Positions 1 through 64,000 of a DNA stretch of 64,000 nt are shown piece by piece. The translations under genes and the position numbers were made by a program. The notes under the pieces were generated by a model. That model was not told where the DNA came from, made no database searches, and worked only from the letters and a program-made list of their open reading frames with translations. Each line of letters opens with the position of its first letter. Positions within the stretch are counted from its first letter, which is position 1. Origin of the DNA: Cognaticolwellia sediminilitoris (GTDB taxonomy: Bacteria > Pseudomonadota > Gammaproteobacteria > Enterobacterales > Alteromonadaceae); contig NBOG01000002.1 in the NCBI GenBank assembly GCA_002104535.1, positions 194,240 through 258,239 on the forward strand, written 5' to 3'.

Positions 1-1
1 G

Positions 2-1318
2 CCAGATGATATTGATGCCCTGTTAGATTCGATAAACGCAGATGATGAAAAGCCTGTTGAAACAGTTGCCGAAGACAGTGTAGATGTTAGCGCAGAAGAA
101 AGTGCTGAGGACGAGGCAATTGATGTCTCAGACCCTGATGACATAGATGCTCTGATAGATTCGATTAACGCAGATGATGAAATTGTTTCAGAAGTTAATG
201 AGAATAAAGATACGAACGTTAATAATGAAGCTTTTGCCAGTGATGAGGCAATTGAGAATTCAGAGCCAGATGAGATTGACAATGAAAATGTAAAATTGAT
301 CAATAATTTCACAGATGAATATGTTGAATCCTTTATTGGTACTGATTTTAGTGAACTACTAAATGAGATTGTAGAAGAGCCAGGCAGTTCTGAATCTAAT
401 GCCGTGCCATCAGTTGAAGCTGATAACCTAGATGAAACAATCGACAGTTTGTCAGAAGATTTAGATGTCGACGCTTTAATTGATGAAGTAAATGAAACAC
501 CAGAGACTCAAGACGATTCTCCTTTAGATATTGGTGATGAATTACTTGATTCAGAAGTTGAAGGTATAGAGCCTGAATCATTTGTATCAGAAGACTCAAT
601 TCCAGTAAATGATGACGCTGCCCCAATTGATGATGAAACCCTTGCAGCATTGTCGGGAGATTTTGACGAATCAACGATTGCTCAGTTACTTAATGATGAA
701 AATGATTCAGATACCATAGTAGAGTTATCACCAGATTTTACTGATAGTAATGTGTTAGCTGATTTACTGTCTGATGACAATTCCGAATATGAAGTAGCAC
801 TCAATGCCGACAATAATGCTGAAGAAGTTGACGGTATCAAAGAACTTGATAATTTGGATTTCGATGATCTATTAGCGAATATAGAAGAGGAAACAAGTCA
901 GTCTTCAAGCGGTGAATTTGAATTAAGTGAAGATTTTGATATCGGTGATGAGCTTGATAGTAATGCAGGCGATGATGAATTAGAAGAGGATGATTTAGCA
1001 AACGAAAGCGCTGAAAAAGACTTTATCTCTGTAGATTCTCTATTATCTGATAGTTTGTTAGATGGCTCACCAACAGAACCATATGAAAAAATGAACATTG
1101 ATGTTGGACTTGGTGAATTTCCTGAGTTTTCAGGTGAAATGACCGAAGATGATATCGATGATGATGATAATGGCGTCTCGGCAAAATTAGATTTGGCCAA
1201 AGTGTATATCGAAATCGGCGATACGGAAAATGCCGAAGTAATATTGCTTGATGTGGTTAAACAAGGTGATGCTCAGCAACAGTTTGATGCACAACAATTG
1301 TTAGATAGTATAAATTAA
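2..1318 (+). CDS. fimV: FimV-like protein, C-terminal part (5' truncated by window edge)
   Basis: The frame is open from the window edge, so only the C-terminal ~438 residues are seen. Most of the visible part is an acidic, low-complexity Asp/Glu/Ser region with a repeated unit, PDDIDAL(L/I)DSINADDE, at about 2-49 and 134-181. The last ~45 residues (from about 1180) read AKLDLAKVYIEIGDTENAEV and end in QQLLDSIN, which matches the conserved FimV C-terminal TPR-like domain. FimV proteins are inner-membrane/periplasmic LysM proteins with an acidic cytoplasmic tail, acting in type IV pilus function and polar localisation. Position directly before truA is the usual context. The N-terminal LysM and membrane segments lie outside the window. 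Confidence 0.85.
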   Translation, partial: PDDIDALLDSINADDEKPVETVAEDSVDVSAEESAEDEAIDVSDPDDIDALIDSINADDEIVSEVNENKDTNVNNEAFASDEAIENSEPDEIDNENVKLINNFTDEYVESFIGTDFSELLNEIVEEPGSSESNAVPSVEADNLDETIDSLSEDLDVDALIDEVNETPETQDDSPLDIGDELLDSEVEGIEPESFVSEDSIPVNDDAAPIDDETLAALSGDFDESTIAQLLNDENDSDTIVELSPDFTDSNVLADLLSDDNSEYEVALNADNNAEEVDGIKELDNLDFDDLLANIEEETSQSSSGEFELSEDFDIGDELDSNAGDDELEEDDLANESAEKDFISVDSLLSDSLLDGSPTEPYEKMNIDVGLGEFPEFSGEMTEDDIDDDDNGVSAKLDLAKVYIEIGDTENAEVILLDVVKQGDAQQQFDAQQLLDSIN

Positions 1319-1339
1319 TAAATCACACTTTATTGAACT

Positions 1340-1364
1340 AGGCGGCTATTTGCCGCCTTTTTTT
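1340..1364 (+). terminator. Intrinsic terminator after fimV
   Basis: GGCGGC / GCCGCC stem (1341-1346 with 1352-1357), 5-nt loop, then a run of seven T. It lies 20 bp after the fimV stop. Confidence 0.85.
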
Positions 1365-1450
1365 ATGCTTTTTCGTTATAATTCAATAGTCGCTTGGTAA
1401 AAAAGCGTAAAATAATGGATAATGCCTACACCTTAGCAGTGGAGGATAAA

Positions 1451-2233
1451 ATGCGTTACGCTTTAGGCATAGAATACGACGGTAGTAATTACTATGGTTG
1501 GCAAAGACAAAAAAACGTTATCAGTGTACAAGAGTCGCTAGAAAAAGCGCTATCAATCATCGCGAACGAACCTATCGAGGTAGTGTGCGCGGGTAGAACT
1601 GACACTGGGGTTAATGCGACCAATCAGGTGGTTCATTTCGAAACAGATAAAGTTCGTAAAGATGTAGCGTGGACATTGGGAGTAAACACCAATTTACCTA
1701 GGGATATCGCGGTTTCTTGGGTAAAAGAAGTCAACGAAGACTTTCATGCTCGCTTCAGTGCAACGGCCAGACGATATCGATATATAATTAATAACAATCG
1801 CTTACGTTCAGCAATTTTGAGCTCAGGCATAAGCTTCTGCCATTATCCGCTCAATGAGAATTTGATGCACCAAGCGGCGCAATATTTAGTAGGGCGTCAT
1901 GACTTTACCTCATTTAGAACGGTACATTGTCAGTCTAATTCGCCAACACGCACTTTGCACCACTGTAATGTTTCTCGCCAAGGTGAGTTTGTTATTATAG
2001 ATGTTAAAGGTAATGCATTTTTACACCACATGGTGCGAAATATTGCCGGTAGTTTGATGAAAGTGGGGCAAGAGTTAAAACCACCAAGTTGGATTAAAGA
2101 AGTGTTAGAAGCAAAAAATCGTTGTGTAGCAGGTATTACAGCACCTTCTGCAGGACTATATTTTGTTGATGTAGATTACCCTGAAGACTTTGCTATTCCA
2201 AAGCGTAGCCCAGGACCATTGTTTCTACTATAA
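1451..2233 (+). CDS. truA: tRNA pseudouridine(38-40) synthase TruA
   Basis: Converts uridines 38-40 of the tRNA anticodon arm to pseudouridine. The N-terminus [17 protein letters not shown] and the catalytic loop [10 protein letters not shown] (Asp51) are family signatures; ASHARED C-terminal motif [18 protein letters not shown] is also present. I chose ATG 1451 (260 aa) because GGAGG sits at 1441-1445 with good spacing. Upstream in-frame starts (ATG 1415, TTG 1394) would add 12-19 residues and cannot be excluded, since E. coli TruA has a short extra N-terminus. It sits between fimV and accD, the common gammaproteobacterial order. Confidence 0.95.
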
Positions 2234-2390
2234 TCAAGTATCAGAAGAAAACAGACCAGTTTTTCCTATAATTATGTAGGCGTTCTATGGTCTAATTCGA
2301 AGTTGTATTTGTAAATAGCAATAATTTTATATTTAGTGATTGTATTTTAAGCAATTATTAAATTTTTCATGCATAGGCAAAAAATATATT

Positions 2391-3248
2391 ATGAGCTGGA
2401 TTGAAAAGATTCTCCCGAAAGCGAAGTCTACACAAAAAAGAAATATTCCAGAAGGTGTTTGGAGTAAGTGTACTAGCTGTAACGCGGTTTTATATAAAGT
2501 AGAATTAGAACGACAAATGTCGGTTTGCCCAAAATGTGATCATCATATGCGCATTTCTGCACGTAAACGCATTGATGGATTTTTAGATCAAGGCGAGCGT
2601 GTTGAGTTAGGTGAAGAGTTCGAAGCACAAGATATTCTGAAATTTAAAGACTCAAAACGTTATAAAGATCGTATCACTGCCGCGCAAAAAAATACCGGTG
2701 AAAAAGATGCGCTTGTTGTCATGAGAGGTGAATTATACGGACAACCTATTGTTGTTGCCGCGTTTGAATTTGCTTTCTTAGGTGGTTCGATGGCTTCAGT
2801 AGTTGGAGCCCGTTTTGTTAAAGGTGTAGAGTACTGTTTAGAGCATAATATACCTTTTGTGTGTTTTTCTGCCAGTGGCGGTGCCCGTATGCAAGAAGCT
2901 TTGTTTTCTTTAATGCAAATGGCAAAAACCAGTGCAGCGTTAGCAAAAATGAGCGAAAAAGGTTTACCTTATGTTTCAGTGTTAACCGATCCAACAATGG
3001 GTGGCGTTTCAGCCAGTTTAGCGATGCTTGGTGATATTAATGTCGCTGAGCCTAAAGCATTGATCGGTTTTGCTGGACCGCGCGTTATTGAACAAACTGT
3101 ACGAGAAAAACTGCCTGAAGGTTTTCAGCGTAGTGAATTCTTAAAAGAAAAAGGCGCGATTGATCTTATTGTTGATCGTCGTGAAATGCGTAGTACTTTA
3201 GCAAGAATGCTTGCTAAGTTTATGGGGCAGGATAGCCCAGCAGCATAG
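2391..3248 (+). CDS. accD: Acetyl-CoA carboxylase carboxyltransferase subunit beta
   Basis: Beta subunit of the carboxyltransferase that, with AccA, makes malonyl-CoA for fatty acid synthesis. The protein (285 aa) starts [10 protein letters not shown] as in E. coli and carries the four-Cys zinc ribbon CTSC...CPKC (Cys27, 30, 46, 49). The crotonase-fold core is intact ([37 protein letters not shown]). ATG 2391 was preferred over an upstream TTG at 2340 by homology. It ends shortly after the core and lacks the long Pro-rich tail of the E. coli protein. The folC start follows after 10 bp, suggesting co-transcription. Confidence 0.97.
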
Positions 3249-3258
3249 CGATAAATAC

Positions 3259-4533
3259 ATGTCACAATTGATTAAAGGCCATTCAGCGAGGAAAAACCTC
3301 ACTGAGTGGCTTTCTTATTTAGAAAGCATCCATAGTGTCGAAATTGACCTTGGCTTAACGCGTATAGGTGTTGTAGCAAAGCAACTCAATATCGATTTTG
3401 CAACGTCGACTGTTATTACTGTTGCTGGAACGAATGGCAAAGGCACGACTTGTGCTTTTTTAGAGAACGCACTTTTAGCACAAAACATAACCTGTGCAGT
3501 TTATTCTTCGCCACATATTGAGCGCTTTAATGAACGCTTGCGCCTAAATCGCAATGAAGTGAACGATGAAGCTTTAGTCGATGCTTTTGAACAAATAGAA
3601 AGCAAACGTGGTGATATAAGTTTAACTTACTATGAATATACCACCTTAGCCGCTTTTCTGGTGCTAATGGCTGAGCAGCCTGAGGTTATTATTTTAGAAG
3701 TTGGCTTAGGCGGACGGTTAGATGCCACTAATATAATTGATGCAGATGTTGCAGTTATTACCACCATTGATTTAGATCACCAAGCCTTTTTAGGTAACAC
3801 TCGAGAAGCTATAGGTTTTGAAAAAGCAGGGATTATGCGGAGTAACAGGCCTGTTGTAATTGGCGATACTAATCCACCAGACTCACTCGCCTTACACGCT
3901 AAAGATATCGGCGCAAAAACTTATATTAGACACGACGATTTTACCATAGAGCAAGCTAACGGTTTTTCTTGGCATTGGCGTGATAACAATATTGAATTTT
4001 CAGACCTACATCGCTGTAACATTCCACAAGATAATGTCGCTACGGCCATTAAGGTGCTAACTGTATTGCAGGATAAGCTCTCACTGACACTTAATAGTGC
4101 ACTGATTAATCAAACGATTAAAGCAACTAAAGTGGCAGGAAGAATGGAAAAGTTTTCTGTTCATTGTGATGTGATTTTAGATGTAGGCCATAACCCGCAA
4201 GCTGCACGCTATCTGGTAGAGCAACTTCGACAGTTAAATTACACGAAAATTCACGCAGTATTAGGTATGTTGGTAGATAAAGATGTGACCAATACACTAG
4301 CTCCTCTGTTACCTATTGTGGAACAGTGGTACATTGGCACGCTGAATTCGCCTAGAGCTTGCAAAGCAGAAGTTATAGTTGAATCCTCACAAATAGACCC
4401 TGCTAAACTGAATTGCTTTGACAATGTCTCTCAGGGCTTTAAAATGGCAAAAGAGAATGCAAAAGCAACTGATCTTATTCTGGTTTTCGGATCATTTTTT
4501 ACAGTTGCCGAAATAAGACGTTTATTAGTTTAA
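3259..4533 (+). CDS. folC: Bifunctional folylpolyglutamate synthase / dihydrofolate synthase
   Basis: ATP-dependent ligase adding glutamate to dihydropteroate and to tetrahydrofolates. The Mur-ligase-type P-loop GTNGKGTT is at residues 57-64. Other family motifs are YSSPHIERFNERLR, EVGLGGRLDATN, TTIDLDHQAFLG and, in the C-terminal domain, LDVGHNPQAARYL. The 424-aa length is normal. ATG 3259 fits the family start; longer in-frame starts would run into accD. It follows accD by 10 bp and precedes dedD by 18 bp, the same order as in E. coli. Confidence 0.96.
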   Translation: MSQLIKGHSARKNLTEWLSYLESIHSVEIDLGLTRIGVVAKQLNIDFATSTVITVAGTNGKGTTCAFLENALLAQNITCAVYSSPHIERFNERLRLNRNEVNDEALVDAFEQIESKRGDISLTYYEYTTLAAFLVLMAEQPEVIILEVGLGGRLDATNIIDADVAVITTIDLDHQAFLGNTREAIGFEKAGIMRSNRPVVIGDTNPPDSLALHAKDIGAKTYIRHDDFTIEQANGFSWHWRDNNIEFSDLHRCNIPQDNVATAIKVLTVLQDKLSLTLNSALINQTIKATKVAGRMEKFSVHCDVILDVGHNPQAARYLVEQLRQLNYTKIHAVLGMLVDKDVTNTLAPLLPIVEQWYIGTLNSPRACKAEVIVESSQIDPAKLNCFDNVSQGFKMAKENAKATDLILVFGSFFTVAEIRRLLV

Positions 4534-4551
4534 GTACATCTGGAGTCTAAT

Positions 4552-5157
4552 TTGTCTACACCATTTCAAAATCGCTTAGTTGGTACCATCATAGTGGCAG
4601 CCGTCGCTATTATTGTTTTACCTGATGTACTTGATGGAGATAAAAAGACTTACCAGGATAATTTTGAAACCATTCCTGCCACACCACAAGTTGACTTTCC
4701 AAAAGCGAATAAGCAATTTCCAGAAGAAAAACTGGCTAATTTACCCGAACAGCCAATTTCTGATGAGGTCGCTCTTGACGATGTCAGTGCTATTGATGCT
4801 GAAAAAGCATTGAATGAAAAAGCGGTTAATGTTTCGACATTAGAGAAAGAAAAAAGTTTTTCCCCTGCAAATATTTCTCCAGTAAAAAAACCGCCGAGTA
4901 AAGCCGTTCCTGAACAAGCTTGGGTAATTCAGCTAGGCAGTTTTCGTCATCAAAATAATGTTGATGACTTGGTCAACAAATTAAAGTCAGCAGGTTATAC
5001 CGCCTTTACTAAGCCAATTCAGACTAAAACAGGTAAGTTGACCAAAGTTTTTGTTGGACCTGAATTAATAAAATCCTCGCTAGAAGAAAAGCTCCCAGCG
5101 CTAAAATCATTAACAAATGTGCAAGGAAAAGTTGCCCGATTTTATCCGACTAAATAA
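4552..5157 (+). CDS. dedD: SPOR-domain cell division protein DedD
   Basis: Single-pass inner-membrane protein with a C-terminal SPOR domain that binds denuded septal peptidoglycan. It has a short cytoplasmic N-terminus (STPFQNRLVG), one membrane helix (about residues 9-26), a polar and partly Lys/Pro-rich linker, and a SPOR domain from about residue 122 (WVIQLGSFRHQNNVDDLVNK). The start is TTG at 4552, preceded by TGGAG at 4541-4545. At 201 aa it is close to the E. coli length. folC-dedD-cvpA-purF order is conserved with Enterobacteria. Confidence 0.9.
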   Translation: MSTPFQNRLVGTIIVAAVAIIVLPDVLDGDKKTYQDNFETIPATPQVDFPKANKQFPEEKLANLPEQPISDEVALDDVSAIDAEKALNEKAVNVSTLEKEKSFSPANISPVKKPPSKAVPEQAWVIQLGSFRHQNNVDDLVNKLKSAGYTAFTKPIQTKTGKLTKVFVGPELIKSSLEEKLPALKSLTNVQGKVARFYPTK

Positions 5158-5228
5158 TAAAATCATTAGTAAATCTTAGTTGCCTTCTGGTAGAATGCGC
5201 GCCACTAATCAATGAGAATATTCGATTT

Positions 5229-5711
5229 ATGGTTTGGATAGATTACGCCATTTTAGCTGTTATTGGCATATCAGCTTTAATCAGTTTGGTGCGCGGCTTT
5301 GTTAAAGAAGCGGTTTCCTTAATTGTTTGGATCAGTGCCTTTTTCGTCGCCAGTACCTTTTATCTTAATCTGTCGGCGCTTCTTACCAATATTTCAGATC
5401 AACTTTTACGCAATGCAGCCTCAATTGCGATCCTATTTATTTCCACCTTAATTTTAGGTGCACTGGTAAATTACATTATCGGTCAACTTGTCAGTAAAAC
5501 CGGTCTCTCTGGAACAGACAGAGTACTAGGGATCGTTTTTGGTGCCCTCAGAGGCGTGTTAGTTATTGCCGCAGTATTATTTTTCATGGATGCATTTACC
5601 CCCGCATCATCTAGTACTTGGTGGCAGAGTTCTTTATTGGTTCCAGAATTTACATTAATTGTTGAATGGTTTTTTGAATACCTCAAACAATCATCTAGTT
5701 TTTTAGCTTAG
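5229..5711 (+). CDS. cvpA: CvpA family inner-membrane protein
   Basis: Four-helix membrane protein; in E. coli it is needed for colicin V production and for envelope stress tolerance, with the molecular role unclear. The start [20 protein letters not shown] and the motif [17 protein letters not shown] followed by FGALRGVL match the E. coli protein closely over its full 160 aa. It ends 32 bp before purF, and the two are co-transcribed in E. coli. I looked for a PurR operator upstream and saw none convincing. Confidence 0.95.
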
Positions 5712-5743
5712 TATTTAAACTTAGTTCGTCGGAGAGTAAGTTC

Positions 5744-7261
5744 ATGTGTGGTATTGTTGGTATAGTAGGCAAAACGCCTGTTGGTCAAGCTTTATATGAT
5801 GGTTTAACGGTGTTACAACATCGTGGCCAAGACGCTGCAGGTATCGTGACTATTCATGATAATACCTTTAGATTACGTAAAGGGAATGGCTTAGTAAAAG
5901 ATGTATTTCATACCCGCCATATGATGCGCTTGCAGGGTAATATTGGTATTGGCCATATTCGTTACCCAACGGCAGGCACCTCAAGTTCTTCTGAAGCTCA
6001 GCCATTTTATGCCAACTCACCTTTTGGTATTTCATTAGCGCATAATGGTAACTTAACCAATGCCGATGAATTAAAGCTTTGGCTTAACACTGATGCACGT
6101 CGCCATGTTAATACCACGTCTGATTCTGAATTATTGTTAAATATTTTAGGTCACGAATTACAAAACACCGATCAACAAACGTTAGATCCTAGTGATATTT
6201 TTACCGCTATTAGTAATGTCCACAAACGTGTTCGCGGTGCTTACGCCACAGTTGCTCTAATTATTGGTTACGGCATGGTTGCATTTCGCGATCCAAATGG
6301 TATTCGCCCATTAGTTTTTGGTAAGCGTGAAACTGAAACCGGTATTGAATACATGGTTGCGTCTGAATCTGTTGCATTAGATGCTAATGAGTTTGAATTT
6401 GTTCGTGATGTTGCGCCAGGTGAAGCGATTTTCTTTACTGAGTCAGGCCAGATCCATAGCCAACAATGTGCTGAAAACCCATCATTTCATCCATGTATTT
6501 TCGAATACGTATATTTTGCACGTCCAGACTCATCAATTGACAAAATATCTGTCTACGGCTCTCGTGTCGACATGGGTAAAAAGCTCGGTGATAAAATTGC
6601 TAAAGAATGGGACGACATTGATATTGATGTCGTTATTCCTATTCCTGAAACTTCGTGTGATACAGCATTAGAAATTGCCCGTCATCTTGATATTCCTTAC
6701 CGTCAAGGCTTTGTAAAAAATCGCTATATTGGCCGTACCTTTATCATGCCAGGGCAAGAGCAACGCAAAAAATCGGTTCGTCGTAAGCTAAACGCTATCG
6801 GTGCTGAATTTGTTGGTAAAAACGTATTACTAGTTGATGACTCTATCGTTCGAGGCACAACCTCAGGACAAATTATTGAAATGGCGCGCGCAGCTGGCGC
6901 TAAAAAAGTGTATTTTGCTTCAGCGGCACCTGAAATTCGCTTCCCTAACGTTTACGGTATTGATATGCCAAGTGCTAACGAGTTGATAGCTCATGGCCGT
7001 GAATTGGACGATATTTGCCAATTAATTGGTGCTGATAAACTTATCTTTCAAACTTTAGAGGATTTAGTGGCTGCAGTGTCAACGGCAAACCCTGATATCA
7101 CAGAATTTGAAACGTCAGTTTTCAATGGTGAGTATGTAACTAAGGATATTGACCAAAGTTATTTAGATAGACTTGACGCAATGCGTAATAACGAAACAAA
7201 AGAAACGTCTGATAAAAATGCCGATTCAATTATTGATATGTATAACGAAGGTGCTGAATAG
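5744..7261 (+). CDS. purF: Amidophosphoribosyltransferase
   Basis: First committed enzyme of purine biosynthesis, moving the glutamine amide to PRPP to give phosphoribosylamine. The mature N-terminus begins with the glutaminase nucleophile Cys2 (MCGIVGIVG). Ntn-hydrolase motifs HRGQDAAGI and GHIRYPTAG are present. The PRPP loop [15 protein letters not shown] lies near residues 363-377. At 505 aa it is full length. GGAGAG before ATG 5744 supports the start. A strong terminator follows. Confidence 0.98.
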
Positions 7262-7287
7262 CAGAACTGTTATATTTTCGAGATAAA

Positions 7288-7314
7288 AAAACCGCTATAT
7301 TAGCGGTTTTTTTT
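7288..7314. terminator. Bidirectional terminator between purF and the yohC-like gene
   Basis: Stem ACCGCTA / TAGCGGT (7291-7297 with 7301-7307), 3-nt loop, flanked by an A-run on the left and a T-run on the right, so it can serve both convergent genes. Confidence 0.85.
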
Positions 7315-7329
7315 GATATTACGTTTAAT

Positions 7330-7926
7330 TTAACCTACGTATTCAACACCTAAGTTCGAGAATACAATCGCACTGGCGGCCATTAATGCAACAATTAATA
7401 CTAAGCCACAAGTGACAACAGAGCTTGAATAAATAAAACCTTTCTCTTCAGGAATATTCATCATGATTGGAACACCTGAATAAAGTAAGTAAACGGAATA
7501 GCATAAAGCTGCTAAGCCCGCCATTACTACAAACCATAGTGTAGGAAATAAAGCTGTTAAGCCTGCCATCAATAGTGGAGTGGCTGCATATGCTGCTAAC
7601 TCTAATGATTGAGTAAACTGTGGTTGTGCATCAAAAGTTTTTGCCATCCATTGGATTAATGCCGCAAGCGCAAATACACCTGTGATTAAGCCAGCATACA
7701 TAGCAACAGCCATAAATAATGCATTTGGCTCAGTAAGTTTAATAGGATCGCCTGCTCCAATTGCCCAGCCTATGTGAGCTGCGGCATAGTAGCCACAAAT
7801 GGCAGGAATAAGTGCGATGGTTAGAATATGTACCATAGAATACATTAAACTTTCATGGCGCTTCTCGATAGTTTGCCACTCTTGCTTAGGTGCAGTATAA
7901 AGCCCCCAGATATGATTTAAGATCAT
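7330..7926 (-). CDS. Yip1 family membrane protein (YohC-like)
   Basis: Inner-membrane protein of 198 aa with about five hydrophobic helices. It resembles E. coli YohC along its length: N-terminal HIWGLYTAPKQEWQ, then AALIQWMAKTFDAQP, and SGVPIMMNIPEEKGF followed by a last helix. Its role is unknown. ATG with start at 7926 is preceded by a GAGAGAGGT-type ribosome site at proper distance; an in-frame start at 8055 would add 43 residues absent from the family. Monocistronic, convergent with purF. Confidence 0.8.
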   Translation of the reverse strand: MILNHIWGLYTAPKQEWQTIEKRHESLMYSMVHILTIALIPAICGYYAAAHIGWAIGAGDPIKLTEPNALFMAVAMYAGLITGVFALAALIQWMAKTFDAQPQFTQSLELAAYAATPLLMAGLTALFPTLWFVVMAGLAALCYSVYLLYSGVPIMMNIPEEKGFIYSSSVVTCGLVLIVALMAASAIVFSNLGVEYVG

Positions 7927-8136
7927 GTTAAATACCTCTCTCTGTCCCCAAAATAATGCAGATATGAGTAAAACTCTGCGACCTTGTTTTGAAATCAACA
8001 TTCTTTTTTTTATGGTTGATATGCTATTTATGTAAGATGGCGAGGGATTCGTCAAGGCTTGTTTGATATTTAGGCGTAAAAAGTTATTTTATAGACGTCT
8101 AAGAGTCTGTGAGGTGAAATAATATGGAAAAAGGGC

Positions 8137-8415
8137 TTAACAAACCTTAATTCTGACAATTTTCATATACTCAATATCAAAGCCGGCAACCGTTTCTGTT
8201 TCAGGATAATAGGTAATATTTACCTGTTGATTTAAAAGCGACTTGTAGAGTTTTTTTCTGCGATATTTAAAAGGCACATCAACACCCTTGATCATAATTG
8301 TGTTTAAGTACCACTCATCTACTTCACGTTGAACATGAGAAAGAACGGTTTGTTGTTCACTATGGGTAAGTGACTCGTGTTTATCTGTCAGTGATTTGGC
8401 ATCTGTTTTTTTCAT
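8137..8415 (-). CDS. Hypothetical protein, 92 aa
   Basis: I do not recognise this small gene. The product is soluble and highly charged, with a Lys/Arg-rich middle (KYRRKKLYKSLL) and a C-terminus with alternating hydrophobic residues (NITYYPETETVAGFDIEYMK). No membrane segment or signal peptide is visible. It stands alone between the yohC-like gene and miaE, with its own upstream AT-rich region. Base composition is like its neighbours. It is probably a real small protein, since the frame is free of overlaps and intergenic space is otherwise unexplained. Confidence 0.55.
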   Translation of the reverse strand: MKKTDAKSLTDKHESLTHSEQQTVLSHVQREVDEWYLNTIMIKGVDVPFKYRRKKLYKSLLNQQVNITYYPETETVAGFDIEYMKIVRIKVC

Positions 8416-8650
8416 CGTATTTTCGCTACTTTTTCGTATATATCAAATTACATAAGTAAATTGTTAATGCAATATCATAGCAAAGCGATCAACTTTTTTC
8501 AGATAATTACCGAATTTTAATGCAAGTCTGCAAAATTTAATAATTTGGAATAAAGGGAATCCTTAAAAGAAACAGTTAAATGTACAGTTTTACTAGTAAC
8601 TCTAGTGTTAGGCTTTTAAAATAACGAAAATTTATTATTAGCCTCAATTT

Positions 8651-9424
8651 ATGCCTTATTCAACATTACTTGCACCGATCAATAGTTTCTTAAAAGTTTC
8701 TACGCCGTTAGCTTGGCTCGAACAGGCTAAAGCGAAAGAAAACTTAGAAGTCATTTTGATTGATCACCTGATTTGTGAATTAAAAGCAGCACAGTCTGCG
8801 ATGTTTTTGAACCGAAAATACGCAGTCGATAAAACAAGTGGAGATGCCTTGTTAGCTTGGTTGCAACCTTTTGAAACTTTAATTTACAAACGAGAAGGCG
8901 ATTGGCGCACTCTAGCGGCAAAAAATAAACTGACAAAAGCAATTATCCCGAAAGCCAACTCAGCTTATGGTCAAAGTTTGATAGATAAAATGGTGTTGTT
9001 AATTAAAGAAGAGCTCCATCACTTTTATCAAGTGTTAGAAATGATGGACCATTATGGTATTGAATATAAAAGCATTACACCATGTCGATATGCTAAAGGG
9101 ATGCTACGTCATGTTAAAACCTTTGAGCCAGATGCATTAATTGATAAGCTTATAGTAGGTGCTTACATCGAAGCTCGATCATGTGAACGTTTTGCGATGT
9201 TAGCTCCACATGTTGATAAGCATTTAGGTGACTTTTACATATCTTTATTACGCTCAGAAGCGCGTCACTATCAAGATTATCTGACATTAGCCAAAGAAAT
9301 TGCTGGCCCTGAGCAATCCGCAAAGGTTGATAGTCGAATTGCCTATTTTGCCGACGTTGAAGCTGATTTAATTACTAGTCCTGATACAGATTTTAAATTT
9401 CATAGTGGAACGCCCATTTTATAA
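8651..9424 (+). CDS. miaE: tRNA-(ms2io6A37) hydroxylase MiaE
   Basis: Non-haem di-iron monooxygenase that hydroxylates the isopentenyl group of ms2i6A at tRNA position 37, in O2-dependent fashion. The sequence follows Salmonella MiaE closely. Di-iron ligands are in four helices: Glu43 (HLICELKAAQ), Glu120/His123 (KEELHHFYQV), the AYIEARSCERFA helix and the RSEARHYQDYL helix. The C-terminus DFKFHSGTP is also a family signature. 257 aa. ATG 8651 has only a weak ribosome-binding site. Monocistronic. Confidence 0.93.
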   Translation: MPYSTLLAPINSFLKVSTPLAWLEQAKAKENLEVILIDHLICELKAAQSAMFLNRKYAVDKTSGDALLAWLQPFETLIYKREGDWRTLAAKNKLTKAIIPKANSAYGQSLIDKMVLLIKEELHHFYQVLEMMDHYGIEYKSITPCRYAKGMLRHVKTFEPDALIDKLIVGAYIEARSCERFAMLAPHVDKHLGDFYISLLRSEARHYQDYLTLAKEIAGPEQSAKVDSRIAYFADVEADLITSPDTDFKFHSGTPIL

Positions 9425-9449
9425 AGAACTCTACCCTTACAGACTCACT

Positions 9450-10214
9450 TTAAAAGTTATTTAGCTCAAATGGACTGTCTAGCAGTTCCATTGTTTCCGG
9501 CGTGACTCTTAGCCAAGCGCCTTGTTCGTACCAGTCACCTAAAACATAACGCTGTGCAGGTTGGCCATTCGCTTCAATATCATGAATAGCAGGGCGGTGA
9601 GTATGCCCATGGATTAAGATTTGGCTCTGATATTGCTCCAAACAGCGAACAACTTCACTTGGCGTGACATCCATAATATCTTGCGACTTCATTGCTGTAG
9701 CACTGGCACTCTGGCTTCGATAATTATTGGCAATTTTTCGTCGCACGAACAAAGGTAAGCTTTTTATAATAGCTTGCCACCACCAACTACGTGATTTTTT
9801 GCGAAAAGCTTGATAGCCAACATCGAGCGTACAAAGTGTATCGCCATGCATAATAACTACAGGTTTACCGTATAAGTCTATTAGTGTGACTTCGGGTAGT
9901 AGTTGCATACCTGAAAGCTTGGCAAAGCGCTTTCCGAGCAAAAAGTCGCGATTACCGTGAATAAAATAAACGCTACAATTTTGTATGGATAAAGCTTTAA
10001 TCGCTTGTGCTATCTCTAAAATAAACGGGCTGTCATCATCGTCACCAATCCAGTATTCGAAAAGGTCACCTAAAATGTACAGTTTTTCTGCTTTTGGCGC
10101 TTCATTTTTCAAAAAAGATAAAAAACAGGCCGTAATATCGGGCCTGTTTTGTGCAAGATGTAAATCAGCGATAAAGTAAGTTAACGCTGATTTATTATTC
10201 AAGTGTGATGTCAT
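9450..10214 (-). CDS. lpxH: UDP-2,3-diacylglucosamine diphosphatase LpxH
   Basis: Peripheral membrane metallophosphoesterase that hydrolyses UDP-2,3-diacylglucosamine to lipid X in lipid A synthesis. Metal-binding motifs are all present: ADLHL near residues 17-21, GDLFEYWIGDD, HGNRDFLLG, MHGDTLC and HGHTHRP. At 254 aa it is slightly longer than E. coli LpxH (240 aa) because of a polar N-terminus. It follows ppiB by 18 bp on the same strand, the same pairing as in E. coli. Confidence 0.95.
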   Translation of the reverse strand: MTSHLNNKSALTYFIADLHLAQNRPDITACFLSFLKNEAPKAEKLYILGDLFEYWIGDDDDSPFILEIAQAIKALSIQNCSVYFIHGNRDFLLGKRFAKLSGMQLLPEVTLIDLYGKPVVIMHGDTLCTLDVGYQAFRKKSRSWWWQAIIKSLPLFVRRKIANNYRSQSASATAMKSQDIMDVTPSEVVRCLEQYQSQILIHGHTHRPAIHDIEANGQPAQRYVLGDWYEQGAWLRVTPETMELLDSPFELNNF

Positions 10215-10232
10215 TTAATTAAAAACTGTAAA

Positions 10233-10724
10233 TTATTCAACAATCGTCGTTTCAATTAGAATTTCTTCTTTTGGAACATCGTCATGAAATCCCATACGAC
10301 CGGTATCAACTAAAGTCATTTTATCGACAATGTCCATGCCTTCAACCACTTTACCAAATACACAATAACCCCAACCTTGTACGTCTTCACTTTTAAAGTT
10401 AAGGAAGTCGTTATCGGCTAAGTTAATAAAAAATTGTGCTGAAGCTGAATGTGGGTCTTGCGTGCGCGCCATAGCTAAAGTACCACGAGCATTTGTTAAG
10501 CCATTGTTTGCTTCATTTTTAATTGATTCACGGCTATCTTTTTCGTCCATGCCAGATGCGAATCCGCCACCTTGCGCCATAAAGCCTTTAATAACACGGT
10601 GAAAAATAGTGCCATTGTAAAAGCCATCTTCAGCATATTGTTGGAAATTTTTTGCAGTAACTGGTGCGTTTTCAAAATCTAATTCAATTTTGATGTCACC
10701 TAAGGTTGTTTTAAATGTGATCAT
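10233..10724 (-). CDS. ppiB: Cytoplasmic peptidyl-prolyl cis-trans isomerase B (cyclophilin)
   Basis: Cyclophilin-type prolyl isomerase of 163 aa with no signal peptide. Core motifs [34 protein letters not shown] and [14 protein letters not shown] are intact, including the catalytic Arg of FHRVI. It is the first gene of a two-gene unit with lpxH and is divergent from cysS across a 201-bp gap. Confidence 0.95.
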
Positions 10725-10925
10725 TGTATTTACTCATAAATCTAAAGGAATTTTAACTAGGTAAATTGTAACGTAATAAAAAAAACATTTCTCGGCAAAA
10801 TTTCGCAGCAAATGACTTCAAGCTAATGATTCGTGCTAATACTTCGGGTACAATTGCGATAATTCTCAAATTGAGAATATATCCATTTAATCAAGTATTG
10901 ATATTACATAGGAAAAATCGACGTT

Positions 10926-12308
10926 ATGTTGCAAATTTATAATACCTTAAGCAGGAAAAAAGAAGTTTTTAAACCGATCACTTCCAACAAGGTAGGCTTA
11001 TATGTTTGTGGTATAACCATTTATGACCGTTGCCATATTGGTCATGCGAGAACCTATGTTGCCTTTGATATTATTGCCCGTTATTTTAAATACCTAGGTT
11101 ACGATTTAACGCATGTGCGAAATATTACAGACGTTGACGATAAAATTATTCAACGTGCAAAGGAAAATGGCGAAAGCTGTGAAGCATTAACGTTACGTAT
11201 GACTGAGCAGATGTATCAAGATTTTGATGATCTCAATATTATGCGTCCAGATATTGCTCCGACAGTAACAGGGCATATGGATGAAATTATTGCTTTAGTT
11301 GTGCGTCTGATTGAGCGTGAGCATGCTTATGTTGCTAGTAACGGTGATGTAATGTTTGATGTCAGCAGTTATAAAGACTACGGCCAGTTGAGTCTGCAAA
11401 ATTTAGATATGTTGCAATCTGGCTCTCGAGTTGACATTGATGAAGCTAAACGTAACCCGTTAGATTTTGTCTTGTGGAAAATGGCTAAGCCAGATGAGCC
11501 AAGTTGGGATTCACCTTGGGGTAAAGGTCGTCCAGGCTGGCATATAGAATGTTCAGCCATGAACAGCAAACATTTAGGTGAACATTTTGATATCCATGGT
11601 GGTGGTTCAGATTTACAATTTCCACACCACGAAAATGAAATCGCTCAATCATGCTGTGCCTTTGATACCCCATATGTTAATTATTGGATGCATGGTGGTA
11701 TGGTACAAATTAATAAAGAAAAGATGTCTAAGTCATTAAACAACTTTTTTACTTTACGCAGTGTACTTGATGAATACGACGCTGAAAGTGTCCGTTTCTT
11801 TTTGACCTCAAGCCACTACCGTAGCCAGTTAAATTACTCACAAGATAATTTAACTCAGGCACGTGCAAGTTTAGAACGAATTTATACTGCTTTGCGTGAT
11901 GTTACACCTGTTAAGACCGACTTAAAGGGCAATGAATACGTTCAACGTTTTGAAAAAGCAATGAATGATGATTTTAACTGTCCTGAAGCAATGCCGGTTT
12001 TATTTGAGTTAGCAAAAGAAATTAATCGCATTAAACCTACTGATACTGAGGAAGCTGGAAAATTAGCTTATATATTAGTAGCGCTTGGTGAAGTTTTAGG
12101 TGTTGCACAAAGCTCACCAGAAGACTTTTTACAAGGTAGCGATGCTGATAGTGATGAAGTTGCTGAAATTGAAGCCTTAATCAAGCAACGTAAAGATGCG
12201 CGAGCAAATAAAGACTGGGCTATGGCCGATGACGCCCGAGATAAGCTAGCCGCTTTGAATATTATTTTAGAAGATAGTGCAGGCGGTACAACTTGGCGTA
12301 AAGCTTAA
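10926..12308 (+). CDS. cysS: Cysteinyl-tRNA synthetase
   Basis: Class I synthetase charging tRNA-Cys. The HIGH-type motif HIGHA is at residues 37-41, the zinc ligand Cys28 precedes it, GWHIECSAM contributes a further zinc Cys, and KMSKS is at 266-270. 460 aa, normal for the family. GGAAAAA before ATG 10926 gives a weak ribosome site. The ppiB/cysS divergent arrangement is the same as in many gammaproteobacteria. Confidence 0.97.
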
Positions 12309-12358
12309 CATAGACTATTTCACTGTGTATTAGTGTCATATTGCTATTCAGAATAATA

Positions 12359-12390
12359 AAAACCAGTATCCTAGATACTGGTTTTTATTT
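12359..12390. terminator. Bidirectional terminator between cysS and folD
   Basis: AACCAGTAT / ATACTGGTT stem (12361-12369 with 12375-12383), 5-nt loop, A-run before and T-run after; lies between convergent genes. Confidence 0.85.
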
Positions 12391-12434
12391 ATTGTAATTA
12401 CTTTTTAGTGACAAACTTCTATAAGCATTAAATC

Positions 12435-13289
12435 TTAGTTATGAAACTCTTCACAAGCAATTAACGTATTTTCAATTAAACATGCCACGGTCATTGGGCC
12501 AACACCGCCTGGAACGGGGGTAATATGGCTGGCACTTTCTTTTGCTAAAGCAAAGCCAACATCACCAACAAGCTTACCGTTATCTAAGCGGTTAATGCCA
12601 ACATCGATCACAATAGCGCCTTTTTTAATCCACTCACCAGGAATAAACTCAGGTTTTCCAACTGCAACGACCAATAAGTCAGCGTTTCTTACTTTTGTTT
12701 CTAAGTCTTTAGTGAATCTATGTGTTGTTGTTACCGTACAGCCTGCAAGCAGAAGTTCTAAGGTCATAGGGCGACCGACGATATTTGATGCACCTACAAC
12801 AACTGCTTCTACGCCATGAGGGTCAATTCCTGTTGAAGCGATTAACTCCATAATACCTTTGGGAGTACATGGACGCAGACCAGGTTGACGCAGCGCTAAT
12901 TTACCAACATTGTTTGGGTGGAATCCATCAACATCTTTTTTAGGGTTAATATGCTCAATAATTAAATTGGCATCTAAACCCTGAGGAAGAGGCAACTGAA
13001 CAAGTATGCCGTCGATAGCGTCATCGTTATTTAATTCATCGATTAAATTAAATAACTCATCTTGTGAAGTGCTTGGTGGTAAATCATAAGAGCGAGAAAC
13101 AAAGCCAACTTCTTCACAGGCTCTTCTTTTACTTCCTACATAAACTTGTGATGCAGGATCGCTACCGACCAAAATCACGGCTAAACCGGGTGCACGCAAA
13201 CCATTTTTAATGCGTTGTTGTACTTTCTCTTTAACAGAATGTCGTAGTTGTTGGGCGATCAATTTACCGTCAATAAGTGCTGCTGTCAT
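12435..13289 (-). CDS. folD: Methylenetetrahydrofolate dehydrogenase / methenyltetrahydrofolate cyclohydrolase
   Basis: Bifunctional one-carbon enzyme interconverting 5,10-methylene- and 10-formyl-tetrahydrofolate with NADP. Signature stretches are [20 protein letters not shown] (with the catalytic Lys of VGSKR), [36 protein letters not shown] and [16 protein letters not shown]. 284 aa, full length. It is divergent from the tRNA operon downstream. Confidence 0.97.
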
Positions 13290-13498
13290 AATACTTCACA
13301 AGTAGGCTGAAAAACGGACATATTTTCGCATATTAGAAAGCTTATTTATAGAAAATAACACCGACAGTTTAAAATTTTTTATTTTATTTAAAAAGAAAGC
13401 ATTTTTAATGACTTTTGACATTAAAAGTGAATTTTTAGTGTTATTTTAACCAAGGTGCTGTAAAAGTGAGCGAACAAGCTTTTTTTTATAAAAAGTGT

Positions 13499-13539
13499 TT
13501 GACGCGCAACGGGCAACTAGGTAATATCCGCACCCGTTG
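13499..13539 (+). promoter_or_regulatory. Promoter of the tRNA operon
   Basis: TTGACG (13499-13504), 17-bp spacer, TAATAT (13522-13527), then a GC-rich discriminator, as expected for a stringently controlled stable-RNA promoter. A 7-bp inverted repeat, CAACGGG at 13507-13513 and CCCGTTG at 13533-13539, brackets the -10; whether it binds anything is unknown. Transcription would start near 13533, about 30 nt before the first tRNA. Confidence 0.8.
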
Positions 13540-13565
13540 AGAACGCAAGCGTTTTTAACAAATGT

Positions 13566-13642
13566 CGGTGATTAGCGCAGCTTGGTAGCGCACTTGGTTT
13601 GGGTCCAAGGGGTCGCAAGTTCGAATCTTGCATCACCGACCA
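13566..13642 (+). tRNA. tRNA-Pro(TGG), first copy
   Basis: 77 nt, acceptor CGGTGAT / ATCACCG, encoded ACCA end. Anticodon stem CTTGG/CCAAG with loop TTTGGGT gives anticodon TGG at 13600-13602. T-arm GCAAGTTCGAATCTTGC. Identical in sequence to the copy at 14098-14174. Confidence 0.97.
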
Positions 13643-13835
13643 CTTTTTCTTTCTTAATACTCTAAGTAATTTGAAAGACCAAGTATTGGTTTGAGTGTTC
13701 TAAAGTTCAGTCGCAGTTTGAATTTTACATCACTAACCACTTTTTCTTTCTTAATACTCTAAGTAATTTGAAAGACCAAGTATTGGTTTGGGTGTTCTAA
13801 AGTTCAGTCGCAGTTTGAATTTTACATCACGACCA
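13641..13835 (+). repeat. Two tandem ~97-bp units holding decayed tRNA-Pro 3' halves
   Basis: Unit 1 starts at 13641 and unit 2 at 13738 (97-bp period); they differ at only a few positions. Each consists of a spacer starting CACTTTTTCTTTCTTAATA and a degenerate copy (13685-13739 and 13782-13835) of the tRNA-Pro anticodon loop, T-arm and CCA end (ATTGGTTTGGGT...TTTACATCAC..ACCA). The T-arm has lost pairing, so these cannot be functional tRNAs. They look like products of duplication of the tRNA 3' half plus spacer. Confidence 0.9.
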
Positions 13836-13907
13836 CTTTTTCATTTTTAATGAAAAATGAATAAACTTTCTATATAGTAGGTTTGTTCAAGCTTTTGTAG
13901 GTAATGT

Positions 13908-13984
<77 letters not shown>

Positions 13985-13990
13985 TACAAT

Positions 13991-14067
13991 GGTGGCTATA
14001 GCTCAGTTGGTAGAGCCCCGGATTGTGATTCCGGTTGTCGAGGGTTCAAGTCCCTTTAGCCACCCCA
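13991..14067 (+). tRNA. tRNA-His(GTG)
   Basis: 77 nt, nearly identical to E. coli tRNA-His: GGTGGCTATAGCTCAG at the 5' end with the extra G(-1), loop TTGTGAT giving anticodon GTG, and the GCCACCCCA 3' end. Six bp after tRNA-Arg, as in the arg-his-leu-pro operon of Enterobacteria, but the Leu gene is absent here. Confidence 0.97.
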
Positions 14068-14097
14068 TTTTTTGTATTGGTTTGTAGAAAAGTATAT

Positions 14098-14174
14098 CGG
14101 TGATTAGCGCAGCTTGGTAGCGCACTTGGTTTGGGTCCAAGGGGTCGCAAGTTCGAATCTTGCATCACCGACCA
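14098..14174 (+). tRNA. tRNA-Pro(TGG), second copy
   Basis: Identical to the copy at 13566-13642, including ACCA end. It closes the Arg-His-Pro cluster and is again followed by degenerate tRNA-Pro 3' fragments. Confidence 0.97.
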
Positions 14175-14250
14175 CTTTCTTTTCAATATCTCACATCTAA
14201 TTATTTCAATAATTCAATAATTCAATATTTGAATACTACTTGTCCAAAAC

Positions 14251-14515
14251 ATTGGTTTGGGTGCTATCAAGTTCAGTCGCAAGTTCGAATCTTGCTTCAC
14301 CGACCACTTTCTTTTCAAGACTCCAAAATTCATTAATTCAATATCTGAATACCGACCAAAACATTGGTTTGGGTGCCATCAAGTTCAGTCGCAAGCTCGT
14401 ATCTTGCATCACCGACCACTTTCTTTTTTAATATCTAAAAAATTCAAAATCTGAATATCAGCTCATTCAAAACATGGGTTTGTTGGGTGTTATCAAATTC
14501 AGTTTCAAGTTCCCC
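14251..14515 (+). repeat. Three further decayed tRNA-Pro 3' halves
   Basis: Copies at 14251-14306, 14363-14418 and 14472-14515, spaced 112 and 109 bp, each followed or preceded by AT-rich spacer starting CTTTCTTTT. The first keeps the T-arm and ACCGACCA end with one mismatch to the real tRNA; the second has a few; the third is badly eroded. Like the upstream array, all carry the same replacement in the anticodon 3' stem (GGGTGCTATCAAGTTCA-type where the tRNA has GGGTCCAAGG), so all five copies on both sides share one defective ancestor. Confidence 0.88.
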
Positions 14516-14972
14516 CTTGTTTAACTAAGCATTTTAAACATTGTATTTTTGTAAATTAAATCGTTAAAACTCATGCTTGGAAAACATAAAATTTATAAAC
14601 GACGAACAAAAATGTATAAACAATCCCACTTTTCGACACTTTATTGATAAAACACAGGTTAATTTAAATATGTATTTCCTTTCAAACTTTTGAAAATTTC
14701 TAAATATAATAATGTTTTACCGTACTTTTGATGCTGCAAGCTTTCCGATTCCATTTAAATTTCAATTTATTTTCGTTCTATGCTCGACTCTTGTTTAAAG
14801 CATCGCTATAATTTCGCGTCATTATTTTAATCTGAACATCTTTATCGGATTTTCCGGGCTCTGTTGGTTTATGCTAACAAGCTGAATACAAAATTTTGTT
14901 AAAAAGTTTTGTTGACTATATTTAGATGCGTTATAAAAAGCGTACATACGCTAAGTTTTTTGAGGTAATTAA
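14516..14972. other. Intergenic region before tig
   Basis: AT-rich, no ORF worth calling and no clear U-tract terminator for the tRNA operon. TTGACT at 14912-14917 is followed by TTATAA only 13 bp later, so I do not commit to a promoter, although the tig promoter must lie here. Confidence 0.5.
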
Positions 14973-16280
14973 ATGCAAGTTTCAGTTGAGACTACACAAG
15001 GTTTGGAACGTCGTTTAACGATTTCAGTTCCTGCCGAAACAGTAGATGTTGAAGTTAAAAATCGTCTTCGCCACATTGGCAAGACCCAACGTATCAATGG
15101 TTTCCGTCCAGGTAAAGTGCCACCATCAGTAATTCAAAAGCGCTATGGTCAATCTGTTCGCCAAGAAGTTGCTGGTGAATTAATGCAACGTAATTTTGTT
15201 GATGCGATTGTTGCTGAAAAATTAAACCCAGCAGGCCGTCCTTCTTTCGTAGCGAAAAGCAACGAAGATGGTAAAGCATTAGAATTTGAAGCGACATTTG
15301 AGATTTATCCTGAAGTTGTTTTAAAAGATTTAGATAAAATTGCTGTAGAACGTCCAGCAGTTGAAGTTACAGATGCTGATCTTGATGAAATGTTTGAAAC
15401 ATTACAAAATCAACATAAAACTTGGAAAGAAAACAAACGTAAAACCAAAAAAGGCGATAAATTAACAATCGACTTTAATGGTCGCGTTGATGGCGAAGAA
15501 TTTGAAGGCGGAAAAGCTGAAGGTTTTGAACTTGAATTAGGCTCTGGCCGCATGATCCCTGGTTTCGAAAAAGAAATCACTGGCATGAAAGTTGGTGAAG
15601 AAAAAACTATTACTGTTACTTTCCCTGATGATTACCATGCTGAAAAGCTTAAAGGTAAAGATGCAGAGTTCGATATCGTAGTTCACAAAACTGAAGGTCC
15701 TGTTTTACCTGAAATCAATGACGAGTTTGCGAAACTTTTCGGCGTTGAAGAAGGTGGTGTTGATGCACTTCGTGAAGAAGTTGGCAAAAACATGACGCGT
15801 GAACTTAACCAAGCTGTTAAAGCGAAGGTTAAAGAACAAGTAATCGAAGGTTTACTTGCTGCTAACGAATTAGATATTCCAGCTGCCTTAATCGCGCAAG
15901 AAGTTGACGTATTGCGCAAGCAAGCTATGCAACGTTTTGCTGGCCAAATGGATCCGAACAACTTACCTGAGCTTCCGGCAGAAATGTTTGAAGAACAAGC
16001 AAAGCGCCGTGTTAAAACAGGTTTGCTTTTAGGTGAAGTGATTAAAGTTAACGAATTGAAAGTTGACGAAGCTAAAGTAAATGAACTTATTGAGTCTGCT
16101 GCTTCTGCTTACGAAGATCCTGCTGAAGTTATCGAGTACTACAAAACTAACAAAGAGCTTAATCAACAAATGCAAAATGTTGCATTAGAAGAACAAGCAG
16201 TTGAATTGTTACTTGAAAGCGCAAAAGTGAAAAACAAGAAAGCCAGCTTCAAAGATATTATGAATCCTGAAGGTAAATAG
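14973..16280 (+). CDS. tig: Trigger factor (ribosome-bound chaperone / prolyl isomerase)
   Basis: Chaperone that docks at the ribosomal exit tunnel. Domains in order: N-terminal ribosome-binding domain with the signature GFRPGKVP (near residues 43-50), FKBP-type PPIase domain (about 150-245, [20 protein letters not shown]), and C-terminal helical arms. 435 aa, full length. GAGG precedes ATG 14973. tig-clpP-clpX-lon order is the standard one in gammaproteobacteria. Confidence 0.98.
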
Positions 16281-16315
16281 ACCTTTTAGATTGACATTTT
16301 GCTGAGCAATCGCTT

Positions 16316-16353
16316 AAATGGCTTATATGGGGACATATGAGCCATTTTTTTAT
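16316..16353 (+). terminator. Terminator/attenuator between tig and clpP
   Basis: Fourteen-bp stem (AAATGGCTTATATG at 16316-16329 with 16334-16347, one G-T pair), 4-nt loop, then a T-run. The clpP ribosome site AAGGA (16358-16362) lies directly after, so clpP needs either read-through or its own promoter. Confidence 0.8.
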
Positions 16354-16369
16354 AAAAAAGGAAAGTTAG

Positions 16370-17008
16370 TTGTTTACTTCTCAAAATAATTCTCACGATT
16401 TAACTAGTGTAACCGAAAGTGCTTTAGTACCAATGGTTGTTGAACAAACTGCCAAAGGCGAGCGCTCGTACGATATATATTCAAGACTACTAAAAGAGCG
16501 CGTTATTTTCCTTTGTGGTCAGGTTGAAGATCATATGGCCAACTTAATTGTTGCCCAAATGCTATTTTTAGAATCAGAAAGTCCAGATAAAGATATTTAT
16601 TTATATATCAATTCTCCAGGTGGTTCTGTTACCGCAGGTATGGCTATTTACGACACAATGAAGTTTATCAAGCCAAATGTAAGTACGGTTTGTATTGGTC
16701 AAGCTGCTAGTATGGGCGCATTTTTGCTTTCTGGTGGTGCTAAGGGGAAACGTTATTGTCTACCTAATGCACGTGTCATGATCCATCAGCCGCTAGGTGG
16801 CTTCCAAGGTCAAGCATCTGATTTTGAAATTCATGCAAAAGAAATTTTATATATCAAAAGTAAGCTTAATCGTTTAATGGCTGAGCATACAGGGCAATCA
16901 CTAGAGAAAGTATCTGGTGATACTGACCGTGATAATTTCTTAAGTGCTGAAAGTGCAGTTGAATATGGTTTAGTTGATGCCATATTAGAACAAAGAATAG
17001 ATAAATAA
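16370..17008 (+). CDS. clpP: ATP-dependent Clp protease proteolytic subunit
   Basis: Serine protease subunit forming the 14-mer chamber that works with ClpX (and ClpA). Catalytic Ser114 in [11 protein letters not shown], His in [10 protein letters not shown], Asp in [10 protein letters not shown]. 212 aa. TTG 16370 is used as start because AAGGA lies 7 bp upstream and no ATG fits; the N-terminal propeptide-like stretch ([13 protein letters not shown]) is cleaved off in the E. coli enzyme. Confidence 0.97.
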
Positions 17009-17100
17009 CGCGGTTATTTATTATTCGCGTTGTTATTTGCGCGATTTATGAAATACTGGTCAGTATTAGTTTGAAAAATTTAAAATATTAGAGGTACCGT

Positions 17101-18378
17101 ATGACCGATATGAAAACAGGTGACGGTGATGACGGTAAGCTACTGTATTGCTCATTTTGTGGTAAAAGTCAGCATGAAGTACGTAAGTTAATTGCAGGCC
17201 CTTCTGTGTTTGTTTGTGATGAATGTGTTGAGTTATGCAACGACATTATTCGCGAAGAAATTAAAGAAATTTCGCCTAAGCAAGAAAAAGAAAGCTTACC
17301 AACGCCAAAAGAAATTCGAGAAAGCTTAGATGACTATGTTATCGGGCAAGAGCACGCTAAAAAAGTACTCGCTGTTGCAGTGTATAACCATTATAAGCGT
17401 TTACGTAATGGTGACTCACATAATGGCGTTGAGCTGAGCAAAAGTAATATTTTGTTAATTGGACCAACAGGTAGTGGTAAAACATTATTGGCCCAGACTT
17501 TAGCGCGTTTATTAGACGTACCATTTACTATGGCTGATGCAACAACATTAACTGAAGCGGGTTATGTTGGTGAAGATGTTGAAAACATCATTCAAAAGCT
17601 GTTACAAAAATGTGACTATGACGTTGAAAAAGCACAACGCGGTATTGTCTATATTGATGAAATTGATAAAATTTCGAGAAAATCTGACAACCCATCAATC
17701 ACGCGAGATGTATCGGGCGAGGGTGTACAACAAGCCTTGCTTAAACTGATTGAAGGTACAATTGCTTCAGTACCTCCACAAGGTGGTCGTAAACATCCTC
17801 AACAAGAGTTTTTACAGGTTGATACCTCTAAAATCTTATTTATCTGTGGTGGTGCATTTGCAGGCCTTGATAAAGTTGTCGAGCAACGTTGTCATACTGG
17901 TACAGGTATTGGTTTTGGTGCGACAGTTCGTGGTAAAGACCAAGAGAAAACATTAACACAGCGTTTCCAAGATGTTGAGCCAGAAGATTTAGTTAAATAC
18001 GGTCTTATTCCAGAATTTATTGGACGTTTACCGGTTGTTGCAACATTGACCGAGCTTGACCAAGACGCCTTGATCCAAATTTTACAAGAGCCAAAAAATG
18101 CTTTAACTAAGCAATTTACAGCACTTTTTGATATGGAAAATGTTGAACTTGAGTTTAGAGAAGACGCTTTATCGGCTATTGCGCATAAAGCAATGGTGCG
18201 TAAAACCGGCGCTCGTGGCCTTCGTTCTATTGTTGAAGGTGTGTTACTTGAAACAATGTATGAGCTGCCTTCAATGGAAAATGCGGTAAAAGTTGTCGTT
18301 GATGAAACTGTCATCAAAGGTGAATCTAAGCCGATTATTATTTACGAAACGCAGCAAGACAAAGCCTCTTCGGAATAA
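17101..18378 (+). CDS. clpX: ATP-dependent Clp protease ATPase subunit ClpX
   Basis: AAA+ unfoldase for ClpP. N-terminal four-Cys zinc domain ([11 protein letters not shown] ... CDECVELC), Walker A GPTGSGKT at 121-128, Walker B IDEIDKI, and the IGF-type ClpP-docking loop ([10 protein letters not shown]). 425 aa. GAGG precedes ATG 17101. It follows clpP by 92 bp. Confidence 0.98.
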
Positions 18379-18400
18379 TTTTTTCGATAAGTTAAATTAA

Positions 18401-18439
18401 AAAGTGACGTTAGCCATCAGGTTAACGTCACTTTTTTTT
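18401..18439 (+). terminator. Terminator after clpX
   Basis: Stem AAAGTGACGTTA / TTAACGTCACTTT (18401-18412 with 18422-18434) and a run of eight T. Separates clpPX from lon. Confidence 0.9.
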
Positions 18440-18447
18440 GTTTATCT

Positions 18448-18476
18448 GTTGAAAGTATTTACAAACGCCCCATATA
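18448..18476 (+). promoter_or_regulatory. Sigma-32 (heat-shock) promoter of lon
   Basis: GTTGAAA at 18448-18454 and CCCCATATA at 18468-18476, separated by 13 bp. This matches the RpoH consensus CTTGAAA / CCCCATNTA at all but one base of the core elements. Predicted start near 18483, about 70 nt before the lon ATG. E. coli lon is also RpoH-controlled. Confidence 0.8.
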
Positions 18477-18555
18477 CAATTACATACTCATACCAATATA
18501 TTAGTCCAATTGGTATTATCAAATTACATCATACTATTCACCGAGAGAGTAACCA

Positions 18556-20904
18556 ATGACTAAAGAGTTATCTGGCGTAGTTGAAATTCCCGTATTAGCC
18601 TTACGTGATGTCGTTGTCTATCCACAAATGGTTATCCCATTATTTGTTGGTCGCGAAAAATCTATCCGTTGTCTTGATATGGCAAATGAAAACGATAAAC
18701 AAATTTTTCTTGTGGCACAAAAAGATGCCGCGGTAGATGATCCAACGCAAAGCGATCTCTATAAAACCGGCACTGTTGCTACTATTTTACAAATGCTTAA
18801 ATTGCCAGACGGCACGGTTAAAGTGTTAGTTGAAGGCGTACGAAGAGCGCAAATAACAGAATTTGTTGAAACCGATGAGTATTTTACTGCCAATGCAGAC
18901 TTTTTAAGTGTTGAAGGCGAGCCCGACGATAGCACTGAAGTGTTAATTCGCTCAGCAATTTCACAGTTTGAAGGCTACGTTAAGTTAAATAAAAAAATAC
19001 CGCCAGAGGTATTAACTTCTGTCTCAGGTATTGATGATGCTGAACAATTAGCTGACACCATGGCGGCGCACATGCCGTTGAAGCTAGTTGATAAACAAAA
19101 AGTATTAGAAATCACCCATGTTTCACAGCGCCTAGAGTTTTTAATGGCATTGATGGAAGGTGAGATTGACTTACTGCAAGTTGAGAAAAAAATCCGTACA
19201 CGCGTTAAAAAGCAAATGGAAAAAAGTCAACGCGAGTATTATTTGAATGAGCAAATGAAAGCCATTCAAAAAGAATTAGGTGATGACGAAGAAGGCAGCA
19301 ATGAAGTTGAGCAAATCGAAAAGCAAATCGAAGATGCTCAAATGCCGAAAGAAGCTAAAGACAAAACTTTAACTGAATTAAAAAAATTAAAAATGATGTC
19401 ACCGATGTCTGCTGAAGCCACAGTTGTGCGTAGCTACATCGATTGGATGATCAGTGTTCCTTGGAAGAAGCGCAGCAAATTAAAGCGAAATCTTAAATTA
19501 GCACAAGAAGTATTAGATAAAGACCATTACGGCCTTGATAAAGTAAAAGAGCGTATTCTTGAGTATCTAGCCGTTCAACAACGTGTTAGTCAATTGAAAG
19601 GGCCTATTTTGTGTTTAGTGGGGCCTCCTGGTGTTGGTAAAACGTCACTCGGTCAGTCTATTGCTAAATCAACGGGTCGTAAGTATGTTCGTATGGCACT
19701 GGGCGGTGTTCGTGATGAAGCTGAAATTCGTGGCCATAGAAGAACTTATATTGGTTCATTACCCGGTAAGTTAATTCAAAAAATCGCTAAAGTTGGTGTT
19801 AAAAATCCGTTATTTCTCCTAGATGAAATAGATAAAATGGCATCTGATATGCGCGGCGACCCAGCATCAGCATTATTAGAAGTATTAGATCCTGAGCAAA
19901 ACAGTAGCTTTAATGACCATTATCTAGAAGTCGACTATGACTTATCTGACGTAATGTTTGTTGCTACGTCAAATAGCATGGATATTCCAGGTCCGTTACT
20001 GGACCGAATGGAAGTAATTCGTTTATCGGGTTATACCGAAGATGAAAAGCTTAACATTGCTAAAAATCATTTGCTTAATAAACAGATTGAGCGAAATGGT
20101 CTGAAAAGCTCAGAAATAGAAATCGAAGACAGTGCAATTATCGGTATTATTCGTTACTACACTCGCGAGGCTGGTGTGCGTGCGTTAGAGCGCGATATAT
20201 CTAAACTTTGCCGGAAAGCGGTGAAATCTATTTTATTAGACAAAAGCATTAAAAAAGTCACCATCAACCAAGAGAATTTATCAGAGTTCCTAGGTGTACA
20301 ACGTTTTGATTATGGTAAAGCTGATGATGAAAATCGTATTGGCTTAGTTACAGGTCTTGCATGGACACAGGTTGGCGGCGAGTTATTGACTATAGAAACT
20401 GCTTCTGTCCCAGGCAAAGGTAAGTTGAGTTATACCGGTTCGCTTGGTGATGTTATGCAAGAATCGATACAAGCAGCGATGACGGTAGTTCGTAGTCGTA
20501 CTGAAAAATTACGCATCAACAGCGATTTTCATGAAAAGCGTGATATTCATGTGCATGTACCTGAGGGCGCAACGCCAAAAGATGGTCCAAGTGCTGGTAT
20601 TGGTATGTGTACCGCTTTAGTGTCGAGCTTAACGGGTAATCCAGTTAAAGCCGATGTGGCGATGACGGGTGAGATAACATTACGTGGTGAAGTATTAGCT
20701 ATTGGCGGTTTAAAAGAAAAGTTACTAGCAGCTCATCGTGGTGGCATAAAAACAGTCATTATTCCAAAAGATAATGAGCGTGATTTAGCCGAAATACCAG
20801 ACAATGTGAAGGCTGATTTAGCCATCTACCCGGTTAAATGGATAGATGAAGTGCTACAAATAGCCTTAGAGCATCCGGTTGAAAAATGGCAAGCAGACAG
20901 CTAA
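18556..20904 (+). CDS. lon: ATP-dependent protease Lon
   Basis: AAA+ serine protease degrading misfolded and regulatory proteins. N-terminal substrate-binding domain, Walker A GPPGVGKTS at 356-364, and the catalytic Ser679/Lys722 dyad (KDGPSAGIGM; GGLKEKLLAAHRGG), with the same numbering as E. coli Lon. 782 aa. GAGAG precedes ATG 18556. A heat-shock promoter lies upstream. Confidence 0.98.
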   Translation: MTKELSGVVEIPVLALRDVVVYPQMVIPLFVGREKSIRCLDMANENDKQIFLVAQKDAAVDDPTQSDLYKTGTVATILQMLKLPDGTVKVLVEGVRRAQITEFVETDEYFTANADFLSVEGEPDDSTEVLIRSAISQFEGYVKLNKKIPPEVLTSVSGIDDAEQLADTMAAHMPLKLVDKQKVLEITHVSQRLEFLMALMEGEIDLLQVEKKIRTRVKKQMEKSQREYYLNEQMKAIQKELGDDEEGSNEVEQIEKQIEDAQMPKEAKDKTLTELKKLKMMSPMSAEATVVRSYIDWMISVPWKKRSKLKRNLKLAQEVLDKDHYGLDKVKERILEYLAVQQRVSQLKGPILCLVGPPGVGKTSLGQSIAKSTGRKYVRMALGGVRDEAEIRGHRRTYIGSLPGKLIQKIAKVGVKNPLFLLDEIDKMASDMRGDPASALLEVLDPEQNSSFNDHYLEVDYDLSDVMFVATSNSMDIPGPLLDRMEVIRLSGYTEDEKLNIAKNHLLNKQIERNGLKSSEIEIEDSAIIGIIRYYTREAGVRALERDISKLCRKAVKSILLDKSIKKVTINQENLSEFLGVQRFDYGKADDENRIGLVTGLAWTQVGGELLTIETASVPGKGKLSYTGSLGDVMQESIQAAMTVVRSRTEKLRINSDFHEKRDIHVHVPEGATPKDGPSAGIGMCTALVSSLTGNPVKADVAMTGEITLRGEVLAIGGLKEKLLAAHRGGIKTVIIPKDNERDLAEIPDNVKADLAIYPVKWIDEVLQIALEHPVEKWQADS

Positions 20905-21194
20905 AAGTGCAAAAAAGTAGTTTTTTTTGTACAAAAACTTAAAAAAACAGCAAAAAATTTGAAAAAAACGCAATTAAGGCTTTTCAAACGCTGAAACTAT
21001 GTTAAGTTAATGACGCTGATAACGCTAGAGCCCCTATTAATAAGGGGTATAGTAGAGATAAAAATAATTATCAAAAATTTTAGTTTTCTTTAACTCGGCG
21101 CTTGATGTTCGAAATGAAGCTTGATATAAAGTTTCTGCAGGACGCTAACAACAGAAGATAGCGCTGAATAATAACAATTGAAGGGGAATACACT

Positions 21195-21470
21195 GTGAAT
21201 AAATCTCAACTAATCGAGAAGATTGCTGCGGGTGCTGACATTTCTAAAGCTGCGGCTGGTCGTGCATTAGATTCATTTATCGAAGCAGTAACAGAAGAAT
21301 TAAAAAGTGGTGAGCAAGTAGCACTAGTTGGTTTTGGTACTTTTTCAGTACGTGACCGTGCAGCACGCACTGGCCGTAATCCACAAACTGGCGCGACTAT
21401 TCAAATCGCTGCAGCCAAAATTCCAGCTTTTAAAGCTGGTAAAGCACTTAAAGATGCTTGTAATGGCTAA
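21195..21470 (+). CDS. hupB: DNA-binding protein HU (beta type)
   Basis: Small nucleoid protein, 91 aa, with the HU core [20 protein letters not shown] and the [11 protein letters not shown]-terminus. AAGGGGA precedes the ATG. lon-hupB adjacency is conserved. The 290-bp gap before it holds T- and A-rich tracts and a CCCCT...AGGGG hairpin (21031-21047), and must contain the hupB promoter(s). Confidence 0.97.
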
Positions 21471-21495
21471 TCAATAGCATTTGCTAATGATTGCT

Positions 21496-21530
21496 AATTA
21501 AGCCGCTTTTTAAGCGGCTTAATTGTTTTT
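21496..21530 (+). terminator. Terminator after hupB
   Basis: AATTAAGCCGCTT / AAGCGGCTTAATT (21496-21508 with 21512-21524), 3-nt loop, then GTTTTT. Confidence 0.9.
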
Positions 21531-21917
21531 AAAGACTTATAGTAAATTACAACAAACCTTAAACTAAATTTTGAATAATCCTTCCTGCCAACAACATAAC
21601 GTTATTGACCTGAATCAAATCTTTATCTGATTATAATTAACTTAGGCTAAAGACTTTGCCAGATATGGTATATTAATCGAGATTAATGCATGACCATTTA
21701 TACTTTTAATGGTGAGACAATATTTGCGATGGATATACGGATATGTTCGATGATATCGCTAGGAATAAAAGCGTTTAATTGTTAGTCTAATGGCGCTTTA
21801 ATATAACGATAAATAACGTTTATTTAGGTTAATTATGTTAGTAAATAGCAACTGAAGTAAAAATTTATCTTATAGCTATAAAACTTAATCGACACCCGAA
21901 GGTATAAATTAAATAAT
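21531..21917. other. Intergenic region before ccmI
   Basis: AT-rich with no convincing ORF (a 31-codon frame from 21688 has no support). It holds the FNR-like site listed separately and presumably the ccm promoter; I cannot place the -10 with confidence. Confidence 0.5.
21605..21618 (+). promoter_or_regulatory. Candidate FNR/ANR-type binding site upstream of ccm genes
   Basis: TTGACCTGAATCAA matches the FNR consensus TTGAT-N4-ATCAA with one mismatch. It lies about 300 bp before ccmI, which is far, but in the only intergenic region of the operon; oxygen-responsive control of cytochrome c maturation would make sense. Confidence 0.45.
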
Positions 21918-23183
21918 ATGACAACTTTTTGGCTAGCAATTGCCTTGCTAATCGTGATTGCATTACTTATTGTTTGGCGAATATTTGCCACACCTAAAAA
22001 TACTATTGGTGCGGAAAATGAAGATATTCGTCAAGAAACTAATGTCACGCTCTATCATGAACATTTAACACAACTTGATAATGACCTCGCAGAAGGCAGT
22101 ATTGAGCAAGAGAGTTATATACAATTAAAAGCAGAATTAGATAAAACGCTATTACAAGATGCACAATCAACACAAAATACAGAAGTTAAAGTTCAAAAAA
22201 GATCTTTGCTTTGGACTTTAGGTATTGCCGTGTCAATTGTCGGGTTTAGTTTGTATAGTTATATGATCTTAGGTGCATACCCACAACTAAGTGCACCAGT
22301 AGCAATGACTGAGAGTGATGCTCATAGCGACTTATCTCCAGAGCAAATGCTTGCCTTTCGATTACAGCAACTTCAAAATGAAGTGAAAGCTAATCCTGCC
22401 AATGCACAAGCATTATTTAGCTTAGGGCAAGCTTATATCTCAGCCGGTGAATATAGTCGTGCAGTTACTACGTTTGACCGCGTAATGAAACAAGTGGGTG
22501 AACATGCTGAAATACTTGGACCAAAAGCCCAAGCAATGTATTACCTAAATAATCAGCAAATCAGCCCTGATATTCAAGCTGTGATCGATAAGTCTTTGGC
22601 ATTAGACTCGCTCGATGCTTCAACCAATATTCTTTTAGGCATGGACAGTTTCAGCAACGGCAAATATAAGCTGGCCGTTCAATATTGGGAAAAAGTATTA
22701 AACAGCGATCGTCCCGGCATAAGCACTCAGGCATTAGCCGGTGCTGTTGAAGAAGCTAAGAATCAATTGCGCATCAGTAATAATGAATCTCCTACTACAG
22801 AGCAAGTCGCTGAAGTTGACGCTACGTTACCTCGACTTGTTGTGAATGTTTCATTAGCAGATAATGTGCAAAAAGCCTTATCAACTAGTGAAGATAAAAC
22901 CGTGTTTGTGTATGCCATTGCCTCAAATGGGCCTCGTATGCCACTTGCTGCTGTAAAAATTAAAGCTAGTGATTTACCAATGACGATTGTATTAGATGAT
23001 ACGCAGGCAATGACCCCACAAATGCGCTTAAGTAGCGTAGATAAAGTACATGTTTATGTTGTTGTATCTATGCAAGGTAGCGTTGGTATTAAACCAGGTG
23101 ACTTTACGGCACAAGCGCTTGATATAAGTGCGATGCAAAAAAGTCCAATTACCATGGAAATATCAGAACAAGTTGCAAAATGA
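21918..23183 (+). CDS. ccmI: Cytochrome c biogenesis protein CcmI
   Basis: Apocytochrome c chaperone of the system I (Ccm) haem lyase complex. Two N-terminal membrane helices (about residues 2-21 and 94-115) flank an acidic helical loop (ETNVTLYHEHLTQLDNDLAEG, the CcmI signature). A periplasmic TPR region starts near residue 140, and a C-terminal beta domain ends the protein. 421 aa. It heads ccmI-ccmF-ccmG-ccmH; ccmABCDE are not in this window and must be elsewhere. Confidence 0.92.
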   Translation: MTTFWLAIALLIVIALLIVWRIFATPKNTIGAENEDIRQETNVTLYHEHLTQLDNDLAEGSIEQESYIQLKAELDKTLLQDAQSTQNTEVKVQKRSLLWTLGIAVSIVGFSLYSYMILGAYPQLSAPVAMTESDAHSDLSPEQMLAFRLQQLQNEVKANPANAQALFSLGQAYISAGEYSRAVTTFDRVMKQVGEHAEILGPKAQAMYYLNNQQISPDIQAVIDKSLALDSLDASTNILLGMDSFSNGKYKLAVQYWEKVLNSDRPGISTQALAGAVEEAKNQLRISNNESPTTEQVAEVDATLPRLVVNVSLADNVQKALSTSEDKTVFVYAIASNGPRMPLAAVKIKASDLPMTIVLDDTQAMTPQMRLSSVDKVHVYVVVSMQGSVGIKPGDFTAQALDISAMQKSPITMEISEQVAK

Positions 23184-23311
23184 TAATGTACAGCACATTG
23201 CTACAGTAAATATCGAATAGATAAGCTGGCGTTGTTAATGAATTAAAGTCTAAAACATTACAACGTCATTTATGATTTAACACCGTTTAATATTGATTTA
23301 CAGGAATTACC

Positions 23312-25297
23312 ATGATCCCAGAGCTCGGCCATTTCGCACTTATCATTGGGTTAGCTTTTGCCTTGTGTTTGAGCATAGTGCCATTAATTGGTGTTGCGCA
23401 GAATAATCATCAGTTAATTAATAGTGCCAAACCTTTAAGTTTTGGTTTGTTCTTTTTTGTTGGCATTAGTATTGTTCTTCTAGCCTATAGTTTTACTGTT
23501 GATGATTTTTCAGTGAAATATATTGCGGGCCACTCTAACAGCTTATTACCTTACTATTTTAAAATTAGCGCGGTTTGGGGCGGACACGAAGGCTCGATGT
23601 TATTTTGGGTTTTTGCTTTAACGTCTTGGACGTTAGCGGTTGGACTTTTCAGTAAGCAATTAGAGAAAGAGTTTGTTGCACGTGTTTTAGCTATTATGGG
23701 CATGATTGCGGTAGGTTTTATCTTATTTACCCTACTTACCTCAAATCCCTTTGAGCGTTTATTACCGAACTTTCCTATGGAAGGTCGTGATTTAAACCCG
23801 CTATTACAAGATATTGGCTTAATTATTCATCCGCCAATGTTATATATGGGCTATGTTGGCTTCTCAGTAGCATTTGCCTTTGCTATTGCTGCGCTTATGG
23901 CCGGAAAAATGGATGCCGCTTGGGCTCGCTGGTCACGTCCTTGGACTGTTGCTGCTTGGTCATTCTTATCAGTTGGTATCGCGCTAGGAAGTTGGTGGGC
24001 GTATTATGAACTTGGCTGGGGTGGCTGGTGGTTTTGGGATCCAGTAGAAAATGTATCCTTTATGCCTTGGCTTGCGGGAACTGCTTTAATACATGCATTA
24101 GCCGTAACAGAGCAGCGTAATACTTTCAAACATTGGACATTATTACTGGCGATATTTACCTTTTCGTTGAATTTATTAGGTGCATTCTTAGTTCGCTCAG
24201 GGGTGATAACCTCCGTGCATTCATTCGCCGTTGATCCTGGTCGTGGGCTTTATTTGCTGGTATTACTTGCGATAGCCGTTGGCGGATCGTTAACACTTTA
24301 TGCTTTAAGATCAGCGAAAGTCAGTAGTCCAAGTCGTTTCACATTCTATTCTCGCGAAAATGCTATTTTAATTGCTATGTCAATTTTGATCACCGCATCG
24401 GTAACTATTTTACTTGGTACGCTTTATCCATTAATTATTGATGCGATGGGGATGGGGAAAATATCAGTAGGCGCGCCTTACTTTAATGCGGTATTCGTTC
24501 CGATGATGATCGCCTTGTTTATGTTCATGGGTATAGGTCCACTTATTCGCTGGAAAAAAGCCAGAAAAGGTGAGTTATCTAAGCATTTGAATAAGATTTC
24601 AGTGTTCAGTGTACTGTTTGGTGCCGCTTGGCCATTCTTTTTTGCAGGCGAGTTTAATGTCACGGCCTTTATTGGTATGAGTTTAGGTTGCTGGATTGTA
24701 TTAGCGGTTTTAAAAGATGTCCTTAATAACGCCAAACAAGCTGACGGTAGTTGGAAGTTCTCTGCAGTACCGCTTAATCACATTGGTATGGCAGTAGCAC
24801 ATGCAGGTATCGCAGTTACTGTTATTGGTGTCACTATGGTGTCTACTTATGAACAAGAGATTAACGTGAAAATGGCGCCGGGTGAATCAGTAAATTTATC
24901 TGGCTACACTATTGAATATACCGGAACTAAAAATGTTCTCGGGCCTAATTATAGTGCTATTCAAGGGCAGCTTAATGTTTATCTAGATAATGAATTCGTC
25001 ACGCTATTAAAACCTGAGCAGCGTACTTATAAAGTGCAAAGTATGGGGATGACAGAAGCGGGTATTCACACCACGTTATGGCGCGATATATATGTTGCTT
25101 TAGGGGACCCGTTAGGTGAGAATTCTTGGTCAATGCGTTTGTATTACAAACCATTTATTGTTTGGATTTGGATGGGGGGATTCTTTATGGCAATTGGTGG
25201 TTTCCTTGCCATATTAAGTAAACGCTATCGCAAACGCACCTTAGTCGCTGAGCAGCAACTTAAGCAAGCAGAAACTAATGTTTTAAAAGAGGCGTAA
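23312..25297 (+). CDS. ccmF: Haem lyase subunit CcmF
   Basis: Polytopic inner-membrane protein of the cytochrome c haem lyase. The tryptophan-rich haem-handling motif (WGGWWFWDPVENVSFMPWLA, residues near 240-260) is intact, as are conserved periplasmic His residues (e.g. WGGHEGSMLFW; IIHPPMLYMGYVG). 661 aa, normal. GGAAT before ATG 23312. It follows ccmI by 128 bp and is 4 bp from ccmG. Confidence 0.97.
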   Translation: MIPELGHFALIIGLAFALCLSIVPLIGVAQNNHQLINSAKPLSFGLFFFVGISIVLLAYSFTVDDFSVKYIAGHSNSLLPYYFKISAVWGGHEGSMLFWVFALTSWTLAVGLFSKQLEKEFVARVLAIMGMIAVGFILFTLLTSNPFERLLPNFPMEGRDLNPLLQDIGLIIHPPMLYMGYVGFSVAFAFAIAALMAGKMDAAWARWSRPWTVAAWSFLSVGIALGSWWAYYELGWGGWWFWDPVENVSFMPWLAGTALIHALAVTEQRNTFKHWTLLLAIFTFSLNLLGAFLVRSGVITSVHSFAVDPGRGLYLLVLLAIAVGGSLTLYALRSAKVSSPSRFTFYSRENAILIAMSILITASVTILLGTLYPLIIDAMGMGKISVGAPYFNAVFVPMMIALFMFMGIGPLIRWKKARKGELSKHLNKISVFSVLFGAAWPFFFAGEFNVTAFIGMSLGCWIVLAVLKDVLNNAKQADGSWKFSAVPLNHIGMAVAHAGIAVTVIGVTMVSTYEQEINVKMAPGESVNLSGYTIEYTGTKNVLGPNYSAIQGQLNVYLDNEFVTLLKPEQRTYKVQSMGMTEAGIHTTLWRDIYVALGDPLGENSWSMRLYYKPFIVWIWMGGFFMAIGGFLAILSKRYRKRTLVAEQQLKQAETNVLKEA

Positions 25298-25301
25298 ATT
25301 A

Positions 25302-25883
25302 GTGAAAAGTATTATTCGGTTTATCCCCTTAATTTTATTTATTTTATTGGGCGTATTATTATATCGAGGTTTATTTCTTAACCCGCAGGCAATGCCATCA
25401 GCGATGATAGGTAAGCCTTTACCCGATTTTGCATTATCAAGTTTAAAAGCACCAGAGCAACTAGTAGGTCGTACAGATCTTAAAGGCGACATTGTTTTGT
25501 TAAACGTCTGGGCGACTTGGTGTATTCAATGTAAATATGAGCATCCTTATTTACTAAATATTGTAAAAGACTCAAGAATTAAACTTTATGGGTTAAATTT
25601 TACTGATGATCGTAGTGCTGCACTGCGTTGGTTAGAGCAATACCAAGACCCTTATGTATTTTCTATCTTTGATGAACAGGGGGCTTTGGGCTTAGATATA
25701 GGCGTTTTTGGTGCACCAGAAACTTTTGTTATCGATCATACCGGTATTATTCGTAAACGCTTTGCTGGGCCGATTAATGATAAAATATGGCAAAAGGAAT
25801 TTTTACCTTTGATCGAAACCCTAGAAGAAGAAAGAAAGGCCGCCTTAGCTAATAGTTTGGCGAAGGCTCCAGGTGCTTCATAA
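25302..25883 (+). CDS. ccmG: Thiol:disulfide interchange protein CcmG/DsbE
   Basis: Membrane-anchored periplasmic thioredoxin-like reductant for apocytochrome c / CcmH. One N-terminal helix (residues 4-22) and a thioredoxin fold with NVWATWCIQCKYEHPYL and the cis-Pro motif GAPETFVID. The active-site dipeptide is CIQC, while the E. coli protein has CPTC; both Cys are kept. GTG start at 25302. 193 aa. The last base overlaps the ccmH ATG. Confidence 0.93.
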   Translation: MKSIIRFIPLILFILLGVLLYRGLFLNPQAMPSAMIGKPLPDFALSSLKAPEQLVGRTDLKGDIVLLNVWATWCIQCKYEHPYLLNIVKDSRIKLYGLNFTDDRSAALRWLEQYQDPYVFSIFDEQGALGLDIGVFGAPETFVIDHTGIIRKRFAGPINDKIWQKEFLPLIETLEEERKAALANSLAKAPGAS

Positions 25884-26389
25884 TGAACTTTGCGCTTATG
25901 ATAAAAAATGCCGTTAATTTTCAAAAGCTCGCTCGGTACTTTCTCAGTATAATATTGCTAAGTGTTTTATGGATAAGTCATGCCAATGCAAGCCCAGTAG
26001 ATACTTTTGAATTTAAAGATGAAGCGACTAAGCTTCGCTTTCAAACATTATCAAAAGAGCTACGATGTCCTAAATGCCAAAACCAAAATTTAGCCGATTC
26101 AAATTCGAAAATCGCGGTAGATTTAAGAAAGAGCCTTTATAACTTGTTACAGGAAGGCATGACAGACCAAGAAATTATCGATTTTATGGTTTATCGCTAT
26201 GGTGACTTTGTACTTTATCGACCGCAATTGAAGAAACAAACCTACATATTATGGTTTGGTCCATTAATCATTATTATTGGTTTTTTTACTGGTGTTATTT
26301 TTGTATTGAGAAGGCGCAGCAAAGCGAGCCAACTTGATTTATCTGCCCAAGAGCAAGCTAGCCTCGATGATATACTCAATAAAAAATAA
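25883..26389 (+). CDS. ccmH: Cytochrome c biogenesis protein CcmH
   Basis: Membrane thiol-redox protein that presents reduced apocytochrome c to CcmF. Signal/anchor at residues about 20-37, then KELRCPKCQNQNLADSNS with the redox Cys pair, and a C-terminal membrane helix (about 125-143). 168 aa; it corresponds to the N-terminal half of E. coli CcmH, CcmI being separate here. Start overlaps the ccmG stop by one base (TAATG). Confidence 0.94.
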   Translation: MNFALMIKNAVNFQKLARYFLSIILLSVLWISHANASPVDTFEFKDEATKLRFQTLSKELRCPKCQNQNLADSNSKIAVDLRKSLYNLLQEGMTDQEIIDFMVYRYGDFVLYRPQLKKQTYILWFGPLIIIIGFFTGVIFVLRRRSKASQLDLSAQEQASLDDILNKK

Positions 26390-26414
26390 CAATAATTTTG
26401 TTAAATTATAAAAT

Positions 26415-26449
26415 AAAAGGGTAAGTGATGAATGTCACTTACCCTTTTT
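26415..26449 (+). terminator. Terminator after ccmH
   Basis: Fourteen-bp perfect stem AAAAGGGTAAGTGA / TCACTTACCCTTTT (26415-26428 with 26435-26448), 6-nt loop, T-run. Confidence 0.92.
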
Positions 26450-26753
26450 GCTCCTATCGCAGTTCTAAAACGTTAATCGGGTAATTTTGCTAGCACAATG
26501 GCGGTTATTTGTTCGTTATTTCACCGCAAGAGTAAAAGAGTTTCATTTTGATTATTATTGGGCTAACATGCCCGTTCAAATTGCGATTTTAAAGCGTGTA
26601 AGTTAATAAAACAGCCTCTTCAGTTTGTTATTAAGGTTAAATTACTTTTTAACGATAAGGTTGTCTGTTAATTCAAACGTATAAATAGCGGTAATTTACT
26701 ACCACAGATAAAATCGCGCGGAAAGTACAACACCCTCGTGTAAAGAGATAAAG
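26450..26753. other. Intergenic region before ppiD
   Basis: No ORF or RNA gene seen; must hold the ppiD promoter. I see no sigma-32 or Cpx-type motif that I would defend. Confidence 0.4.
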
Positions 26754-28661
26754 ATGTTAGAAAATATTCGAGAAAGCTCTCAAGGATTAACAGCTAAGAT
26801 TATTCTTGGTTTTATTATATTAACTTTCGCTGTTGCCGGTATCGGCAGTTATAACAATTCAGTTGATAGCTCAGTTGCTGATGTTAACGGTGAAAAAATA
26901 TCGCAAAATGAGTTTAATAAAGCTTATCAAGCACAGCGTAATCGTATGGCACAACAATTTGGTGATATGTTCGAAACACTATCAGCAGATCCTAGCTATA
27001 TGTCTAATTTTCGCAATGGTGTCGTAGATAACTTAATTAACCAAAAACTTGTTGATCAAAATTCAGAAACATTGGCTATTCGTGTCGCCGATGAGCGTAT
27101 TAAAAGTACGATTCGTAATATGCCTGAATTTCAAGTTGATGGCGTTTTTGATAACAATCGCTATTTAGCGATGATTAATCAAGCAGGGTTTTATCAATCT
27201 TCAGATTTTCGAGATTACCTTCGTACAGAAATGACGCGCCGTCAACTAACTCAAGCACTAGTTGCAACTGAGTTCAGCTTGCCATATCAAGAAGACATAT
27301 ACACTGCTTTACAAAATCAGCAACGTGATATCCGTTTTGCGACTATCAATGCAGAACAATTTAAAGACAGCGTTGAATTAACTGATGAAGAAATTAATAA
27401 CTATTACCTTGCTAATCAATCACGCTTTGAAAACCAAGAGCAAGTAAAAGTAAATTACATCACGCTTGATGTGAACGAAATCGCAAAAACTATAACGTTA
27501 ACAGATGCCGACATTGAAGCTTATTACCAAGATAATATTAGCCAATACCGTGAAACTGAACAGCGTCGTGTTGCTCATATTTTAATTGAGTTTGGTGATG
27601 ACGAAAGTGCAGCTAAAGCTAGCGCAGGTGAATTACTTACTAAAATTTCATCAGGTGAAGACTTTGCCGCTTTAGCACAAGAGCATTCAGCTGATACTTT
27701 CAGTGGTGAAAACGGTGGCGATTTAGACTGGATTGAAGCAGGTGTTATGGATAGCGCTTTTGACGAAGCCGCGTTTGCTTTAGAAGGCATAGGTAGTGTG
27801 AGTGATGTAGTTAAAACCGAATTTGGTTTTCACATCATTAAATTAACTGACTATAAAGCTGAAAAAATACAAAGCCTTGCTGAAGTACGTGAAGCATTAG
27901 TTGCTAAAGCTAAAAGTGAAAAAGCTCAAGACAAGTTCTTTGAACTGCAACAAGAAGTTGCTCGCCTTAGCTTTGAATTTCCTGATAGTTTAGATGATGC
28001 TGCTGGCGCAATTAACGCAACTATTAAAACATCTAACTGGTTAACACGTGGCGTTAACGCAGCACCATTTGATGTTAATAACGTTGTTGATGCCGCTTTT
28101 TCTGAAATCGTAATTACAGAGCAATTAAACTCTGATGTTATTGAAGTGAGTGACAGCCTAGCGTTAGTTATGCGTATCAATGAATATCAAGAAGCGAGTG
28201 TTAAACCACTAGCAGAAGTTAAATCAGCAATTGAAAACATTCTTGTAGCACAAAAAGCTTCAGAAAAAGCTCAATCTGTTGCAGATGAGCTATTAATAGC
28301 ATTTAAGTCTGGTAGTGATGTTACTGAGCAATTAGCTGCAGTTGGTGCTTCTATGGAAGTTAAAACTGGCATATCTCGTGTAGGCAGTGGTTTAGACGCT
28401 AGCTTAGCCCGTGAAGCATTTAAATTACCACGTCCAAGTGAAGGTGCAGTATCTGCTACAACGGTTAATTTGAGCAATGGCAATTTAGCATTACTTGAAG
28501 TGCAAGCGGTTAACGTTGGAGAAGCGAAAACTTCACCAAACTTATCGCAACAATTAACGCAACAATTAGCACAAACAGCGTACCTAAATTACATAGAGTC
28601 GTTGAAAGTTAATGCTGAAATTATTCGTCGAAAAATACAAGCACCTACAACGCAATATTAA
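26754..28661 (+). CDS. ppiD: Periplasmic folding chaperone PpiD
   Basis: Inner-membrane-anchored SurA/PpiD-type chaperone near the Sec translocon. Short cytoplasmic N-terminus (LENIRESSQG), one helix (residues 13-31), SurA_N-like region with NGEKISQNEFNKAY, a parvulin domain (about 265-360, RRVAHILIEFGDD ... GGDLDWIEAG ... FGFHIIKLTDY) and a C-terminal helical domain. 635 aa. In Enterobacteria ppiD directly follows hupB; here the ccm operon separates them. Confidence 0.95.
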   Translation: MLENIRESSQGLTAKIILGFIILTFAVAGIGSYNNSVDSSVADVNGEKISQNEFNKAYQAQRNRMAQQFGDMFETLSADPSYMSNFRNGVVDNLINQKLVDQNSETLAIRVADERIKSTIRNMPEFQVDGVFDNNRYLAMINQAGFYQSSDFRDYLRTEMTRRQLTQALVATEFSLPYQEDIYTALQNQQRDIRFATINAEQFKDSVELTDEEINNYYLANQSRFENQEQVKVNYITLDVNEIAKTITLTDADIEAYYQDNISQYRETEQRRVAHILIEFGDDESAAKASAGELLTKISSGEDFAALAQEHSADTFSGENGGDLDWIEAGVMDSAFDEAAFALEGIGSVSDVVKTEFGFHIIKLTDYKAEKIQSLAEVREALVAKAKSEKAQDKFFELQQEVARLSFEFPDSLDDAAGAINATIKTSNWLTRGVNAAPFDVNNVVDAAFSEIVITEQLNSDVIEVSDSLALVMRINEYQEASVKPLAEVKSAIENILVAQKASEKAQSVADELLIAFKSGSDVTEQLAAVGASMEVKTGISRVGSGLDASLAREAFKLPRPSEGAVSATTVNLSNGNLALLEVQAVNVGEAKTSPNLSQQLTQQLAQTAYLNYIESLKVNAEIIRRKIQAPTTQY

Positions 28662-28683
28662 TTAGCGTTGTGTAGAATTCAAA

Positions 28684-28707
28684 AACCAGCCAATCGGCTG
28701 GTTTTTT
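28684..28707 (+). terminator. Terminator after ppiD
   Basis: ACCAGCC / GGCTGGT stem (28685-28691 with 28696-28702), AATC loop and a T-run. Confidence 0.88.
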
Positions 28708-28729
28708 GTTTTAAAGCGTTAATTCTTTT

Positions 28730-28768
28730 AAAGACTAAAGACTAAAGACTAAAGACTAAAGACTAAAG
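28730..28768 (+). repeat. Heptanucleotide tandem repeat (AAAGACT), 5 full copies plus part
   Basis: Five perfect copies of AAAGACT followed by AAAG, between the ppiD terminator and the 3' end of sapF. Intergenic, so copy-number change would not alter a reading frame. Confidence 0.95.
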
Positions 28769-28797
28769 TTCAGAGAATAAAAGCTTATGATATAGCT

Positions 28798-29583
28798 TTA
28801 TTTGTGAAGTAACTGAAAGTGCTGACTCATGATCAAGCGTTTGGTGTATTTGTGTTTGGGTTTTTGTAATATCTCTCTCGTTTTACCAAATTCTATAACT
28901 TTACCTTTGTCTAATACCATCATCTCATCACTGAAGTGTCTCACAATGCCTAAATTATGAGAAATCAAGATAAATGCAAGACCCATCTGCTGTTGTAGAT
29001 CTAACAGTAAATTTATCATCTGAGAGCGCAGGGAAGGATCAAGTGATGCTAAAGCTTCATCAAGTATAATGACTTGAGGCTTTAAAATAATTGCTCGCGC
29101 TAATGAAATACGCTGTTTTTGCCCGCCGGAGAACATATGAGGATAAAAGCTCATGTGATCGGCCAATAAACCAACTTTTTGTAATGTTTCTCTAATAAGT
29201 TGATGTCGCTCTGTCTCATCGAGATTTGTGTTGAGCTGTAAAGGTTCATTCAGCAATTGTTCTATCGTTAAGCTCGGGTTCAGCGTGGTACCAGAGTCTT
29301 GAAATATCATCCGTACATGTTGGCAGCGTTGTTTAAAGTTACCGGGCTCTAGTGTTTGTCCGTTTAACTTAATTTGGCCTGTTGTCGGTAATTCAGCACC
29401 AACGAGTAGTTTAGCAACGGTAGATTTTCCCGAGCCTGTTTCTCCTACGATTGCCAATGTTTTATGCGCCATTATTTCAAATGATATTGCATCGAGCGCA
29501 GTAACACATTTGCGATTAAACCAATAATTTTTATCTTTATAAGTTTTACTCAGATTGCTAACCTGCAATAAAATATTATTCAC
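28798..29583 (-). CDS. sapF: Peptide/polyamine ABC transporter ATP-binding protein SapF
   Basis: Second ATPase of the Sap importer/exporter complex. Walker A GETGSGKS (about residues 47-54), signature FSGGQKQRISLARA, Walker B VIILDEAL, and switch His in ISHNLG. 261 aa. Last gene of sapABCDF; start overlaps sapD by 4 bp. The Sap system was named for antimicrobial peptide resistance; in E. coli SapBCDF has been linked to putrescine export. The substrate here cannot be told from sequence. Confidence 0.9.
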   Translation of the reverse strand: MNNILLQVSNLSKTYKDKNYWFNRKCVTALDAISFEIMAHKTLAIVGETGSGKSTVAKLLVGAELPTTGQIKLNGQTLEPGNFKQRCQHVRMIFQDSGTTLNPSLTIEQLLNEPLQLNTNLDETERHQLIRETLQKVGLLADHMSFYPHMFSGGQKQRISLARAIILKPQVIILDEALASLDPSLRSQMINLLLDLQQQMGLAFILISHNLGIVRHFSDEMMVLDKGKVIEFGKTREILQKPKHKYTKRLIMSQHFQLLHK

Positions 29584-30572
29584 GAGTAGCTATCCTTCAG
29601 TGGAAAGTGGCAGCTCACTTGATGACCATGAAAGTTTTTTATTTTTGGCGCATGGACACATTTTTGTTGTGCTCGAGGGCAGCGAGGACCTAATCGGCAA
29701 CCAATCGGTAAATGTTGCAAAATGGGAATACTACCAGGTAAGGTCATTAAGCGAGATTTATTCGGGATCAACCTATTCGCCTTCGGACTACTATCAACAA
29801 GTGCACGCGTGTAAGGGTGATACGGTTGATTAAATATTTGTTCAGTCGTGCCAGCTTCAACAAACTGGCCGCTATACATTACTGTAATGGTATTAGTCCA
29901 ATGGGTTACATTTTCCAAATCATGGCTTATTAACAAAATAGACATATTTTTTAATTGGTTCAAACTGGCGAGCAAGCGAAAAATTTGTCCTTGATTCGTA
30001 CTTTCCATTGCTGCAGTAGGTTCATCAGCAATTAATAATATTGGGCGACGAGCGAGTGCCATTGCAATCATTACGCGTTGACAAAGTGCATCTGTAAGTT
30101 GATGAGGATAGCTTTTGACACAGACTTCATGCTTTTTTATCCCAACTTTATGTAATAAGTTAATTGCCGCTTGCTTTCTTTGTTGTCTTTTTTGCCAAAA
30201 AAAACCAGTCAATTGTTCAACATCTACGGCTTCTTCAAGTTGTTCGCCGATGGTAGTGGTAGGATCTAAGCATGCCATTGGTTCTTGGAATATCATCGCG
30301 ACATCTTTTGAGATAATAGCCTTTCTTTCTGCCGGTGATAATCGCATTAGGTCATTACCACGCCAGTGAAAGCGATCCGCATCAACTCGCCATTTATCAT
30401 CAAGGACGCCGACAATAGCTTGAGCTAACAGTGACTTTCCTGAGCCCGATTCACCAACAAGACCGCGAACCTCTCCTTCTTTCATGGTTAAATTGACGCG
30501 ATCGACGGCAAAGATAGGTTTCGTGCCGGTAGTCAATTCAATAGAGAGGTTACGAATATCAATTAAGTTCAT
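29580..30572 (-). CDS. sapD: Peptide/polyamine ABC transporter ATP-binding protein SapD
   Basis: First ATPase of the Sap transporter, 330 aa, with Walker A GESGSGKS (about residues 40-47), Walker B LLIADEPTAAM, switch ISHDLEN, and the C-terminal oligopeptide-transporter extension with Cys cluster (GCRLGPRCPRAQQKCVHA). The ABC signature region (SYPHQLTDALCQRVMIAMAL) has LTDAL where most ABC ATPases have LSGGQ, a deviation I also associate with SapD of E. coli. Overlaps sapC by one base and sapF by 4. Confidence 0.9.
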   Translation of the reverse strand: MNLIDIRNLSIELTTGTKPIFAVDRVNLTMKEGEVRGLVGESGSGKSLLAQAIVGVLDDKWRVDADRFHWRGNDLMRLSPAERKAIISKDVAMIFQEPMACLDPTTTIGEQLEEAVDVEQLTGFFWQKRQQRKQAAINLLHKVGIKKHEVCVKSYPHQLTDALCQRVMIAMALARRPILLIADEPTAAMESTNQGQIFRLLASLNQLKNMSILLISHDLENVTHWTNTITVMYSGQFVEAGTTEQIFNQPYHPYTRALVDSSPKANRLIPNKSRLMTLPGSIPILQHLPIGCRLGPRCPRAQQKCVHAPKIKNFHGHQVSCHFPLKDSYS

Positions 30573-31465
30573 TAGTTTTCCTTGCGTACTTTCAACGCAT
30601 GGCGCATGCCTTCACCAACAAGGTTAGTGGCGATAACTGAAAAAAGTATCGCCAAACCTGGTAAATAAACAGTCCAAGGTGCGATATAAAATAAGTCTAT
30701 TCCGTTGGCAAGCATTGCGCCCCATTCAGGCATTGGAATGGGGGCACCTAATCCTAAAAAGCCCAGTGCGGCAATATCAAGAATTGCCGCCGATTGCGCC
30801 AGCGTAGCTTGACTGATTAGCTTCTCAATTATGTTCGGAAAAATAGAGTAGCGTAAAATTCTAATTGAGCTGGCACCATCCAATCGCGACGCTAAAACGT
30901 AATCTTTTGCAAATTCTTCTTTTACGGCATTTCGGGTGATATGAATAAATTGTGGGATCAAAACCATGATGATAGCCCATAAGGTATTTTCTAATCCTGG
31001 CCCGAGTATCGCAACAATAATAATAGCTAACAGTAACGATGGGATTGATAAAATAACGTCTAAGAAATGATTTAAAAAGCTAGATTTAATGCCGCTGGTC
31101 AATGCTGATAAAGAGCCTATAACGACGCCTATGGCTAACGAGGCGATAACCACAATAATACTTAAGCCAAAGGTTAATGAAGTGCCGTGCATTAATCGAG
31201 ACAACATATCACGACCAAGGTTATCAGTGCCGAGCAAAAAGCTGACATCACCTTCATCACTCCAAGCGGGAGGTAATAAAAGATGATCAAGGTGATTTTC
31301 TACTGAAGAATAAGGCGTAATGACATTTGCCAATACTGCCAGTACGATCAAGAACAAGAAACAACCAAAGCCAATAATCACTACAGGAGGTTGCTTAAAG
31401 TTATGCCAAAGTTGCATTAATGGCGTTGGAAACTCTTCTTCTGAATATATTTTATCACGCGCCAT
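30572..31465 (-). CDS. sapC: ABC transporter permease SapC
   Basis: DppC-type permease, 297 aa. One N-terminal helix, then a BPD_transp domain with helices from about residue 95 and the EAA-type loop DYVLASRLDGASSIRILRYS. The C-terminal segment (LGAPIPMPEWGAMLANG) is typical for this family. Overlaps sapB by 11 bp. Confidence 0.9.
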   Translation of the reverse strand: MARDKIYSEEEFPTPLMQLWHNFKQPPVVIIGFGCFLFLIVLAVLANVITPYSSVENHLDHLLLPPAWSDEGDVSFLLGTDNLGRDMLSRLMHGTSLTFGLSIIVVIASLAIGVVIGSLSALTSGIKSSFLNHFLDVILSIPSLLLAIIIVAILGPGLENTLWAIIMVLIPQFIHITRNAVKEEFAKDYVLASRLDGASSIRILRYSIFPNIIEKLISQATLAQSAAILDIAALGFLGLGAPIPMPEWGAMLANGIDLFYIAPWTVYLPGLAILFSVIATNLVGEGMRHALKVRKEN

Positions 31466-32483
31466 GTTGAGGCTCCCGCGCTAAAGGGTTAAGGGCGGCA
31501 TAAACGAAATCAGTGACAATATGGACAATAAATATAAAGCTTGAAAGCACAATTAGACCGCCTTGAATTGCCGTATAGTCTCGTTGATAAATACTCTCTA
31601 TTAGCCACCTTCCAATACCCGGCCAGCTAAAAATAACTTCGGTTACCATGGCGATGGTAATGAGGTTCGCAAACTGCAAACCAACATCACGGATAACTTT
31701 AATGATCGCATTTCGCATCGCATGGCGATAAATTATTTGGCTAAAGGTCAAGCCTTTGGCATTAGCCGCTTTTATGTAATGAGTATCTAATACTTCTAAC
31801 ATTGCTGAGCGGGCTAAGCGAACAAAAATAGTCGCAGGTGCTAAAGCTACTACAATCACGGGTAAAATAAGGTGTCGAGTTGCATCTTGAAATGCCTGCC
31901 ATTTATATTCACTGTCGCTAAGCAGAATATCAATCAGCTGTAGCCCTGTTACATACTCAATTTCGAATAGTAAACTGATTTGTCCGGCAGAAGGTAACCA
32001 ACCTAGCTGTATCGAGAAGACTAAAATAGCGAGGATACCTAACCAAAATATTGGGATTGAATAGCCAATCATCGCGAAGGTTAAGATTAAATTATCAGGT
32101 ACTTTCCTATGATATATAGCAGCGCAGAAGCCCATGGGTATGCCAACAAACATGGCAACTAACAATGCAACACTGGTTAATTCGATGGTGGCAGGTAAAC
32201 GGTTTAGGATCTCAGTAGCGATAGGCAAATGACTGGTCATGGAGTAACCCATTTCGCCATGGAATAAATGCGTTAAATAGCTGAAATATTGGCTCACTAT
32301 GTTAGTATTTTGTTGATATTTATCAGATAAAATAGCCAATTGTTCAGGTGATGCATTGACTTGCCCGGTAAGATTAACCAATTGGTCACCGGGAAATAAA
32401 AAGCTCAAACTAAATGACAATATTGTTAATAACAACATGGTAAAAACGAATAAATTAAAGCGACGTAGGGTAAAAATTAGCAT
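31455..32483 (-). CDS. sapB: ABC transporter permease SapB
   Basis: DppB-type permease, 342 aa. First membrane helix at about residues 9-30, further helices from 100, and the EAA loop HYIKAANAKGLTFSQIIYRH. The end of the protein (QGGLIVLSSFIFIVHIVTDF) matches the DppB C-terminus. One base lies between it and sapA. Confidence 0.9.
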   Translation of the reverse strand: MLIFTLRRFNLFVFTMLLLTILSFSLSFLFPGDQLVNLTGQVNASPEQLAILSDKYQQNTNIVSQYFSYLTHLFHGEMGYSMTSHLPIATEILNRLPATIELTSVALLVAMFVGIPMGFCAAIYHRKVPDNLILTFAMIGYSIPIFWLGILAILVFSIQLGWLPSAGQISLLFEIEYVTGLQLIDILLSDSEYKWQAFQDATRHLILPVIVVALAPATIFVRLARSAMLEVLDTHYIKAANAKGLTFSQIIYRHAMRNAIIKVIRDVGLQFANLITIAMVTEVIFSWPGIGRWLIESIYQRDYTAIQGGLIVLSSFIFIVHIVTDFVYAALNPLAREPQHGA

Positions 32484-32484
32484 A

Positions 32485-34107
32485 TTAGTTTTTAGTAACC
32501 CCGTTAAAGTCTATGCCACCAATAGCACGCAGTAAAGTTCCTTTTACGTGGTTAGCCCTAGCTTGGTAACGCTTTGAGTGTGCGATAGGAATTAATGGCA
32601 CTTCTTCATTGATCAATTTTAACGCCTTAGAATAGTATACTTTACGTTTATTAATGTTATTGGTTTGCAAGGCGCGTTGTATTAATTGATCAAATTCGTT
32701 ATTACACCAAAAGGTTCTGTTACTGCCAGTTATCGCCGAGCCACAGCTAAGTAACGTTGAAAAAAAGTTATCTGGGTCCGGGTGATCTGCAGACCAACCT
32801 AATAAAACACTTTGATGCTCACCTTCAGATACTTTTCGCAGAAATGTTGACCATTCATAATCTGAAACAATATCCACTTTTATACCAATTTTTAACAAAT
32901 CGGCTTGAATAAGTTTTGCCATTGTTACAGCATCAGGATTGTATGCACGCTGAACAGGCATCGCCCATAAGTCCATAACAAAGCCATCGCCAAACCCTGC
33001 TTGTGCAAGTAATTCGCGCGCTTTAGGAATGGAATATTCTTGGCTCATAATAGAAGCATCGTACGCCCAAGAGGAGTTGGGGATCAGGCCATTGGCAATC
33101 TCGGCTTGCCCGGTATAAACCGCTTCTAATATTGCTTGCTTGTTAATTGCAAATGATATGGCTTTACGCACTAACGGGTTATTAAATGGCGGCTTGCGAG
33201 TATTAAAACCAAAATAACCGACGTTAAATGAAGTGACAGACTCTAAGGTTAAATTTGGATGCTGTTGTATTTTTTTATGCGCTATAGGATAAGCGATCAC
33301 ATCACATTCACCCGCTAACAACTTAGTTAAACGGCCAGTATCTCGTGGGGTAATATCGAAAACCAATTGTTTAAGCTCTGATTTACCGCGCCAATATTTA
33401 GCGTGCGGCTCGTAGCGAATGAAAGCACCAGAACTATATTGCTTAAACTTAAACGGTCCGGTACCAATGGGCAATATATCGATGTCTTGCATGGCATTGA
33501 TTGTTATTAAATTGTCGGCGTACTCTTTAGATAAAATGACAGATGAATTGCCACCTATATTGGCCAAAAAGGAGCTGTCGGGATGAGAAAGTTGAAAGCG
33601 AATAGTGTGGTCATTGATTTTTTCTATATTATCAATTAAATCAACAAACTGAGCGTTTTGAAAAAATGGATATTTACCACCAGAAACTGAGTGATATAGG
33701 TGAGTATCATCAAGAATTCTATTAAAGCTGAATAATACATCGTCTGCATTTAATGCGCGTGTTGGCGAAAAGTAGTTTGTTTGATGAAATTGAATATCTT
33801 TTCTGAGATAAAAAGTCACCATTTTGCCATCGCGTGTCACATGCCATGATTTTGCTATTGCCGGAATGATTGAGTTATCAATAGGGTTGAATTCAATCAA
33901 GCGGTTATATAATTGGTTAGCCGTGGCATCTATTGTCGTGCCAGAGGTTACCGTTTGAGGGTTGAAGCTTTCCGGCGCGCCTTCACTACAATAAATAATA
34001 CTTTTTTTACTGAGTGAAAGTGCTTCGTTTGAGTCGCAAGCAGACAACAGCATTATTAATAATGCTAGCCAATATCTTGGGAAAAGTGTTGAGTATGTCA
34101 TAGCCAA
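32485..34107 (-). CDS. sapA: Periplasmic substrate-binding lipoprotein SapA
   Basis: Family 5 solute-binding protein of the Sap transporter. Signal peptide with a lipobox LLSAC (Cys24 from the first Met), so it is probably a lipoprotein, whereas the E. coli SapA I recall has a plain signal peptide. Shared stretches with E. coli SapA: YCSEGAPESFNPQTVTSGT, TRALNADDVLFSFNRI, TGRLTKLLAGECDVIAYP and the DPDNFFSTLLSCGSAITGSN segment. 540 aa; ATG at 34101 is an alternative start. Only 3 bp separate it from the pspF stop, so it may be transcribed with pspF. Confidence 0.9.
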   Translation of the reverse strand: MAMTYSTLFPRYWLALLIMLLSACDSNEALSLSKKSIIYCSEGAPESFNPQTVTSGTTIDATANQLYNRLIEFNPIDNSIIPAIAKSWHVTRDGKMVTFYLRKDIQFHQTNYFSPTRALNADDVLFSFNRILDDTHLYHSVSGGKYPFFQNAQFVDLIDNIEKINDHTIRFQLSHPDSSFLANIGGNSSVILSKEYADNLITINAMQDIDILPIGTGPFKFKQYSSGAFIRYEPHAKYWRGKSELKQLVFDITPRDTGRLTKLLAGECDVIAYPIAHKKIQQHPNLTLESVTSFNVGYFGFNTRKPPFNNPLVRKAISFAINKQAILEAVYTGQAEIANGLIPNSSWAYDASIMSQEYSIPKARELLAQAGFGDGFVMDLWAMPVQRAYNPDAVTMAKLIQADLLKIGIKVDIVSDYEWSTFLRKVSEGEHQSVLLGWSADHPDPDNFFSTLLSCGSAITGSNRTFWCNNEFDQLIQRALQTNNINKRKVYYSKALKLINEEVPLIPIAHSKRYQARANHVKGTLLRAIGGIDFNGVTKN

Positions 34108-34110
34108 TCG

Positions 34111-35205
34111 TTATTCATCATCAGCGCTACTAGAGTCGAGTAAATTATATTTCTTTAAGTAACCTCTTAATTGATGATAGGTTAATTCTAGCGCATCAGC
34201 AGTTTTCTTTTGATTATATTGGCAATTAGCTAAGGCCGACTTAATTAAGTCAACCTCATAATTTTGTGATAAATCTTTTAATGAAACTGGAAATTGAAGT
34301 GTTTTCGTAAGCGGTTGAGTACTTTGCTCCACTTTCGACGTTACTTCAGGTGCTTTGTTTTCTTGTTCTACAACTGTGTTAGTAATAATGCGATCTTGTG
34401 TTTTGATGCGTTTTGATGGGCGGTAAGGCGACTCGAAAGGGTCAATAACCAGTTCATGAACGGGTAGGTGTGGGTTATTACAACGATAAACACTTCGCTC
34501 CACAACATTTTTTAATTCACGTATATTACCTGGCCAATGATGTTCGAGTAGCGCACGTTTAGCTTTTTCTGTGAAGCCGCTGAATAATTCAAACTCTAAT
34601 TCTCGTGCCATATTAATAGCAAAATGTTCAGCTAAAACCAAAATATCGTCTAAACGTTCGCGTAAAGGTGGCAAGGTGATAACATCAAAAGCTAACCTGT
34701 CGAGTAAATCTGCACGAAATTCACCCGCTGCAGCCATTGATGGCAGGTCTTCGTTCGTCGCTGCGACTAATCGAGCATTTGTTTTGATCGTCCTAGAGCC
34801 ACCAACACGTTCAAATTCGCCATACTCAACAACACGTAACAACTTCTCTTGAATTAAACCTGAGGTATTGGCAATTTCATCTAAAAATAATGTGCCATTG
34901 TCAGCTCTTTCGAAACGGCCTTCATGGCGTTTACTTGCGCCAGTAAATGCACCGCTATCGTAACCAAATAATTCACTTTCTAATAAATTTTCATTTAGGG
35001 CCGCACAATTAAGTTTGAGATAGTTTTGATCCCAACGCTTTGAAAGGTAATGCAGGCGCGCTGCAACAAGTTCTTTACCTGTTCCGCGTTCACCTATTAT
35101 AAGCACGGGTTTGCTTAATGGTGCTATTTGAGAAATTTGCTCTAGCACTTCTAGAAAGTTGTTAGATTGACCAATGAGATTATCTTGTTGTTTAAAGCGT
35201 GTCAT
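34111..35205 (-). CDS. pspF: Phage-shock operon transcriptional activator PspF
   Basis: Sigma-54 bacterial enhancer-binding protein without a receiver domain; in E. coli PspA inhibits it. AAA+ core starts at once: Walker A GERGTGKE at 38-45, the sigma-54-contacting loop GAFTGA at 85-90, Walker B GTLFLDEIA, arginine-finger region LDRLAF, then a Fis-type HTH at the C-terminus (NQKKTADALELTYHQLRGYL). 364 aa, longer than E. coli PspF because of a polar linker (about residues 265-320) before the HTH. Divergent from pspA and immediately upstream of sapA. Confidence 0.95.
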   Translation of the reverse strand: MTRFKQQDNLIGQSNNFLEVLEQISQIAPLSKPVLIIGERGTGKELVAARLHYLSKRWDQNYLKLNCAALNENLLESELFGYDSGAFTGASKRHEGRFERADNGTLFLDEIANTSGLIQEKLLRVVEYGEFERVGGSRTIKTNARLVAATNEDLPSMAAAGEFRADLLDRLAFDVITLPPLRERLDDILVLAEHFAINMARELEFELFSGFTEKAKRALLEHHWPGNIRELKNVVERSVYRCNNPHLPVHELVIDPFESPYRPSKRIKTQDRIITNTVVEQENKAPEVTSKVEQSTQPLTKTLQFPVSLKDLSQNYEVDLIKSALANCQYNQKKTADALELTYHQLRGYLKKYNLLDSSSADDE

Positions 35206-35330
35206 TTACTGACCTAATTATTGGTTTTTTTCACTAACAAATAGTGTATTTTATTAACAGCTTAGATAGAAGTCTTTTTTTAAATAATAATAAAGTGTTA
35301 CTATTCAAAGGATTGTGTGAATATAAAAAC

Positions 35331-35347
35331 TTGGCGCAGAATGTGAA
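35331..35347 (+). promoter_or_regulatory. Candidate sigma-54 promoter of pspABC
   Basis: TTGGCGC-N5-GTGA (35331-35346): the -24 GG is intact and the -12 has G but A where C is expected. Against the consensus TTGGCACG-N4-TTGC spacing is exact. Transcription would start near 35358, about 40 nt before pspA. The divergent pspF supports sigma-54 control. Confidence 0.65.
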
Positions 35348-35396
35348 TAGTAAAACACAAGACAATTTGAGTAATTTTTTGAATGAGGAAGTAATT

Positions 35397-36068
35397 ATGG
35401 GTGTTTTTTCAAGGTTCACAGATATCATAAATTCTAATATAAACAACTTATTAGATAAAGCAGAAGATCCTGCAAAAATGGTGCGCTTAATCATACAAGA
35501 AATGGAAGATACGTTAGTTGAAGTGCGTTCTTCGTCTGCAAAAACTTTAGCGGATAAAAAAGAGTTGGCGCGCCAAGCGAATCGTTTTGAAACAGACGCT
35601 GAGCAATGGCAAGAAAAAGCAGAGTTAGCATTAAACAAGGAACGTGAAGATTTAGCTCGTGCTGCCTTAATGGAAAAGAAAAAATGTGTTGAAAGTGCAC
35701 ATGCTTTACGTGATGAACTTGAACACGTTGATGGCCATATCGCAAAGTTACAAGACGAAATTTCACAGTTACAAGTTAAGTTAGCTGATGCTAAATCACG
35801 TCAAAAAGCGATTGTAATGCGTGAAAAAACTGCTAATTCACGTTTAAAAGTTAAGAAGAATATTGACAGTGAACGTGTTAACGATGCCTTAAGCCGCTTT
35901 GACCGATACGAGCGTAAAATTGATGATATTGAAGCTCAAGTAGAATCATACGATATGGGCAGTAAATCATTAGCTGATGAAATTGCAGACTTAGCCACGG
36001 ATGAAAAGGTTGATGATGAATTAGCGCAATTAAAAGCTAAAATGAAATCAAACGCTAAGAGCAAATAA
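35397..36068 (+). CDS. pspA: Phage shock protein A
   Basis: ESCRT-III/Vipp1-family coiled-coil protein that binds stressed inner membrane and restrains PspF. N-terminal amphipathic helix GVFSRFTDIINSNINNLLDK, then long charged helices to the end. 223 aa, as in E. coli. ATG 35397 is chosen because GAGGAA lies at 35385-35390 and the product then starts like all PspA proteins; an in-frame upstream ATG at 35244 precedes the candidate promoter and is not credible. Confidence 0.96.
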   Translation: MGVFSRFTDIINSNINNLLDKAEDPAKMVRLIIQEMEDTLVEVRSSSAKTLADKKELARQANRFETDAEQWQEKAELALNKEREDLARAALMEKKKCVESAHALRDELEHVDGHIAKLQDEISQLQVKLADAKSRQKAIVMREKTANSRLKVKKNIDSERVNDALSRFDRYERKIDDIEAQVESYDMGSKSLADEIADLATDEKVDDELAQLKAKMKSNAKSK

Positions 36069-36142
36069 TTAAACACTAAATGATTAGTATCAGACATTAG
36101 CAGTGAATTACTTGAAGTAGCTGCAAATTAAGGAGAAGTATT

Positions 36143-36370
36143 GTGGAAGAGATTATAATGGCTCCAGTTATTATATTCATGATTGTAGTAGCCCCTATTT
36201 GGTTAATACTGCACTACAGGAGCAAACGCCAAATAAGCCAGGGCTTTAGTGAAGAAGAGTATATTCAACTGTCGGAGTTATCTGAGTTAGCCGATAAAAT
36301 GGCCGATAGAATTAAAACACTAGAAGCTATTTTAGATGCTGAGACACCGGAGTGGAGAAATAAATTATGA
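36143..36370 (+). CDS. pspB: Phage shock protein B
   Basis: Small inner-membrane protein, 75 aa: one N-terminal helix (about residues 7-23, ending APIWLILHY as in E. coli PspB), then a cytoplasmic helix ending LEAILDAETPEWRNKL, the family signature. With PspC it relays membrane stress to PspA. GTG 36143 is supported by AAGGAG at 36130-36135. Overlaps pspC by 4 bp (ATGA). Confidence 0.93.
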   Translation: MEEIIMAPVIIFMIVVAPIWLILHYRSKRQISQGFSEEEYIQLSELSELADKMADRIKTLEAILDAETPEWRNKL

Positions 36371-36852
36371 CCAGCAAACCCCGAGGTGAGTTATATAGAA
36401 ATACGAGCCAAGGCAAAATTGCAGGGGTCTGTGCAGGGATTGCAGATTACTTTGGCTGGGAATCTTGGTTAGTTCGTATTTTAGTTGTATCAGGTGTATT
36501 GTTGGGGATGGGCTGGTTTGTTGTTATTTATATCGCTGCCTGGTTTATCTTAGACAAAAAGTCAGGAAGTGCGGCTAATGCCAAACGTAATGCTCAACGC
36601 AATCAAGCCTTTAATCAAAGTGGGCAACAGCAAGCATCACAATACGCGCAAGCCCAACAAGACAATGATGATGATATTACCAATGAGTCTATTAAAGTTA
36701 AATCGCGTGTTTGGCAAGCGGGAGAGCCGCCTAAACAAGCCTTTCATGATATAAGACGTAAATTCCAAACCTTAGAGCGAGAGCTGCAAGTGATTGAGCG
36801 TTATGTCACATCGCCAGAGTTTACCGTCTCACGAGAAATAAATAAGTTATAA
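36367..36852 (+). CDS. pspC: Phage shock protein C
   Basis: Inner-membrane PspC-domain protein, 161 aa: GELYRNTSQGKIAGVCAGIADYF followed by a hydrophobic region (about residues 37-63). The tail is longer than in E. coli (119 aa): a Gln/Asn-rich linker (about 70-100) and a charged helix (FHDIRRKFQTLERELQVIERYV). Ends the pspABC unit; no pspD, pspE or pspG follows. Confidence 0.93.
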   Translation: MTSKPRGELYRNTSQGKIAGVCAGIADYFGWESWLVRILVVSGVLLGMGWFVVIYIAAWFILDKKSGSAANAKRNAQRNQAFNQSGQQQASQYAQAQQDNDDDITNESIKVKSRVWQAGEPPKQAFHDIRRKFQTLERELQVIERYVTSPEFTVSREINKL

Positions 36853-36855
36853 AAC

Positions 36856-36877
36856 AAAAGCGGCTAAGCCGCTTTTT
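36856..36877 (+). terminator. Terminator after pspC
   Basis: AGCGGC / GCCGCT stem (36859-36864 with 36868-36873), TAA loop, A-run before and T-run after. Confidence 0.85.
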
Positions 36878-37049
36878 TATTGCCTAATACTTAGTGATAA
36901 AGTCCTGTTATCAAAACCAAAAAAACGCTAATATCAGACTGCGATAGTTTATAAAGTGGAGTATTGTGGAGCTCAAAGTTAGGTGTTAAAACCGCTTTAG
37001 TAACTCATGATAACTTTCAACACCTTGAATACAGAAGATAGCATTGAGC

Positions 37050-38480
37050 ATGGCATTTATTAGTAAAACTCAGTTAGAAAAATTAAAACAAAAAGCCAGT
37101 GATTTAGTGAATCGCTCTATAGATCAGCATGTAACATTAGCGGTAACGGGGCTTAGCCGAAGTGGTAAAACTGCTTTTATTACCTCGTTAGTTAATCAGT
37201 TACTGAACGAAGGAAGCAACTCACAATTAAGTTTTTTTAATGTTGTTCATCAAGGTCGTTATATTGCGGCAAAACGAGTACCACAAAAGCATCTTCATAT
37301 ATCAAGATTTGAATATGATGGGGCATTTTCAGCATTATGTCAGTCACCGCCGCAGTGGCCAAAACCAACTAATGGTATAAGTGAATTACGTCTAGCCGTT
37401 AAGTATCAACCAAAAGATTCTTTATTAAAATATGCCACCGAATCAGCAACACTTTATATTGATATAACAGATTATCCGGGTGAATGGTTACTTGATTTAC
37501 CCATGTTATCACTCACTTTTGAAGAATGGTCGAAACAAACCACCTTGTTACTTAAACAGGCACCTAGAAGTGAACATGCTCAGGAGTTTCTCGATAAACT
37601 TGCTGATTTTGATCCTTTCGCCAGTGTTGATGAGCGAGTACTCGCTGAGTTATCACATGAATATACGCAATTACTTTTACTGTTTCGCCATCAATTAGGT
37701 TTATCGGTTATTCAACCTGGGCGCTTTATTTTGCCTGGAGAACTAGAAGATGCGCCAATACTGCAGTTTTTTCCTTATAGTCAATTTGATGATCTGGACG
37801 CAAATGATTATCAAAATGCGAAAGATGATTGCTATATCGGCATGTTACGAGCTCGATTTATTGAATATAAAGAGCGGGTTGTGCGGCGTTTTTATAAAGA
37901 TCACTTTGTAAATTTTGACCGGCAAATTGTACTCGCAGACTGCTTAACGCCGTTAAATAATGGCCCAGAGAGCTTTGCTGATTTACAAAATGCTATGGCG
38001 ATGATCATGGAAAGCTTTCAATATGGACAATCAAGTTTATTTTCGCGGCTATTTTCCCCAAAAATAGATCGCTTATTGTTTGCCGCCACTAAAGCTGATC
38101 ATGTCACCCCTGAGCAGCACGGTAATTTGGTGTCATTATTAAACAAGTTGGTATTTCAAACTAAGCAGCAATTAAGTTTTGACGCAATTAACATGAAAAC
38201 CATGGCTATTGCATCGGTCAAGGCAACTAAAGTGGGTAAAAGCCAATATCAAGGACGTAATATTCCTGTCATCAAAGGGCGACAATTAGACAATGATGAA
38301 ATGATCACGTTATTTCCAGGTACGGTACCAGCAAGCATTCCAACGCTTGAGTATTGGCAGAAGCAAGCGTTTAATTACATTGCCTTTGCTCCTATTGAAT
38401 CAGCCAATATCGATGAATGTTTACCGCATCTTCGCATGGATCAAATGTTACAGTTTTTGCTCGGGGATAAATTAAAATGA
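37050..38480 (+). CDS. ycjX: YcjX family GTP-binding protein (DUF463)
   Basis: P-loop NTPase of unknown function in the Psp/envelope-stress neighbourhood. The P-loop TGLSRSGKTAF begins near residue 35 and LYIDITDYPGEWLLDLPML contains the family's switch-like motif. 476 aa from ATG 37050; a TTG at 37044 gives two more residues and is better spaced from AGAAG (37033-37037). Translationally coupled to ycjF (4-bp overlap). Confidence 0.88.
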   Translation: MAFISKTQLEKLKQKASDLVNRSIDQHVTLAVTGLSRSGKTAFITSLVNQLLNEGSNSQLSFFNVVHQGRYIAAKRVPQKHLHISRFEYDGAFSALCQSPPQWPKPTNGISELRLAVKYQPKDSLLKYATESATLYIDITDYPGEWLLDLPMLSLTFEEWSKQTTLLLKQAPRSEHAQEFLDKLADFDPFASVDERVLAELSHEYTQLLLLFRHQLGLSVIQPGRFILPGELEDAPILQFFPYSQFDDLDANDYQNAKDDCYIGMLRARFIEYKERVVRRFYKDHFVNFDRQIVLADCLTPLNNGPESFADLQNAMAMIMESFQYGQSSLFSRLFSPKIDRLLFAATKADHVTPEQHGNLVSLLNKLVFQTKQQLSFDAINMKTMAIASVKATKVGKSQYQGRNIPVIKGRQLDNDEMITLFPGTVPASIPTLEYWQKQAFNYIAFAPIESANIDECLPHLRMDQMLQFLLGDKLK

Positions 38481-39487
38481 TAGAAAACAATGAAAAATAT
38501 CAACAACAAATTTTATTTGACGCGGTTGATATCGCCAGTGATCCCATAAAAGAAAATACTCCTCAAATCATTGTTAATGAGCAAGATTGGGTCAGTGATG
38601 AGCAATCAGAACAAGCTGACGATAATAGCTTAATTGAAGCGAAGAAACCGAGCTGGCTTTGGCGTACTTTAGCTATAGTTTTTGTGACTTTAGTTGGGGT
38701 TGAAGCGGTTCAGTTTTTTGTTAATGGTTTTAGCCAAACGCCTATTATTGCCAGTTTATATGCAGTTTTGCTTGCAGGTTTGTCACTCATTTGTGGACGT
38801 AGTCTTTGGCGAGAACTGTCAGGTCTGCGACAATTTAAATACCAGCAAAAAATTAAACAACAAGCTCAAGCGATTATCGATCAAGAGAGCGATGTGAATG
38901 CCGCTGAGCTGTGCGAAAAGATTTCAAAACGTTTACCTTGCGACTTAGCCGAATTTGACCAAAGTGAATGGAAAAAATTAAACTTAGCAGAATATAACGA
39001 TGCTGAAATTATGCAGCTATATGCACGTAATGTTTTGTCGAAAGTTGATCAAAAAGCGTTGAAAGAAATCGCTAAATTTTCATCAGAATCTGTAGTGCTA
39101 GTTGCATTGAGTCCGATCGCTATTGTTGACATGTTATTGATGTTTTGGCGAAATTTACGACTAGTGAATAAAATAGCGTCTTTATATGGCTTAAAGCTAA
39201 GTTATTGGAGTCGGATAAAGTTAATCAAACAAGTGATTATAAATATGGCCTACGCTGGCGCAAGTGAACTGGTTGCCGATCTCGGTGCGGATCTACTTGG
39301 CGCTGAATTACTGGGTAAATTATCGGCTAGGTTGGCGCAAGGATTAGGGGCCGGTATGTTAACGGCTCGTCTAGGTCTAAAAGCGATGCATTTATGTCGT
39401 CCTGTTCCTTTTACCGATGACGCACCTAAGCTCGGGCAAGTACGTCAACAGATCGTCAGCAAAGTGCAATCTTTGATCAAAAACTAA
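38477..39487 (+). CDS. ycjF: YcjF family inner-membrane protein (DUF697)
   Basis: 336 aa, with two membrane helices close together (about residues 60-108, WLWRTLAIVFVTLVGVEAVQ and IASLYAVLLAGLSLICGRSL) and a C-terminal DUF697-type region (SSESVVLVALSPIAIVDMLL ... LGADLLGAELLGKLSARLAQ). Function unknown. ycjX-ycjF next to psp is conserved from Enterobacteria onwards. Confidence 0.88.
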   Translation: MIENNEKYQQQILFDAVDIASDPIKENTPQIIVNEQDWVSDEQSEQADDNSLIEAKKPSWLWRTLAIVFVTLVGVEAVQFFVNGFSQTPIIASLYAVLLAGLSLICGRSLWRELSGLRQFKYQQKIKQQAQAIIDQESDVNAAELCEKISKRLPCDLAEFDQSEWKKLNLAEYNDAEIMQLYARNVLSKVDQKALKEIAKFSSESVVLVALSPIAIVDMLLMFWRNLRLVNKIASLYGLKLSYWSRIKLIKQVIINMAYAGASELVADLGADLLGAELLGKLSARLAQGLGAGMLTARLGLKAMHLCRPVPFTDDAPKLGQVRQQIVSKVQSLIKN

Positions 39488-39536
39488 CTAATAATAGCCT
39501 GAAAAATAACATTAATTTAAGCAGTGTACATTTGCA

Positions 39537-39554
39537 TGTAACACAAAATTTACA
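39537..39554 (+). promoter_or_regulatory. TyrR box upstream of phhA
   Basis: TGTAACACAAAATTTACA matches the TyrR box TGTAAA-N6-TTTACA with one mismatch. It lies 140 bp before phhA. A further TGTACA at 39525-39530 could be a weaker half site. tyrR itself is two genes downstream. Confidence 0.75.
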
Positions 39555-39602
39555 CTCTTTTGTTCTGGTCGAAAAATAGCCGTTTCCAAAGTCGTGCTTT
39601 TT

Positions 39603-39640
39603 CTACATTAGTTGCCTTACTATTGAGGCAACTAATGTAG
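39603..39640. repeat. Perfect 15-bp inverted repeat in the phhA leader region
   Basis: CTACATTAGTTGCCT (39603-39617) and its exact complement (39626-39640), 8-nt loop. No long U-tract follows (TTTGAATATC). It sits between the TyrR box and the phhA start. It may be a weak ycjF terminator or a leader hairpin. Confidence 0.9.
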
Positions 39641-39693
39641 TTTGAATATCAAACAATAAAAATAAATTGATATTAAAAAGTAAGGTTACAACA

Positions 39694-40506
39694 ATGGCGA
39701 AGGCGACTAAATACGTTTCAAAAATTGGTGACGAGCATGGCAACATTGCCTGGTCTGAAACAGAGAACCAAATTTGGCAAGAGTTAATTACTCGTCAGTT
39801 ATCTACGGTTAAAGATACTGCTTGTGATGAGTTTATTGCTGGCTTAGAAAAGTTAAACTTACCCCTTGATAGAATTCCTCAACTTGAAGAGGTGAGTACT
39901 GTTTTACGAGCAACGACAGGCTGGAGTTGTGAACCTGTACCTGCATTAATAGGTTTTGGTGAGTTTTTCCGTTTACTGTCAGAGCGAAAATTTCCGGTCG
40001 CGACATTTATTCGCTCTCGTGAAGAGTTTGATTATCTGCAAGAACCCGATATTTTCCATGAAATATATGGTCACTGCCCATTACTGACCAACCCATCTTT
40101 TGCCGACTTTACCCAAGCCTATGGCATGATGGGCTTAAATGCTTCAAAAGAAGATCGAGTATTTCTAGCGCGACTTTATTGGTTTACCATTGAGTTTGGT
40201 TTACTTGATACGCCTAAAGGCTTGCGGGTATACGGTGGCGGAATTTTGTCTTCTCCGAGTGAAACTGAATATGCGTTAAATGATAAAAACGTTGAGAGAA
40301 AACCGCTCGATGTGCTTGATGTATTAAGAACACAATACCGCATCGATATTATGCAGCCGATTTACTTTATGTTAACGAAAGTTAGCGACCTCGATACAAT
40401 TCGAGAGTTGGAAGTCGAAGATATTATGGCGTTAGTCGAACAAGCGAAAGAACTGGGCCTACATGCGCCAAAATTTGAATTAAAATCAACATCAAAAGCA
40501 AGTTAA
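39694..40506 (+). CDS. phhA: Phenylalanine-4-hydroxylase
   Basis: Iron- and tetrahydropterin-dependent enzyme converting Phe to Tyr. Iron ligands are visible: His122 and His127 in HEIYGHCPLL and Glu167 in FTIEFGLL. Other family stretches: TGWSCEPVPALIGFGEFF and RVYGGGILSSPSE. 270 aa, monodomain bacterial type. ATG 39694 fits homologues; a TTG at 39667 would add nine residues. phhB follows after 9 bp. Confidence 0.96.
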   Translation: MAKATKYVSKIGDEHGNIAWSETENQIWQELITRQLSTVKDTACDEFIAGLEKLNLPLDRIPQLEEVSTVLRATTGWSCEPVPALIGFGEFFRLLSERKFPVATFIRSREEFDYLQEPDIFHEIYGHCPLLTNPSFADFTQAYGMMGLNASKEDRVFLARLYWFTIEFGLLDTPKGLRVYGGGILSSPSETEYALNDKNVERKPLDVLDVLRTQYRIDIMQPIYFMLTKVSDLDTIRELEVEDIMALVEQAKELGLHAPKFELKSTSKAS

Positions 40507-40515
40507 GGAAATTTT

Positions 40516-40854
40516 ATGAGTGCTGAATTATCAAAACAACAATGTGAAGCATGCCAGGTCGACGCGCCAAAGGTTAGTGATGACGAATTGGCGGGCTTAT
40601 TAGCGCAAATACCTGACTGGGTACCTGAAGTAAGAGACGGTATTATGATGTTAGAACGTGTTTATAAGTTTAAAAACTATAAATTAGCTTGGGCTTTTGC
40701 AAATAAAGTGTCTGAATTAGCTGAAGAAGAATTTCATCATCCAGCCATTTTATTAGAGTGGGGCAAGGTTACTGTTACTTGGTGGACCCACGCTATTAAA
40801 GGGCTACACAAGAATGACTTCATCTGTGCAGCGAAAACGGATAAGCTTCTGTAA
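40516..40854 (+). CDS. phhB: Pterin-4a-carbinolamine dehydratase
   Basis: Recycles the pterin cofactor oxidised by PhhA. 112 aa with the active-site segment [22 protein letters not shown] (two His, then the third His of [10 protein letters not shown]). GGAA precedes ATG 40516. Directly downstream of phhA and followed by a terminator. Confidence 0.95.
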
Positions 40855-40878
40855 CGTTTACTTACAACAATAATAACA

Positions 40879-40908
40879 AGCCTCCTGCAAATGGGGGCTT
40901 TTTTTTGT
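40879..40908 (+). terminator. Terminator after phhB
   Basis: AGCCTCC / GGGGGCT stem with a G-T pair (40879-40885 with 40893-40899), followed by a run of eight T. Confidence 0.8.
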
Positions 40909-40926
40909 TGTAAAACATAGTTTACA
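40909..40926 (+). promoter_or_regulatory. Perfect TyrR box upstream of tyrR
   Basis: TGTAAAACATAGTTTACA is an exact match to TGTAAA-N6-TTTACA. It ends 40 bp before the tyrR ATG, where it would overlap the promoter, pointing to autoregulation as in E. coli. Confidence 0.85.
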
Positions 40927-40966
40927 ATAGCGGTATTGAATTTTGTTGTTTGCTTGAGGTTATAAA

Positions 40967-42517
40967 ATGCGTTTAGAGATTGGTTGCCAAGACCGAGTTG
41001 GGATCGCGCAAAATGTATTAGCAATATTTGTTGAACGTGGTATCGACCTGCGTGGTATCGAGTTAAAACAGCCTGGGAAAATTTTTATAAACATCCCGGA
41101 TTTGGAATTTACTGAACTACAAAATTTCATGCCACAATTAAGACTAATAGATGGCGTTGTTGATGTTAAAACGACACCTTATATGCCGTCAGAGCGTGAA
41201 AGACATGAGTTTGAAACCTTAGTAAAAACTTTCCCAGACCCTTTTATATCTATCGATAACAAGGGGCAAATTCGTATGGTTAATAATGTGGCCACGCAAA
41301 TTATGTGTGAGTCACCCGATCAAGTTATTGGTGAGCACGTTGGACAATGGTTGAAAGGCTTTAACTTTACTCGCTGGTTAGACAGTGAAGAAGTATTGGC
41401 CCAAACGCGCCGCATAAAATTTCAAGAAGATGATTTCGTCGCAGATATCATTCCTATTCACATTGTTGAAGGTGATGAAAAACAAGTTCTTGCCGGCGCT
41501 GTGTTAATCTTAAAGTCAGAAGCAAGGCTTGGTCAGCAAATTAGCGCATTTAAAAAGGCGAGTGAAAATAACTTTACTGGCATACAAGCGAATAGTAGTT
41601 CAATGCGCAAGTTAATTCGTGAAGCTAAACGTATGGCTCAGCTTGACTCATCTATGCTTATTGTTGGTGAAACAGGCACTGGTAAAGAATTATTAGCTCG
41701 TGCTTGCCACGCCGCAAGCGACCGTGCTGAAAAGCCGTTTATGACCTTAAGTTGTGCTGCATTACCAGATGATGCTGCAGAAACAGAATTGTTTGGCTCA
41801 GGAGCTGCGGGAGAGGCAAATAGTAAACGCGGTATATTTGAATCGGCAGACGGTGGCACAATATTTTTTGATGAAGTTGGCGAAATGTCAGCCAAGTTAC
41901 AAACAAAAGTTTTACGTGTTATTCAAGATGGCACTTTCAGACGTATTGATGACGAAAAAGAAATAAAAGTTAATGTGCGCATTATCGGTTCAACAAACCG
42001 TGATTTACTCAACATGGTGTCTTTAGGGGAATTTCGAGAAGATCTTTATTATCGTTTAAATGTATTAGGGCTTAATATCCCGTCATTACGTGAACGCCGT
42101 TCAGATATTGTGCCTTTAGCGGAACTTTTTGTGGCTAAATTTGGTCAACGTATTGGTAAAACTCACATTACTTTTGATAAAGAGTGTTTGGAATTTATTG
42201 AACACTACCCTTGGCCAGGTAATGTTAGACAGTTAGAAAATGTACTTATTAGGGCGGTATCGTTAATTGAGGGAAATGTCATCATGACCTCTCACTTACA
42301 ATTACCCGCTTATACCCGAGAGCACGGCTATTTAGAGCAAGATTTTGAAGGCACATTGGATGCTGCAGTGAAGAACTTTGAAGCTGATTTATTACGTAAG
42401 CTGTATCCGGCATATCCAAGTACTCGTCAATTAGCGAAAAAGTTAGGGTTAAGTCATACAGCTATCGCTAATAAATTGCGAGATTATGATATTAATAAGA
42501 AAACGGTAAAAATTTAA
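40967..42517 (+). CDS. tyrR: Aromatic amino acid transcriptional regulator TyrR
   Basis: Regulator responding to Tyr, Phe and Trp. Domains: ACT-like (RLEIGCQDRVGIAQNVL, residues 1-75), PAS (about 78-190), AAA+ with Walker A GETGTGKE from 234, and a Fis-type HTH at the end (STRQLAKKLGLSHTAIANKL). Where sigma-54 activators have GAFTGA, this protein has GSGAAGEANSKRG, so like E. coli TyrR it should act on sigma-70 promoters. 516 aa. Downstream of phhAB and 55 bp upstream of maiA. Confidence 0.95.
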   Translation: MRLEIGCQDRVGIAQNVLAIFVERGIDLRGIELKQPGKIFINIPDLEFTELQNFMPQLRLIDGVVDVKTTPYMPSERERHEFETLVKTFPDPFISIDNKGQIRMVNNVATQIMCESPDQVIGEHVGQWLKGFNFTRWLDSEEVLAQTRRIKFQEDDFVADIIPIHIVEGDEKQVLAGAVLILKSEARLGQQISAFKKASENNFTGIQANSSSMRKLIREAKRMAQLDSSMLIVGETGTGKELLARACHAASDRAEKPFMTLSCAALPDDAAETELFGSGAAGEANSKRGIFESADGGTIFFDEVGEMSAKLQTKVLRVIQDGTFRRIDDEKEIKVNVRIIGSTNRDLLNMVSLGEFREDLYYRLNVLGLNIPSLRERRSDIVPLAELFVAKFGQRIGKTHITFDKECLEFIEHYPWPGNVRQLENVLIRAVSLIEGNVIMTSHLQLPAYTREHGYLEQDFEGTLDAAVKNFEADLLRKLYPAYPSTRQLAKKLGLSHTAIANKLRDYDINKKTVKI

Positions 42518-42572
42518 ACTTAAGTTGCCAATGAATAAATTGGTTTTGTTGTGAAGTTATTCGAGTATTAAA

Positions 42573-43211
42573 ATGAAATTATATGGTTATTGGCGTTCAT
42601 CTGCCGCCTACAGAGTCAGAATTGCATTACACTTAAAAGATTTGAGCTTTCAATCAATGTCAGTGCACCTAGTTAAAGACGGCGGTGAACAACATAAAGC
42701 GGATTACACAGAATTGAACCCAACTCACTTGGTGCCGACTTTAGTCGACGGTGATATAGTTTTGCATCAATCGCTCGCTATCATTGATTATCTTGATGAT
42801 AAATTTCCAGAGACTGCGCTTTATCCAAAAGACTTTGCAGCTAAAGCAAAAGTGAAAGCGTTAGCATTAGATGTTGCATGTGAGATTCATCCCGTTAACA
42901 ATTTGCGTGTACAGCAGTATTTAGTCAACGGTCTTAAATTAGACGAAAGTGATAAGCTCACTTGGAGTCATCATTGGATGAAATTAGGCTTTCGCGCAAT
43001 TGAGCAACAACTAATCAAAAGTGCTGGAAAGTATTGTTTTGGTGATAATATAACCATGGCTGATATTTGCCTGGTGCCGCAAGTTTATAATGCGGTCCGT
43101 TTCAAGCTAGATATGACTGAGTTTCCAACTATTTCACGCGTGGTTGAACAATGTAACCAACACCCCGCATTTATTGCCGCGTTGCCTGAAAACCAAGCTG
43201 ATGCGCAGTAA
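42573..43211 (+). CDS. maiA: Maleylacetoacetate isomerase (zeta-class GST)
   Basis: Glutathione-dependent isomerase of the tyrosine/homogentisate pathway, 212 aa. N-terminal thioredoxin-like domain with LYGYWRSSAAYRVRIAL (usual motif SSCSxRVRI; here SSAAYRVRI), NPTHLVPTLVDGD and HQSLAIIDYLD, and C-terminal all-helical domain with EIHPVNNLRVQQYL and MADICLVPQVYNA. The Cys-to-Ala change is seen in some proteobacterial members as far as I recall. hmgA and fahA are not in the window. Probably co-transcribed with tyrR. Confidence 0.9.
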   Translation: MKLYGYWRSSAAYRVRIALHLKDLSFQSMSVHLVKDGGEQHKADYTELNPTHLVPTLVDGDIVLHQSLAIIDYLDDKFPETALYPKDFAAKAKVKALALDVACEIHPVNNLRVQQYLVNGLKLDESDKLTWSHHWMKLGFRAIEQQLIKSAGKYCFGDNITMADICLVPQVYNAVRFKLDMTEFPTISRVVEQCNQHPAFIAALPENQADAQ

Positions 43212-43316
43212 TAACAACATTCGAAAATAGAGTTTATTGAAAGTAAAAATCATTTGTCAGATCATAACTATTGCCAAGCACGTTAATTAATGGGTAGATC
43301 ATAAAGAAAGGTTATT

Positions 43317-44171
43317 ATGTCAATTCAAAATGCTGAACAAAAACAAACACCTTGGGCAATAATATCAATTATTATTGTTGCCATTCTAGCTGTTGTTATT
43401 TATTACTACGTTGATATTCGTGGTAACGATGACAACAGTATGGAAGCTCCTACAGATTTAGTAGCGCCAATACCAGAGATTGAACCCGAACTTGAAATTG
43501 TACCAGAAGCTATTGAGCCTGAAATAGTGCTAGAGGGAACTGAAACAATAATAGTTGAGCCAGAAATTTCACTGCCCACATTAGATGAAAGTGATAGTTG
43601 GTTTAGTACGAAACTACCCACGATCACTTGGCGTAAAGAATTACTTAAATTAATGGTGACTGACGATATGATCCGTCGCTTTGTTGTTTTTACTGATAAT
43701 TTTAGTCAAGGCAGTTTGGCTTATGCACATTCGCCATTAGTTGCACCTAATGCCAAGTTTACCGCGTTAGAGGCAGAAAATAATAACGGTAAAAATTGGC
43801 AGTGGGATGAAAATAGCGCTCAACGTTTTAGTCAGTATGTTGATTTGTTACGCTCAATGGACAGCGAAATGCTGATCCAGTGGTATGTTGAATTGAAACC
43901 GCTTATTGATCAAGCCTATGCTGAGCTTGGGTACCCTGATGATGATTTCACTGATGTGCTACATAATGCCATCACAAAAGTGTTAGACATGGAAATCCCT
44001 AAAGTTCAACCAGAACTTGAACGCCCTAGCGTTATGTATAAATATAAAGATCAGTCGTTAGAATCTTTAGATGATGCGGAAAAGCTATTGCTAAGACTAG
44101 GTAAAGAAAATTTACTTGTTATTAAGTCTATCATGCTAGAAATTAACGAAAAATTAGCTCGAGCTCGGTAG
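43317..44171 (+). CDS. DUF3014 domain membrane protein
   Basis: One membrane helix near the N-terminus (about residues 14-30), an acidic Pro/Glu-rich linker (about 40-85, repeated PEIEPELEI-type units), then a globular periplasmic domain with WRKELLKLMVTDDMIRRFVVFTDN and AHSPLVAPNAKF, which I associate with DUF3014. 284 aa. AAAGG before ATG 43317. Function unknown. The acyltransferase gene begins 5 bp later. Confidence 0.75.
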   Translation: MSIQNAEQKQTPWAIISIIIVAILAVVIYYYVDIRGNDDNSMEAPTDLVAPIPEIEPELEIVPEAIEPEIVLEGTETIIVEPEISLPTLDESDSWFSTKLPTITWRKELLKLMVTDDMIRRFVVFTDNFSQGSLAYAHSPLVAPNAKFTALEAENNNGKNWQWDENSAQRFSQYVDLLRSMDSEMLIQWYVELKPLIDQAYAELGYPDDDFTDVLHNAITKVLDMEIPKVQPELERPSVMYKYKDQSLESLDDAEKLLLRLGKENLLVIKSIMLEINEKLARAR

Positions 44172-44176
44172 TTTTT

Positions 44177-44770
44177 ATGAATGACTTTTCAACACCAGCA
44201 GTACCCGATTGCATACCTAAGCGTGATTACGGCATGTTAAGTCAATTTTCACGCTTTGCCATTACTAAAAGTGGCTGGAAAATAACGGGTGAAATACCAG
44301 AACAACCCAAGTTGATTATTGCGGTGGCGCCGCATACTTCCAACTGGGATTTTTTTATCGGTATTGCTGTCATGTTTTCATTAAACCTGCGGATATCATT
44401 TTTGGGTAAAGCAAGTATCTTTCGCTGGCCTGTTAAATCGCTATTAACGGCTATCGGCGGCATTGGTGTTGATCGCAGTCATCGCCATGGTGTCGTTGGA
44501 CAAATTGTTCAAGCATTTAATGAAAACGAGCAGTTCGTTTTAGGGTTAGCGCCTGAAGGGACTCGAAGTAAAACCGTAGAATGGCGTACAGGATTTTTGC
44601 AGATTGCAAAACAAGCTAATGTGCCAGTAGTACCCGTTAGTTTTGATTTCGCTAAAAAAGAAGTGCATTTTCATCAATCGGTATTAATCACTGGCGAAAT
44701 AAGTGAAGAATTAGTCGAGTTTAAGCAAGTATTTACCGGTGTTTGTGCAAAAAATCCACAAGCAGTTTGA
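44177..44770 (+). CDS. PlsC-type 1-acylglycerol-3-phosphate acyltransferase family protein
   Basis: Short 197-aa acyltransferase with the HX4D motif (APHTSNWDFF), a FLGKASIFRWP block, the glycerol-phosphate-like motif LAPEGTRSKTVEW and VPVVPVSFDF. There is no hydrophobic N-terminal anchor of PlsC length, so it belongs to the small soluble-looking branch of the family whose substrate is unknown. Coupled to the DUF3014 gene upstream; ffs follows. Confidence 0.82.
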   Translation: MNDFSTPAVPDCIPKRDYGMLSQFSRFAITKSGWKITGEIPEQPKLIIAVAPHTSNWDFFIGIAVMFSLNLRISFLGKASIFRWPVKSLLTAIGGIGVDRSHRHGVVGQIVQAFNENEQFVLGLAPEGTRSKTVEWRTGFLQIAKQANVPVVPVSFDFAKKEVHFHQSVLITGEISEELVEFKQVFTGVCAKNPQAV

Positions 44771-44786
44771 ATTTTACAACTACTGC

Positions 44787-44815
44787 TTGCAACTAGGCAA
44801 TTGATTAGCGATAAT
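44787..44815 (+). promoter_or_regulatory. Promoter of ffs
   Basis: TTGCAA (44787-44792), 17-bp spacer, GATAAT (44810-44815), then a GC-rich discriminator (TCGCGCCGCGC). It predicts a ~30-nt 5' leader before the mature RNA, similar in kind to the RNase P-processed leader in E. coli. Confidence 0.65.
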
Positions 44816-44851
44816 TCGCGCCGCGCTAAAGAGATACTTCAGCGCTACTAT

Positions 44852-44966
44852 GGTGACCCTTTTGGTCCCTTCGCAATGATACTCTGTGAACTCGGCCAGG
44901 TCCGGAAGGAAGCAACCGCAGCAGACGACTCATGTGCCGGAGTGTGGCTGATTGGGTTGCCACCCA
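44852..44966 (+). ncRNA. ffs: 4.5S signal recognition particle RNA
   Basis: The universally conserved SRP tetraloop region is present: GGTCCGGAAGGAAGCA at about 44899-44914, with the 3' strand GACGACTCATGTGCCGG as in E. coli 4.5S RNA. The ends pair (GGTGACCC near 44852 with GGGTTGCCACC near 44953-44963). It binds Ffh to form the SRP. Exact ends are estimated to within a few bases. Confidence 0.93.
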
Positions 44967-45013
44967 ACCTTTCTAAATCAATGACTTACACCAAAAAAAA
45001 GCTTAACTGCTAC

Positions 45014-45133
45014 ATGGTGTGCTACATGAAAGCTACAAATATTCCTTATTTACATCGCCGAAATGGTATTTATTACTATTGTCGTTGTTTCCAGTAAAAT
45101 CAGCTAAGCAATCATTGTTAAAGATACCTTAAT
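45014..45133 (+). pseudogene. Remnant of a tyrosine-recombinase (integrase) gene at the 3' side of ffs
   Basis: A 27-codon frame from ATG 45014 (second ATG 45026) reads MKATNIPYLHRRNGIYYYCR, which looks like the N-terminus of island/phage integrases (YLxRRxGxYYxRxR). It stops at 45095-45097. In another frame from 45091, PVKSAKQSLLKIP continues before a second stop, suggesting a frameshifted and truncated gene. It starts about 50 bp after ffs, a known integration site for genomic islands, and the upstream GCTACATGGTGTGCTACATG pattern recalls integrase promoter regions. The rest of the gene is gone. Confidence 0.5.
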
Positions 45134-45154
45134 AAAACTCCGACTTTACTGGCG

Positions 45155-46984
45155 CTATAAATACATCCAATTAAGTAAAAACGACAATGTTACCCACATC
45201 AATATAATCAGTGGAATGCCGATGCGTATGAAGTCTGAAAATTTATAACCACCAGCGTTCATCACTAATAAATTTGTCTTGTAAGCCATCGGTGTTGCAT
45301 AGCTTAAGTTTGCACCAAACAATACCGCTAATATAAATGGCTCAGGTGACAGGTTTAGTTGACTGGCCACAGAGATAGCGATGGGAGTGCCTATAACGGC
45401 AGCAGCGTTGTTAGAAACGATATTGGTTAGTATGGCAAGTAATAACATTAAAGCGGCTAAAACGCCTCCAGGAGGCAGTCCACTTGATAAGGCAACAAAT
45501 ACTTGTGCAATGTATTCAGCACCGCCCGTCATCATCATCGCAGAGCCTAGAGCTAGCGATGCAGCAACAATTAAAATAACTTGCGTACTTAACGCCGACG
45601 ATGCTTCTTCCCAATTTAAACACTTAGTGATTAATAAGATTAAAACACCACAAACAGCACTGATATTAATCGGTAAAATTCCCAAAGCTGAGATAACTAC
45701 CACCGCTAGTAATGTGCCTAACGCAATAGGAGCTTTTTTTGTTTGAGGTAATGCTGCTGCACCATCAATGATCAACAAACCAGGTTTTAATTTTAAAGAG
45801 TCAATTTGCTCTGGTTCACCTTGTACAAGTAAAACATCGCCAATCCTTAATCGAGTTTTGCCAATACCATTGCGGCCAATTTCCATCGCTTTTCCTGCGC
45901 GATGTAATGCCACAACAGAAATATTATGCTTACTGATGAAGTTTGCTTGTTGTAAGGTTCTACCTTCTATCCCTGAACCCGAAATAATGACGATTTCAGC
46001 CAAGGTTTGTTTGTCTGCTTTTAATGGGTGTTCATCATCAACTTTATTTAAGCCAGAAAAAAGCGTCGCACCTAAAACGCTTTCATATTCTTTAAGTCGA
46101 TCAGGGTAGTCGTGAACTTTTAATCTATCCCCAACTACTAATACCGTATCTGGTAATGGCATTATGTTTCGATTATCGGGACCACGTTGAATACTTTCGA
46201 TTTTGAGTTGGCCATCAGTTAAAGCAATAACTTCTGTGATAGTTTTCTCGTTAATAGTGCTTTCCTCATTTATATTGAGGTAAGCACTAAACAAACGTGG
46301 AGATGTGTCAGGCATTGACGAAGTTCGACTCGGTAAAAGTCTTGGCGCGATTAACCATAAATAGATGATCGCGACCACGGCAGCTATTAGTGCCGGCTTT
46401 GCAAAATCGAACAAACCAAATTCAGCGGCGCCCATATTTTTGGCGATACTGACGACTAATAAGTTGGTTGATGTCCCTATTGTAGTAGCCATACCGCCGA
46501 CCAATGTCGCTAATCCCATAGGCAGCAAAGTAGGGGAAGAGTCAGTTTTCGTTCTCAGAGCGACACTGATCAATATTGGCAGTAATAAAACAACTACCGG
46601 GGTATTGTTGATAAATGCGCTTAATGTGCCGGCAAGGATGAGCGTAATTAATAATGATAATGTCGGACTAATCTTCCAAAGTTTAGCCAAATATCTGCCG
46701 ATGGGTTCTAATGCTCCGGTTCTGACAATGCCATGGCCGATTATCATCAAAGAACACACGGTAACTAATGCTTCGTGACCAAAACCGAAAAACAGTGAGC
46801 TAGGCTCGAAATGATTGCCATCAATGTAAAATGGAAAAAGGGCAAACATTAAACATAAAATGGCAATAACAGCGAGTGAAGAAGTTTCTAATGGCGTATC
46901 TTCACGTCGAAATAAATATAGCGCCAGTACGGTAATTAAAAGTACCGCTAAGGCGTGGTTATTAGGAAGATCTGGAATATTCAA
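45155..46984 (-). CDS. SLC13-type (DASS) transporter with RCK_C domains
   Basis: Large 609-aa inner-membrane transporter. Two sets of membrane helices (about residues 10-205 and 425-608) flank a cytoplasmic part containing two TrkA_C/RCK_C-like domains (near 225-300 and 320-400; EVIALTDGQLKIESIQRGPD and LRIGDVLLVQGEPEQID). The first helix set has INNTPVVVLLLPI and GTSTNLLVV, and the second has SNNAAAVIGTPIA, the paired substrate/Na+ motifs of this superfamily. Likely substrates are dicarboxylates, sulfate or similar anions; sequence alone does not decide. Convergent with ffs. Confidence 0.82.
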   Translation of the reverse strand: MNIPDLPNNHALAVLLITVLALYLFRREDTPLETSSLAVIAILCLMFALFPFYIDGNHFEPSSLFFGFGHEALVTVCSLMIIGHGIVRTGALEPIGRYLAKLWKISPTLSLLITLILAGTLSAFINNTPVVVLLLPILISVALRTKTDSSPTLLPMGLATLVGGMATTIGTSTNLLVVSIAKNMGAAEFGLFDFAKPALIAAVVAIIYLWLIAPRLLPSRTSSMPDTSPRLFSAYLNINEESTINEKTITEVIALTDGQLKIESIQRGPDNRNIMPLPDTVLVVGDRLKVHDYPDRLKEYESVLGATLFSGLNKVDDEHPLKADKQTLAEIVIISGSGIEGRTLQQANFISKHNISVVALHRAGKAMEIGRNGIGKTRLRIGDVLLVQGEPEQIDSLKLKPGLLIIDGAAALPQTKKAPIALGTLLAVVVISALGILPINISAVCGVLILLITKCLNWEEASSALSTQVILIVAASLALGSAMMMTGGAEYIAQVFVALSSGLPPGGVLAALMLLLAILTNIVSNNAAAVIGTPIAISVASQLNLSPEPFILAVLFGANLSYATPMAYKTNLLVMNAGGYKFSDFIRIGIPLIILMWVTLSFLLNWMYL

Positions 46985-47069
46985 AAGGCGTTACCGAGTT
47001 AATTAAATTATTTTACTTCTATAACCAGTTATTACTGATGCGTTAAATCGTCATTTAATAAAACTATTA

Positions 47070-47330
47070 TTAATGGTGATCTTTCATAAACTCTAACGCT
47101 TTAGCAATGGCTACTTTGACATTGTTTTCCATACCAAAGCGTTCAGATGCCGGTAAATAGAATGCCATATCGACTTCGTGACGAATGTAACGGGTGGGTA
47201 ATTGGTTTAAAACAACACAAACAAGATCGGCGATAAACTCAGCGTCATACTTCTCTTCTAATTTTAATGCGGCAAAGTGTTGAGAAACTAATTTTTCATA
47301 GTAATTATGAATATCATCAGAAATTTTCAT
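47070..47330 (-). CDS. ComFB-like protein
   Basis: 86 aa; DIHNYYEKLVSQHF, then VCVVLNQLPTRYIRHEVDMA followed by FYLP, which resembles the ComFB family (late competence protein domain). The Cys residues of Bacillus ComFB are absent. Some ComFB-family proteins have been reported to bind cyclic di-GMP; whether this one does is unknown. Monocistronic between the transporter and priC, all on the minus strand. Confidence 0.65.
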   Translation of the reverse strand: MKISDDIHNYYEKLVSQHFAALKLEEKYDAEFIADLVCVVLNQLPTRYIRHEVDMAFYLPASERFGMENNVKVAIAKALEFMKDHH

Positions 47331-47451
47331 GTATGGAGCTCTTATTTATAAAAGGTATATTTTCAAGCGTAATGCTAGTGCAATGAAAACACCAACATTT
47401 TTTATAATATAAGATAAACTTTTAACAAAGAATTTGTCAAAAGGCTATGTT

Positions 47452-48054
47452 TTAAAACTTATTTGTTTGCGCTATTTCTCGTTCAAGCTTAGAGATGGCT
47501 TGCCGACATCGACCAAGTCTTTGATGTAAAGCTAGTACTTCTTCAGAAAGTTGTTGACTCACTTTAGCTGTGGCTTTTTGTCTTTGGAGTTCTCGGGCTT
47601 CAATCATTTCGATTAATCTGCGTTCAAATTCAAAAGTCTCATTGAGCTTATTATGAAGATTATGACTTGATTGCATGACCGCTTGAGCTGCTTTTTTATA
47701 ACGCCTAGCTTTCATAGCTACAAGTCTTTGCTCTGGTTCTTTGTGGAGCTCACTATTAGAATTTAAGGCATTACGCAAAGCGGATATTTGTTGTTCAATT
47801 TGCAGTAAACGGCTATGTGCAAGGTTATTTTTTTTAGCTGCTAATAAACGTGACAATTCATGAGTTTGCTTTTTTACTTCTAAAACATATGGATGAAATA
47901 GATCACTGTGCGTGAGGAATAGGGCTTCAGAAAAAATATCATTCTCTTGAATAACTTTATGAGACTTTGCTTGCTTGTTTTGTTGATCAATCTGTTGTGC
48001 TTGCAAACTTAGTTGTTCGAGTATGTTATGAATTTTATCTATGGCAGTGTTCAT
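47452..48054 (-). CDS. priC: Primosomal replication protein PriC
   Basis: Helical protein, 200 aa, that helps reload the replicative helicase at stalled forks by the PriC/Rep route. The C-terminal half aligns well with E. coli PriC: FEFERRLIEMIEARELQRQ and RLGRCRQAISKLEREIA. The N-terminal half is a less conserved coiled-coil-like region with Gln-rich stretches. Follows the TSUP gene by 12 bp. Confidence 0.8.
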   Translation of the reverse strand: MNTAIDKIHNILEQLSLQAQQIDQQNKQAKSHKVIQENDIFSEALFLTHSDLFHPYVLEVKKQTHELSRLLAAKKNNLAHSRLLQIEQQISALRNALNSNSELHKEPEQRLVAMKARRYKKAAQAVMQSSHNLHNKLNETFEFERRLIEMIEARELQRQKATAKVSQQLSEEVLALHQRLGRCRQAISKLEREIAQTNKF

Positions 48055-48066
48055 ATCTAGCCTTTA

Positions 48067-48849
48067 TTAGTTTAACCAAGCTTGATAAGCCAAGTTTACA
48101 GACATTAAAATAACGACAGTAATAAAAACGGGCCTGATGAACTTACCACCAAATTTAATTGCCCAATGTGCACCGACCCAAGCGCCAAGCATAATAAAAA
48201 CGCCCATCGAAATACCTAACAAAAAATTAACATGTCCAAGGTAAATAAAGGTTAATAAGCTAAAAAAGTTACTGATAAAATTGGTAGAGCGTGCCAAACC
48301 AGAACTTAATAAGATATCAATCTTATATAAGATATTAGATGAACTCACCCAAAAGGCGCCAGTTCCCGGACCCGCAAAGCCATCATAAAACCCGAGTATG
48401 AAGCCTTGCACACATTGTTTATATTTTACTAGCATGGTTTTAACAGGTAAACCGCAAACATCGTTAATGGTTGATTTTGATAATAAAGTATAAATAGCGG
48501 TTAAAATGATCAGTACTGGGATGTATTTTTCTAAAAACTCACCAGATACGAAGTTTACAATGAGGGTGCCAGTTATTGCGCCAATAGCAGTCGATATTAA
48601 TGCAATGCGCCAAAAGGACGGGCTAAAAAGTTTTTTTCGATAAAATGCAAATGAAGCAGTAAACGAGCCAAATGAAGCCGCTAATTTATTTGTGCCTAAT
48701 GCAACATGAGGAGGTAAGCCTGAGGTTAATAGTGTTGGAACTGTCAACATGCCACCACCGCCAGCGATAGCATCTATAAGCCCAGCAAAAAAACCGACGC
48801 TACATAAGGTTATCCATAAACTCATGTCTAGGACGGGATCTATAACCAT
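48067..48849 (-). CDS. TSUP/TauE-SafE family permease (YfcA-like)
   Basis: 260-aa membrane protein with about eight helices. The start (GFFAGLIDAIAGGGGMLTVP) and the second-half repeat (GFYDGFAGPGTGAFWV) are the paired glycine-rich motifs of the TSUP family, closest to E. coli YfcA. Substrates in the family include sulfite, thiosulfate and organosulfonates; none can be assigned here. First gene of a probable pair with priC. Confidence 0.85.
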   Translation of the reverse strand: MVIDPVLDMSLWITLCSVGFFAGLIDAIAGGGGMLTVPTLLTSGLPPHVALGTNKLAASFGSFTASFAFYRKKLFSPSFWRIALISTAIGAITGTLIVNFVSGEFLEKYIPVLIILTAIYTLLSKSTINDVCGLPVKTMLVKYKQCVQGFILGFYDGFAGPGTGAFWVSSSNILYKIDILLSSGLARSTNFISNFFSLLTFIYLGHVNFLLGISMGVFIMLGAWVGAHWAIKFGGKFIRPVFITVVILMSVNLAYQAWLN

Positions 48850-49487
48850 AGAATATTTACAAAATGAACAGTTAAAAATTATGTGCTTACTATATCACAT
48901 AGAATCCTTGATATTATGCAGAATTATTTTCATTACTAATACAAATATAGTTATTCATCATAAATTTACTCTTCATTGAAAGGTTGTGTCGAAATGAGAC
49001 ATTAATTTTAAAGACATTATAAAAAATCTCAAAAAACAAGGTGATTTGTTTCATTTAGTTTACGGTTTTTTGTATTTAATTAAGTTACTGTAATATATGG
49101 ATAAAATTAAACTGTTAGCTATTTATAAGTTGATGGTTTTTAATGCTTATTTATAATTAATTATGCTGGCATTATTTTAAGGTGTTGTTTTTAAATGAAT
49201 ATTAATGTCTCGTCGATCGGGGCGGGGCTGTTTATGATAGATAATTTTTATTGAAAAACATTGACAGAAAAAGGCACTTTTCAGGTTATATAGCTTGATT
49301 GACCTCAATTTTGAACATAATTATTAAAAAATGTTAATGAAAGGTAACTGTTTATATTGACCATTAAACAAGATTAAGTTTACTATCATATACGACAGAT
49401 CGGCCTAATGGCCTAAAAATTCAACAACAAGGCAACATAGCCTTGAATTTAAACACTAGAATCACGAAAGTGGTCCAGGGAGTATAT
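48850..49487. other. Long intergenic region before the TonB-dependent receptor
   Basis: About 640 bp, AT-rich except for a G-rich patch GGGGCGGGG at 49219-49227. No convincing ORF or RNA gene. It contains a candidate promoter (listed separately) and a long predicted leader before the receptor gene. Confidence 0.5.
49261..49291 (+). promoter_or_regulatory. Candidate promoter of the TonB-dependent receptor
   Basis: Perfect -35 TTGACA (49261-49266) followed after 18-19 bp by GTTATA/TTATAT (49285-49291). The leader would be about 190 nt. Confidence 0.4.
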
Positions 49488-52283
49488 ATGTATAGCAATA
49501 GCAAAATAGCTAAAGCAGTGCGCGTCGCCATGATGTTTGGTGCAGGTACAGCCGCAGCAATTTCAGCACCAGCTTTCTCAGCTGAAGAAAAAGCTGAAGC
49601 AATAGAAAAAATTGAAGTAACTGGTTCTCGTATTAAACGTGCAGATATGGAAACGGCACAACCTGTTGCAATTATCGATCGTGCAACACTTGAAGCATCA
49701 GGTTTAACTTCAGTTGGTGACTTTTTACAATCACTTCCTATTGCTGGTTCAGCAATAAACACAACTTTTAACAATGGTGGTGACGGTTCAACTCGAATCG
49801 ATTTACGTAACTTAGGTTCAAGCCGTGTACTTGTACTAGTTAATGGTCATCGTTGGATTAACTCTGGTACAGGTGCTGTATACGGTTCTGATGCTATCGC
49901 TGGTGTTGTAAACGTAATCACTCGTACTGACTTTGAAGGCGTTGAATTCAATGCTTACACTGGTCAAAGTGCTGAAGGTGACGGCGGACAACAACAATTT
50001 GATATCACAACTGGTGTATCAAATGATAAAGGTCACTTAACCTTAAACGTATCATATACTAACCAAGAACCAATTTTTGCTGGTGACCGTGAAATCTCAG
50101 AAGACCCTTTCTTTGGTTCAGGTAACCGTTTAGGTTCTTCTGGTACTCCTCAAGGTCGTTTTGCATTTGTTGATTATGATCCAAATACAAGCAACTATGC
50201 TGGTTTCGTAAACCACTCAGTAACTAAAGGCTTCCCAACGAATGGTCAAGTTCCTAACCGTCCATTCTTAGCTGATGGCTCTGCTAACCCAGATAGCGAC
50301 TTTACTAGCTTTAGTAACGATATTCGTTACAACTACGCGCCAGAAAACTACTTATTAACGCCTCAAGACCGTTGGTCTTTATACGTTTCAAGTGGTTATG
50401 AAATTGCTGATGACGTGCAATTAACTGCTGACGTACTTTACAATCACCGTGAATCAGGTCAGCTTTTAGCGCCAATGCCTTTGTTTATTGGTCCTTGGGC
50501 TGGTGGTGCTGAAGCATTGAACCCTACAGTTGTATCTGGTCAAAATATTTATAACCCATTTGGTTACGATATTTTTGGTGCAGATCATATGGATTACTAC
50601 AACGGTGGTTTTATTGGTCGTCGTTTGATTGAAAATGGCCCTCGTCTTTTCTCTCAAGAAGTTGAAACGTGGAAGTTCAATTTAAGCCTTGACGGTATCG
50701 TTGAAGTTGTTGGTAATGAGTGGAACTGGTCATTACATGCTGGTTACGGTGATAACCGTGCTACTTCTACAACTCAAGGTCGTATTAACAAAACTCGTTT
50801 ATCTTATGCCTTAAGTGCAGAATGTAATTCAGATCCTAGCTGTGTACCATTTAACTTATTTGGTGGTGAAGGTTCTATCACTGATGAAATGCTTGGTTAC
50901 ATGACGAGCACTGAAACTAGTGAAGGTGGCAACACTTTATGGAATTACTCTGCAAACCTTTCAGGTATTGCATTTGAAATGCCTGCTGGTGAAGTTGGTG
51001 TTTCATTCGGTTATGAATACCGTCGTGAAAATGGTTTCAACAGACCAGATTACTTGGTCCAAAGTGGCCAGTCTTCAGGTGGTAGTGTTCAACCAACAGA
51101 AGGTGGATTCTCAGAGAGTTCATACTACATGGAAGCTCAAGTTCCATTGTTAGCTGATGTTGATTTTGCTCAACAAGTTGATTTAAGTGTTGCTATTCGT
51201 CGCACTAACATTGAAAACACTGTTGGTGTTGAAAATGATAACACTAGTTCAAGCCTTGGTTTAACTTGGCGTGTAGATGACGATTTACTATTCCGTGGTA
51301 ACTTCTCAACAGGTTTCAGAGCTCCTTCTGTATCTAACTTGTTCGGCGGTTTATCAACAGGTTTCCCTTCAGTAACAGATCCATGTAATTCAGATGGTTC
51401 AGGTAATGAAGTTTGTGCTGGCGTACCTTCTGGTTACTCACAACCTAACACTCAATTAGAAGCACAATCTGGTTCTAATGAAGCACTAGAGCCAGAAGAG
51501 TCTGAAAGTACTTCATTTGGTTTAGTGTACGACGCTAGCTGGTTAGAAGGCTTTAACTTATCAGTTGATGTTTGGAGTATTCAAATTGATAACGTAATTA
51601 CTTCTGCTGGTTTCCAACAAGTATTAAATACTTGTTCACCAACAGCTACAGGTGATGATGCAACGCATCCAATTGCACCTTTCTGTGATAGCTTGTTACA
51701 ACGTGCAGCTAGTGGTGTTCCAGTAACATTCATTAACCCATTGTTGAACTCAGGTACATTAGAAACTAACGGTGTTGATTTCGATGTTATTTATAACTTT
51801 GAAACATCTTACGGTGACATCAACTTAACATGGGATGCGACTTACACAGATACGTATCGTTTAGTTAATGATCAAGGCGTAGCTCAATCTAACCAAGCTG
51901 GTCGTAACTTAGGCGACGCTGGTTTCCCTCGTTGGAAGTCTAGTGTTAATGCTACTTGGAACATTGATGACTTTAGCTTAGTGTATAACATTCAGTACAT
52001 CGGTGAGCAAGAAGAAAGCTGTGCAGTTGGTTTCGTATCAACTGATACATGGAGATGTTCTGACCCAGATGGTGAGTTCAATACTCTTGATGCAACTGTC
52101 TACCATGACATGCAAGCTAGCTACTACCTAGATGAATACAACACACGTTTCACTCTAGGTGTTAACAATATGTTTGATAAAACGCCACCAATTTCAACTA
52201 CAGCGTTTGCAAACTCATTTGATGCGAGTTTATATGATCCTACTGGTCGTTTCTTCTACGGTCGAGTTTCAGTTAAATTCTAA
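49488..52283 (+). CDS. TonB-dependent outer-membrane receptor
   Basis: Outer-membrane active-transport receptor, 931 aa from ATG 49488 (preceded by AGGGAG). Signal peptide (about residues 1-32, cleavage after SAPAFSA), then IEKIEVTGSRIKRADMETAQ with the usual TonB-box-like VTGSRI, plug domain to about residue 150, and a 22-strand barrel ending RFFYGRVSVKF with the terminal Phe. It belongs to the large-receptor branch of Alteromonadales and Caulobacterales. Oddity: NGHRWINSGTGAVYGSDAIA lacks the ~20-25 residues (IPxxxIERIEVLxxGAS) that normally precede AVYGSDAIAG in the plug. Substrate unknown; the two TPR enzymes downstream may be linked. Confidence 0.9.
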   Translation: MYSNSKIAKAVRVAMMFGAGTAAAISAPAFSAEEKAEAIEKIEVTGSRIKRADMETAQPVAIIDRATLEASGLTSVGDFLQSLPIAGSAINTTFNNGGDGSTRIDLRNLGSSRVLVLVNGHRWINSGTGAVYGSDAIAGVVNVITRTDFEGVEFNAYTGQSAEGDGGQQQFDITTGVSNDKGHLTLNVSYTNQEPIFAGDREISEDPFFGSGNRLGSSGTPQGRFAFVDYDPNTSNYAGFVNHSVTKGFPTNGQVPNRPFLADGSANPDSDFTSFSNDIRYNYAPENYLLTPQDRWSLYVSSGYEIADDVQLTADVLYNHRESGQLLAPMPLFIGPWAGGAEALNPTVVSGQNIYNPFGYDIFGADHMDYYNGGFIGRRLIENGPRLFSQEVETWKFNLSLDGIVEVVGNEWNWSLHAGYGDNRATSTTQGRINKTRLSYALSAECNSDPSCVPFNLFGGEGSITDEMLGYMTSTETSEGGNTLWNYSANLSGIAFEMPAGEVGVSFGYEYRRENGFNRPDYLVQSGQSSGGSVQPTEGGFSESSYYMEAQVPLLADVDFAQQVDLSVAIRRTNIENTVGVENDNTSSSLGLTWRVDDDLLFRGNFSTGFRAPSVSNLFGGLSTGFPSVTDPCNSDGSGNEVCAGVPSGYSQPNTQLEAQSGSNEALEPEESESTSFGLVYDASWLEGFNLSVDVWSIQIDNVITSAGFQQVLNTCSPTATGDDATHPIAPFCDSLLQRAASGVPVTFINPLLNSGTLETNGVDFDVIYNFETSYGDINLTWDATYTDTYRLVNDQGVAQSNQAGRNLGDAGFPRWKSSVNATWNIDDFSLVYNIQYIGEQEESCAVGFVSTDTWRCSDPDGEFNTLDATVYHDMQASYYLDEYNTRFTLGVNNMFDKTPPISTTAFANSFDASLYDPTGRFFYGRVSVKF

Positions 52284-52302
52284 ATTGAATTGTTAATTGT
52301 TT

Positions 52303-52329
52303 TAAAAAGCCGCATTTGCGGCTTTTTTT
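52303..52329 (+). terminator. Terminator after the receptor gene
   Basis: AAAAGCCGC / GCGGCTTTT (52305-52313 with 52318-52326), 4-nt loop, T-run. The next gene starts 22 bp later, so its expression would come from read-through or its own promoter. Confidence 0.88.
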
Positions 52330-52350
52330 ATATTTAAATAACACTTACTT

Positions 52351-54150
52351 ATGAATAATATTTTACAACAAGCCCATAATTTATTTGTTCATGGCAGGTT
52401 CAAAGAAGTGATCACTTTAATAGCTCCGTTATTAAATGATCAGCCTAATAATCCAATCTTTAATAAAATAATGGGGTTATGCTATAAAGACCTGCATGAT
52501 TCTTTATTAGCAATAAAATACTTAAATCAATCCCTGAAATATCAAGCCAAGCAGCATGACTTGGAAAATATTGTTGGTACAATTTATAAAAAACTTAACA
52601 AACCTGAGTTAGCAATAAAGCATTACCAAAATGCTATTTCGATAGATGGCGATAATGTTAACTATTTAAATAACTTAGGGTTTATGCTCATAAATGTACA
52701 ATCCTACGACCAAGCTGAGCAATGCTTTATTAAGTCCCTGAAAATAAAGTGTGACCAAGCGAATGCTCGAATAGGTTTAGCAAGTTCATATAACCTTAAT
52801 AATAACGAGTTCAAAGCAAAAGAATTGTTAAAAGAGGTTATTAGCGATAACCCAAACAACTTCATAGCAACTTATAACTTAGCGTTAATATGCAAAAAAC
52901 TTAAGTCATACGATGAGGCACTAAGCTACTTTAAAAGTGCTAATGCCATAAAACCAAACGTGACAAGTTTATTAGAAAATTTAGGCTTCTTATACTACGA
53001 AAATAACCAAGTTGAACTAGCAATCACTGCGTTTAAAGACGGTTTAAAAGCCAACCCTACAGATGTCGCTTTAAATAGCGCGTTAGCACGTGTTTTATGG
53101 GAACAAGGCAGTAAGGATTTCTTGTCTCATTATCAAACACGGAAGGTTAGTGAAATGACCATAGACCTTGCTATTGATTATTATTTCAAGCTAATGAAAG
53201 TGGGTGACATAGGAAAAGCTGGTGAGGTTTTAAGCACTATAGAAAGCACCTATGAAAATAGCCTCATGGTAATTATTGCAAGAAGCCAGTTTCTGTATGA
53301 GAACAAAGATTATCAAAAAGGCTATTCAACTCTTATTAACCTTCAAAAAATAAGACCATTAGTAGCTGCAGAGTTAGATTGGCTTGCTCGGCACGCCTTT
53401 GCTTTGGGAAAATATGATGAAGTTATTAAAATATATGAAGATTTAATTATTGTAGAACCCGATCATCAAGGCTATTGGTGTTTATTGAGTACAGCTTTAA
53501 GAGAACAGGATTATGGCCGCTTCGAAAACTTAACTTTATATAATGAGCTCATTTTTATTGTTGATATTGACCTACCCGACGGATATGACAATATTGAAAA
53601 GTTTAATGTTGAATTAATGGCTGAATTAAAAACTACCCATATCTCGAATCACCAACCACTGGAACAAAGTCTAGTCGGGGGCACCCAAACTATCGGCAAC
53701 CTATTTACGGGCTCAAAAACTAATGTCGAAAAGTTAGAGAATTCTCTCAAGGCAACTATTACAAAAACATTAAACAAGCTGCCTCATCGGATCACACATC
53801 CAACACTTAAACACGCTAATAGTGATTTTAAATTTTCAGGCGCTTGGTCTGTTTGGTTAACATCTTCAGGTTTCCATAAAAGTCATTACCATTCAGAAGG
53901 CTGGTATAGCGGTGTGTATTATGTGAATACTCCTGATGAAAGCGACTTAAAGCAAGGCGCTGGGTATTTAAAAATTGGTGAACCTGATATTATTTTACCA
54001 AGTCAACATGACGCAGAATATTATATAAAGCCTAAATCAGGGCAATTAGTCTTGTTTCCATCATTTTTATGGCATGGAACAGTTCCGTTTAAATCAAAAA
54101 CTCCACGAGTGACTGTCGCGTTTGATATTACGCCACAATCTAAGAAGTAG
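52351..54150 (+). CDS. TPR protein with C-terminal 2OG-Fe(II) oxygenase domain
   Basis: 599 aa, cytoplasmic (no signal peptide). About the first 380 residues are TPR-like helical repeats (e.g. AIKHYQNAISIDGDNVNYLN, YDQAEQCFIKSLKIK). The C-terminal ~120 residues carry a putative 2OG-Fe(II) oxygenase domain: HKSHYHSEGWYSGVYYVN (metal-ligand region, near residue 510), GQLVLFPSFLWHGTVPF (distal His) and PRVTVAFD (2-oxoglutarate-binding Arg). Likely a prolyl-hydroxylase-like enzyme; target unknown. The ribosome site is weak. It is 5 bp from the sulfotransferase gene. Confidence 0.8.
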   Translation: MNNILQQAHNLFVHGRFKEVITLIAPLLNDQPNNPIFNKIMGLCYKDLHDSLLAIKYLNQSLKYQAKQHDLENIVGTIYKKLNKPELAIKHYQNAISIDGDNVNYLNNLGFMLINVQSYDQAEQCFIKSLKIKCDQANARIGLASSYNLNNNEFKAKELLKEVISDNPNNFIATYNLALICKKLKSYDEALSYFKSANAIKPNVTSLLENLGFLYYENNQVELAITAFKDGLKANPTDVALNSALARVLWEQGSKDFLSHYQTRKVSEMTIDLAIDYYFKLMKVGDIGKAGEVLSTIESTYENSLMVIIARSQFLYENKDYQKGYSTLINLQKIRPLVAAELDWLARHAFALGKYDEVIKIYEDLIIVEPDHQGYWCLLSTALREQDYGRFENLTLYNELIFIVDIDLPDGYDNIEKFNVELMAELKTTHISNHQPLEQSLVGGTQTIGNLFTGSKTNVEKLENSLKATITKTLNKLPHRITHPTLKHANSDFKFSGAWSVWLTSSGFHKSHYHSEGWYSGVYYVNTPDESDLKQGAGYLKIGEPDIILPSQHDAEYYIKPKSGQLVLFPSFLWHGTVPFKSKTPRVTVAFDITPQSKK

Positions 54151-54155
54151 ATACT

Positions 54156-55688
54156 ATGAAAAAAGAAGTAAATAACATTGTCGAACTTGCAAAGAAAGGG
54201 CAGGGGTTAGTCGCCTTAGAAAAATTAAAAGCATATGTTGAAGATAATGGTAAAGATGAAGAAGCTATTTTTCTTTTAAGTTCTTGGTTGTTCCAAAAAA
54301 TGGATTGGGATTTATCAGCGCAATACATGGAAGCTTTACTATTATTAGCGCCAAATAACAAAAGCCACCTTGAAAACGCAATTGGTATGTATTTACAAAT
54401 GTCTAACTTCAAACAGGCGTTAGTGCATCAAAAAACACTGGTGGAAATTGACCCTGCCGATAGTCAGAATAAATATAAATTAGGTATGTTATATCACCGT
54501 TTATTTGACTTTGACGCCGCATTGTCCGTTTTTAAAGAACTAGAAAAGGAGATGCCGGAACAGCCACAAATATTAGGTGTTATAGCTGATATTTTACACG
54601 GTTACGGAGACTTTGACGCAGCTATAAATTATTATCAACGCATTCTGAACCAAGAGCCAAACAATGAAGCTGCATTTAATGGCATAGTTAAATCGACCAA
54701 ATATAAAACCCCCGATCTTAAGTTAGTTGATATATCTAAGCGTATTTTATTGGCGCCTAACGTTAGTAAAGAGGCGAAAGCACAAATTCACTTTTCTCTG
54801 GGTAAAATGTTTGATGATTGTAAGAACTATCATGAGGCTTGGTTGAATTATCAAGCGGCAAATAAGTTACAATCTGAGTTATTTCCATATAACCATAGCT
54901 CGCTAGAGTCTCAAATTAAGCAAATCAAAAAAATCTATACCAAGGATTACTTTAAAGAGCATGAAGACACTGGTGATGCCTCGGTATCGCCTATTTTTAT
55001 TGTTGGAATGCCTCGAAGTGGCACAACACTGTTAGAACAAGTGTTAGAGCATTCAGGTAATATTTGTGCTGGTGGAGAATCTCTGGCTTTGAACAAAGCT
55101 ATTAACCGACGCTTTTATAATATACGTTACCCTGACGAATTATATAAAGCGGATAGTGCTGTATTTAAGGAGCTTGCTAATGATTATCAGGACTATTTTA
55201 AACAATGCCATCTTAATGGTGATTTACGTTCCATTGATAAGTTACCTGGAAATTTTTTACATTTAGGTTTGCTTAAAAAAATGTTTCCAAATATGAAAAT
55301 AATTAATTTAAGTCGTAATAAACTTGATTGCAGCTTATCGATATTCTTTCAAATGTTTGCTAGTCATATGACTTTTACCTCAAATTTACATCATATATCA
55401 TCATTTTACGATACTTACGTAGAAACAATGTCGTATTGGAATGATATATTTCCTGAGAATATTTTTAATTTGAGTTATGAAAACTTTGTGAGTGATTTTG
55501 AAAACAATACAAAAGAATTATTTAAGTTTTTAGACTTAGATTGGAATGATAATGTCGGGAAGTTTGTGGAAAGTAAAAATTCCGTGCAAACACCAAGCTC
55601 ATGGCAAGTTAGACAGGGAATTAATACCAAGTCAGTTGGCCGCAGTAAGCATTATGAGGGGTATTTAAAAGAGATTATCCAGTTATAG
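54156..55688 (+). CDS. TPR-containing sulfotransferase family protein
   Basis: 510 aa, cytoplasmic. TPR-like repeats over about residues 1-265 and a PAPS-dependent sulfotransferase domain from about 275: 5'-phosphosulfate loop IFIVGMPRSGTTLLEQVLEH (residues near 280-300), GGESLAL, DKLPGNFLHLGL, and 3'-phosphate motif INLSRNKLDCSLSIFF. The catalytic base could be a His or Glu in this fold; I do not assign it. Paired with the oxygenase gene, downstream of the receptor; such groupings recur in marine Alteromonadales as far as I recall. Confidence 0.82.
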   Translation: MKKEVNNIVELAKKGQGLVALEKLKAYVEDNGKDEEAIFLLSSWLFQKMDWDLSAQYMEALLLLAPNNKSHLENAIGMYLQMSNFKQALVHQKTLVEIDPADSQNKYKLGMLYHRLFDFDAALSVFKELEKEMPEQPQILGVIADILHGYGDFDAAINYYQRILNQEPNNEAAFNGIVKSTKYKTPDLKLVDISKRILLAPNVSKEAKAQIHFSLGKMFDDCKNYHEAWLNYQAANKLQSELFPYNHSSLESQIKQIKKIYTKDYFKEHEDTGDASVSPIFIVGMPRSGTTLLEQVLEHSGNICAGGESLALNKAINRRFYNIRYPDELYKADSAVFKELANDYQDYFKQCHLNGDLRSIDKLPGNFLHLGLLKKMFPNMKIINLSRNKLDCSLSIFFQMFASHMTFTSNLHHISSFYDTYVETMSYWNDIFPENIFNLSYENFVSDFENNTKELFKFLDLDWNDNVGKFVESKNSVQTPSSWQVRQGINTKSVGRSKHYEGYLKEIIQL

Positions 55689-55740
55689 CTTAATGGTTTA
55701 TATCAATATTAGGATAATAACCGAACAATAAAATAATACC

Positions 55741-55786
55741 TGTTGAAAGCTTAATTTAACATTCATCGTAAATTAAGCTTTCAACA
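55741..55786. repeat. Perfect 18-bp inverted repeat between convergent genes
   Basis: TGTTGAAAGCTTAATTTA (55741-55758) and its exact complement (55769-55786), 10-nt loop. No T-run follows on either side beyond four bases. Probably a bidirectional transcription end, but unlike the other terminators in this window. Confidence 0.92.
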
Positions 55787-55857
55787 GAGAAAGCTTTTAA
55801 GTAAGCGCTAAATTATATTTATTGATTTATTAGCCTCTTAAAAAACCTATCAGTTGA

Positions 55858-56367
55858 TTACTTAGTTCTGATTCTCATTTGACCTGAATCTAAAAGCTTT
55901 TCACAAAACATATATTTTACGTTACTACCGATAGTAGCTCTAGGACGACAAACAACTTCTTGAGATTTTTCCCCGTAATTAGAAATATATTCATTTACTA
56001 AAGGTTGAAAGGTTGCTTTTTGCTCATTAGTAAATAATTTCGAAACTTTATCTAAGAGTTCATTCCAGCGTTTCTCTTTAACTTCAGACGCTACATTTAA
56101 CCATATATAAGCCTGTAAAAAGTCTTGTTTGGTGCCAAGCCCTTGAGCGTATAATAAGGCCAATTCATATTGAGCTAATTTATTTCCTAGCTTAGAAGAC
56201 CTTTCGATATGTTGAAATGCTTTATCAAACTTTTCACTTTTGATTGCTTTAATGCCATCTTCAAACTCATTTTGAAAATGATAAACGTCAATGCTTTTAG
56301 CTGCAAATGTGTCTGTAAATGGTAGAGTAGCAAGGATAAAAACCGATGCCTTTACTAGTGTGTTCAT
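55858..56367 (-). CDS. Sel1-like repeat periplasmic protein
   Basis: 169 aa with a signal peptide (cleavage near TDTFAA, residue 23) and Sel1/TPR-like repeats (DGIKAIKSEKFDKAFQHIER; AQYELALLYAQGLGTKQDFL followed by QAYIWLNVAS, the Sel1 signature). The C-terminal part holds two Cys (VVCRPRA; YMFCEKLL) that may form a disulfide. Function unknown. Convergent with the sulfotransferase gene. Confidence 0.75.
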   Translation of the reverse strand: MNTLVKASVFILATLPFTDTFAAKSIDVYHFQNEFEDGIKAIKSEKFDKAFQHIERSSKLGNKLAQYELALLYAQGLGTKQDFLQAYIWLNVASEVKEKRWNELLDKVSKLFTNEQKATFQPLVNEYISNYGEKSQEVVCRPRATIGSNVKYMFCEKLLDSGQMRIRTK

Positions 56368-57000
56368 AAACTTTCCTTTTTAAATTAACTCGCCAATTAA
56401 CAATATCGTTATAAAGTTGTCAAAATTAGCAACAAAATATTGAATTTATATTTACTAGTATAAATTAAGAATATATATATATATATTTTAAAGCGTTACA
56501 TTTTATTTCATGAACTTTTGTAATTTATGATGCGAATTTGTTATAAAGAGAAAATGCTAATTTTACAGGTATGATTTACTATAGAAGGGAATCACTAAAG
56601 AGAGCTTTAAATATATTTAACATTAGAGTTGTTTAAAATTAAATCAAAAAAGTGGTTTATTGTGGCAATTTGATAATAATATTTGACTTACTACGAAAGA
56701 GTTAGTAAAACATGTTTAGCATATATTTTTACAATTAAGAGGATTTCAGTAACAACGAAGAAAGCGATATTATTCTGTATAATTGAATATATTGTTCAAT
56801 TCTCGTTACAATACAGTTTACTTTGCTCTATAAAAGTGAAATAAGCGGTCTTTTTAATGTACTTAGTTGACAGTTAGGCTGTCGTCTGGGAATATTGCAT
56901 GGTTTTATTCTAGAGAAATTAAAACTTAAAATGGCAGATTATTAAATTTGCGTTAACAATAAGCTTGTTATCAAAATTCAATAGCAATTGGTTGGGAACT
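56368..57000. other. Long AT-rich region before the TonB2 operon
   Basis: About 630 bp with no gene. It holds an (AT)8 tract at 56471-56486 and an inverted repeat AATTGAA-N7-TTCAATT at 56781-56801 that could be an operator. I looked for a Fur box, expected for a TonB system; the best match (GATAATAATATTTGAC near 56682) is too weak to call. Confidence 0.5.
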
Positions 57001-57780
57001 ATGTCCAAATTAAGCAAGAAAAGCCTTATCGCAACGACGATTATTGGCGCACTAGCATTTTCAGCAAGCAACTTCGCAGCTGCAGATGCTTTAACAGAAC
57101 TACAAAAAGCCGAGGCTCAGATTTTTAAAGCTTCTAGTAAATCACAAAGTAAAATTGACAATATTTACGGACAAACTCAAGATCTATTAGCTGAGTACCG
57201 TAATACTGTTGATGAAGCTGATGTGTTGAAAGGCTATAACGATCACGTTCAACTTATGGTTGATGATCAAAAAGCTAATATCAAATCATTACAGTCGCAA
57301 ATTGCTGGTATCGATAAAACCAAGCAAGGTGTTGTGCCTTTAATGTATAAAATGATAGACACATTAGAGAAGTTTGTTGACCTTGATGTTCCTATGAACA
57401 TTGAAGCGCGTAAAGAGCGTATCGCTGGACTTCGTGATGTAATGGGCGATTCAGATGTATCAGTATCTGAACAGTTTCGTTTAGTGTTAGAAGCATACGA
57501 AATTGAAGCAAATTACGGCACTATTTTCGGTGTGTATCAAGGTGAACTAGACTTAGGCGATCGCAAGATCACTGCTGACTTTGTTCACATGGGTCGTATC
57601 TCTTTCGTTGCACAATCTCTTGACATGAAAAATGCTTGGGTTTGGAACAATGATAAGCGTGATTGGGATGTTTTAGGTGACGAATACTTGAAGCCTGTTA
57701 CTGATGCCGTACGTATGGCTCGTAAGCAATTACCACTCGATCTAGCTAAACTACCAGTATTTGCAGCAGGAGCAAAATAA
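57001..57780 (+). CDS. DUF3450 family periplasmic protein of the TonB2 operon
   Basis: 259 aa with a signal peptide (cleavage near NFAAA, residue 26) and an N-terminal coiled coil (to about residue 100), followed by a domain with FGVYQGELDLGDRKITADFV and RISFVAQSLDMKNAWVW, typical of DUF3450. In Vibrio the same gene precedes ttpC-exbB2-exbD2-tonB2. ATG 57001 gives a clean signal peptide; an in-frame TTG at 56965 would add 12 residues. Its stop overlaps the ttpC ATG by one base. Confidence 0.85.
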   Translation: MSKLSKKSLIATTIIGALAFSASNFAAADALTELQKAEAQIFKASSKSQSKIDNIYGQTQDLLAEYRNTVDEADVLKGYNDHVQLMVDDQKANIKSLQSQIAGIDKTKQGVVPLMYKMIDTLEKFVDLDVPMNIEARKERIAGLRDVMGDSDVSVSEQFRLVLEAYEIEANYGTIFGVYQGELDLGDRKITADFVHMGRISFVAQSLDMKNAWVWNNDKRDWDVLGDEYLKPVTDAVRMARKQLPLDLAKLPVFAAGAK

Positions 57781-59123
57781 TGAAAAAAGTTATTAATTTT
57801 GTACTACTTGCTGCTTCGATGACAGTAGCAGCTTCAACTTCAGCTAATCAGTTAGATGACTTGTTAAAACAAGTAAAAGCTGACCGTATTTCTGAAGCGA
57901 AAATTGATAAGAAACGTGAAGCGGAATTCCTTTCTGCTCGTGCTGATAAGCAAGCGTTATTAAATTCAGCGAAAAAAGAACTAGCGAACTAACAAGCGCG
58001 TAACAAGCGTTTGACTAAAGAGTATGCTGACAACGAAATTACTTTAGCGCAAAAAGCAGTTGAGTTAAGCAACGCACAAGGTACTTTAGGTGAAATGTTC
58101 GGCGTGAGTCGTGCAGCAGCAGCTAATGCCTACGGTTCAATTGCAACGTCTATCGTTTCAGCTGAATACCCAGGACGTGGTGAAGTGTTAAACACTATCG
58201 CTAACTCGAAAGAGATTCCACAACTTGAGCAACTTGAAGAACTTTGGTTTGCTTTGCAAACAGAAATGACTCAATCAGGTGAAGTTTCTAAGTTTACTAC
58301 TGAAGTAACTAACTTAGATGGTTCAAAGTCAACTGAATCTGTAGTTCGTGTTGGTACGTTTAACTTAATCTCTGAAAATGGTTACTTAAACTACAATGAT
58401 GAAGTTGGTCAAGTTCAGCCTCTAGCTAAGCAACCTGCAGGTTATATTGCTGGTGCAGCATCTTCATTCTTCGGTGAAACTTCTGGTTATGCTCCTCTTT
58501 ATGTGGATCCATCTCGTGGTGCTATCTTAACGCTAGAAACGCGTAAGAAAACATTAATGGAGTTCTACCATGAAGGTAAAGAAGTTGGCTATGCAATCAC
58601 AGTACTTCTATTCTTTGGTGTGTTAATTGCGCTAGAGCGTATGATTGTTCTTGGTAGCATGAGCTCTAAAATCAATGCACAAACGAAGAACCTTGATCAA
58701 CCAAATGAAAACAACCCTCTAGGTCGTTTATTAAAAGTTTACTTCGATAATAAGTCTGTTGATGCTGAGACGCTTGAACTTAAACTTGATGAAGCTATAT
58801 TACGTGAAACTCCAAAAGTTGACCGTGGTATTAACTTAATCAAAATGTTCGCTGCAATTGCACCATTAATGGGTCTATTAGGTACAGTAATCGGTATGAT
58901 TATGACGTTCCAAACAATCACATTGTTTGGTACAGGTGACCCGAAAATTATGGCGGGTAACATCTCACTAGCACTTGTAACTACAGCTTTAGGTTTGATT
59001 TGTGCATTGCCACTTATCTTAATCCACAGTGTTGTTGCTGGTAAGAGTAAATCTGTACTACAAAAATTAGACGAGCAAAGCGCTGGCTTAATCGCTGCGA
59101 TTGCCGAGAAGGAGTCTAAATAA
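57780..59123 (+). pseudogene. ttpC: TtpC-type MotA/TolQ/ExbB protein, interrupted by an in-frame TAA at 57990-57992
   Basis: Two frames that are one gene. 57780-57992 encodes a signal peptide (KKVINFVLLAASMTVAASTSA) and a coiled-coil start, ending KKELAN-stop; after TAA, the same frame continues QARNKRLTKEYADNEITLAQ and runs to 59123 with the periplasmic domain and an ExbB/TolQ membrane domain (about residues 275-440: EVGYAITVLLFFGVLIALER; APLMGLLGTVIGMIMTFQTI). Full length would be 447 aa with codon 71 as the stop. TtpC is required for TonB2 function in Vibrio. A single base change of TAA would restore the gene, so it may be a recent nonsense mutation, a sequencing error or a read-through site. 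Downstream re-start could only give a protein without a signal peptide. Confidence 0.85.
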
Positions 59124-59647
59124 TGTTATTCCTGATAGAGCTTTGGGAATCTGTCAGGAGTTTTATTGCGACTGGCGGTAACGTGCTTTACGTTGTTGCC
59201 TTCGCACTCTTATTGATGTGGATAATGATGATAGAACGTTATTGGTTCCTATCTAAAGTTTATCCTCAAATGAAAAACGATATCGTTGGACGTTGGGATG
59301 CGAGAGAAGACACAACTTCTTGGTATGCACATCGAATTAGAGATACTTGGATCTCCGAAGCGACAGAACTACTAGAGCAACGTATGCTCACAATTAGAAC
59401 CTTGGTGGCAATGTGTCCACTCATTGGTTTACTTGGTACCGTAACCGGCATGATCGGTGTGTTTGAAGTAATGGCACAACAAGGTACAGGTAATCCGCGT
59501 CTGATGGCGTCTGGTATTTCAATGGCAACAATTCCGACTATGGCGGGTATGGTTGCTGCATTATCAGGTGTGTTTTTCAGTTCAAGGTTAGACGCTAAAG
59601 TTAAACTAGCAAAGGCTAAACTGATTGACAGTTTACCTCATCACTAG
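59123..59647 (+). CDS. exbB2: Biopolymer transport protein ExbB (TonB2 system)
   Basis: Proton-channel subunit, 174 aa, three membrane helices (about residues 18-38, 95-115, 130-155). Family motif CPLIGLLGTVTGMIGVFEVM and MASGISMATIPTMAGMVAAL. Start overlaps the ttpC stop by one base, so its translation could suffer from a premature stop upstream (polarity), although ttpC translation could re-start after the TAA. Confidence 0.93.
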   Translation: MLFLIELWESVRSFIATGGNVLYVVAFALLLMWIMMIERYWFLSKVYPQMKNDIVGRWDAREDTTSWYAHRIRDTWISEATELLEQRMLTIRTLVAMCPLIGLLGTVTGMIGVFEVMAQQGTGNPRLMASGISMATIPTMAGMVAALSGVFFSSRLDAKVKLAKAKLIDSLPHH

Positions 59648-59659
59648 AGAGATATTCGA

Positions 59660-60061
59660 ATGGCACGTAAACGTATTCGTGAAGACGAAGAAGCAGCAAT
59701 AGACATGACGCCGATGCTTGACATCGTATTCATTATGTTGATTTTCTTCATCGTAACTACTTCTTTTGTTAAAGAAGCTGGTATTGAAGTTAATAAGCCT
59801 AAAGCGGCAAACCAATCTAAACAAAAATCAGCCAATATCTTTATTGCAGTTAAAGATAACGGTGAAATTTGGTTAGACAAGCGTCGCGTAGATGTTGAAC
59901 GCGTTGCGGCTAACATTGAAAAATTATTAGCTGAGCAACCAACTGATGTTGTAATCATTCAAGCTGACAAAGACGCTAAACATGGTGTAGTTGTTAAAGT
60001 AATGGATGCAATTAAAGAAGCGGGCATAGACAGAATTTCTATCGCTGCAGCTAAGGGGTAG
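59660..60061 (+). CDS. exbD2: Biopolymer transport protein ExbD (TonB2 system)
   Basis: 133 aa: short cytoplasmic start, membrane helix (about residues 20-38) with the essential Asp in MTPMLDIVFIMLIFFI, and a periplasmic domain with VIIQADKDAKHGVVVKVMDA. Channel partner of ExbB2 that passes the proton-motive force to TonB2. GAGAGA before ATG 59660. Confidence 0.95.
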   Translation: MARKRIREDEEAAIDMTPMLDIVFIMLIFFIVTTSFVKEAGIEVNKPKAANQSKQKSANIFIAVKDNGEIWLDKRRVDVERVAANIEKLLAEQPTDVVIIQADKDAKHGVVVKVMDAIKEAGIDRISIAAAKG

Positions 60062-60064
60062 TCT

Positions 60065-60682
60065 ATGGTTCGCTTTTTAGTATCTATACTACTAGGCGCG
60101 GCAGTAACATTTGCTTTGTTTTCTTTTATGGCATTTCTTGTCTCTAGCGGTGATAGAGTTAAAGAAGAAGGCTTAGAGAATATCATCGTAGAAGTTAATA
60201 CGACGCCACCTAAGTCAGCAGCTGAACGCCGTCAACGTGTTCCGCCGCCGCCACCACCGCCGCCTAAAACGCCACCTAAGCCTCAAGCTCCTGAGCCTGA
60301 GACTAATACAGATAATGGTGGATTAACGTTTAATATGCCTGGCGTACAATTAGCCGGAGCAAATGCAGGTATATCTGCACCTGGCGCTGGATTTGGTCGT
60401 GACGGAGATGCAACACCAATAGTTCGTATTGAGCCTAAATACCCAATACAAGCAGCTCGTGATGGTAAAGAAGGATGGGTAAAACTATCGTTTACTATCA
60501 ATGAAATTGGTGGTGTTGAAGATGTTGATGTTATCGAAGCTGATCCTAAACGTGTTTTTGATAAAGAAGCAAAACGCGCTTTACGTAAGTGGAAGTACAA
60601 ACCTAAAGTTGTCGATGGCAAAGCCATGAGACAAGAAGGGTTAACTGTACAACTTGACTTTAAAATGGACGGAGGGAATTAA
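60065..60682 (+). CDS. tonB2: Energy transducer TonB (TonB2 type)
   Basis: 205 aa, shorter than TonB1 proteins. One membrane helix (about residues 4-26), a short proline-rich spacer (VPPPPPPPPKTPPKPQAPEP, residues near 60-79) and a C-terminal TonB domain (RIEPKYPIQAARDGKEGWVK ... RALRKWKYKPKVVDG). Couples ExbB2/ExbD2 to outer-membrane receptors such as the one at 49488-52283. 3 bp after exbD2. Confidence 0.95.
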   Translation: MVRFLVSILLGAAVTFALFSFMAFLVSSGDRVKEEGLENIIVEVNTTPPKSAAERRQRVPPPPPPPPKTPPKPQAPEPETNTDNGGLTFNMPGVQLAGANAGISAPGAGFGRDGDATPIVRIEPKYPIQAARDGKEGWVKLSFTINEIGGVEDVDVIEADPKRVFDKEAKRALRKWKYKPKVVDGKAMRQEGLTVQLDFKMDGGN

Positions 60683-60684
60683 TA

Positions 60685-61944
60685 ATGACTAAGATATTTT
60701 CATCTTTACTGTTAATTGTTTCAGTTGTTCTTATTCAATTGCCAATCGCTGCACAAGTATCTGCAGCAGGTGCTGAAGAGTCTGAAAAGCCAAAGCGTAA
60801 AACACAACTGGTAGGCCCAAGTGTCGGTAAAAAAGTTGCTAAAGCATTTGAAGCTTACTCTGCTGACGATATTCCTGGTGCGTTAGTTATCCTTTTGGAT
60901 ATCGACGCGAACAAGGAGTACGACAAAGCTTATGTTGCTCGCTTTATAGCAGTTATGTATGCCTCTCAAGGTAATGAAGAAGCGAAAGCAATTCAATACT
61001 TAAAGCAGGCTGTTGAACCCGATATCCTTAACGAAGGTGACCAGGGTGAAGCAATTAAATTGCTAGCTGATTTGCAAATGCAAACTAAAGCTTATGAAGA
61101 AGCATTAGTAAACTACAAAGCTTGGATGGACTTTACCGGTAAATCTGATGGTGATACTTGGACTAAAATAGCTCAAGCACATTATGCGTTAAAGCAATTA
61201 GATAAAATGATTGCTCCTGCGGATAAAGCTATTGCGGCATATGGTGACAAGCAAAGCAAAAATCCTTATATTTTGAAGGTTACATCGTATTATGAAACCA
61301 AAAAATATAACGAAGCTGTTAAGACGCTTGAAACTGTTGTCCAAATATTTCCAGAAGATAAAACATGGTGGACTCAGCTTGGTATGTTTTACTTGTTAGT
61401 TGAAGATTATAAGAAAGGTTTACAAACTCTGGATCTTGCTTATAAACAAGGATTTCTTGAAAAAGAATCTGAAATCAAGACATTAGCAAGTTTGTACTCA
61501 CAAAACGCAGTACCATACAAAGCGGCTTTATTGTTAGAAAAGCATATTGATTCAGGCTTAGTAACTCGTGACGATAAAAACTTATCTTCACTCGCTAATG
61601 CTTGGCATGCGGCTCAACATATTGATAAAGCAGCAAAGTATTACGGCGAAGTTGCTAAAATGACTAATCTTGCTAAACATTATAGTAAGCAAGGCATGTT
61701 GTTAAAGCAGGATGAGCAATTTAAACCGGCGATTGTTGCATTAACGAAAGCATTAGAGCTTGGTGTTTCAAATGAAGGTAGACTGCATATGAGTATTGCA
61801 GAAGCACACTTTTATTTAGAACAGTACAAAGAAGCTTATAAAGCGATTAATCTTGCGATGAAAGATCCTCAAACCCGTAAGTCTGCAAAAGGCTGGGTCG
61901 GATTCATCAAAGACACTGCGCAACGTAAAAACATTTCTATCTAA
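60685..61944 (+). CDS. TPR-repeat periplasmic protein of the TonB2 operon
   Basis: 419 aa with a signal peptide (about residues 1-25, cleavage near QVSAAGA) and TPR-like repeats to the end (e.g. AIQYLKQAVEPDILNEGDQG, AIVALTKALELGVSNEGRLH). A TPR protein closes the TonB2 operon in Vibrio too; its role is not settled. Last gene of the operon, 2 bp after tonB2, followed by a terminator. Confidence 0.88.
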   Translation: MTKIFSSLLLIVSVVLIQLPIAAQVSAAGAEESEKPKRKTQLVGPSVGKKVAKAFEAYSADDIPGALVILLDIDANKEYDKAYVARFIAVMYASQGNEEAKAIQYLKQAVEPDILNEGDQGEAIKLLADLQMQTKAYEEALVNYKAWMDFTGKSDGDTWTKIAQAHYALKQLDKMIAPADKAIAAYGDKQSKNPYILKVTSYYETKKYNEAVKTLETVVQIFPEDKTWWTQLGMFYLLVEDYKKGLQTLDLAYKQGFLEKESEIKTLASLYSQNAVPYKAALLLEKHIDSGLVTRDDKNLSSLANAWHAAQHIDKAAKYYGEVAKMTNLAKHYSKQGMLLKQDEQFKPAIVALTKALELGVSNEGRLHMSIAEAHFYLEQYKEAYKAINLAMKDPQTRKSAKGWVGFIKDTAQRKNISI

Positions 61945-61970
61945 ACATTTCTATGATTAGTTAGACTCTA

Positions 61971-61999
61971 AAAAAACCAGCCACTTAGGCTGGTTTTTT
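61971..61999 (+). terminator. Terminator of the TonB2 operon
   Basis: AACCAGCC / GGCTGGTT (61975-61982 with 61988-61995), 5-nt loop, A-run before and T-run after. Confidence 0.9.
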
Positions 62000-62211
62000 A
62001 TTATTTAATTTTCAATAAAAGTTAAATAATAATTTTATAACGTTTGATGAATTCTGAAAAGCTTGTAAAGGATAAAGCTATATAAACAAGAAACTATCGA
62101 GTTACATTATTATGACTCATTAGCCAGTCATCCTACCATTCTAAAAAAGCTACCTTTCCTATTTGATTTAGTCTACAATTCGCGCCGATTATTCAACAGA
62201 AGGGAATGCTC

Positions 62212-62334
62212 ATGTCTGAAGAGAACTTCAAAGATAGCTCATCTATCGTCCATTTACTTATCGCTTTACTGGTGACTTTAGCTGCGCCATTACTGCCAAT
62301 GTTAGCCGGTTGGTTTACATTGTTGTCTAATTAA
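62212..62334 (+). CDS. Small membrane peptide, 40 aa
   Basis: Short gene: MSEENFKDSSSIVHLLIALL... with a polar N-terminus and a single hydrophobic helix (about residues 13-33), ending GWFTLLSN. AGAAGGGA (62199-62206) is a strong ribosome site at proper distance from ATG 62212. The stop is 17 bp before the receiver-domain gene, so both are probably on one transcript. I do not recognise the family. Translation is supported only by the ribosome site, helix and spacing. Confidence 0.6.
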   Translation: MSEENFKDSSSIVHLLIALLVTLAAPLLPMLAGWFTLLSN

Positions 62335-62350
62335 GCGACTACTCGTTTTA

Positions 62351-62734
62351 ATGAAAATACTTATTGTTGATGATAACAAATTTATCCTAAATAACCTTTC
62401 GAGCCTGGTTTCTGCTGAAGGTTATTATGTGGAAACTGCTTGTAATGGACTTGCTGCATCTGAAAAATTAGAAAATGATCAATACCAAGTAGTGATCATT
62501 GACCACCTAATGCCAATTATGGATGGTATTCAGTTGAGTAAACACTTACGACAACACAAGCGTTATATAAATACACCTATTATATTTATGACCTCACAAG
62601 GGCAGGCTGCAGTTCAGAAAGTTTGTAACACGGCTCTATTTACTGCGATTGTTGAAAAACCGATAGATGAAGAAAACCTGATGATGTTAATAAACGATCT
62701 ACAATCATCAAATACTCGTTACCTGTCACTATAA
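62351..62734 (+). CDS. Stand-alone response-regulator receiver protein (CheY-like)
   Basis: 127-aa receiver domain with no output domain. Key residues are all present: acidic pair Asp7/Asp8, phospho-acceptor Asp51 (VVIIDHLMPIMDG), Thr81 and Lys103 (EKP). Cognate kinase not in the window. It follows the 40-aa membrane peptide gene and precedes apt by 54 bp. Confidence 0.88.
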   Translation: MKILIVDDNKFILNNLSSLVSAEGYYVETACNGLAASEKLENDQYQVVIIDHLMPIMDGIQLSKHLRQHKRYINTPIIFMTSQGQAAVQKVCNTALFTAIVEKPIDEENLMMLINDLQSSNTRYLSL

Positions 62735-62788
62735 TTTCCCCGTGAATTGCTTTATTCTGTAGCTAAAATTATTTTTGAATTTTAGATC

Positions 62789-63334
62789 ATGACAGAAAAA
62801 GATATTATCGTTTTAAAAGAAGCTATTCACACTATTGCCGATTATCCAAAACCGGGCATAATGTTCAGAGATGTAACCGGCATATTAGATGATGCGGCAG
62901 CATTTAAACTGACCATTGACATATTAGTTGAAAAATTCAAAGGCCAAGGCTATACCAAAATTGTTGGTACTGAGGCTCGTGGCTTTTTATTTGGTGCACC
63001 ACTAGCTTATGCTATGGGTATAGGATTTGTTCCGGTCAGAAAACCTGGAAAATTACCCCGAGCAACTTACTCTCAAGACTATCTACTTGAATACGGGCAA
63101 GACACTTTAGAAATACATCAAGACGCGCTAGTAGAAAACGATCGTGTACTTATCATTGATGACTTACTAGCAACTGGCGGAACGATCGAAGCTACAACAA
63201 AGCTTATAAGACGAGTGGGTGCCCATGTACAAGACGCGGCTTTTGTAATTTCATTACCTGATTTGGGTGGTGAAGTGAAGCTGGAAAAAATGGGCTTGTC
63301 AGTATTCTCTTTACTTCAATATGACGGTGATTAG
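62789..63334 (+). CDS. apt: Adenine phosphoribosyltransferase
   Basis: Purine salvage enzyme converting adenine and PRPP to AMP. 181 aa with [45 protein letters not shown] and the PRPP loop [13 protein letters not shown]. apt-dnaX adjacency is conserved in gammaproteobacteria; dnaX begins 8 bp later. Confidence 0.97.
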
Positions 63335-63342
63335 GACCTAAA

Positions 63343-64000
63343 ATGAGCTATCAGGTTTTAGCAAGAAAATGGCGACCAAAATCGTTCAGTGAACTCATGG
63401 GCCAAGAACATGTTGTTACTGTTTTGGTTAATGCGCTTACACAGCAACGGTTACATCATGCCTATCTTTTTACTGGCACACGTGGTGTTGGTAAAACGAC
63501 GATCGCAAGAATATTTGCCAAAAGCCTGAATTGTGAGTCAGGTGTAACGGCAACACCTTGTGGTACTTGCGAAGCCTGTGTAGACATCGATCAAGGGAAG
63601 TTTGTTGATTTACTCGAGATTGACGCCGCATCTCGTACCAAAGTGGACGACACCCGCGAAATACTAGACAACGTGCAATATGCGCCAACCAGAGGGCGGT
63701 ATAAAGTCTATCTGATAGATGAAGTACACATGTTATCACGTAGCAGTTTCAATGCCTTATTGAAAACGCTTGAGGAGCCGCCTGAGCATGTTAAGTTTAT
63801 ACTTGCCACGACCGATCCACAAAAGCTCCCTGTTACCGTGCTTTCACGTTGTTTACAGTTTCATTTAAAAGCACTAACGATTAAGCAAATTAGTGAAAAA
63901 ATTACCGAAATACTGATTAAAGAAGCTGTGACTTTTGATGATGAAGCTATTGCTTTATTAGCCAAAGCAGCACGCGGTAGTATGCGAGATTGTTTAAGTT
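63343..64000 (+). CDS. dnaX: DNA polymerase III subunits gamma/tau (3' truncated by window edge)
   Basis: Clamp-loader ATPase. ATG 63343 starts MSYQVLARKWRPKSFSELMG; the frame stays open to the window end (219 codons seen). Walker A GTRGVGKTT at 45-53, zinc module Cys64, Cys73, Cys76, Cys79 (same spacing as E. coli), Walker B VYLIDEVHML, and LLKTLEEPPEHVKFILATTD (sensor 1). The frameshift site for gamma and the tau tail lie outside the window. Confidence 0.97.
   Translation, partial: MSYQVLARKWRPKSFSELMGQEHVVTVLVNALTQQRLHHAYLFTGTRGVGKTTIARIFAKSLNCESGVTATPCGTCEACVDIDQGKFVDLLEIDAASRTKVDDTREILDNVQYAPTRGRYKVYLIDEVHMLSRSSFNALLKTLEEPPEHVKFILATTDPQKLPVTVLSRCLQFHLKALTIKQISEKITEILIKEAVTFDDEAIALLAKAARGSMRDCLS

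Follow-up and report, generated by a model that had tools for sequence, protein, structure and literature searches.

The window, a stretch of 64,000 nucleotides of Cognaticolwellia sediminilitoris DNA, holds a cassette of three ORFs on the + strand, separated by gaps of 67 and 5 nt (Table 1). The ORFs and their Pfam domains bear out the sequence-only reading, which saw a TonB-dependent receptor (TBDR) followed by two TPR enzymes with different catalytic C-termini. The receptor, in a genome with 28 TBDR barrels, matches TonB_dep_Rec_b-barrel (6.5e-34) and Plug (4.2e-10), and a Sec signal is expected from its family membership. Both domains are matched, yet the plug is 26 residues shorter than that of the closest relative, L063, whose additional 78-nt stretch is bordered by short direct repeats in the DNA comparison. 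The order TBDR-oxygenase-sulfotransferase is also present in L063, according to similarity labels. This relative has, in addition, a 117-aa ORF that is repetitive in look.

Table 1. Positions of the cassette and neighbouring features in the window.
Feature	Position	Strand	Basis or remark
PriC and TauE genes, opposite border of variable slot	47452..48849	-	Pfam
TonB-dependent receptor (TBDR), 931 aa from this ATG	49488..52283	+	Pfam Plug and beta-barrel
Plug junction, 26 residues (78 nt) missing compared to closest relative L063	49862..49885	+	Alignment of 82 receptors, DNA comparison
Terminator-like hairpin, receptor-oxygenase gap	52304..52327	+	About 20 nt from T run to oxygenase start
TPR-2OG-Fe(II) oxygenase, 599 aa	52351..54150	+	TPRs and PF13759 domain
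TPR-sulfotransferase, 510 aa	54156..55688	+	TPR array and TPST-like PAPS sulfotransferase domain
Sel1-repeat protein, 169 aa, secretion-like N-terminus (by eye)	55858..56367	-	Pfam; slot homologues
DUF3450 protein, first operon gene, TtpB position	56965..57780	+	Pfam; gene order as in available excerpt of PMC6957404
ExbB-family gene, TtpC position, in-frame stop 57990-57992	57780..59123	+	
ExbB, ExbD, TonB and TPR (TtpD position) genes of TonB2-type operon	59123..61944	+	

The slot of the cassette is located upstream of a DUF3450-ExbB-ExbB-ExbD-TonB-TPR operon. The gene order is that of TonB2 (Ttp) systems, but the six genes are not all intact, since the second has a premature stop; in relatives it is uninterrupted (447 aa in L045). 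Neither the slot nor this stop, nor the gap in the plug, was part of the sequence-only reading. In relatives the slot is in most cases taken up by a TBDR together with modifying enzymes that vary, its content differs even between close relatives, and Sel1 homologues occupy it in L046/L118, L137 and L314. Both enzyme frames are open here despite the damaged receptor and TtpC-position genes. Because the plug is 26 residues short and the TonB operon, the energy source of the receptor, carries a stop in its TtpC-position gene, receptor and enzymes probably do not work as a system in this strain.

Domain structure of the two enzymes

AlphaFold models (mean pLDDT 94.8 and 91.9) show the TPR helices of both enzymes starting at residue 2 and keeping the same register up to residue 166. 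This leaves no space for a signal peptide in either enzyme, in agreement with the earlier claim that neither is secreted. The two TPR arrays are weakly similar (24% over 115 aa in the best stretch, E 8e-4), which implies that the front half common to both is a matter of architecture and not of recent duplication.

In the oxygenase the TPR helices continue to about residue 400, and a 2OG-FeII_Oxy_5 domain (PF13759, 1.5e-22) is found at residues 498-592. It scores 80.4 bits, above the Pfam cut-off of 27, and by family the protein is a 2OG-Fe(II) oxygenase; against the NCBI subfamily TIGR02466 it reaches 51.2, below the cut-off of 62.5. The residues H509, H512, H514, H575 and R586 were invariant in 38/38 sequences and are candidate iron/2OG ligands.

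Besides its TPRs the sulfotransferase matches Sulfotransfer_3 (PF13469, 5.1e-35), and the PAPS sulfotransferase domain follows the TPR array at residues 279-465. A sequence search of the PDB (HMMER, E 0.001) gave tyrosylprotein sulfotransferases (TPSTs) as the sole matches. In the fold comparison the top seven structures aligned were also all TPSTs (Z 18.9-19.3, rmsd 2.6-2.9, 228-233 residues), and next came the Curacin and olefin synthase sulfotransferases with Z 16.3. Four residues, R287, E308, K362 and S481, are kept in 29/29 aligned sequences and correspond to the catalytic R79/E100/K159/S286 of TPST1, as given in the available excerpt of PMC5562738, the R and E columns being matched in the HMMER alignment and K and S by order and spacing only (spacing 21, 54 and 119 in the window enzyme, 21, 59 and 127 in TPST1). 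Among the matches listed, these catalytic R, E, K and S are each present in at least 59 of the 60 TPR-sulfotransferases surveyed below; the exception, L182, lacks E and S and is also among the four loci without a TBDR. By its fold and catalytic residues the domain is tyrosylprotein-sulfotransferase-like, but the model has no membrane-anchor start and thus not the type II Golgi membrane topology of TPST.

Receptors beside related enzymes

For the sulfotransferase, 60 regions from the same GTDB family were hand-chosen among the matches listed (the best TPR-length match from 40 genomes and 20 others), with frames of at least 460 aa, and compared with 20 controls of less than 400 aa. All 60 match PF13469 and at least 58 a TPR model; ten of the controls were unlabelled at first, but later all 20 target frames matched PF13469 and none a TPR model. 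With touching defined as adjacency to a frame of 100 aa or longer, irrespective of strand, 53 of the 60 TPR-sulfotransferases touch a TBDR and 56 have one within four genes, as compared to 0/20 of the TPR-less controls touching one, all among the matches listed. The loci without a TBDR are L182, L189, L191 and L194. A TBDR label was seen in a single control region, L207, five genes away, and nine large unlabelled frames in the control regions were checked and are not TBDRs; control region L220 also contains a TPR-length sulfotransferase, with no TBDR there. Two of the three TPR-sulfotransferases of the window's own genome touch a TBDR, and that of the window is one gene away. Gene labels in these neighbourhoods are based on similarity to a few query proteins, with Pfam run on a selection.

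The oxygenase loci numbered 105 including the window, 80 of them named loci that are the best 80 of at least 580 relatives. Removal of six duplicates and of six loci that offered no usable frame of the TPR-oxygenase (L061, L062, L063 (run of N), L094, L121 and L125) left 93, and 28 of these, with fewer than three genes on one side, were set aside. In the resulting sample of the best relatives and others, 55 of 65 loci have a TBDR within six genes and 10 have none. All 24 of the 65 that hold a TPR-sulfotransferase are among the former; in the full 93, two of the 28 with a TPR-sulfotransferase show no TBDR (L116 and L132, with short flanks). Other modifying enzymes lie near 36/55 of the TBDR-bearing loci as compared to 1/10 of the TBDR-less.

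The sequence-only reading would have put the cassette down to chance if its genes occurred apart as often as together; with these counts for both enzymes, the grouping is not chance. That the genes cluster as a unit therefore stands, but not as a fixed trio, because in 31 of the 55 TBDR-bearing oxygenase loci no TPR-sulfotransferase lies within six genes. What the window holds is one form of a wider set of receptor-linked enzymes that varies in composition.

Phylum-wide (200 genomes, 30 loci), a TBDR label was found in the flanks of about 1.5 kb in 5 of the 29 non-window TPR-sulfotransferase loci (L286, L287, L288, L300 and L306), L287 and L300 being from the window's own family, and a universal coupling of TPR-sulfotransferase and TBDR was rejected on this count. 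A tally of 198/200 genomes takes in weak TPR-only matches and was not used. The loci showing no TBDR (24/29 phylum-wide in the short flanks, 10/65 for the oxygenase within six genes, and L116 and L132) imply that the enzyme families have other uses.

Candidate substrates of the enzymes

The enzymes diverge together with their receptors. The mirror-tree correlation was 0.78 for 73 sulfotransferase-receptor pairs, which comprise 68 distinct receptors, some counted with two sulfotransferases, and the largest of 2000 permutations was 0.19. In 28 loci the oxygenase correlated with the receptor at r 0.80 as compared to 0.50 with ExbB, and the partial r of 0.73 was equalled by 0/2000 permutations. 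Linked inheritance alone could yield co-divergence of enzyme and receptor. The divergence of the oxygenase follows the receptor better than it follows ExbB or DUF3450 of the adjacent TonB operon. TPR-sulfotransferase pairs span seven receptor clusters, Oar-like ones included, which suggests that the common factor is the receptor fold and not one ligand.

We infer, in line with the sequence-only reading, that hydroxylation and sulfation may fall on a single target, which may be the receptor or its ligand. We tentatively favour the view that the predicted activities modify the receptor precursor while it is still in the cytoplasm, by analogy with HMW1C acting on HMW1; this is a real possibility, falling somewhat short of probable. 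The TPR arrays, being of a peptide-binding type, would hold the unfolded precursor before Sec export, the oxygenase would hydroxylate one or more of its residues, and the sulfotransferase would put sulfate on a tyrosine or other hydroxyl, so that the receptor arrives in the outer membrane chemically decorated.

The proportion of enzyme to receptor may be set by the hairpin between them. Terminator-like hairpins were found in 34/50 receptor-sulfotransferase and 23/27 receptor-oxygenase gaps as compared to 14/137 other co-directional gaps, and a second count gave 32/51 and 22/27, with a mean of 0.4 each in dinucleotide shuffles. As a special sign of coupling the hairpin was rejected; it is a common receptor trait, located behind 55 of 73 paired receptors and also behind 28 of 52 taken as unpaired, the latter being the long frames of L223-L277, minus three from this genome whose pairing is known, and presumed unpaired elsewhere. 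Promoter-like sites showed no excess in the region (30 as compared to 33.4 in shuffles). Given the hairpin, enzyme expression is probably limited, and the enzymes would probably be transcribed mostly by read-through, with the receptor made in quantity and the enzymes in small amounts.

The lack of acidic-tyrosine enrichment speaks against a simple receptor site of the TPST-consensus type. Tyrosines with an acidic residue at -1 were less frequent in paired (0.123, 68 receptors) than in presumed unpaired receptors (0.146, 52 receptors; p 0.025), which is the opposite direction, and net-acidic surroundings of tyrosines were equally common (0.107 and 0.106). No nameable acceptor motif emerged when two groups of receptors, of 27 and 11 sequences, were scanned for conservation.

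It is also conceivable, but unlikely, that the enzymes act on the small-molecule or peptide ligand of the receptor after its uptake, for use or detoxification, and that the TPRs only dock the enzymes. The co-divergence is compatible with ligand specificity too, and some related receptors have peptidases in their vicinity, a prolyl oligopeptidase in L321 and an aspartyl protease in L054. On the other hand, the unlike receptor clusters with which the TPR-sulfotransferases pair should differ in ligand, the window cassette is without catabolic genes by Pfam, and the TPST-like fold indicates a polypeptide.

A polypeptide other than the receptor, be it the Sel1 protein, one of the TonB2 operon products or an exported peptide encoded elsewhere, is an improbable substrate as well. 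It would fit the recurrence of Sel1 homologues at the slot, the presence of DUF3450 within six genes in 28/65 oxygenase loci, and the combination, in related loci, of sulfotransferase with hydroxylases, methyltransferase and radical SAM enzyme, which is reminiscent of RiPP maturation. However, DUF3450 is missing from the six-gene range in 27 of the 55 oxygenase loci that have a TBDR, and the oxygenase follows the receptor better than either operon protein. The search for a RiPP precursor covered the four intergenic stretches of the window cassette, which contain two ORFs of 25 aa or more beginning with ATG, and neither matches the compared loci (E 0.01); a precursor elsewhere is possible. Of the peptide or protein target proposed earlier, the polypeptide is supported, indirectly, by the TPST-like domain, while the separate short peptide is not, as no conserved small ORF lies beside the window cassette.

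That TBDR regions are merely variable islands gathering enzymes without common biochemistry is very improbable, for although slot content varies between close relatives and transposase-like frames occur in the slots of L309 (by eye) and L320 (Pfam), TBDR contact separates TPR-bearing from TPR-less sulfotransferases, each of the genome's three TPR-sulfotransferases has a TBDR next to it or one gene away, and the co-divergence exceeds the operon background.

TBDRs are main nutrient gates of Gram-negative bacteria as well as receptors of phages and bacteriocins, and to our knowledge they are usually regarded as free of modification. Precursor modification of this kind could be a general trait of marine Alteromonadaceae and some other proteobacteria, with enzymes of adjacent genes hydroxylating, sulfating and methylating TBDR precursors in the cytoplasm, and the enzyme set swapped together with the receptor in a fixed slot by the TonB2 operon, altering which ligands the receptor accepts or making it invisible to phages and bacteriocins; this wider proposal is doubtful. 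If true, it would be a case of bacterial protein sulfation with outer-membrane receptors as targets. Receptor-enzyme neighbourhoods that recur in relatives hint at an undescribed chemical decoration of surface receptors, and with TBDRs recurrently linked to TPR-borne sulfotransferases and oxygenases, the modification of receptors becomes an idea concrete enough to test. The link also gives the large bacterial family of TPST-like enzymes a candidate substrate, and paired and unpaired receptors within one genome are usable for proteomics.

Comparison with known systems

Among the papers listed, no description of the system was found in the literature on receptor-linked sulfotransferases, related enzymes and PF13759, in a search with subscription papers mostly outside it. 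AspH resembles the window oxygenase in having TPRs and a 2OG oxygenase domain (6yyu and 7yb9, Foldseek ranks 48-49), but its catalytic domain is PF05118, to which the window oxygenase gave no match at E 0.001, having PF13759 instead. AspH acts on proteins and is located in the ER. RaxST acts on an exported peptide, and we know of no link between it and a TBDR. It is, like the window enzyme, a bacterial sulfotransferase, the two being likened by description alone, and the available excerpt of PMC4216712 places RaxST of Xanthomonas in a context of tyrosine sulfation. TPST1 and TPST2 share the fold (Z about 19) and the catalytic R/E/K/S with the window sulfotransferase; they are Golgi membrane proteins according to the excerpt of PMC5562738 and have no TPR array, whereas the window enzyme is cytoplasmic, bacterial and 18-20% identical in the aligned part.

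The adjacent operon is similar to Vibrio TonB2 (TtpB-TtpC-ExbB-ExbD-TonB-TtpD), starting with DUF3450 and ending with a TPR protein; in V. vulnificus TtpB2 is the DUF3450 and TtpD2 the TPR protein (available part of PMC6957404). It differs in the interrupted gene at the TtpC position, whose identity as TtpC is based on gene order and ExbB family only. The cassette differs from HMW1C/HMW1A in that the latter is a glycosylation system with an AAD fold instead of TPRs and an adhesin instead of a TBDR, and the receptor as substrate of the cassette is a candidate. The two are alike in arrangement: HMW1C, which glycosylates the exported HMW1 in the cytoplasm, is a cytoplasmic enzyme with a helical N-terminal domain, encoded beside an exported surface protein and acting on it before Sec, according to the available excerpt of PMC3983070.

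Linkage of the enzymes to receptors

The cassette is bordered by PriC/TauE on one side and, on the other, by a Sel1-repeat gene and a DUF3450-ExbB-ExbB-ExbD-TonB-TPR operon. The order TBDR-oxygenase-sulfotransferase was also found in this PriC/TauE-TonB2 setting in L063, the locus of the closest receptor relative, from a gammaproteobacterial MAG. Its oxygenase, which has a short run of N within the frame, is 42% identical to that of the window and its sulfotransferase 57%. The Sel1-repeat protein may be part of the system in some of its versions, since it recurs at the same slot in other loci.

Features of the cassette and its surroundings, in window coordinates
Feature	Coordinates	Remarks
TonB-dependent receptor (TBDR)	49488-52283	co-directional with both enzymes; expected Pfam domains
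Junction of the plug gap	49862-49885	within the receptor gene
Terminator-like hairpin	52304-52327	between receptor and oxygenase genes
TPR-2OG oxygenase	52351-54150	co-directional with TBDR; expected Pfam domains
TPR-sulfotransferase	54156-55688	co-directional with TBDR and oxygenase; expected Pfam domains
Sel1-repeat protein	55858-56367	apparently secreted; same slot in L046/L118, L137 and L314
ExbB-family gene in TtpC position	57780-59123	
In-frame stop	57990-57992	within the ExbB-family gene

In the genome (3.84 Mb in 31 contigs) PF13759 is matched once and PF13469 four times, and there are 28 TBDR barrels. Two of its three TPR-sulfotransferases (L006 and L007) have a TBDR as neighbouring frame and that of the window lies one gene away from one, while the fourth sulfotransferase (L008), without TPR, does not touch a TBDR. 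In the same family, Alteromonadaceae, a TBDR was the neighbour in 53 of 60 TPR-sulfotransferase regions hand-chosen among the matches listed, was found within four genes in 56, and was missing in 4, as compared to 0/20 TBDR neighbours for TPR-less control sulfotransferases. Counted in the 53 are three apparent exceptions whose receptors are Oar-like and carry CarboxypepD_reg, Plug and barrel domains. The receptor comes first in 52 of the 59 adjacent same-strand pairs, and it is the common partner across seven receptor clusters. Phylum-wide, the link was seen in 5/29 TPR-sulfotransferase loci with short flanks; it is thus lineage-specific. In another proteobacterium the family is expanded: about 10 kb (G145:C42:5188-15331) contain four TPR-sulfotransferase matches, and the short flanks carry no TBDR label (L292).

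The oxygenases, whose sources include the best 80 of at least 580 relatives, gave 93 non-redundant loci, with a TBDR in 64, a TPR-sulfotransferase in 28 and both in 26. In the 65 with at least three genes on both sides, a search within six genes gave a TBDR in 55 and a TPR-sulfotransferase in 24, each of these 24 having a TBDR too; other modifying enzymes were near the oxygenase in 36/55 loci with a TBDR but in 1/10 without. These counts show that the sequence-only reading was right about the grouping of the three genes, which is not due to chance. Among the loci that recur within the GTDB family are ones named Colwellia, Alteromonas and Thalassotalea; for example, the oxygenase is identical between L130 and L044, L118 and L046, and L114 and L049.

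The enzymes and receptors have also diverged together. For 73 sulfotransferase-receptor pairs (69 same-strand) the distance correlation was 0.78, the largest of 2000 permutations being 0.19. Where oxygenase, receptor and TonB2 operon occur together (28 loci), the distances among oxygenases correlated with those among receptors at 0.80, as compared to 0.50 for ExbB and 0.49 for DUF3450, and the partial correlation given ExbB, 0.73, was reached by 0/2000 permutations. This is expected for a functional pair, but also for genes moving as one block.

A divergent BCCT (betaine/choline) transporter adjoins the TBDR-sulfotransferase pair in L006 (977-2926) and L149 (3-1766), and several more loci of this group have a frame like it in size and position.

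A variable slot upstream of DUF3450

Of 40 genomes, 35 matched DUF3450. In 20 further genomes picked from these 35, the region 5' of the DUF3450 gene held a TBDR in 15 (10 of 11 genus-mates). The TBDR label was absent from the slots of L318, L319 and L325, and the L320 slot is cut by its contig. No labelled enzyme was present in 7 of the 15 TBDR-holding slots. A methyltransferase was found in L309, L315, L316, L321, L310 (424 aa) and, by size, L311; L314 held an AspH-like enzyme and Sel1 beside the TBDR, and L322 a sulfotransferase. In L326 a TBDR, a TPR-sulfotransferase and a methyltransferase lie beside an ExbB gene, the DUF3450 frame being unlabelled.

The largest enzyme set, in seven loci (L043, L044, L045, L047, L048, L049, L103), consists of TBDR, TPR-oxygenase, methyltransferase (missing from L043), AspH-like hydroxylase, an opposite-strand TPR-sulfotransferase and two PF13661-type oxygenases. 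It was checked against Pfam in L045, and for AspH also in L043. The slot of L057 (2564-10854) holds a methyltransferase and, in this one locus, a radical SAM enzyme (836 aa); SapC is added in one locus, L055. The receptor slot is open to insertion, because transposase-like frames are present in L309 (2856-4398 and 7884-8213, by eye) and Mu-transposase and integrase domains in L320 (3122-4744). A prolyl oligopeptidase (L321, 14815-16767) and an aspartyl protease (L054, 14422-15363) adjoin related receptors, a possible hint of peptide ligands.

Folds and conserved residues

Both enzymes are cytoplasmic and TPR-borne, and their models are confident (mean pLDDT 91.9 for the sulfotransferase, 94.8 for the oxygenase). 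In the sulfotransferase a TPR array precedes a TPST-like domain: among aligned PDB entries the top seven are without exception tyrosylprotein sulfotransferases (Z 18.9-19.3, rmsd 2.6-2.9, 228-233 residues), and the curacin and olefin synthase sulfotransferases come next (Z 16.3). A PDB sequence search with this domain (threshold 0.001) gave protein-tyrosine sulfotransferases only, 4 distinct sequences with E 3.5e-6 to 8.6e-4. R287, E308, K362 and S481, kept in 29/29 aligned sequences, have the order and nearly the spacing of R79, E100, K159 and S286, named as catalytic residues of TPST1 in the excerpted text of PMC5562738. In the survey set of 60, all sequences keep R and K and 59 keep E and S; the one without E and S, L182 (3293-4942), also belongs to the four that lack a TBDR neighbour.

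The oxygenase forms a long superhelix of TPRs, which most resemble designed and OGT-like ones, and its PF13759 domain is matched by 3bvc, an uncharacterised structure (Z 17.6, rmsd 3.7, 182 residues). The enzyme shares the TPR-plus-oxygenase layout with AspH, at Foldseek ranks 48-49. H509, H512, H514, H575 and R586 are kept in 38/38 sequences; in the L057 TPR-oxygenase, outside these 38, Q replaces the conserved arginine.

State of the cassette and a possible substrate

In this strain the receptor plug lacks, in frame, 26 residues that in L063 are flanked by short direct repeats, and the gap is likely a deletion between such repeats. The ExbB-family gene of the TonB2-type operon, intact in relatives, has an in-frame stop. 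In the excerpted text of PMC6957404, siderophore uptake by the TonB2 system of Vibrio vulnificus needs all six TonB2 proteins. Given this need, the plug loss and the stop, the receptor and its energiser are probably inactive here. An error of the assembly may also account for both defects. The frames of both enzymes are open. Among relatives, the cassette is open in the marine isolates Thalassomonas sp. M1454 (L071) and Thalassotalea loyana (L114), for instance.

The T run of the hairpin ends about 20 nt before the oxygenase start, leaving no room for a promoter behind it. The arrangement is common among related receptor-enzyme pairs, but hairpins also lie 3' of 28 of 52 receptors taken as unpaired, and read-through into the enzyme genes is for this reason something we infer.

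Many receptor-enzyme pairs have no third conserved gene in their gene lists. The simplest reading, a tentative one that we place a little short of even, is that the cytoplasmic TPR enzymes would modify the receptor precursor prior to export; the analysis establishes the gene linkage, the co-divergence, the folds and the conserved residues, whereas the substrate, the order of the reactions and any effect on the receptor are what we infer. Against it count the lineage-specific link, that no acceptor residue is named, and that no acidic-tyrosine enrichment was found in the paired receptors. The target proposed from sequence, shared by the two enzymes and both hydroxylated and sulfated, is plausible, if unproven. 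Among the papers listed by full-text literature searches, none was found to describe hydroxylation and sulfation linked to a receptor. The proposed modification of the receptor precursor would resemble, in its working mode, the known cytoplasmic modification of exported proteins: according to excerpts of PMC3983070, HMW1C modifies HMW1 before export, and the enzymes of the cassette may act on their receptor in the same fashion.
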